Source: a virus. Taken from it: DNA of 23,823 nt. How positions within the stretch are numbered: the first letter of the stretch is position 1; each line of letters starts with the position of its first letter. The translations under genes and the position numbers were made by a program. The stretch covers positions 1 to 23,823 of the IMG/VR virus record IMGVR_UViG_3300042924_002411, one strand, 5' to 3'. Shown in pieces: positions 1 through 23,823 of the stretch. The notes under the pieces are model-generated. The model saw only the letters and a program-made list of their open reading frames with translations. It made no database searches and was not told the origin of the DNA.

Positions 1-401
1 AATCCGTAATCGGCTAAAGTTGGATACACCCATTGAAAGTCTATCATATCAGGCGCAAGTGGTGTGTTATCAATCAACAATGCTTTCTCTTTCTTGGCTT
101 TAAGTTTTGCACCGAATCCTGACTTCACTTTGATGCCACGATATGCAATGTAATGCCTTATTTGATGTTCGGTTATGTTGTAATAATCAGCCCATTCGAT
201 TGCGGTTTTCTCCATTGCGTGTTCCAAAATATATTCCAATACTATCGGTGTTTTTCGATACCCTGAATCTTTACCCTTTAATCCATTTCTGTAAAAGAAT
301 TGGTGCATCGTTCGATAAGTTACGTTCGCAAGTTTCGCCCATTCTTTGTAGGTGTACTTGGTTGGTGTTGCTTTGATTTGTTCAACTATTTCTATGTTCA
401 T
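1..401 (-). CDS. Tandem helix-turn-helix protein, 3' end outside window
   Basis: The frame is open from an ATG at 401 to the left edge, giving 133 residues with no stop. Two similar segments align to each other: residues 17-43 and 64-92 share an EWA core, then N(V/I)T, then an aromatic pair and RG(L/I)K or NGLK. Each looks like a helix-turn-helix of the homeodomain or resolvase type. The protein is therefore probably a sequence-specific DNA-binding protein with duplicated recognition modules. Residues 97-107 are Lys-rich. The start overlaps the end of the upstream 53-codon gene by 20 nt, so the two are probably co-transcribed. The C-terminal function is unknown because the gene is cut by the window edge. 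A phage regulator or a small DNA-packaging or recombination accessory protein are both possible. The double-HTH call comes from reading the internal repeat, not from a profile search. Confidence 0.75.
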   Translation of the reverse strand, partial: MNIEIVEQIKATPTKYTYKEWAKLANVTYRTMHQFFYRNGLKGKDSGYRKTPIVLEYILEHAMEKTAIEWADYYNITEHQIRHYIAYRGIKVKSGFGAKLKAKKEKALLIDNTPLAPDMIDFQWVYPTLADYG

Positions 402-543
402 TTTGTTTTGTTTTATTTGTTATGTATTGTTCTATCATCTCTTTGCCGTATGCCATAAAGTAAAATTTGTCATTTTCCCTTATTGCCCATAATGTTTCCA
501 AGATAATTTCTATATTGATTTCGTCTATTGATGTTTCTTCCAT
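382..543 (-). CDS. Small hypothetical protein, 53 aa
   Basis: ATG at 543 runs 53 codons to a TGA at 382-384, which lies inside the start of the downstream helix-turn-helix gene (20-nt overlap). The product begins MEETSIDEINIEIILETLWA. It is acidic at the N-terminus, with a probable amphipathic helix and then an aromatic patch (FYFMAYGKEM) and a polar tail. No family is recognised. The case for a real gene is its same-strand position in a tightly packed operon, a plausible amino-acid mix and the overlap with its neighbour. It is the first gene after the attC-like site at 567-622. Confidence 0.6.
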   Translation of the reverse strand: MEETSIDEINIEIILETLWAIRENDKFYFMAYGKEMIEQYITNKTKQNEHRNS

Positions 544-566
544 AATGCTTTTAATAATTTGTCATA

Positions 567-622
567 GCGATAACTTGCGCTACAAAGCAATGAGGCACTG
601 CTTGTAGCTGACAGTTATAAGC
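567..622 (-). repeat. attC-like recombination site B (after the 75-codon gene)
   Basis: Read on the minus strand from 622 to 567, this intergenic stretch has the order of an integron attC site: R'' box GCTTATAAC (614-622), 5-nt spacer, L'' box (599-608), 9-nt loop, L' box (579-589), 4-nt spacer, R' box GTTATCGC (567-574). L''/L' pair over 10 bp with one unpaired base in L', like the extrahelical bases that set strand choice in attC sites. R''/R' pair over ATAAC/GTTAT with the required AAC/GTT triplets. It lies 12 nt after the stop of the 75-codon gene. A plain intergenic hairpin or terminator is the alternative, but there is no T-run after it. Confidence 0.6.
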
Positions 623-634
623 AATAAAATAAAA

Positions 635-862
635 TTACCAACCCTCGCTGATTTTAATATTCCTTGCCTCTTCTTTACCAAGTTCTCCAAACTGCTCCAA
701 AACATTAACAGTTATTCTTGAATCAACTTCTGCATCACATAAGAAGTTTCTAAAATAGTTATAAATCAATTCTTCTGTTAATGTCCCAAGTTGATGTTCT
801 GAAACCATATTTCTAAGTTCAGAAACTAAGCAGTTTTCAATTTGTTGTTTTGTTTTAGCCAT
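635..862 (-). CDS. Cassette-borne hypothetical protein, 75 aa
   Basis: ATG at 862 to TAA at 635-637. The product is a soluble, mostly helical, mildly acidic protein (starts MAKTKQQIENCLVSELRNMV, ends KISEGW) with no signal peptide, membrane segment or metal motif. No family is recognised. Its setting is what stands out. It is alone between two attC-like inverted repeats, 29 nt after a GTTATAAGC box (883-891 on the plus strand as its complement) and 12 nt before the exactly complementary GCTTATAAC box (614-622). That is the layout of a one-gene integron cassette of about 317 bp. Cassette genes are often small proteins of unknown function, such as toxin-antitoxin or anti-phage proteins, but nothing here shows which. 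Confidence 0.75.
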   Translation of the reverse strand: MAKTKQQIENCLVSELRNMVSEHQLGTLTEELIYNYFRNFLCDAEVDSRITVNVLEQFGELGKEEARNIKISEGW

Positions 863-882
863 TGCTCAAATTTTATTTTACA

Positions 883-980
883 GCTTATAACAGCGTATAT
901 ACAAGATACGCCTATAAGCATTTGTTTATAATTTAAAGTTCATCATTTGGCGTACCTCGTATATACGCAAACCGTTAGTG
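883..980 (-). repeat. attC-like recombination site A (after the 63-codon gene)
   Basis: Read on the minus strand from 980 to 883: R'' CACTAAC (974-980), 5-nt spacer, a 20-nt L'' box (949-968), a 36-nt central loop (913-948), a 20-nt L' box (893-912), 1-nt spacer, R' GTTATAAGC (883-891). L'' and L' are inverted repeats matching at 18 of 20 positions. The two exceptions become G-T wobble pairs on the minus strand, so a continuous 20-bp stem can form. R''/R' pair only over TAAC/GTTA, as expected when R' belongs to the next cassette. The stop codon of the 63-codon gene (975-977) lies inside R'', a common trait of integron cassettes. The inner part 883-919 can also fold alone. Confidence 0.65.
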
Positions 981-1166
981 GTCATTCACCTTGCATTTTT
1001 TACACTTACGCCTCATATCGTTATCATCATTCGGTTTTACCCAAATCCATTCGTGATTGCACGAACCACTAACACTAAATAAACGCAATAGCTCGCTTAG
1101 TGCTTGTTGAACAGGCATTGTTCCTTGATCAACTTTTATCAATATATTTTCAATTTGTTTTTCCAT
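975..1166 (-). CDS. Small zinc-ribbon-like protein, 63 aa
   Basis: ATG at 1166 to TAA at 975-977. The N-terminal half (about residues 1-32) is a probable amphipathic helix. The C-terminal half carries Cys-Asn-His-Glu-Trp at about 36-40 and Cys-Lys-Lys-Cys at about 55-58, a CxH...CxxC arrangement that could bind one zinc ion. Similar short CxHxW...RxCxxC proteins are common in phages and mobile DNA, usually with unknown roles in nucleic-acid or protein binding. The stop codon sits within the R'' box of the attC-like site at 883-980, so the gene looks like the first of two cassettes. Start choice is clear because no earlier in-frame ATG fits after the upstream gene. The zinc role is inferred from spacing only. 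Confidence 0.75.
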   Translation of the reverse strand: MEKQIENILIKVDQGTMPVQQALSELLRLFSVSGSCNHEWIWVKPNDDNDMRRKCKKCKVNDH

Positions 1167-1195
1167 ATCGCTACTGCGTTTATTATTTTACGTCA

Positions 1196-1498
1196 TCACT
1201 CCAAATATATCACCAACTTATCTTCATTGCTTTCTTGCTCATCAATCTCAAATACTCCAAGTGGTACATTTTGCGATATGGCAATATGAAATAACCGATG
1301 GTCACGAGATGACTTTGGAACGCAGACTCTATATGTCTTACCTTGATAGTCAATCGTTGGTCTTGTAATGGTCAACACACCATTGCGATACGTTGTAAGC
1401 ACCTCAGTTGTATGCTCAAAAAACGGATGTTGACAAGATACACGATAGCTATGCTGATTGGTACTAAAGACTATCTTGATGCAGTTAGGAGGTGTCAT
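1196..1498 (-). CDS. Hypothetical protein, 100 aa
   Basis: ATG at 1498 overlaps the TGA of the exonuclease gene (1495-1497) in an ATGA arrangement, indicating coupled translation. The product is rich in beta-strand-forming residues and has a His/Cys-containing N-terminal half, with a short region (about 49-60) of the kind TIDYQGKTYRVCVP and an acidic Glu/Asp segment near residues 85-94. No family is recognised. A role beside the recombination pair is suggested only by position. The last five residues may be foreign: a GTTGGTG motif at 1211-1217 could be the left edge of the cassette array, so the present ending VIYLE would be cassette-derived. Confidence 0.75.
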   Translation of the reverse strand: MTPPNCIKIVFSTNQHSYRVSCQHPFFEHTTEVLTTYRNGVLTITRPTIDYQGKTYRVCVPKSSRDHRLFHIAISQNVPLGVFEIDEQESNEDKLVIYLE

Positions 1499-2187
1499 AG
1501 TGTGAGTGTATTATAGTATTCTCTTGCCTTGATTATCTTGCCTTGTAACTTCTCCATCAAGATAGCATCATAGTCAAAGTTAAATACCTTGATACGCTTC
1601 TCAATAGGTAGTTCAAGTATGATGTCATTATTACGTTGGATCTGCTGACATTGAGCGATGTAATCTTCGTTTTCATAGTTTCGTCCAAACTTCCACGCAA
1701 GTCTTTCGCATTCGGCAATAACCATCTCCTTCGTGTTTGGTACAAGAGCATATATCAACCGATACTTGTGAACCCCTGTTAACTTCATATAACATTGCGC
1801 CTGTACTTCATACATTGTAGTTGGCTCGGCTTCAAAAAACGTCCTTAATGACCACGAAGTCTTGATGTCTTCCACCGCATCCGTGAGGATAATATCAGGT
1901 GTACCAATGATGAACTCATCTTGTAACTTCTCACGATTCTTTGTTCTGAATGCACCACCTAAGACATCTTGTACAAGTTGCATCGAATCTTGTTCCATTG
2001 CCAAGCCTTTATCCATATATTCGTTATTAACGAACTCACGATATCCATACTCACATTGTAACCACATTGATTCGACTAATGTCTTAGCGGTTGCTGACAA
2101 GTTACCTGCGTCTTTATCTGCTTTTAGTTTCGGTTCAGTTAGTAATGCACCTGCACCACTACATCTGAAAAGTAATTGCTTATCCAT
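1495..2187 (-). CDS. YqaJ-like phage recombination exonuclease (PD-(D/E)XK)
   Basis: The 230-residue product shows the core of a PD-(D/E)XK nuclease of the phage recombination type: a Glu in GLAMEQDS (E65), Asp in GTPDII (D98), then EDIKTS (D107, K109) and a Y-x-x-Q-x-Q-x-Y stretch at about 126-133. These match the E...D...(D/E)xK catalytic set of YqaJ and lambda-exonuclease-like enzymes, which resect linear double-stranded DNA 5'-3' to expose single strands. It overlaps by 8 nt the upstream gene for a Rad52-superfamily annealing protein, the usual partner. The length is normal for the family. The exact family (YqaJ, DUF2800 or RecE-like) cannot be fixed without a profile search. Confidence 0.8.
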   Translation of the reverse strand: MDKQLLFRCSGAGALLTEPKLKADKDAGNLSATAKTLVESMWLQCEYGYREFVNNEYMDKGLAMEQDSMQLVQDVLGGAFRTKNREKLQDEFIIGTPDIILTDAVEDIKTSWSLRTFFEAEPTTMYEVQAQCYMKLTGVHKYRLIYALVPNTKEMVIAECERLAWKFGRNYENEDYIAQCQQIQRNNDIILELPIEKRIKVFNFDYDAILMEKLQGKIIKAREYYNTLTL

Positions 2188-2866
2188 TTAATAACGCCTC
2201 CTTCGTGTAGTATTGCGAAGTTAATCCAAGTGTTTGAGCCACATCACGAACAGATGTTAAGTCGCTAAGATTCAAGCATTGTTCAATGAATTTTGATACT
2301 CGTTCTTTCTCTTTAGCATCGTTAATCTTGTCATAAGATAACAACTCCGTATCTCCTGTGAAAGCTATCACATCTTTTCGGTTAAGGTTTGCACCGAACA
2401 AGTCACCGAAGTGGTCACAAGCGTCTTTGATAGCGATTGTCTTAGCGATTGGAAGTGCCATCATTACCGCACCTTTCCCCACGTTTGACATATCCATCTG
2501 CAATGAACCGCTACCTGCTTTTGTTTGTAGTTCTTGCGCCCCAACTCCATCGTGGAACTCCATTGTGTTAGTAGCAGGGTTAAGGTAGTGTACCCTAACC
2601 GTTACCTCAACCGCATTCATCAACATACCAGTCTTCAGTACTTCAATAGAATACTTTTTAAAGCATCTACGAAGCAGATATTCAACCTTATCAATTGGAA
2701 GGTAGTTATACCCCTTTATGAATGGGTGTTGCTTAACCCAAGCACTTGGTGGCGGTGTAGCAAGTACTACATTGAGTTGCTCAAGTGGTATTGCTACGTC
2801 AAGTTGTTTGAATAACGAAGTTATAGTCGGCTTTGTTGCCTTGACTAAGTTAGTGTTATTACTCAT
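2180..2866 (-). CDS. Rad52-superfamily single-strand annealing protein (Sak-like)
   Basis: The 228-residue product has marks of Rad52/Sak-type single-strand annealing proteins. A GYNYLPIDKVEYLLRRCF segment (52-69) corresponds to the N-terminal beta-hairpin and helix. The motif ALPIAKTIAIKDACDHFGDLFG (137-158) corresponds to the signature of a Lys-rich helix followed by a G/FG turn. The proteins form rings that pair complementary single strands during phage recombination and repair. The gene overlaps the exonuclease by 8 nt (ATGGATAA), giving a standard two-gene recombination module. The start at 2866 is supported by another 8-nt overlap (ATGAGTAA) with the upstream gene. ERF and RecT families are alternatives but fit the motif less well. 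Confidence 0.72.
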   Translation of the reverse strand: MSNNTNLVKATKPTITSLFKQLDVAIPLEQLNVVLATPPPSAWVKQHPFIKGYNYLPIDKVEYLLRRCFKKYSIEVLKTGMLMNAVEVTVRVHYLNPATNTMEFHDGVGAQELQTKAGSGSLQMDMSNVGKGAVMMALPIAKTIAIKDACDHFGDLFGANLNRKDVIAFTGDTELLSYDKINDAKEKERVSKFIEQCLNLSDLTSVRDVAQTLGLTSQYYTKEALLNG

Positions 2867-3206
2867 TGTTGCCTCCTTCTCTTTCGCCTACGAAGTCACT
2901 ACTTTCGTGAACATCATCTTCACGTTCACGTTGACGTTCAATTTCGGTCATTGATAACAAAGTTTGATAAGCCATTGACTTTGCTTTTACAATAACTTGT
3001 TCAGCTATCGTAAGAGCATCAATAAATTCATCTTTCGTTGATGGCTTGTAACCTTGTTCAAGATGCCATTCTAATTCAACAAGATGGCTTTCTTCAATTC
3101 TTTCTAATCCTGTTACATCAATAGATTGCTTTTCGTTCAGCCATAGTTGTTGTACTGTACCGCTTGGCGATTGTAAGAACATTGGGAATTTGTGTTGTGT
3201 TTTCAT
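2859..3206 (-). CDS. Hypothetical protein, 115 aa
   Basis: ATG at 3206 follows a 62-nt gene-free gap; the end overlaps the annealing-protein gene by 8 nt (ATGAGTAA). The first half (to about residue 50) is mixed. Residues 55-90 are probably helical, and the C-terminus is strongly charged (REREDDVHESSDFVGEREGG). No family is recognised. The position directly upstream of the recombination pair suggests an accessory DNA-metabolism gene, such as a small single-strand-binding or regulatory protein, but no OB-fold or other signature is visible. Confidence 0.75.
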   Translation of the reverse strand: MKTQHKFPMFLQSPSGTVQQLWLNEKQSIDVTGLERIEESHLVELEWHLEQGYKPSTKDEFIDALTIAEQVIVKAKSMAYQTLLSMTEIERQREREDDVHESSDFVGEREGGNNE

Positions 3207-3268
3207 TGTGTATATAATTTTTGTAAAAGTAATTAATTTTTTAATACGAAATAATCGTTAACTAAATA

Positions 3269-3547
3269 TTAGCATACATCAGTCGGTTGTGGTTCGTGAT
3301 ACTCAAGGTCACCTTTAGAACCTTGCTCATCGTCCAATCTTACCCAGTCTTGAGATAATGCCACCTTTGATGCCGTCCATTGCCTATGCCCATTCTTTAA
3401 CTTCCAATAAGCTATCAAGTCATCGTGTGTCTTCTCATCGGTAATAAGGCGGTTGATAATGAAGTCAATAACGCTATCCATTTGCTCAGTTGTGACGCAA
3501 GAATCAATCCACGCAGATACGATGTTGTAGTGTGTTGATGGTATCAT
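3269..3547 (-). CDS. Hypothetical protein, 92 aa
   Basis: ATG at 3547 overlaps the TGA of the upstream gene (3544-3546) in an ATGA arrangement. The product has a helical N-terminal half (about 1-45, with Thr/Gln/Asp caps) and a polar C-terminus rich in Asp, Glu, Pro and Gln (QPTDVC end). No motif or family is recognised. A gap of 62 nt with A/T-rich sequence separates it from the next gene, the largest break inside this part of the operon. Confidence 0.7.
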   Translation of the reverse strand: MIPSTHYNIVSAWIDSCVTTEQMDSVIDFIINRLITDEKTHDDLIAYWKLKNGHRQWTASKVALSQDWVRLDDEQGSKGDLEYHEPQPTDVC

Positions 3548-3771
3548 TTGTTCAATGGTTTAAAGGTGTAAATTAATGCTCTTGCAATGCTATCTGTGTA
3601 GGTCATACTATCCGCCATATTCTTATGAAATTCCTCAAGGTACATATGCATCTCGTGAGGTTGCACTCCGTTATCCTCTGCGGTTAATTCGGCAATGGCT
3701 TCAATTCGTGATATGTCTTTGTTCTTTGCCATATCAATAACAAGTGGATGGTTGATGTGTAGGTTAGTCAT
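3544..3771 (-). CDS. Hypothetical protein, 75 aa
   Basis: ATG at 3771 overlaps the upstream stop by 8 nt (ATGACTAA), and the TGA at 3544-3546 overlaps the next start by 4 nt. The product is short, acidic and helical (MAKNKDISRIEAIAELTAED at 14-33), with many Met and His residues. No membrane segment, signal or metal site is clear. The family is unknown. Its placement in a chain of overlapping small genes is typical of the early region of a phage. Confidence 0.7.
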   Translation of the reverse strand: MTNLHINHPLVIDMAKNKDISRIEAIAELTAEDNGVQPHEMHMYLEEFHKNMADSMTYTDSIARALIYTFKPLNK

Positions 3772-4027
3772 TGGTTACCTCCTTTTCTACTACTATTCCG
3801 TCATTGAAGTGTCCGAGATATGCTATGCCATCTGACCTATTATTATTGTATGCAAACATTAGGTCATATCCAAAATCATAATTCTTACATATAAGTTCGA
3901 TATTCTTCCACATATAATTAGGTGCTTGTGCGTCAAGGACACTCATTGCGCCAATACATTTCACAAGTTGAATAGGCTTCTTTTTTTGTATCGGTGTTGC
4001 CTCTCCGATGATAGTTACTTTAGTCAT
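3764..4027 (-). CDS. Hypothetical protein, 87 aa
   Basis: ATG at 4027 overlaps the upstream stop by 8 nt (ATGACTAA), and the stop at 3764-3766 overlaps the next start in the same way. The product has a basic N-terminal segment (IQKKKPIQLVK at 13-23), a central region with several aromatic residues (WKNIELICKNYDFGYDLMF) and a GIAYLGHFNDGIVVEKE segment near the end. It appears to be a small alpha/beta protein of unknown function. No family is recognised. Confidence 0.7.
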   Translation of the reverse strand: MTKVTIIGEATPIQKKKPIQLVKCIGAMSVLDAQAPNYMWKNIELICKNYDFGYDLMFAYNNNRSDGIAYLGHFNDGIVVEKEVTND

Positions 4028-4163
4028 TCTTGATTAGATGTTTAGTTAATAATTCTTTTTCTGTCTTGCGGATAACTTTCTTATCCTTTTCGTTTGCCAC
4101 TCTGACGAATACGCCCATTAGTGGTGTCTTGTACTTCGGCTTTGCGCCTGTTTTTTTTGCCAT
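4020..4163 (-). CDS. Small basic protein, 47 aa
   Basis: The frame is open from an ATG at 4226, but the start at 4163 (MAKKTGAKPKYKTPLMGVFV) is preferred. A good Bacteroidetes-type promoter lies at 4182-4214, just upstream of 4163, and transcripts from it would not contain the earlier ATG. The protein is very basic, with a short strand (MGVFVRVA) followed by a Lys/Glu-rich helix. That order is faintly like ribbon-helix-helix DNA-binding proteins, but it is too weak for a call. The second to fourth codons form a run of A residues (plus-strand T8 at 4151-4158), a possible site of slippage or sequencing error. It overlaps the next gene by 8 nt (ATGACTAA). Confidence 0.65.
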   Translation of the reverse strand: MAKKTGAKPKYKTPLMGVFVRVANEKDKKVIRKTEKELLTKHLIKND

Positions 4164-4181
4164 TGTGTATGTTTTAGAGTT

Positions 4182-4214
4182 CAAATATAATATTCTATTC
4201 TTCATACCACCAAA
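4182..4214 (-). promoter_or_regulatory. Bacteroidetes-type promoter for the early operon
   Basis: On the minus strand a TTTG (plus 4211-4214 as its complement) is followed after 21 nt by TATATTTG (4182-4189). This matches the -33 TTTG / -7 TAnnTTTG form used by the primary sigma factor of Bacteroidetes, with spacing in the known range. Transcription would start near 4176, giving a leader of about 12-15 nt before the ATG at 4163. The terminator-like hairpin at 4338-4363 lies upstream, so the promoter would begin a new transcript leading through the recombination genes. A second TATATTTG at 4211-4218 overlaps the -33 box and has a weaker TTG 22 nt upstream. Confidence 0.6.
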
Positions 4215-4337
4215 TATATTTTTCAAATTTCGCTGAAACCCAATGATACCAACGGAAGAAATTTTTTAAGAATGTATAAATAATTTGAAATAATTGGATT
4301 ATCAGTCGCATTCAAGACAAGATACACCCCAAAAGCA

Positions 4338-4363
4338 AGTCACCTCGTAGATACGAGGTGGCT
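4338..4363 (-). terminator. Hairpin terminator before the early operon
   Basis: A perfect 9-bp inverted repeat (4341-4349 with 4352-4360, 2-nt loop, or 8 bp with a 4-nt loop) extends through one G-U and two Watson-Crick pairs to 4338-4363. On the minus strand it is followed after a few bases by TGCTTTT, a short T-run, as expected of a factor-independent terminator. It sits about 30 nt after the stop of the small gene ending at 4394 and upstream of the promoter at 4182-4214. The gene-free stretch 4164-4393 holds this hairpin, the promoter and otherwise only A/T-rich sequence. Confidence 0.55.
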
Positions 4364-4393
4364 CTTAAAAATACACATATGAAAACAATCTTA

Positions 4394-4498
4394 TTACCTA
4401 CTCAATAACTCACGCATCAACTTGCGTAATCGTTCGGCTTCGGCTTCTATCAGCAATAATTTCTTCATCACCTTTGCTCGTTTCTCTTCGTTAGTCAT
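4394..4498 (-). CDS. Very small helical protein, 34 aa
   Basis: ATG at 4498 overlaps the stop of the 80-codon gene by 8 nt (ATGACTAA), and the frame ends with TAA at 4394-4396. The product (starts MTNEEKRAKVMKKLLLIEAE) is an unbroken, highly charged helix with a heptad-like spacing of Leu residues, so it could form a short coiled coil. It is shorter than usual annotation cut-offs. The case for it is the same stop-start overlap seen at other junctions here, plus the terminator-like hairpin about 30 nt downstream, which would mark it as the last gene of its transcript. Confidence 0.55.
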   Translation of the reverse strand: MTNEEKRAKVMKKLLLIEAEAERLRKLMRELLSR

Positions 4499-4733
4499 CG
4501 GCACTTGGGTCAAATAGTTCACTATACATCTCATCTACGCACATATCAATAATCTTAAAACAACGAGTTAAGATTCGATTCTTCATAGCTCTACCTTCTG
4601 CCGTCATAGGGTCAAGTTCTTGTACTGCCGATATTGCCCAGTAACTATTGGTGATATACTCGCTATTCGTAGTGAACTCCACGATACCATCAGCAAATAA
4701 TTCTTCTTCTTTTTCTTTTTCTTCGTCTGCCAT
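4491..4733 (-). CDS. Acidic hypothetical protein, 80 aa
   Basis: ATG at 4733 begins 2 nt after the stop of the metallophosphoesterase gene at 4736. The N-terminus is a run of Glu, Asp and Lys (MADEEKEKEEELFADG), followed by a probable helical body with two Cys and several Met residues and an acidic end (DPSADD). No family is recognised. The highly acidic start could bind a basic partner or mimic nucleic acid, but this is only a reading of composition. Confidence 0.72.
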   Translation of the reverse strand: MADEEKEKEEELFADGIVEFTTNSEYITNSYWAISAVQELDPMTAEGRAMKNRILTRCFKIIDMCVDEMYSELFDPSADD

Positions 4734-4735
4734 AG

Positions 4736-5890
4736 TTAAAATAAGTGGTTGATTCGGGCTACTTGTCCGTGTTGTTTATGATGCAGGAATCCTTCGACTG
4801 CTTTAATACTCAAGTACCCATTACGATGATGCCAACTATCCGTACCGCTTGGCGAACGTAATGATTCAACTGTTACCCCTGCATAATCTTTGGATGTCTT
4901 ATGATGGATGTGATGCGTATAGATGTATCTATGTTTCGTTTCTGCCCATTCTTTGCTATACTCAAGTGCCATAAGCAATGGAAGGTCTTGTTGTTTAGCA
5001 CCATCTCCGTGCGTTGTACCTATCAGGTTATTATGGTATTGATAAGCCTTGCGATGTGCTATCGAACAATCAAAAGTTATGTTAGAACAATTCTTGAAGT
5101 AAGTCTCAATAATCTGCGCTAAGAAGAACCCATTTGTATAATCGTGGTTCGATGGATTAAACGTAAAATGAACATCGGCAACCGATAACAATAACTCCAA
5201 GACATCGGTGTACAACTTCTTGGCTATCATAAAGTTATCGTACCACATCCCATCGGTATCTTGTTGCGTAAGTGATGTAGTCGAAGACTTGGCATTATCA
5301 ACGTGCAATATATCGTTACCACCAATGAAAAGTATCTTGTCAATGTTATACGCAGATACCTTATTTAAGATGCCGTTAACCCCCTCTAAAACTCGTTTAA
5401 CCGCTATTTGAGAGTTATAATCTTCGCCAGTTTCAAACGCTGAACATAATTTACCGATATGAATGTCAGCAGGGTCAATAACTAACAAGTGACCATCCTT
5501 GCAAATCTCACGTTTTATCTTTGTGAAAGTTGGTCGGTAGGCTTGTAAATCAGCAATCAATTCAGAACGAAGTGTCTCAACTCGTTGCACTTCTTGTGGC
5601 ACATAATTCGGATTCTTAACTTGTATTGATGCGCCTTCATCCTTTAGCCACATTGTCTTGGCATCCATTATTGATACACCAAGACGATTGGCTGCCTCGT
5701 AGATTCCTTCTTGAATATCGGCAATGCGTCTTCCGTGTCTTGAGATATATCTACCTAACTCTTTGACATCATTGTTTTCTTTACTATTGGCTTTAACATT
5801 CAAGATGGTTTGTGCTATCTCTACTCCTGTTTTCTCCTCTGAATATATCTGCTTAATAACGTCATTGTACTTAATCCACTTCGATGTCAT
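4736..5890 (-). CDS. Metallophosphoesterase with N-terminal HTH-like region
   Basis: The 384-residue product has the calcineurin-like metallophosphoesterase motifs in order: DIH (D142, H144), GGND (190-193), SNHD in place of GNHD (247-250), THGD (293-296) and HHIHH (326-330). These bind two metal ions and hydrolyse phosphodiester or phosphomonoester bonds. The substrate could be DNA, RNA or a nucleotide. Residues 1-60 are basic and helical with KTGVEIAQTILN, like a helix-turn-helix, and 70-130 form a linker. This layout recalls phage MPP proteins annotated as DNA-repair exonucleases, though the SbcD C-terminal cap is not evident. It starts just after a hairpin that closes the lysis genes. Confidence 0.8.
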   Translation of the reverse strand: MTSKWIKYNDVIKQIYSEEKTGVEIAQTILNVKANSKENNDVKELGRYISRHGRRIADIQEGIYEAANRLGVSIMDAKTMWLKDEGASIQVKNPNYVPQEVQRVETLRSELIADLQAYRPTFTKIKREICKDGHLLVIDPADIHIGKLCSAFETGEDYNSQIAVKRVLEGVNGILNKVSAYNIDKILFIGGNDILHVDNAKSSTTSLTQQDTDGMWYDNFMIAKKLYTDVLELLLSVADVHFTFNPSNHDYTNGFFLAQIIETYFKNCSNITFDCSIAHRKAYQYHNNLIGTTHGDGAKQQDLPLLMALEYSKEWAETKHRYIYTHHIHHKTSKDYAGVTVESLRSPSGTDSWHHRNGYLSIKAVEGFLHHKQHGQVARINHLF

Positions 5891-5909
5891 TTGTGTATTT
5901 TAAAGTGAA

Positions 5910-5935
5910 AAGGGTGACGAATATACGCCACCCTT
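5910..5935 (-). terminator. Hairpin terminator after the lysis genes
   Basis: On the minus strand AAGGGTG and CACCCTT (plus 5929-5935 and 5910-5916) form a 7-bp stem with a 12-nt loop, followed by TTTTCACTTT. It lies 11 nt after the stop of the holin candidate and about 20 nt before the metallophosphoesterase start. A full terminator or a partial attenuator between late and middle genes are both possible. No separate promoter is visible in the short space after it. Confidence 0.5.
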
Positions 5936-5946
5936 ATAAGTCATTA

Positions 5947-6162
5947 CTACTTGTTTCCGTAAGCCTTGTACGCTGGATTAATCCAATTAATCAGCACAGG
6001 CAAGTTCGCCACTATTCCTGCCGTCAATAACTTTTTAACCATAACCAAATCAAAACTGAATAAATCGTGACCATTGCTTAACTCTACAAGCCACAAAGAT
6101 AGGATAATAGTTGCGAAACCTTTTACGAATGTTCCGAAGGGTGTTGTTAATGCTTTTTTCAT
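5947..6162 (-). CDS. Holin candidate, 71 aa
   Basis: The product has two hydrophobic segments (about residues 8-28, GTFVKGFATIILSLWLVEL, and 45-60, LLTAGIVANLPVLINWINP) separated by a polar stretch, with a basic start and a short charged tail (AYKAYGNK). This is the size and shape of class II holins and resembles Bacteroidetes phage holins ending in a LP-IN-x-NP motif. Holins make the inner-membrane holes through which the lysozyme leaves. The start overlaps the stop of the 59-codon gene in an ATGA arrangement, and the lysozyme is one gene further upstream. Holin identity is inferred from topology and position. Confidence 0.6.
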   Translation of the reverse strand: MKKALTTPFGTFVKGFATIILSLWLVELSNGHDLFSFDLVMVKKLLTAGIVANLPVLINWINPAYKAYGNK

Positions 6163-6338
6163 TTTTTTGTTATTTTAATAAATGGCAATATTACCAAAAG
6201 TCCTTTTACAATACCTCTCCAAAGTTTACCTCCGAAAGTTCTTGATGGTGTTGATGCAAGTTGATTAGCGACTATCGAAGCCTCATTGACTATGATGTCT
6301 TTACCTTCTTGCGTAATGTTTACTTTAATGTCTGACAT
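6159..6338 (-). CDS. Small lysis-region protein, 59 aa
   Basis: ATG at 6338 begins 4 nt after the lysozyme stop, and the TGA at 6159-6161 overlaps the holin start as ATGA. The product starts MSDIKVNITQEGKDIIVNEA and has a hydrophobic patch near the end (GLLVILPFIKI, about 46-56). It is too short for a usual length cut-off. Position between lysozyme and holin, with coupling to the holin, suggests a lysis regulator or antiholin-like role, but no family is recognised. The alternative is a minor structural or exclusion protein. Confidence 0.65.
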   Translation of the reverse strand: MSDIKVNITQEGKDIIVNEASIVANQLASTPSRTFGGKLWRGIVKGLLVILPFIKITKK

Positions 6339-6342
6339 ATCT

Positions 6343-6804
6343 TTAAGTTGTTGATGATGTTGTTGTGAAATACAAATCTGCTTCTGCCTTGCGCCTTCGT
6401 GTTAACCCTTTCTCAAATGAACTACCCTTATTAACCCACTTCATAAACTCCGTACGGATCGTGGCATCTAACGGATTAGCGTTTACTTTCTTGAGTAGCG
6501 TTGACTTATCAAGATTGCCTAACCCAAGATTATAACTGAATGATACCAACGCATCAAACATACCTTGCGTCACCGATGCGCCAACTCGCTTGTTTACTCC
6601 ATACTCAAAGCTAAGTAATATCGTAGCGAATAACTCATCAGCACGTTGCTGAGTAAGTACATCACCCTTCTTAACTCGGATGCCGTTCTCGTATTGCGTA
6701 TTGCCCCAACCGATTGTCCAAATACCTTTACTATCTTGATACGCTTGTAAGCGACAAGATTCAAATGTTTGGATTAGTTTAATTCCAACTTGTGATACTT
6801 TCAT
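6343..6804 (-). CDS. GH24 phage lysozyme (endolysin)
   Basis: The 153-residue product carries the T4/P22-type lysozyme signature at its start: FESCRLQAYQDSKGIWTIGWGNT, with the catalytic Glu at 15, Asp at 24 and Thr at 30. It cuts the beta-1,4 bond between N-acetylmuramic acid and N-acetylglucosamine in peptidoglycan. There is no signal peptide or SAR-type N-terminal membrane segment, so it must reach the wall through a holin, and two candidates flank it. The middle region (VTQGMFDALVSFSYNLGLG) also fits the family, and the length is normal. It overlaps the upstream gene by 1 nt (TAATG). Confidence 0.93.
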   Translation of the reverse strand: MKVSQVGIKLIQTFESCRLQAYQDSKGIWTIGWGNTQYENGIRVKKGDVLTQQRADELFATILLSFEYGVNKRVGASVTQGMFDALVSFSYNLGLGNLDKSTLLKKVNANPLDATIRTEFMKWVNKGSSFEKGLTRRRKAEADLYFTTTSSTT

Positions 6805-7145
6805 TACTTACGGATTGCTTTAACTCTTCTACCTATATGCTCTTGATACAACTCACCTTCCTTGAAGTCTTTAATCTCTTCGATGATACACTCCATCACT
6901 TTAGCCGACCTATCCATCATCAAAGATTGTCTATCAATGCTACGAGTATTTGTCTCAATAATGCTATACATCTTCACTCTATCTTCTTCCATAATACGCT
7001 TCACTTCAGCACGAAGTACGTCTAACTCGTTCATCGTTCGTTCGGTAAACTTATCGTATCTCTTCCATAGTATGTAACCACAAAAAGCTAACACACCTAC
7101 AAGTGCGCTTTGCTTTAACATCTCTTCTATCAGTTTTGTTTCCAT
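6804..7145 (-). CDS. Membrane-anchored coiled-coil protein, holin-like, 113 aa
   Basis: An N-terminal amphipathic start (METKLIEEMLKQS) leads to one membrane segment (about 14-27, ALVGVLAFCGYILW), then a basic WKRYDKF and a long charged helix to the end. The layout matches BhlA/UviB-type holin-like proteins, which have one N-terminal membrane helix and a charged tail, and it lies directly before the lysozyme. A spanin-like or anchoring role is possible, but there is no lipobox. The stop overlaps the lysozyme start by 1 nt. Confidence 0.6.
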   Translation of the reverse strand: METKLIEEMLKQSALVGVLAFCGYILWKRYDKFTERTMNELDVLRAEVKRIMEEDRVKMYSIIETNTRSIDRQSLMMDRSAKVMECIIEEIKDFKEGELYQEHIGRRVKAIRK

Positions 7146-7327
7146 TGCTTTATATCAACTTTAGCTTTTATTTTATTATTCAAGGTTAGGTGTTGCATTA
7201 ATCCAAAGACCATCTCTGCTTTACTTTCCACATCATCTCCAAGTATGGCATCTGATTCGATATGAGCAATGTATAACTGCTTCAAATCTTCGTATGTGCC
7301 AGTCCAAGTGAGAGTGATTAGGTTCAT
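7130..7327 (-). CDS. Hypothetical protein, 65 aa
   Basis: ATG at 7327 overlaps the LamG gene stop as ATGA, and the 3' end overlaps the next gene by 16 nt. The product (starts MNLITLTWTGTYEDLKQLYI) is a small soluble protein, probably beta then helical. No motif or family is recognised. It bridges the fibre genes and the lysis genes. Confidence 0.68.
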   Translation of the reverse strand: MNLITLTWTGTYEDLKQLYIAHIESDAILGDDVESKAEMVFGLMQHLTLNNKIKAKVDIKQWKQN

Positions 7328-8043
7328 CGTTTATTGTATTGTTTTACATATAGTTGTCTTATTTCAGTTGCCGATAATGCTCTATCCCAAATCATTGCAT
7401 TATTTATATTCCCATTTAGGTAATCGTTACTTAACTGATAAGAGCCAATATTCAATTTAGTAGCTGAATTATAACCTATTGTTCCTGATGTAGTAGCTAT
7501 TGTAGAACCTAATTTTCCATCAACATAACAATACACATTTGCACCATTATATACACCGACTATATGATGCCATTCCAAATCTAACGTAAAAGGATATGCT
7601 CCTGTAAAACCTACACCACCGATAAAAACTGTAAATCTATATTCAAAAAAAACAGCTCTAAGTACAAAACCACTAGAAGATGGTGTTACCCATTTTGATA
7701 CAAACCCTGCACCAGCACCGCCTAATGTTGTTGAATTAAACTTAACCCAACAACTAGCCGTCATAGATGTCATAGCAGACATAGCAGATATATTTGATTT
7801 ACCCATTTGGATATTATCATTTACTCCATCAAGTACAATACCTTTTCTTAAATTCCATCCACTTGTAGAACTTAATGCAGTATTGTTTAAAGTACCATTA
7901 TTAAATCTTGTCTTATCAACTATAATAGTACCACCTCCTTCATTCAAAGGATAGTGCGCAATCAAACCTTTATTTAATTGTGCAAATGACCCAAATGAAC
8001 TCAACACTATAACCAATAACACTACCGCAAATCCCCTTATCAT
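7324..8043 (-). CDS. Exported LamG/ConA-like lectin-domain protein, 239 aa
   Basis: The frame is open from 8073, but 8043 is the better start: it makes an ATGA overlap with the upstream gene and begins a clean Sec signal peptide (MIRGFAVVLLVIVLSSF..., ending SFAQ|LNKG at about 22). The rest is one concanavalin A-like LamG domain: GLIAHYPLNEGGG near 25-37, GIVLDGVNDNIQMG, TASCWVKF, WHHIVGVYNGANVYCYVDGK and IWDRALSATEIRQLY at the end. This fold usually binds carbohydrate. With a signal peptide and a place in the tail-fibre cluster, it could be a virion surface lectin or an exported protein acting on the host surface. Confidence 0.82.
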   Translation of the reverse strand: MIRGFAVVLLVIVLSSFGSFAQLNKGLIAHYPLNEGGGTIIVDKTRFNNGTLNNTALSSTSGWNLRKGIVLDGVNDNIQMGKSNISAMSAMTSMTASCWVKFNSTTLGGAGAGFVSKWVTPSSSGFVLRAVFFEYRFTVFIGGVGFTGAYPFTLDLEWHHIVGVYNGANVYCYVDGKLGSTIATTSGTIGYNSATKLNIGSYQLSNDYLNGNINNAMIWDRALSATEIRQLYVKQYNKR

Positions 8044-8480
8044 AACGAATTTATTTGAGGTGAAAGTTGCCAAATATTGTCAATGTATGATTCGCCAAGT
8101 GTTGAATCATACACTTCTAAATTAGCAACGAAAATAGCAATCTTTGATGTTAAATCATTAAACCTATTAACCAAAGTTGTTCTGATTTGATTCTTAGTAG
8201 TTGTTGGTGTAATTGATTCTTCTTGCACAATGTAAGCATATTTTTTACCTGCAATAGAATCTATCCTTGAAATGTTATATTTGTTTGCATAAGACATTAT
8301 AATTCTATCACATTGAGCAGAACTTCCCAAAGGATTTGGAATGGCTATGCGGAATCCTGCCCTTAAAACACAATATCCTTGAGATTGATATCTATCAATT
8401 GACAATACTCTAATTGTCTCAACTTGTCCGAATGATGTAAATGAAGCCAACATCAAGGCTATGAATAATAGTTTTTTCAT
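8040..8480 (-). CDS. Exported hypothetical protein, 146 aa
   Basis: A signal peptide is clear: MKKLLFIALMLASFTSFGQ with cleavage near residue 18-19. The mature part (VETIRVLSIDRYQSQGYCVL...) has two Cys residues that could form a disulfide in the periplasm, and is probably mixed alpha/beta. No family is recognised. It overlaps the repeat-rich fibre gene by 1 nt and the LamG gene by 4 nt, so all three exported products are likely made together. A fibre chaperone, fibre component or host-surface protein are all possible. Confidence 0.75.
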   Translation of the reverse strand: MKKLLFIALMLASFTSFGQVETIRVLSIDRYQSQGYCVLRAGFRIAIPNPLGSSAQCDRIIMSYANKYNISRIDSIAGKKYAYIVQEESITPTTTKNQIRTTLVNRFNDLTSKIAIFVANLEVYDSTLGESYIDNIWQLSPQINSL

Positions 8481-10087
8481 TATCGTTGTACTTTGTTTAT
8501 AAGTGAATAATAGATTCTATGATTTGTTGTATGAATAGCTGCACCTGAAAAGTCTACAATTACCAATCCAAAAGCATCAGGCATTGTTGAACCAAACGCA
8601 TTGCTTAGTACAAATTGGTCTTGTAAAACCATATTTGTAGTAGTGTAACTTAACACTCCAAGCAATCGTAAGTTATTAGGTGATGCAATTGTATAAGTGC
8701 TATTCGCACCTGATGGGAAAGTTGCTGTACCGCCTGATGTAAAGTACCAAGTACTACCATCATACCACATTGGATATACATACACATACACCGCTTTGTC
8801 ATTTGCAGGTGCGGTGTTTGCCATACTTATCTTAACTCCTATCTTTACATCGGTACACTTGTGTTGACGCAACCCAACCGAATCTGATTGCCATCCAACT
8901 GTTGCCGAATTAGCCATTGCACCAAGTCCTGCCGTATCCATTTGAACTGCCGTATAAGTCGAATCATAAATAGCAGTTGCACCTGCGGTAGCGGTGATGC
9001 TACCTGATATTGCCACCGTATCCGTTGATGCTTTAAGTCTTGTGAATGATACAGGTTGTGTTACCCCACTACCATCAACTAATAACCTAGTTGATGTCAC
9101 AGTTAACCCTGATGGTAGTTTTGAATTTGTGTTTGATGTATTTGTAGACGTATTTGCAAGATTAGTGGAATCTACAGCATCTAAACTTGTTGTACCACCA
9201 CTACCGCCACTTCCAAATCCATTAGTTGCAAAAACCTTAATACTATCAGGACTATAAATAGCAAGTCTGCTCCCAGCAGTTGTTAACCCTGATGGCACTT
9301 TGCTATTTAAATCGGATAGAGTTGTTTCTGTTGACGCACCTGTTGGAAGTGATATAGTACCGCTTACATTATTCACATTCCAAGTACCTGACTGAGTAGC
9401 TTGTACCGCAAAAGTACCTGCATTAGTTACTGCGTGACTACCAACAGTCAACGTACCTGCTAACTTGCTATTGATACCTGCAATATTAGTGCTATCCGTT
9501 GCATCAAGATTCGCAATAAGTGTATCCGTTGATGCTTTTAAACGAGTGAATGTAACTGTTTGAGATGCAGGAAAGTTACTAACTTGTATAGTACTTCTAT
9601 ACTTGGTCGAATCACTTGCAGATGGAGTATTGTTCACATTCCAAGTGCCTGATTGAGTCGCATCAACAGTTAATGCGCCTGATGGGTTAACTTTTACATC
9701 TTTATATCCACCACCACCGCCTGTTGCCAAGCCGTGCATAACCGCATTCACAACTAACCCTGTATCTGCCGATACTAATTGCGTACTTAATGTTTTTTTA
9801 GTAACATCTGATATAGTTGTGTTAACATTGCCTGTTATCGTAACTCCTGTACCTAACTTGGCAAGGTTAACGCTATCCTGGTACATACGCTTGTAGATGC
9901 TATCAGACTTTAACTTCATTGCCGATAGGTAAACACGAGATGCACTATCTGATACTTTCAATGCTACGGAATCTACCATTACCGTTCCTGTAAGTCCGCT
10001 ATTTTTCTTGCCAGTTATCTGACCTCCGTTTTGTGCTATTGCACTTGTTGTTAGTAGCACTAATAGTGCCGTAATGATTCTTCTCAT
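8480..10087 (-). CDS. Repeat-rich fibre-like protein with signal peptide, 535 aa
   Basis: The product starts with a signal peptide (MRRIITALLVLLTTSAIAQ|NGG), unusual for a virion protein. Residues 90-390 are Thr/Ser/Gly-rich with repeats: ATQSGTWNVNN at 143-153 and 230-240, TFTRLKASTDT or SFTRLKASTDT at about 179-189 and 347-357, and several (L/V)PSGLT units. The VTNAGTFAVQATQSGTWNVNN type of repeat is common in phage fibre shafts and related environmental phage proteins. The C-terminal 150 residues look like a separate globular beta domain, perhaps the receptor-binding or trimer tip. It follows the Mtd-like tail-fibre gene by 1 base. Function as a fibre is inferred from repeats and position. 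Confidence 0.72.
   Translation of the reverse strand: MRRIITALLVLLTTSAIAQNGGQITGKKNSGLTGTVMVDSVALKVSDSASRVYLSAMKLKSDSIYKRMYQDSVNLAKLGTGVTITGNVNTTISDVTKKTLSTQLVSADTGLVVNAVMHGLATGGGGGYKDVKVNPSGALTVDATQSGTWNVNNTPSASDSTKYRSTIQVSNFPASQTVTFTRLKASTDTLIANLDATDSTNIAGINSKLAGTLTVGSHAVTNAGTFAVQATQSGTWNVNNVSGTISLPTGASTETTLSDLNSKVPSGLTTAGSRLAIYSPDSIKVFATNGFGSGGSGGTTSLDAVDSTNLANTSTNTSNTNSKLPSGLTVTSTRLLVDGSGVTQPVSFTRLKASTDTVAISGSITATAGATAIYDSTYTAVQMDTAGLGAMANSATVGWQSDSVGLRQHKCTDVKIGVKISMANTAPANDKAVYVYVYPMWYDGSTWYFTSGGTATFPSGANSTYTIASPNNLRLLGVLSYTTTNMVLQDQFVLSNAFGSTMPDAFGLVIVDFSGAAIHTTNHRIYYSLINKVQR
9369..9661. repeat. Internal fibre repeats at DNA level
   Basis: Two near-identical stretches (about 9369-9402 and 9629-9661) encode the ATQSGTWNVNN unit in the fibre gene; they differ mostly at third-codon positions. 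A second repeated unit (T/S)FTRLKASTDT is encoded near 9522-9558 and 9013-9050. Such in-frame repeats allow gain or loss of shaft segments by recombination. Confidence 0.6.
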
Positions 10088-10088
10088 A

Positions 10089-10688
10089 TTATTGTGTTCT
10101 TATTAATTTACTTCCTATTTTAGTATATACAGTTGTCCATTGACCAAGTATTTCAGTTATCACGTTTGAACCACCTGAATCATATACCGTACCGCCTGTA
10201 AACGATAGATGCCAATCATCGTAATTCTCCTCAATGATAAACATTACTTGCGTTGTTATGCTACCAATGTTAACCGTTCTATTGGCAGATAAAGTATGAG
10301 CAGGTAAATAGTATCTTGTATCGTTAGCTGCGGTAAAGTTAGCATCAGTTATAGTTGCATCGGTCCAAGATGAACCGCCACCACCTGACATTGTAAATAG
10401 CAATACCCAAGCACCTGATTGTTGTTCGTATACTGCACCATTTGAAGTACGGATATAGTAATCGTGGTCATTGTATAATGTTGATGGTGCAGTTGTTCCG
10501 TTGTATATTCTTGATCCATCAATGGCAAGATATTGTAACGTAGTCCAATCATCAGTTGCGTTACCAATCTTCATCTTGGCAGCAGGTGAGGCATCCGTTT
10601 CGACACCTAACTCACCATCGGCAAGTGTTGGATTGGCGGAAGTCCAATTAGCACCTAAGTCTCTTCGTATTTGTATTATGTTAGCCAT
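10089..10688 (-). CDS. Tail-fibre protein with Mtd-like N-terminus, 199 aa
   Basis: The N-terminus follows a pattern well known in tail fibres and the Bordetella phage Mtd N-terminal region: IQIRRD...WTSANPTLADGELGVETD...KMKIGNATDDWTTLQYL (about 5-55). This segment attaches fibres to the tail or forms a trimer base. Residues 60-110 look like a linker with YYIRTSNGAVYEQQSGAWVLL and a Gly run (SGGGGSS). The C-terminal part is beta-rich with a SLTGGTVYDSGGSNV-like stretch. It is a likely virion receptor-binding or fibre-base protein. No reverse transcriptase or template repeat is visible, so a diversity-generating system is not supported. Confidence 0.75.
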   Translation of the reverse strand: MANIIQIRRDLGANWTSANPTLADGELGVETDASPAAKMKIGNATDDWTTLQYLAIDGSRIYNGTTAPSTLYNDHDYYIRTSNGAVYEQQSGAWVLLFTMSGGGGSSWTDATITDANFTAANDTRYYLPAHTLSANRTVNIGSITTQVMFIIEENYDDWHLSFTGGTVYDSGGSNVITEILGQWTTVYTKIGSKLIRTQ

Positions 10689-10909
10689 TATGCGTTACCT
10701 CCATCTATTTTTTGTGTTATTAAATATCTGCTATTCGCATCGCCTCCATCAATATCGTTATTACTCACATACGTCATAAAATCTTCTTTGCTTATACTAA
10801 TGTCATCTCCGTCATTAGCTTTCATAAGTATGTTATACTCAGCTTCAACGGTTGTTACTTGCAACCTATTGCTATAACGCTTTCTATTTCCTATTGGTAG
10901 TAGTGCCAT
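10688..10909 (-). CDS. Hypothetical protein, 73 aa
   Basis: ATG at 10909 and TAA at 10688-10690 each share a base with neighbouring genes (TAATG). The product is short and basic at its start (MALLPIGNRKRYSNRLQ), with a Asp/Ser-rich centre (DGDDISISKEDF) and a repeated DGG-N pattern near the end. No family is recognised. It probably is a small tail-tip or fibre-attachment component, from position only. Confidence 0.68.
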   Translation of the reverse strand: MALLPIGNRKRYSNRLQVTTVEAEYNILMKANDGDDISISKEDFMTYVSNNDIDGGDANSRYLITQKIDGGNA

Positions 10910-12603
10910 TAGTCGGTAGTTAAAGTTGTTATAAGTGATTTAATAGTAGACTTAAACAAGTTAATGCCCTGTGTATTACTTGGAGGTGCAGATGGTGTTT
11001 GACCATTCAAATATATTTCGCAACTTGAATGAAGTCTTGTCCTTGCATCGTATAGGTTCATTATGATACTATCTATCATAGATGAAGATAATGATAAGTC
11101 ATCTAATCCTAAATACCTTAAACTTGTCATATACTTGAATAAGTTTCCGATAGTATTTGTGCCAATCATTGAAGACATTGATAAATCAGTACATCCTATT
11201 GCTAAATCTCCATCAACTTCAGTAATTCTTATTGTGCTACTTGTTGTATCGTATATTTTAATATTACTTCCAAATATAAAAACATCTTTAGGTTTATTGA
11301 TTGCAAAGTTTTTAGTTATTGTTGTTATAGATGTATATACTGCCAATGCAGTTTTATTAACTGACGCAGAACCATCTGAATACGCAACTGCATAAAAATT
11401 ACTACTTGCAGGTGCTGATAAATCTATTGTAAAATCTCCAGTCCCAACGCATCTGAATCTAATTCCGTAAGCTAACGTATTAGCCGTTGTAAGTGTTGTT
11501 GTGTTTATGCTTGTAGTTATAGAGTTAAGTACAAACACAAGTTTATTGTTGTAATCTTCTGCCCAATAACCATAAGTAAGCAAGTACGTTGCGTTCAAGT
11601 AGTCTAAGAAGTTACGCTTACCTTTGAACATACGTATTACGTTAACTGATGCGTTATTAATTGTCATAGTCTCAATCCAAAAATAATTCGTCTGAGGCAT
11701 TGCTCCGACTACATAAGACTTCTTTTGAACTATATCCAATGTTGCCGTATTATATCTTTCTCGTAACTTAATAGTATACATATTCAAAGGCTTCCCTGCT
11801 TCCTTCTTAGCCTCTAATTTAGCCCCTTCTGCTCTTGTGTAAGCAATACCATCAATCATAAGAGTATCGGTCAACAAGGCACGTTCTATGATGTCTGCGT
11901 ACCATTGTGGAATACCCTTACTACCACCAAGTGTTAACTCAAACGTGCGATACGGAATCCCTGATACCATCTCTACATTCATAGGTTGGTCTTCGTATAC
12001 ATTGAACTTACTTTCGTTAGTTACATCAGTAATACATCCGTGAACTCGTATTTGTGGTATGTAAGCGGAAGTAGGGTATATAACCGATTGGTCATTGAAT
12101 GAGTTGTAATAATCTATTCTAACCGTCTTGATGTGAACTTGCTTAACGTGGAATGGCTCAAATACAATACAAGTTTTTTCGTTGGATGGAGGATGATGAT
12201 ATACCGATAAGAAGTATTTGCCCTCGTTGATATTCCACAATGGAAGTGTAATGGTGTACAAAGTCCTACTGCCTATTGCCGAAGAACCTACTGAAATTGA
12301 AACACCTGTATCCGATCCATTGCTATCAAGTAATCTAACGTGGTCATAATAGCCTGATGTATTGTCGCTACCTATCCATTGAACTCTAATAGTATCTGAT
12401 TGCTGAAATGGTTGAACGTAAGGTTGTTTCTGCTCATATTCCTTTAGAGTTCGATAGTACCAATCGGAATCTATGTTACGATAATTGTAAGCAGAATTGA
12501 AGGCTTGATATAATACAGTTCCTGATGGGTCTGCATTCAGTTTATCACTTTGCCATATTGCCCTAAGTGGATTGAGTAAAGGTATTTCAAATATGTTTGC
12601 CAT
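10909..12603 (-). CDS. Large tail-tip or adhesion protein, 564 aa
   Basis: The first 300 residues (starts MANIFEIPLLNPLRAIWQSD) are beta-rich with many Tyr and Trp residues and resemble unannotated structural proteins of Bacteroidetes prophages. The last 130 residues contain spaced hydrophobic units (DLAIGCTDLSMSSMIG, NLFKYMTSLRYLGLDDLSLS) similar to leucine-rich repeats of the BspA kind, which mediate adhesion. The gene lies directly after the 752-residue tail protein (TAG ATG junction) and before the fibre genes, so a tail-tip or host-recognition role fits. Neither region has been matched to a profile here. Confidence 0.65.
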   Translation of the reverse strand: MANIFEIPLLNPLRAIWQSDKLNADPSGTVLYQAFNSAYNYRNIDSDWYYRTLKEYEQKQPYVQPFQQSDTIRVQWIGSDNTSGYYDHVRLLDSNGSDTGVSISVGSSAIGSRTLYTITLPLWNINEGKYFLSVYHHPPSNEKTCIVFEPFHVKQVHIKTVRIDYYNSFNDQSVIYPTSAYIPQIRVHGCITDVTNESKFNVYEDQPMNVEMVSGIPYRTFELTLGGSKGIPQWYADIIERALLTDTLMIDGIAYTRAEGAKLEAKKEAGKPLNMYTIKLRERYNTATLDIVQKKSYVVGAMPQTNYFWIETMTINNASVNVIRMFKGKRNFLDYLNATYLLTYGYWAEDYNNKLVFVLNSITTSINTTTLTTANTLAYGIRFRCVGTGDFTIDLSAPASSNFYAVAYSDGSASVNKTALAVYTSITTITKNFAINKPKDVFIFGSNIKIYDTTSSTIRITEVDGDLAIGCTDLSMSSMIGTNTIGNLFKYMTSLRYLGLDDLSLSSSMIDSIIMNLYDARTRLHSSCEIYLNGQTPSAPPSNTQGINLFKSTIKSLITTLTTD

Positions 12604-14862
12604 CTATCGTATTAAGTTGGTTAAATCTATGTGTGGTGCTGCTAACAATTTGAACTGTGTTGTACCTCTTATAACTGGTTTACTTTTCGCTGATATTATG
12701 AACCCTGCATATTGATTATCCAAGTATGTAAAGGTAACATAACTATAAGGATTATCCTCTATTAAATTGTATAAATTTATTACTTCTTTGGTTTCAAATT
12801 CAAAGATTACAGGTTGGAATAATACATCCTCATCAGGGCATAAGTCACTAATTAGAACCGCACCACCTTCATTGAAGTCTAATGCTCCATTTGTATAGGT
12901 AATCATTTTAGCGTTATTTATATTATTCATTCCGCTTAATTGGAAGTTAAGTGAATTTGCATCATTAAGTTTTAACAATGAACGGAAGTAAGCACCATTT
13001 CTAAATAGAGAACGCTGAGGTGAAAAAAGTATGTTGTATGCCGTTGAAGGAGAATATATATTTTGTATCTCCCAAGTACCTACTACTATCGGTGTTCGGT
13101 ATAAAAGGTAATAAGGTGTTGTAACATAAGAAGTACCATTATATAATTGGAAATTTCCACTACTATCTTCATTTTTATGAATGGCAAATACATCATTATC
13201 GGTTGAAGCATCAGATATTGTTTTATTCGTGTAATTGATACGAGTAAATTCAATCCCAAATCTATCACAACGAATAGGACTAATATAATCCGCAGTAGCA
13301 TTAATTCTTACTAATGGACTTAATCTTACAGTCTCGTTATTAAACTCATCTTTACCATTAGTGATTTCATTAATTCCATCTCCTTTTTGGTCATAAGAAA
13401 AATTTTGATTTCCTATCTTTAAGTTTACAAATGCCTCAGATGTGAATGGAGTTATTTTAAGATTTTTTACACTTCCAATATTACCATACCCTGCACCTTG
13501 AGAATTTATAAATACATTTGTTTTATCTTGTAAATGACAAGTGTTTGTAGTTTTATCGTAATAAAATGCTACTCCAAACTTTGTGTTTAGAAACTTGAAT
13601 AGTTCAGAAAATGATATTTTTAATTTACTACCTTTAAAATTTCTTATACCATCACCTGATGTAATTACTATTTGACTTGGGAATTGAGATTCAATAGTAT
13701 GGTCAATAAAATTAGGAGTTTGGTCAGGTTGCCCTAAATTGTTCTTCCCTATTTCATTAATAAGATATTGCATTACATCAACTGCTTTTAAAGTTGGATG
13801 ATATGAACCTACATATTTATTTTGAAAATAAACAGAAAAATCTAAAGCAGAAACTCCAGTAGACCATTGTGAGTTTAATGCCGCAGGATTTGGATCGTTA
13901 CTCCCCAATGGTCCACCTGCAAGAAAATGACCTAATTGTAAATAATGATTTGATGGCAATGTATATTGTACAGTTATAGTACTAATATTATATATACCAG
14001 TACTATTACTTGAAATACCTGTTGGTGATATATAAATATCAGTAATACCACCTACTATACCAACACCATTAGAGTCAGTTTCAATAAGTCTTATTGTAAA
14101 ATATTTAATACCTGTTATTCCTTGTGTATTAATTATATAACTACCACTTAAAGTTATTGTATAATCTACTGATGTAGTTTCTTCATTTTTAATAAATCCT
14201 TTTTGTGGAGGAGTTTGAGTTACATCAAAATATCTTTGCAAAAAATTAGTTCCTTCATACGCATAAAAAGATAAAAACGGAAATTCATCAAATGTATTAA
14301 TTCCAGCAATTGTACCACCATCAACACTTGTCCAAAATAATTTAGATTGCAAAGCAACTCCATCATTATATACATACTTAGCATCAGCATTACCATCCAA
14401 TGCAAACTCATAAGGTGTATCTTCTCTTGCCTTTAACTTTGCAGGGAAACCGCTTTCCATTATTGGTACAACAACGTAATCAAACTCATCAGTAGTTTTA
14501 GATAAATCCAAATCTCCAATAAAAAATGTTTCGTAATCGAATACCGCAGTATCACTATTAAACTTTTCTACAAGCAACTCGCACTTAGCTTCAATGCCAT
14601 AAGTATATTGTAAGTAACGAAGTATCAATGCACCATCCTTGTGAAACTTTAAAGGTGTTGCGTATGATGTAAACATTCCGTAGTAAGTAAACCCACGTTC
14701 CCAACCAACTTCATATTCTTGCCATCCTTCAGGCGCACGAGCAAGTTCAGTTTTAGCTGATGTAGTATCTACCGTACCGCCTGTTACATAATAGTATTCG
14801 TATGCTAATGCAGATATATCATAATACCTTAGATAATGTCTATATGGTTTAGGTTGCGCCAT
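12604..14862 (-). CDS. Tail-tip / baseplate-hub candidate, 752 aa
   Basis: The product begins MAQPKPYRHYLRYYDISALA and is a long beta-rich protein of a kind found next to the tape measure in Bacteroidetes prophages. Its place right after the tape measure, overlapping it by 1 nt, is where tail-tip (Dit/Tal) proteins are encoded in siphoviruses. Residues about 300-450 include an insert with VMQYLINEIGKNNLG and FLNTKFGVAFYYDKTT, plausible hub-like domains. No signal peptide or enzyme motif is seen. It is probably a structural hub that ends the tail and binds the fibres. The assignment is by context and length. Confidence 0.65.
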   Translation of the reverse strand: MAQPKPYRHYLRYYDISALAYEYYYVTGGTVDTTSAKTELARAPEGWQEYEVGWERGFTYYGMFTSYATPLKFHKDGALILRYLQYTYGIEAKCELLVEKFNSDTAVFDYETFFIGDLDLSKTTDEFDYVVVPIMESGFPAKLKAREDTPYEFALDGNADAKYVYNDGVALQSKLFWTSVDGGTIAGINTFDEFPFLSFYAYEGTNFLQRYFDVTQTPPQKGFIKNEETTSVDYTITLSGSYIINTQGITGIKYFTIRLIETDSNGVGIVGGITDIYISPTGISSNSTGIYNISTITVQYTLPSNHYLQLGHFLAGGPLGSNDPNPAALNSQWSTGVSALDFSVYFQNKYVGSYHPTLKAVDVMQYLINEIGKNNLGQPDQTPNFIDHTIESQFPSQIVITSGDGIRNFKGSKLKISFSELFKFLNTKFGVAFYYDKTTNTCHLQDKTNVFINSQGAGYGNIGSVKNLKITPFTSEAFVNLKIGNQNFSYDQKGDGINEITNGKDEFNNETVRLSPLVRINATADYISPIRCDRFGIEFTRINYTNKTISDASTDNDVFAIHKNEDSSGNFQLYNGTSYVTTPYYLLYRTPIVVGTWEIQNIYSPSTAYNILFSPQRSLFRNGAYFRSLLKLNDANSLNFQLSGMNNINNAKMITYTNGALDFNEGGAVLISDLCPDEDVLFQPVIFEFETKEVINLYNLIEDNPYSYVTFTYLDNQYAGFIISAKSKPVIRGTTQFKLLAAPHIDLTNLIR

Positions 14863-17327
14863 TATCTTATGTTTGCTTGTTTATATGATTCAAATCCACC
14901 CAATCCGTTATATGTTGCAGTTAGGTTCTTAGACTTTGTTACGCTGATTAACTCATCAATCTTTTCAGTATTGCGTTCAAATTCTGCTATCAATGCCATT
15001 TGTAACTTATCAGTAGTAACAGTTCCTTGTTTTGCAAGTGCTACATACGCTGAGTTCTTTATCAATTCGTTGTGAGGTATAACATCCGCACCTTGTGGGA
15101 TGTAAGCAAGACTTGGAGTTGATGGTGTAAGTGTTACCTTACCATCAGTAGTTACGATTGCCTCTTGTCCTATCTCACCAACGATAGCGTGTTCTGCTTT
15201 ACCGCCTTTACGACCTTTTGCATATTGTGGAAGTGGTGTTGCAATAACTTTAGCTAATTCTGCTGCACCTAATGCTGCTGCAACTGCTGCCATTATTTGA
15301 CCATAACCTGGAATGCTTAAATTAGCCATAACTGCTTCAGCAGTTTTAGCTATAATATTTACTATTGATAATGCTTTATTTAATGCCGCTTGTTTTCTTA
15401 ATGCAGTAACTCTATCTCTATCAATTTGTTTTTGTTTAGCCTCAGTTTGTGCTTGTAATTTTTGCTTTTGTTTTTCTTTTTCTGCTGATGAAAATCCTGA
15501 GTTTTCAATAAACCTAAGTTCATTATCATAAAGTAGTTTTAATGCTTTATCACGTTTATCAATAGCCAAAAGTTCTCTTTCGGTAATTGCATCGCTTATA
15601 GCAGATAATGCAGAAGTAGCATCATTTGTTATTTGAACGATAGCGTTCAACATTTCTTTAGTCTTCTGTACTCTTACTTTATTACTATCTTCAGCAATTT
15701 TATTTTTATCTGCTTCAATACGTTTTTGATTTGCGTGTTCAGAAAGTTGAAGATTTAATTGAGCCGCTTCAGGGTCTCCAAGTCCTTGTGGATATTCTGC
15801 TGCAATATCATCATTAATAGATTCAAACATTCCCTTATAGGCATCTCCTAATGCTTTTACGGTTGCAGGAGATAAGCCTGTTGATGGCAAATTATCTTCA
15901 ATCCATTTAACGTGAATTTCAATTTCTTTGATTATCTTTTCTTTCTTTTTACCTTTGCTCAAATCGTTACCATCCAATTTAATACCACCAGCGTTAGCTG
16001 CTGCATCATATTCACCTATTGCATTGGCTGCTTTATTCATTGAATTTTCTAATTCATTATTTCGATTTGTTAATTTCTCAATTTCAGATGACATTGAAGA
16101 AATTGCATTAGTTGATTTATTTGCTCTTTCAACAATCAAATTATAATAATTATCATTTCTATTTATAGTTTTAGTTTGTTCTAAAAATATTTTTTGATTT
16201 TCTTTTTCAAGTATTAACTTAGCCTTTAATTCATCTATATTTTTTTCATTAGAATATTTTTCAGCTGCATTTTTATCAATATCTGCTTGTGCTGCTCTTG
16301 CCATTGATACTGCTATTAAAGCCTTGCCAATTAATTTAATTGCTTCTGATGCTTTACCTGCTGCAATTTCTTCTGCTGAATAATTTTTTAATGCTGTTGG
16401 ATAAAGTTCTTGCAATTCTTTTGCCGCCCTAATGTGTTGTTCTTTACTTAAATTATGGTCATTTAATTGCCTTGTAAGTGATTCAAATTTTCCTGTTTGT
16501 TTGCCAATATCTTCACTTAATTCTTTAGCTGCTTTTTTCGCCTCTGCATTACCATTTACAATTTTATTATAAAACTCTTCTATTTGAGGAAATAATTGAA
16601 CTATCGCCTCACCTGCCAAATTAAATATACCTGCAATACCAAGACCAGGCAATATGTAAGCTAACTGTCTAATACCACCCCATACCTTAGATATTGCTGA
16701 ACCATAGTTACCTACGTTATCTCTATTATTACCAAGTTCTTTATGTAACCCTACAAATTGGTCTCTTAATTTATTTGATTCTGCTGCCGCTAATTTAAAT
16801 TGTTCGCTATTTTTCCCATAAGTAACACCTGCTTCAAGTGCGGCTTTTTCAGCTAACTTATGAGCATCTCTAAGTTTTATATATGCACTTGCTTGTATTT
16901 CTGCCGCTTTTGTTTCTTTTGCTAAATTAGCAATAGCTTTTTGTGCCGCAGCCTCTTCTTTTAAACGTAAATCTAATTTCGCTTTTTCAATGTTAACTTT
17001 TTCTTTATCAGTTTTAGCTTGTTGAGTAGCAGTTTGTTCTAACTTAGTTGCTGTAATCTGCTCTTGTTGTCTTAATTTCTCATACGCTACCGCAGCCTTA
17101 TTAGTTGCCTCAGTAGCTTTAGCAGTAGTGATATTCATCTTCTCTAATGCCGTAGTCATTTGCGCTAATCCTTTCGCATTAGAAATTTCTGTGTTCAAAG
17201 TTTTAGCTTGAGTTACCGCTACCTTGAACTCATCTACCATTAACTTTAATAGGTTAGTAGTTTCTTGGACTTGATTTCTCGCTTCCTGCCCAATTATTTC
17301 ATCTATACTGCCGTTAGCGTTTGCCAT
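14862..17327 (-). CDS. Tape-measure protein, 821 aa
   Basis: It is the longest gene in the window. Residues 1-210 are a coiled coil rich in Ala, Lys, Glu and Gln; a short LGNNRDNVGNYG motif (198-209) precedes a hydrophobic segment (about 218-247). Another charged helical region leads to a second hydrophobic stretch of Ala, Ile and Val near 650-690 (AAVAAALGAAELAKVIA), then YAKGRKGGKAEHAIVGEIGQEAI, a motif typical of tape-measure C-termini. The protein sets tail length and helps DNA entry. From the usual rule of about 0.15 nm per residue the tail would be near 120 nm, an inference only. Confidence 0.88.
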   Translation of the reverse strand: MANANGSIDEIIGQEARNQVQETTNLLKLMVDEFKVAVTQAKTLNTEISNAKGLAQMTTALEKMNITTAKATEATNKAAVAYEKLRQQEQITATKLEQTATQQAKTDKEKVNIEKAKLDLRLKEEAAAQKAIANLAKETKAAEIQASAYIKLRDAHKLAEKAALEAGVTYGKNSEQFKLAAAESNKLRDQFVGLHKELGNNRDNVGNYGSAISKVWGGIRQLAYILPGLGIAGIFNLAGEAIVQLFPQIEEFYNKIVNGNAEAKKAAKELSEDIGKQTGKFESLTRQLNDHNLSKEQHIRAAKELQELYPTALKNYSAEEIAAGKASEAIKLIGKALIAVSMARAAQADIDKNAAEKYSNEKNIDELKAKLILEKENQKIFLEQTKTINRNDNYYNLIVERANKSTNAISSMSSEIEKLTNRNNELENSMNKAANAIGEYDAAANAGGIKLDGNDLSKGKKKEKIIKEIEIHVKWIEDNLPSTGLSPATVKALGDAYKGMFESINDDIAAEYPQGLGDPEAAQLNLQLSEHANQKRIEADKNKIAEDSNKVRVQKTKEMLNAIVQITNDATSALSAISDAITERELLAIDKRDKALKLLYDNELRFIENSGFSSAEKEKQKQKLQAQTEAKQKQIDRDRVTALRKQAALNKALSIVNIIAKTAEAVMANLSIPGYGQIMAAVAAALGAAELAKVIATPLPQYAKGRKGGKAEHAIVGEIGQEAIVTTDGKVTLTPSTPSLAYIPQGADVIPHNELIKNSAYVALAKQGTVTTDKLQMALIAEFERNTEKIDELISVTKSKNLTATYNGLGGFESYKQANIR

Positions 17328-17469
17328 CTTCTTCTAATTGGTTAAAATAGTCCGTTAAAAAGTCTTCGTCTTCCTTCCTTTGCAAATATATATCAATCAT
17401 CTTATTATACAACCAAGAGGTTGCAAATGTGCAAATAACACCGCCAATAAAACAAGCTAAGTATATCAT
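17314..17469 (-). CDS. Small membrane protein before the tape measure, 51 aa
   Basis: ATG at 17469 overlaps the upstream stop (17466-17468) as ATGA, and its TAA at 17314-17316 lies inside the tape-measure start (14-nt overlap). The product starts MIYLACFIGGVICTFATSWL, one clear membrane helix (about 2-20), then a charged tail with Glu and Asp (LQRKEDEDF, LEEDGKR). It is too short for usual cut-offs. The overlaps on both sides argue for a real gene. An inner-membrane factor of infection, such as superinfection exclusion, or a minor tail factor are both possible. Confidence 0.65.
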   Translation of the reverse strand: MIYLACFIGGVICTFATSWLYNKMIDIYLQRKEDEDFLTDYFNQLEEDGKR

Positions 17470-18086
17470 ATATTTTGTCTATTTAATTGTTCTGCGTATT
17501 GCTTGTATTTCACTACATAAGCACAATACATCCTAAGAGATATATCATCCGTTACGGACATCTTGAATGCCGTTGAAATCTCAACCAACATTGAGTAAAA
17601 GTAATCTCTTGTGTAACTTCCTTTAGTCTTTGGTAATGCGTTCTGCATAACTTGTAGGTCAACCGATTCCAACTTCAAGTGCGGTTCAATCTGCATTATC
17701 AACTTCTCTATGTTCTCATCAGAAAACTCCAATGCTTGTGTAGGATACTCAAAGGACATAAGCAAGTCAAACATATCCTTGCTCCTTGACATTAGCAACA
17801 TCTCAATAGTCTTAGCGGTAACGATAACCCTTGAACGTAGAGTTACTATCTCCTTGTTCTGATCCATTGATTGTTCTAACTGCTTACCGCCAATAGATTC
17901 GCAAAACTCAATGTAAATATCTTCAAAGTTATCAATATCTTCGGTGTTACCATCTACGATTGCATCAATGAATACTCGTAGTGGCATATCAATAGAGTTA
18001 TAGAGGCGTGTAATATTCAACGGCTTTATAACCTCGCTTTTGCGCTGTTTCCAAATCCGTTGTATAATACTTTTTATCCTCTTCAT
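17466..18086 (-). CDS. Tail assembly chaperone-position protein, up to 206 aa
   Basis: The helical, acidic product lies between tail tube and tape measure, where tail assembly chaperones are coded. From the ATG at 18086 it has 206 residues and overlaps the upstream gene by 89 nt. From an internal ATG at 17987 (MPLRVFIDAIVDGN) it has 173 residues and starts 10 nt after that gene's stop. The first 33 residues are very basic and use rarer codons (AGG, CGG, CGC, CTC), favouring the short form. But the run PLNITRLYNSIDMPLRVFIDA reads through the internal start as if one domain, favouring the long form. A +1 or -2 frameshift fusion is also possible. Confidence 0.68.
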   Translation of the reverse strand: MKRIKSIIQRIWKQRKSEVIKPLNITRLYNSIDMPLRVFIDAIVDGNTEDIDNFEDIYIEFCESIGGKQLEQSMDQNKEIVTLRSRVIVTAKTIEMLLMSRSKDMFDLLMSFEYPTQALEFSDENIEKLIMQIEPHLKLESVDLQVMQNALPKTKGSYTRDYFYSMLVEISTAFKMSVTDDISLRMYCAYVVKYKQYAEQLNRQNI

Positions 18087-18204
18087 CGAAATATACTACT
18101 ATTATTTTGTTTTCATTTATTGCTCGTTCTTTAGCCAATTTACCATACGTTGGTAACTTAGCCTTCTCTCTCTCACACGGCAAACATATTTTAACCTTAG
18201 CCAT
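17998..18204 (-). CDS. Small tail-region protein, 68 aa
   Basis: ATG at 18204 overlaps the upstream stop by 8 nt (ATGGCTAA). The product begins MAKVKICLPCEREKAKLPTY, with a CxxC-like pair of Cys residues, and ends in a DEEDKKYYTTDLETAQKRGYKAVEYYTPL-like segment that looks like a compact alpha/beta fold. No family is recognised. Its 3' 89 nt may also code the N-terminus of the next gene in another frame. Codon use in this frame is typical of the window, so it is probably the primary reading. Confidence 0.68.
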   Translation of the reverse strand: MAKVKICLPCEREKAKLPTYGKLAKERAINENKIIVVYFDEEDKKYYTTDLETAQKRGYKAVEYYTPL

Positions 18205-18631
18205 TTACTTGCCGTCTTACTCTTTTCATAAAGGCATCGAAAAATACACCATTTCTATACTCATCCAAGTTATCCTTGTTCAATCCGAATGCGTTAGGAT
18301 ACCAACCAAGTAACTTTGCCGTCTTGCCATCCGTACTCTTGATGACGTAGTTCTTAGCCGATATATCCATAAACATTCCTGCTTGAAAAGAACCAGTTAG
18401 GTACAAGTCAACATTACCATCTGCTCGTGGATTCATCTTAAACTTCTTATCTGCGTACCAAGGTAATGCGTATTCGCCCATTGCTTGTCCATCATTGCCT
18501 TCACCACTTAACATCTGCTCCTTATTGTAATCCAAGAACTCTTTTTGAGTATCTCTCATAGAATCCATACCACATATATCAAGGTCTTTTTGCAACCCTT
18601 TAAATCGTTGGTATTTCTCTTGAATTGTCAT
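18197..18631 (-). CDS. Tail/neck completion candidate, 144 aa
   Basis: The frame opens at 18652, but the start at 18631 (MTIQEKYQRFKGL) is preferred because the earlier ATG lies inside a strong stem (18650-18656). The product is helical at first (about 1-45), then has an LYLTGSFQAGMF segment near 76-87, a LLGWYPNAFGL segment and a basic RVRRQVNG end. The (L)TG-F motif and basic tail recall phage virion-morphogenesis or minor tail proteins of the gpG/HK97-gp10 type. The similarity is weak. It overlaps the next gene by 8 nt. Confidence 0.65.
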   Translation of the reverse strand: MTIQEKYQRFKGLQKDLDICGMDSMRDTQKEFLDYNKEQMLSGEGNDGQAMGEYALPWYADKKFKMNPRADGNVDLYLTGSFQAGMFMDISAKNYVIKSTDGKTAKLLGWYPNAFGLNKDNLDEYRNGVFFDAFMKRVRRQVNG

Positions 18632-18633
18632 AA

Positions 18634-18665
18634 GGTAATGGAGGGTACGCATTACCGCACCCTCC
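18634..18665 (-). promoter_or_regulatory. Two mutually exclusive hairpins before a start codon
   Basis: Stem A pairs 18640-18646 with 18659-18665 (GGAGGGT/ACCCTCC, 12-nt loop). Stem B pairs 18634-18640 with 18650-18656 (GGTAATG/CATTACC, 9-nt loop). They overlap, so only one can form at a time. They fill most of the 41-nt gap between the 64-codon gene and the start at 18631, and B encloses the alternative ATG at 18652. There is no T-run after either, so translational control is likelier than termination. Confidence 0.45.
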
Positions 18666-18672
18666 CTATTTG

Positions 18673-18867
18673 TTATTTGTTTTTACCTTTAGGCTTGTCC
18701 TCAGTTTCGCTTGTCGCAATAGAATATATATTACGCATCCATTCCTCAGTTACTCCCCAACATTCAGCATAAGGCTGTTTATTAAGAAATTCATTGACAT
18801 CCGAGCAATCGGTTATCCATTTAATAGGAATATTTATGTTGTCCATTAAAATTGAATCTGTTGCCAT
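18673..18867 (-). CDS. Hypothetical tail-region protein, 64 aa
   Basis: ATG at 18867 shares one base with the tail-tube stop (TAATG). The product begins MATDSILMDNINIPIKWITD, contains a Trp- and Met-rich centre (ECWGVTEEWMRNIYSIA) and ends in a Lys-rich tail (EDKPKGKNK). No family is recognised. Genes at this place often code tail assembly factors or small tube-binding proteins. Confidence 0.68.
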   Translation of the reverse strand: MATDSILMDNINIPIKWITDCSDVNEFLNKQPYAECWGVTEEWMRNIYSIATSETEDKPKGKNK

Positions 18868-19865
18868 TATGCTCCGAATGTTGTAGTTAATGATGTATTA
18901 CCAAAACCTGAAACTCCACCTGTTCCTAAAGCTGTTACACTTGGTGAGTTAATAGTAATTTCCTGACCAGAAGTAGGGATAGTAGTAGATATTGTCAACG
19001 TAAGTATCTTAGTTGTAGTACTATAAGAGAATGCTGTATTGCCTGATGCTATAACAGTATTTGCTGAGTTATTAGTAACTACCCAATTCGATGCAGCAAT
19101 AGCTACCAATGAAGCACCATATGTATCTCCTAAATCTACTGCGCCACCATCGGTAGTAACTCTGAATCTAACAATACCTGTTGCTGCTGAACCTGCCGTA
19201 TGTAATTTGAACTCTAAGTTACGCAAACCTACGATGTTATTAACCTTTTGTGAAGTAGGTAATACATAGTAAGCCATTGATTGCATCAACTCGTTAGCAT
19301 CAGAGAATATCAATCCGATCTTGTGTGTTGTAACACCATCAGCAGATAACTTAGGCAAAGGACAGATAATCAAGTCAAGGCTAAGACCTTGAAGTACGTT
19401 ACCAAGAGTATTATCATCAGGTGTAGTTCCGATTACCGCATTCGCAGTCTTATCGAATAACAATACATCGTATGAATCTTGATGTCCTTCAAAAGTAGTA
19501 AGCATAACATCGTAGTTCATACCACCATTCTTATACTCCCACTCAAAGTAGAACTTACCTTTCTTACCAAGAATCATTGAGCCATATCCTGTTGAAGTAG
19601 TAGTCGTTTCCGTACTCTTATCTTCAATGTTTATGAACTTACCGATTGGGTAACCTCTTAATGATTCAGTAGGGTTTTGCGCTGAACCTGCTACTGATGA
19701 GCCATTCAAGACTGAGAATAAAGTCTGAACGTGCGTTTGTGTGAACTTAGTCCCTTTTGGGATAAGCATAAATTTTTCAATAGTTCCAAAGTCGAAGGAA
19801 CATTGAGGAATCCCTGTATTACTATTCGCAGTATTACAAGCGATTATGTTTGTGTATGTAGGCAT
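18867..19865 (-). CDS. Major tail (tube) protein candidate, 332 aa
   Basis: The product begins MPTYTNIIACNTANSNTGIP and is beta-rich with a FDFGTIEKFMLIPKGTKFT region, fitting a tail-tube subunit. Residues 230-332 form a Ser/Thr-rich region, probably a separate Ig-like beta domain of the kind added to tail tubes to bind cell surface sugars (IVRFRVTTDGG, then LTLTISTTIPTSGQEITIN). Position between the neck genes and the assembly/tape-measure genes is that of the tube. The identity is by context and composition, since no family signature is plain. Confidence 0.65.
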   Translation of the reverse strand: MPTYTNIIACNTANSNTGIPQCSFDFGTIEKFMLIPKGTKFTQTHVQTLFSVLNGSSVAGSAQNPTESLRGYPIGKFINIEDKSTETTTTSTGYGSMILGKKGKFYFEWEYKNGGMNYDVMLTTFEGHQDSYDVLLFDKTANAVIGTTPDDNTLGNVLQGLSLDLIICPLPKLSADGVTTHKIGLIFSDANELMQSMAYYVLPTSQKVNNIVGLRNLEFKLHTAGSAATGIVRFRVTTDGGAVDLGDTYGASLVAIAASNWVVTNNSANTVIASGNTAFSYSTTTKILTLTISTTIPTSGQEITINSPSVTALGTGGVSGFGNTSLTTTFGA

Positions 19866-19870
19866 AATTT

Positions 19871-21061
19871 TTAATTTGTTTTATAAAATGATTGTGAATT
19901 TAAATATTGTCCGTCAACCAAAACGCTATAAGTTACATCCGTAGGCGATAATGGTTTTTGTTGGTTAATTGTTGTTGTTATTTCAGTTGTATCTAATACA
20001 TAAGGTGCAAAGAATTGTTGGTATTGTAGGTTACCGCCACTTGATGTCAATTCAATTTGTTCTATGTTTTTTTCAGAATAAATAAATTTATGAGTAACGT
20101 CAAATGGGTAATCGCTATAATCTACTCCTGATACAACAAAGTTGTTTAAATAATGCTTAACAAATGTAGTGCATTTAACAGCATTGCCACTTTTGACGTA
20201 GAATCCGAAATATAATTTACTCCTTGTTGTACCATCATCTCCAATAACGTATCCATAGTAACTGCCATCTTCCAACCCTAAAGTTTGAAACAACACAGTG
20301 TCTCCATCAACTTCTATCTTCTTGTTACCCATATTTTCTTGAGAAGATATAGGATAATACAAGTAATAACTTGGAGTAGGAACTACACCATTGATGTATT
20401 GTGCATTATTTAGAGTTACACCTATTACATAATTAGTAGCCGAAATACTTAACTCCGCTACGTTATTCAAGTATGTTAACTGAACTGGAGGCCCGTAGTT
20501 AAACCCAACACAACGTGATGGTACAACTCCTAACTTCAATCCGCTTATAATAATACCATCAACGCAATCAGGAAGTAAGTACTTAGTATTACCTTGTGTT
20601 CCATCAACCCCTAAGTGCATATTATCTGTCTTTGTATGCTCAATGGATATACCATAACCTAAGAAGTAAGGTGATTCGGCAAGTACCGACATCAACTCAG
20701 CATAGATAGGATATAATATTGGTGTGTAATTATCTACTTCTCTGTCCTCACTCTCTTTTGTGGGTGTAGATGGTGTTACAATCACCAATGTCAATGATAC
20801 TTCAACAAGGTCGGTGTTAGCTTTATACTTCTCATCAAAGTTGCGTAATAATGCAACAAGAGGATACTTTGCTTCATCAAATGTTGCAACCTGAGATTCC
20901 TTACTTAGCCTTTCCATTAACTTAATCCAAGTCTCGCATTTGAATGATACTCTTGGAATGTCAAGTGATGCTTCATCTATTAAGTTAGTCTCTACCTCGC
21001 TAACAATCGCCTTCATAATTGAAGGTATAGATACAGGAAGTGAAGTATAGGTTGCTCCCAT
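19871..21061 (-). CDS. Neck / tail-completion structural protein, 396 aa
   Basis: The N-terminal 130 residues (start MGATYTSLPVSIPSIMKAIV; KYPLVALLRNFDEKYKANTD at about 66-85) are a mixed alpha/beta domain resembling head-tail joining or tail-terminator-like proteins of Bacteroidetes prophages. After about residue 190 it becomes beta-rich with many Tyr and Asn residues, like an added virion-surface domain (SISATNYVIGVTLNNA). It lies between the connector candidate and the tail tube, overlapping the former by 1 nt. It is larger than usual tail-terminator proteins, so a fusion of a neck domain with a decoration domain is likely. Function is inferred from position. Confidence 0.62.
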   Translation of the reverse strand: MGATYTSLPVSIPSIMKAIVSEVETNLIDEASLDIPRVSFKCETWIKLMERLSKESQVATFDEAKYPLVALLRNFDEKYKANTDLVEVSLTLVIVTPSTPTKESEDREVDNYTPILYPIYAELMSVLAESPYFLGYGISIEHTKTDNMHLGVDGTQGNTKYLLPDCVDGIIISGLKLGVVPSRCVGFNYGPPVQLTYLNNVAELSISATNYVIGVTLNNAQYINGVVPTPSYYLYYPISSQENMGNKKIEVDGDTVLFQTLGLEDGSYYGYVIGDDGTTRSKLYFGFYVKSGNAVKCTTFVKHYLNNFVVSGVDYSDYPFDVTHKFIYSEKNIEQIELTSSGGNLQYQQFFAPYVLDTTEITTTINQQKPLSPTDVTYSVLVDGQYLNSQSFYKTN

Positions 21062-21621
21062 TAGATGCCGAATGTATTAATCTTTCTATATAAGTTTACG
21101 AACTCTTGAGACCTTGCATAATAATCGTTGCCTATCCAAGATGGATATATGTCTTGATTAGCGTATAAGAATCCGTATAGCTTGATATTAAAATCAACCA
21201 TCTCATTCCAAGCACTACACATTGGAATCTCAGGAGAGACACGAGTAGCGTTTTCCGCTACCGTGTTCACCTGACCAATTCCTGTTGTTTGTTGTGCGTT
21301 GTTTTTCAACAACTGATAATAAATGTAATTCGCTATGGGATTCGTACCAACCGATGCAAAACCATACCATTTCTCCGTGCGACCTGTCCAAACATCAGTA
21401 TAGGTAACCCCATCTCTGATATTCTTGTAAATAGTCGTATTAGTTAATAAACCATTCTCAAATAAATCATATAACTCGTAACCAAGTATATATTGCAAAT
21501 ACTCAGGCTCATATTTATTAATGAACGCAGTAGCTTTTGCACCTTCTACGGTAGCTTGTGAAGTTACATTAGGTAAATAAATATTACCTGCGAAATGATT
21601 TAATTGAGTTATTTGGCTCAT
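21061..21621 (-). CDS. Head-tail connector candidate, 186 aa
   Basis: The product starts MSQITQLNHFAGNIYLPNV and has a helical N-terminal part (EPEYLQYILGYELYDLF at 38-54), a middle strand-rich region (WTGRTEKWYGFASVG) and a C-terminal helix set. This is like the gp6 or DUF6712 type connector proteins seen after capsid genes in Bacteroidetes prophages. The helix pattern L-x-x-x-LG-x-L-Y-x-L is characteristic. It would sit between portal and tail in the neck. It shares one base with both neighbours. Confidence 0.6.
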   Translation of the reverse strand: MSQITQLNHFAGNIYLPNVTSQATVEGAKATAFINKYEPEYLQYILGYELYDLFENGLLTNTTIYKNIRDGVTYTDVWTGRTEKWYGFASVGTNPIANYIYYQLLKNNAQQTTGIGQVNTVAENATRVSPEIPMCSAWNEMVDFNIKLYGFLYANQDIYPSWIGNDYYARSQEFVNLYRKINTFGI

Positions 21622-22157
21622 TAATTACTAAATGGGATTAAATACACGTTATTTATATATAGCGTTGACGTACCAGATGGTTGAACGAATACAAGTCTTG
21701 CATAAGTCACTCGTGCAGTACAATTGAAAGTGCTTACTGCGTATACGAATTTCCCTGCACCACCAATACAAGATATTTTCTTTTGTACATTATTTTGAGC
21801 CGAAGATGCAATAGTTAAACTATCACAATTAACACCATCAACACCGCTAAATGTAGAACTCATATTAAACCAATTAATACCATCATAACTTCCTTGAGCT
21901 ACGGCATTAACTGCAACTGGTGTTACGCCTGAGGCTGTATCAACAGTAAAATAAAAGGCGTACTTATTGGTTGTGTACTTATTCAATGCACCTGTTCGCA
22001 CATTGAAGTATGTAGTTTCAGTATTCACCAACGTGTCAGATGTTTGGGCAGTAATACCCGATTGAAGCACGGTTGACTTATACATTGTAATTTGCGCTTG
22101 TGTGTCGTTGCAACTGAAGAGCGCAGCCATCAGTAATATGATTCCTAATTTTTTCAT
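21621..22157 (-). CDS. Exported or lipoprotein-like protein in the head cluster, 178 aa
   Basis: The N-terminus (MKKLGIILLMAALFSCNDTQ) can be read as a lipoprotein signal: a hydrophobic core ending in LFSC, with Cys16 as the lipid site. An Ala-x-Ala style cut after TQA is a second option. The mature part is beta-rich, about 155 residues, with NVRTGALNKYTTNKYAFYFTVD, three Cys and a DGINWFNMS segment, perhaps an Ig-like or jelly-roll fold. It sits between head genes and directly follows the 79-codon gene (TAA ATG), yet its export signal suggests the envelope. Virion decoration or host-surface change are both possible. Confidence 0.72.
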   Translation of the reverse strand: MKKLGIILLMAALFSCNDTQAQITMYKSTVLQSGITAQTSDTLVNTETTYFNVRTGALNKYTTNKYAFYFTVDTASGVTPVAVNAVAQGSYDGINWFNMSSTFSGVDGVNCDSLTIASSAQNNVQKKISCIGGAGKFVYAVSTFNCTARVTYARLVFVQPSGTSTLYINNVYLIPFSN

Positions 22158-22397
22158 TTATTTGTTTTTTAAAGAGGCAAAACCTTTAGTAATTAAAATA
22201 GTAGCTATGTCGGATGAAACCTTATACTCCTTATCCTTTACAAGTCCACCCAAACCTAATCCGATGATTGTTTGGTCTCCTTTTAAGATAGGTAGTTCGA
22301 CAACCAAAGGTTGTTCAACCATAGGTTGTTCTTCAACGATAGGAGTATCTAATACATCCAATTCTTCTATTACTTTATTTACTTTAGATTTTGCCAT
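22158..22397 (-). CDS. Small acidic protein after the capsid gene, 79 aa
   Basis: The N-terminal part is rich in Glu, Val and Pro (LDTPIVEEQPMVEQPLVVELP at 15-35), a likely extended segment. The C-terminal half (YKVSSDIATILITKGFASL at 57-76) has a Y-x-V-(S)-x-x-x-A-x-x-L-I-x-x-G-x-A pattern common in small proteins encoded next to phage head genes. It may bind capsid or neck, for example as a head completion or decoration factor. It starts 11 nt after the capsid gene stop. Function is unknown. Confidence 0.7.
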   Translation of the reverse strand: MAKSKVNKVIEELDVLDTPIVEEQPMVEQPLVVELPILKGDQTIIGLGLGGLVKDKEYKVSSDIATILITKGFASLKNK

Positions 22398-22408
22398 TGT
22401 TATTTAAT

Positions 22409-23731
22409 TTATGCGATTGAAGTTAAAGCTGCGATAGCTGTTGCGAAATCACCTTCTACTAAACATTGTAAGTCGTTGCGTGATGCAAACTGAACAAGAC
22501 GTGCCTCAACGATAAGTGTCATCAAGTTATTGATTGGATCGTCACCTGATGGAGTTAAACGGATGTTTAAACTTTCTCTGAACAATACATTCAAAACTTT
22601 CATATCACCACCAATAAAAGTACCTGCGGTAACGGCAGGAGTAGCAATTACTTGCATACCTGCAACAACTAAGTTACGACCCATACCACCGATAGACCAA
22701 TCCATATAATCTTTGTACAATGGTTCGCCTGTTGATGATTTCAATCCGAAGATTTTGTTCAATGTATCAGGGTGAACGAAGATTGCGTTAGGTGTACCGA
22801 AAGCTAAATCAACTTGATTTGCAACTGCGTGGATAACATCAATTTCGTTAGCGTAAGGGATAGTATTAGCTAAACTTACTGCGGCAAATGGTGCTGCCCA
22901 TTCCGTAGCCCCTTTAATATAAGGTGCTACACCTGTACCTGAAAATAATTGAGTTTCAATAGCTACATTAACACGCTTCAACATTGAGTTTTGGATGAAA
23001 CTTGTCAATTGAGGTAAGTCAGCCAACAACTCAGTTGAAACTTTAGAGTAAACGGCAATCTTCTGAACTGGCTGAGTTTTCTCAACATACAATACAGAGA
23101 TTTGAGTTTTTGGTGCTGCCTCTCCAATCATTACAGGAGTTCCATCTTCATTAGTTTCTTCAATCCACAATGCAAAACGATTGTTGATAGTTCCTGTTGT
23201 AACGGCTTGTAAATACTTTTCAGTACGCTGTCTAATAGGACTAATTACACCTGTATTTTGCGTAAGTGTATTTTCAGTAGCACCTGCAATGATAGTTGTA
23301 TCTTCTGTGATATTAACCGCCTTAACTTCAAAGTTCAAATCTTGACCTTTACGAAGACCGCCTTGTGAACGTACTTCTTCAAGTGTAGATGCTTGTGCAT
23401 CCAATGATGCTTTCAATGCTTCTTTAAACGTAGTAGGTTCTGCGTTAGGAACTAACTTACTTGCTTCAATACGGCTAATAGCCAATCCTTGCGCTTGTAA
23501 TGTCTTAGCCATAGCTTTGATAGTCTCTTGCTCTTTAAGTTGCGCAAGGGCATCTTCTAAGGCTTTAGCGGTAGCTTCTTCGTTCTCCGAAGTTTGTTTA
23601 GCTAATGCTGAATCAATTTGAGACTTTACTGTTCTCATCAGGGTCTTTTCAGTTTCAGGCAAATCTTTAATGCTTTCTTCAAACTGTGCTAGTATCGCAG
23701 CGTCTTGTGCTGCCTTTTCTACTTTTGTCAT
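22409..23731 (-). CDS. Major capsid protein, HK97 fold
   Basis: Residues 1-95 are a charged helical stretch (KVEKAAQDAAILAQFEE..., Gln/Glu/Lys-rich) like the delta domain that serves as an internal scaffold and is usually cut off during head maturation. From about 145 the HK97-like core follows: VISPIRQRTEKYLQAV, then KIAVYSKVSTELLADLPQLTSFIQ (a classic E-loop/P-domain helix), QLFSGTGVAPYIKG and FVHPDTLNKIFGLK, and an A-domain end with LVEARLVQF. The size of 440 residues suits a precursor with the delta domain attached. Many copies build the head shell. The start is A/T-led with no Shine-Dalgarno. Confidence 0.92.
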   Translation of the reverse strand: MTKVEKAAQDAAILAQFEESIKDLPETEKTLMRTVKSQIDSALAKQTSENEEATAKALEDALAQLKEQETIKAMAKTLQAQGLAISRIEASKLVPNAEPTTFKEALKASLDAQASTLEEVRSQGGLRKGQDLNFEVKAVNITEDTTIIAGATENTLTQNTGVISPIRQRTEKYLQAVTTGTINNRFALWIEETNEDGTPVMIGEAAPKTQISVLYVEKTQPVQKIAVYSKVSTELLADLPQLTSFIQNSMLKRVNVAIETQLFSGTGVAPYIKGATEWAAPFAAVSLANTIPYANEIDVIHAVANQVDLAFGTPNAIFVHPDTLNKIFGLKSSTGEPLYKDYMDWSIGGMGRNLVVAGMQVIATPAVTAGTFIGGDMKVLNVLFRESLNIRLTPSGDDPINNLMTLIVEARLVQFASRNDLQCLVEGDFATAIAALTSIA

Positions 23732-23732
23732 T

Positions 23733-23823
23733 TTAAATGAATTTAATTTTTGAATAATCTTTGTTTCGTTCCGTTTGAGTGACCGTAGTCGGCTCTATAA
23801 TAGTCTGAGTGACTTTAGTCGGC
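23733..23823 (-). CDS. C-terminal fragment of the gene upstream of the capsid
   Basis: The minus strand is open from the right edge to a TAA at 23733-23735, one base before the capsid ATG. The visible 29 residues contain a repeated PT(K/T)VTQT unit (PTKVTQT, then PTTVTQT) with a basic tail (ERNKDYSKIKFI). The DNA shows matching repeats of TGAGTGACnnTAGTCGGC. In phages the gene here is often the head maturation protease or portal, but this tail shows no active-site motif, so the identity cannot be fixed from what is in view. Confidence 0.6.
   Translation of the reverse strand, partial: PTKVTQTIIEPTTVTQTERNKDYSKIKFI

Follow-up and report, generated by a model that had tools for sequence, protein, structure and literature searches.

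An integron-like two-cassette array in a phage of Bacteroidota, very probably part of a system shared by these bacteria and their phages

Two small adjacent genes of a phage operon very probably form an integron-like array of two cassettes that lacks an integrase of its own (CALIN-like) and belongs to a system of Bacteroidota and their phages, as judged from sequence comparisons. The window, i.e., the whole stretch of DNA that was analyzed, is a 23.8-kb virus record with genes for a phage capsid (PF05065) and for an exonuclease-like protein (phrog_5715), and it is from a virus of Bacteroidota bacteria. An earlier note on this DNA had proposed that an integron integrase inserted both genes, each followed by its inverted repeat, into the phage genome. 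The idea of an integron-like array at a defined site of a phage operon is strongly supported by empty sites, sites with other contents, movement of the same units between unrelated phages, and host arrays linked to tyrosine recombinases. Three points were in need of correction: the border of unit 1, the cassette polarity, and the nature of the linked recombinases, which are not canonical IntI, being devoid of the IntI patch and scoring below the integron-integrase cut-off.

Layout of the array in the phage window

The locus comprises the following features.

567..622, minus strand: fixed hairpin, putative docking site and presumed equivalent of attI
614..973, minus strand: mobile unit 2 (360 bp), hairpin plus 75-aa gene
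635..862, minus strand: ORF of unit 2 (75 aa), assigned to no known family
883..981, minus strand: attC-like site of unit 2, 20-bp stem; model R1, 51.2 bits, E = 3.8e-12; DNA fold, −16.9 kcal/mol, z = −4.18
974..1191, minus strand: mobile unit 1 (218 bp), hairpin plus 63-aa gene
975..1166, minus strand: ORF of unit 1 (63 aa), homologues in other phages, C terminus zinc-ribbon-like (CNHEW...CKKC)
1065..1199, minus strand: attC-like site of unit 1; host-derived model R1, 35.7 bits, E = 6.3e-8
1196..1498, minus strand: conserved phage gene just upstream of the array; its stop codon (1196 to 1198) adjoins the insertion core
1495..2187, minus strand: conserved exonuclease-like gene (phrog_5715, E = 2e-39), the anchor for finding relatives (67 loci)

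On the minus strand, each unit follows a plan of the type [G-hairpin-GTTANNNGC-...-GCNNNTAAC], and the hairpin that travels with a gene lies 5′ of it, not 3′ as the earlier note had it. The two ORFs of 63 and 75 codons proved sound, as did the hairpin reported at 883 to 980 (20 bp, minus strand; z = −4.2, equaled by none of 200 shuffles) and the exact 9-of-9 pairing between R′ of unit 2, GTTATAAGC (883 to 891), and GCTTATAAC (614 to 622), which is part of 23-nt arms that are 91% matching. Unit 1 has a hairpin of its own within 1065 to 1199, which had been overlooked, with arms at 1078 to 1092 and 1170 to 1184 and the start of the ORF in the loop. Its R′, GTTAGTGGT (1065 to 1073), is the exact complement of its R″, ACCACTAAC (974 to 982), and the TAA stop of the 63-codon gene does lie inside the box described at 974 to 980. 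The unit start placed at GTTGGTG (1211 to 1217) falls within the upstream gene (1196 to 1498); the real start is at about 1191. The upstream core of unit 1 is GAC (1192 to 1194) in the window and AAC in relatives. Because of this mutated core, unit 1 was missed by a scan for a hairpin (stem score of at least 34) combined with an exact distal pair, which retrieved a single unit in the window (unit 2) and none in 12 dinucleotide shuffles.

The inverted repeat at 567 to 622 was also recovered by DNA folding (z = −2.3, 5 of 200 shuffles as good). It had been attributed to the 75-codon unit; it is in fact a fixed site that is retained in empty relatives, and it scores only 6.9 bits (E = 3.9) with model R1, a point against the integron-like reading. 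At all three sites of the window, the minus (operon) strand folds somewhat better than the plus strand. The 63-aa protein gave a weak match to a Pfam Zn-ribbon (E = 0.036), and an Rfam search of the window gave no match. The absence of an integrase gene from the window, already noticed, extends to 22 related phage records, in none of which was PF00589 matched over the search, leaving the window family without a visible integrase.

Empty, filled, and shared units

Sixteen relatives cover the locus, with DNA about 90 to 93% identical to that of the window and one identical. Three of them (L006, L010, and L017) are empty: the TGATAAC of the upstream gene joins the fixed hairpin directly. The fixed hairpin is kept in place in 13 of the 16 relatives, including the three empty ones, and is absent from L004 and L016; L003 carries one cassette and a remnant of it. 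The filled alleles hold, for example, an array of two cassettes that includes a methyltransferase (L005), small genes (L007, L009, and L011), or the 63-aa unit and, after it, a methyltransferase unit (L008). Comparison of empty with filled alleles places the borders of insertion or loss in the TAAC/GTTA core, within which the exact crossover base is below the resolution of sequence. The earlier note had held that absent or unrelated repeats in relatives would speak against an array; the opposite was found, since relatives with other genes have their own matching hairpins and boxes. A search of isolated phages with the DNA of the anchor region gave no match.

Farther downstream in the operon of relatives, outside the window, there is a second cassette locus (L006:2973, L009:6502, L010:6860, and L031:7225). 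A short unit in L012 (5990 to 6115) contains a T-arm-like stretch between matching boxes; ARAGORN found no tRNA in it.

Both units of the window recur elsewhere. The 75-aa unit is present in L320 with a 100% identical protein and unrelated flanks, identity stopping at TAAC on both sides. The 63-aa unit, bounded by TAAC|G...ACCACTAAC, recurs in L323, L324, and L325, where identity stops at the TAAC cores; its flanks are unrelated in L324 and L325, while L323 is the same phage as L008. Among the fetched cassettes, near-identical whole units formed 20 pairs across contigs, with both flanks unrelated in 19 and a partly similar right flank in the remaining one (L216/L225). Comparison thus establishes the mobility of the units, their borders, and the structure of their sites, and it lends good support to site-specific recombination at GTTA as the mode of movement.

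In L326 and L328 (about 1476 to 1705), the hairpin and the N-terminal coding part of the window's 975 to 1166 are kept and the sequence after GTTA differs, giving chimeric proteins; this pattern suggests recombination inside the ORF. On the host side, a 1.44-kb cassette (L155:286-1725, also in L179, L200, L214, L216, and L225) is 94 to 99.9% identical across several Bacteroidota genera, with unrelated flanks except in the pair with a partly similar right flank. Its products are an ArsR-like regulator and a membrane protein containing a heavy-metal-associated domain, which by eye resemble mercury transport.

Related sites and linked recombinases in Bacteroidota

A pattern for the 5′ arm of the site (19 fixed bases) matched in 49 virus contigs, and the full hairpin with an exact distal pair was present in at least 40 of the 50 virus matches. 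The same pattern matched in at least 119 genome contigs, nearly all from Bacteroidota according to their titles; host contigs carry tandem arrays. In all, 252 distinct units have exact 9-nt R′/R″ pairs. Covariance model R1 was built exclusively from 46 bacterial chromosomal sites. It singled out the two mobile sites of the window (E = 4e-12 and 6e-8), the next match having an E value of 1.2. It gave 65 matches in 20 phage loci, whereas none of its matches in 25 control loci, made up of class-1 integrons and XerC/D loci, was convincing (best E = 0.42). A covariance model made from nine class-1 attC sites contained no consensus base pair and was dropped. Sites were found in 61 of 118 evenly drawn Bacteroidota genomes, i.e., about half, a lower bound since scoring was limited to 28 candidates in each genome and used strict filters.

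In a canonical integron cassette, attC is located 3′ of the gene. Phage cassette genes run against attC polarity because the mobile hairpin precedes each gene. Nearly all genes of viral units lie on the operon strand, which is that of the hairpin: the hairpin was 5′ in 93 viral units, in which the ORF often starts in the loop, and 3′ in 3, versus 26 and 112, respectively, in host units (p = 1e-36, related units being nonindependent and ORFs called automatically). A simple reading of the phage orientation is selection for co-transcription in phage operons. Many of the viral cassettes (L069 to L117) encode DNA methyltransferases with DPPY motifs, and most of the others code for small proteins of unknown function.

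Tyrosine recombinases matching TIGR02249 were found in 40 of 40 host genomes, typically in two pieces (model positions 2 to 180 and 238 to 315). These matches alone say little, because the 14 control genomes match too. None of the 40 host genomes has a protein above the integron-integrase cut-off of 265 bits; ten array-linked members scored 184 to 223 bits, and scores with NF040815 were near its cut-off. Cassettes were present in 23 of 40 regions fetched around the best recombinase matches, versus none of 20 XerC/D control regions, and in about 14 of the 40 the first R″ is 7 to 130 bp from the recombinase. The 40 regions came from genomes already known to have sites, and the unbiased test is therefore the sample of 118 genomes. 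There, with presence of the recombinase defined by profile A5 (E below 1e-76), 40 genomes had both recombinase and sites, 4 the recombinase only, 21 sites only, and 53 neither (p = 1e-11). Against the reading favored below, 21 of the 74 genomes devoid of the recombinase have sites, owing either to frequent orphan arrays or to a different enzyme. The 18 linked cases all have the recombinase at one and the same array end, with its 3′ end toward the array in 14 and its 5′ end in 4. A stretch ending in GTTA between the recombinase and the first cassette is a candidate attI.

A branch with support of 100/99 separates 45 sequences (from the 40 regions plus L139, L148, L155, L181, and L340), four phage enzymes, and IntI1 from Bacteroidota XerC/D controls, without setting the 45 apart from IntI1 as one clade. 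In 17 of 17 aligned array-linked or related enzymes, the catalytic R-K-H-R-H-Y residues are kept and the insertion of IntI1 (IntI patch) is absent, residues 201 to 242 of VchIntIA (2A3V) being unmatched. The best PDB sequence matches of members are XerA and XerC-like recombinases (4a8e and 5hxy). For the predicted structure of one member (pTM of 0.47, N-terminal part covered only loosely), Foldseek returned integron integrase 2A3V as the closest solved fold, and VIA-align placed XerA, 2A3V, and archaeal Xer within about one Z unit.

Many host recombinases have an N-terminal domain with an RW...W motif before the core (L181:3282-3797, L267, and others), apparently duplicated in some. Its match to the annealing domain HARP is weak (E = 0.0026, below the cut-off); a PDB sequence search with the N-terminal part gave no match. 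The phage recombinases do not have this domain.

Alternative explanations, proposed pathway, and known systems

Identical units with TAAC borders in unrelated phages and host genera, with dissimilar flanks, make ordinary homologous mosaicism very unlikely. According to that explanation, accessory genes would be swapped between conserved flanks and the hairpins would be intergenic terminators. Flanks about 90% identical among the compared phages would allow such exchange within the group, and mosaicism might be the cause of site loss in L004 and L016; the 5′ position of the hairpins, and the start codon that many of them contain, are nevertheless not what terminators would show. Peel-and-paste transposition by an HUH (IS200/IS605-like, Y1) transposase recognizing the hairpins and a TAAC target would account for the presence of a hairpin at a single end, for insertions that follow a fixed tetranucleotide, and for the lack of target duplication. 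This possibility is hardly credible, since Y1_Tnp was found in none of 19 phage records with or related to arrays, and the arrays are linked instead to tyrosine recombinases and have a fixed polarity.

In favor of a canonical integron, R boxes, hairpin, tandem cassettes, and borders all fit an ordinary CALIN filled by a standard, patch-bearing IntI from a host integron. Qi et al. 2023 (PMC9892861) list 21 phages; from the same paper, phage CALINs with DNA methyltransferases are known, and IntI1 recombined in the laboratory an attC site of Polaribacter phage P12002L, whose attC sites are described as having divergent directions. The cassettes of P12002L have the same 5′-hairpin geometry as those described here, a likeness that may or may not extend to the site recombined by IntI1 and that also speaks for the integron-like reading. 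We nonetheless consider a canonical integron improbable: no protein in the 40 host genomes exceeds the integron-integrase cut-off, the array-linked enzymes are without the patch, the spacers are of 1 and 5 nt here versus about 5 and 5 in fetched class-1 attC sites, and phage genes are reversed. In its working the system resembles an integron. It was not classed as a canonical integron because the recombinases lack the patch and score below the TIGR02249 cut-off, and because attC does not lie 3′ of the gene in phage cassettes.

For the integron-like array that we favor, each cassette consists of [hairpin - GTTANNNGC - gene - GCNNNTAAC], and excision, presumably through a circular intermediate, would join its ends and complete the hairpin with exactly matching boxes. 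This folded single strand would then be recombined at its GTTA core, by an IntI/XerA-like tyrosine recombinase, with a partner site: that of another cassette, the fixed phage site of 57 bp, or an attI-like site beside a recombinase gene. Since the window phage and its relatives show no recombinase, we infer that it is supplied in trans, by a co-infecting phage or by the chromosome of the host. Once in the phage operon, cassettes would be expressed by read-through and may benefit the phage; methyltransferase cassettes in other phages suggest counter-restriction. More broadly, it appears likely that Bacteroidota harbor an overlooked, phylum-wide integron-like system with patch-less IntI/XerA-like recombinases, of which phages keep their own reverse-oriented cassette pool and some complete phage integrons, exchanging counter-restriction and other small genes.

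With IntI integrons (class 1 and Vibrio type), the system shares tandem cassettes, the AAC...GTT folded-site geometry, R′/R″ complementarity within the cassette, somewhat better folding of one strand, and, in host arrays and four other phages, a recombinase at one end of the array, with a candidate attI. It differs by patch-less recombinases, spacer asymmetry, the 3′ end of the recombinase facing the array in most linked arrays, and reversed phage genes. The recombinases resemble XerA and XerC-like enzymes in their best PDB matches, the lack of a patch, and NF040815 scores; unlike these, they are array-linked, present in several copies in some genomes, and beyond the well-supported branch from the XerC/D controls. 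Phage-borne integrons and CALINs (PMC9892861) likewise include integrase-less attC arrays in virulent phages with DNA methyltransferase cassettes, and the sections of that paper covered here report no patch-less recombinase, Bacteroidota-wide system, or empty and filled states of one site. We found no description of a patch-less integron-like system of Bacteroidota in the open-access PMC literature (preprints being outside the scope).

Integrons are thought to be rare in Bacteroidota, the IntegronFinder 2.0 survey naming a single complete integron in Bacteroidetes proper (PMC9024848), whereas about half of the 118 genomes have cassette sites of one type. Both co-occurrence and linkage tie these sites to a recombinase devoid of the domain by which integron integrases are defined and searched for, the patch being a selection criterion for intI (PMC2426708). 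If the cassettes are moved by the patch-less recombinase, sites of this kind can be recombined without the patch, and a large system may be escaping standard searches.

For laboratory work, empty and filled phage sites provide natural before-and-after pairs, and phage-borne recombinases provide a compact version of the system. Four of 30 other array phages have a recombinase above the family cut-off; the distance from its start to the last R″ is 35, 52, and 56 bp in three phages and 358 bp in the fourth, and all are co-directional with the cassette genes. L335 and L337, from large phage records (310 kb for L337), carry multi-cassette arrays directly followed by the recombinase gene and are apparently complete phage integrons.
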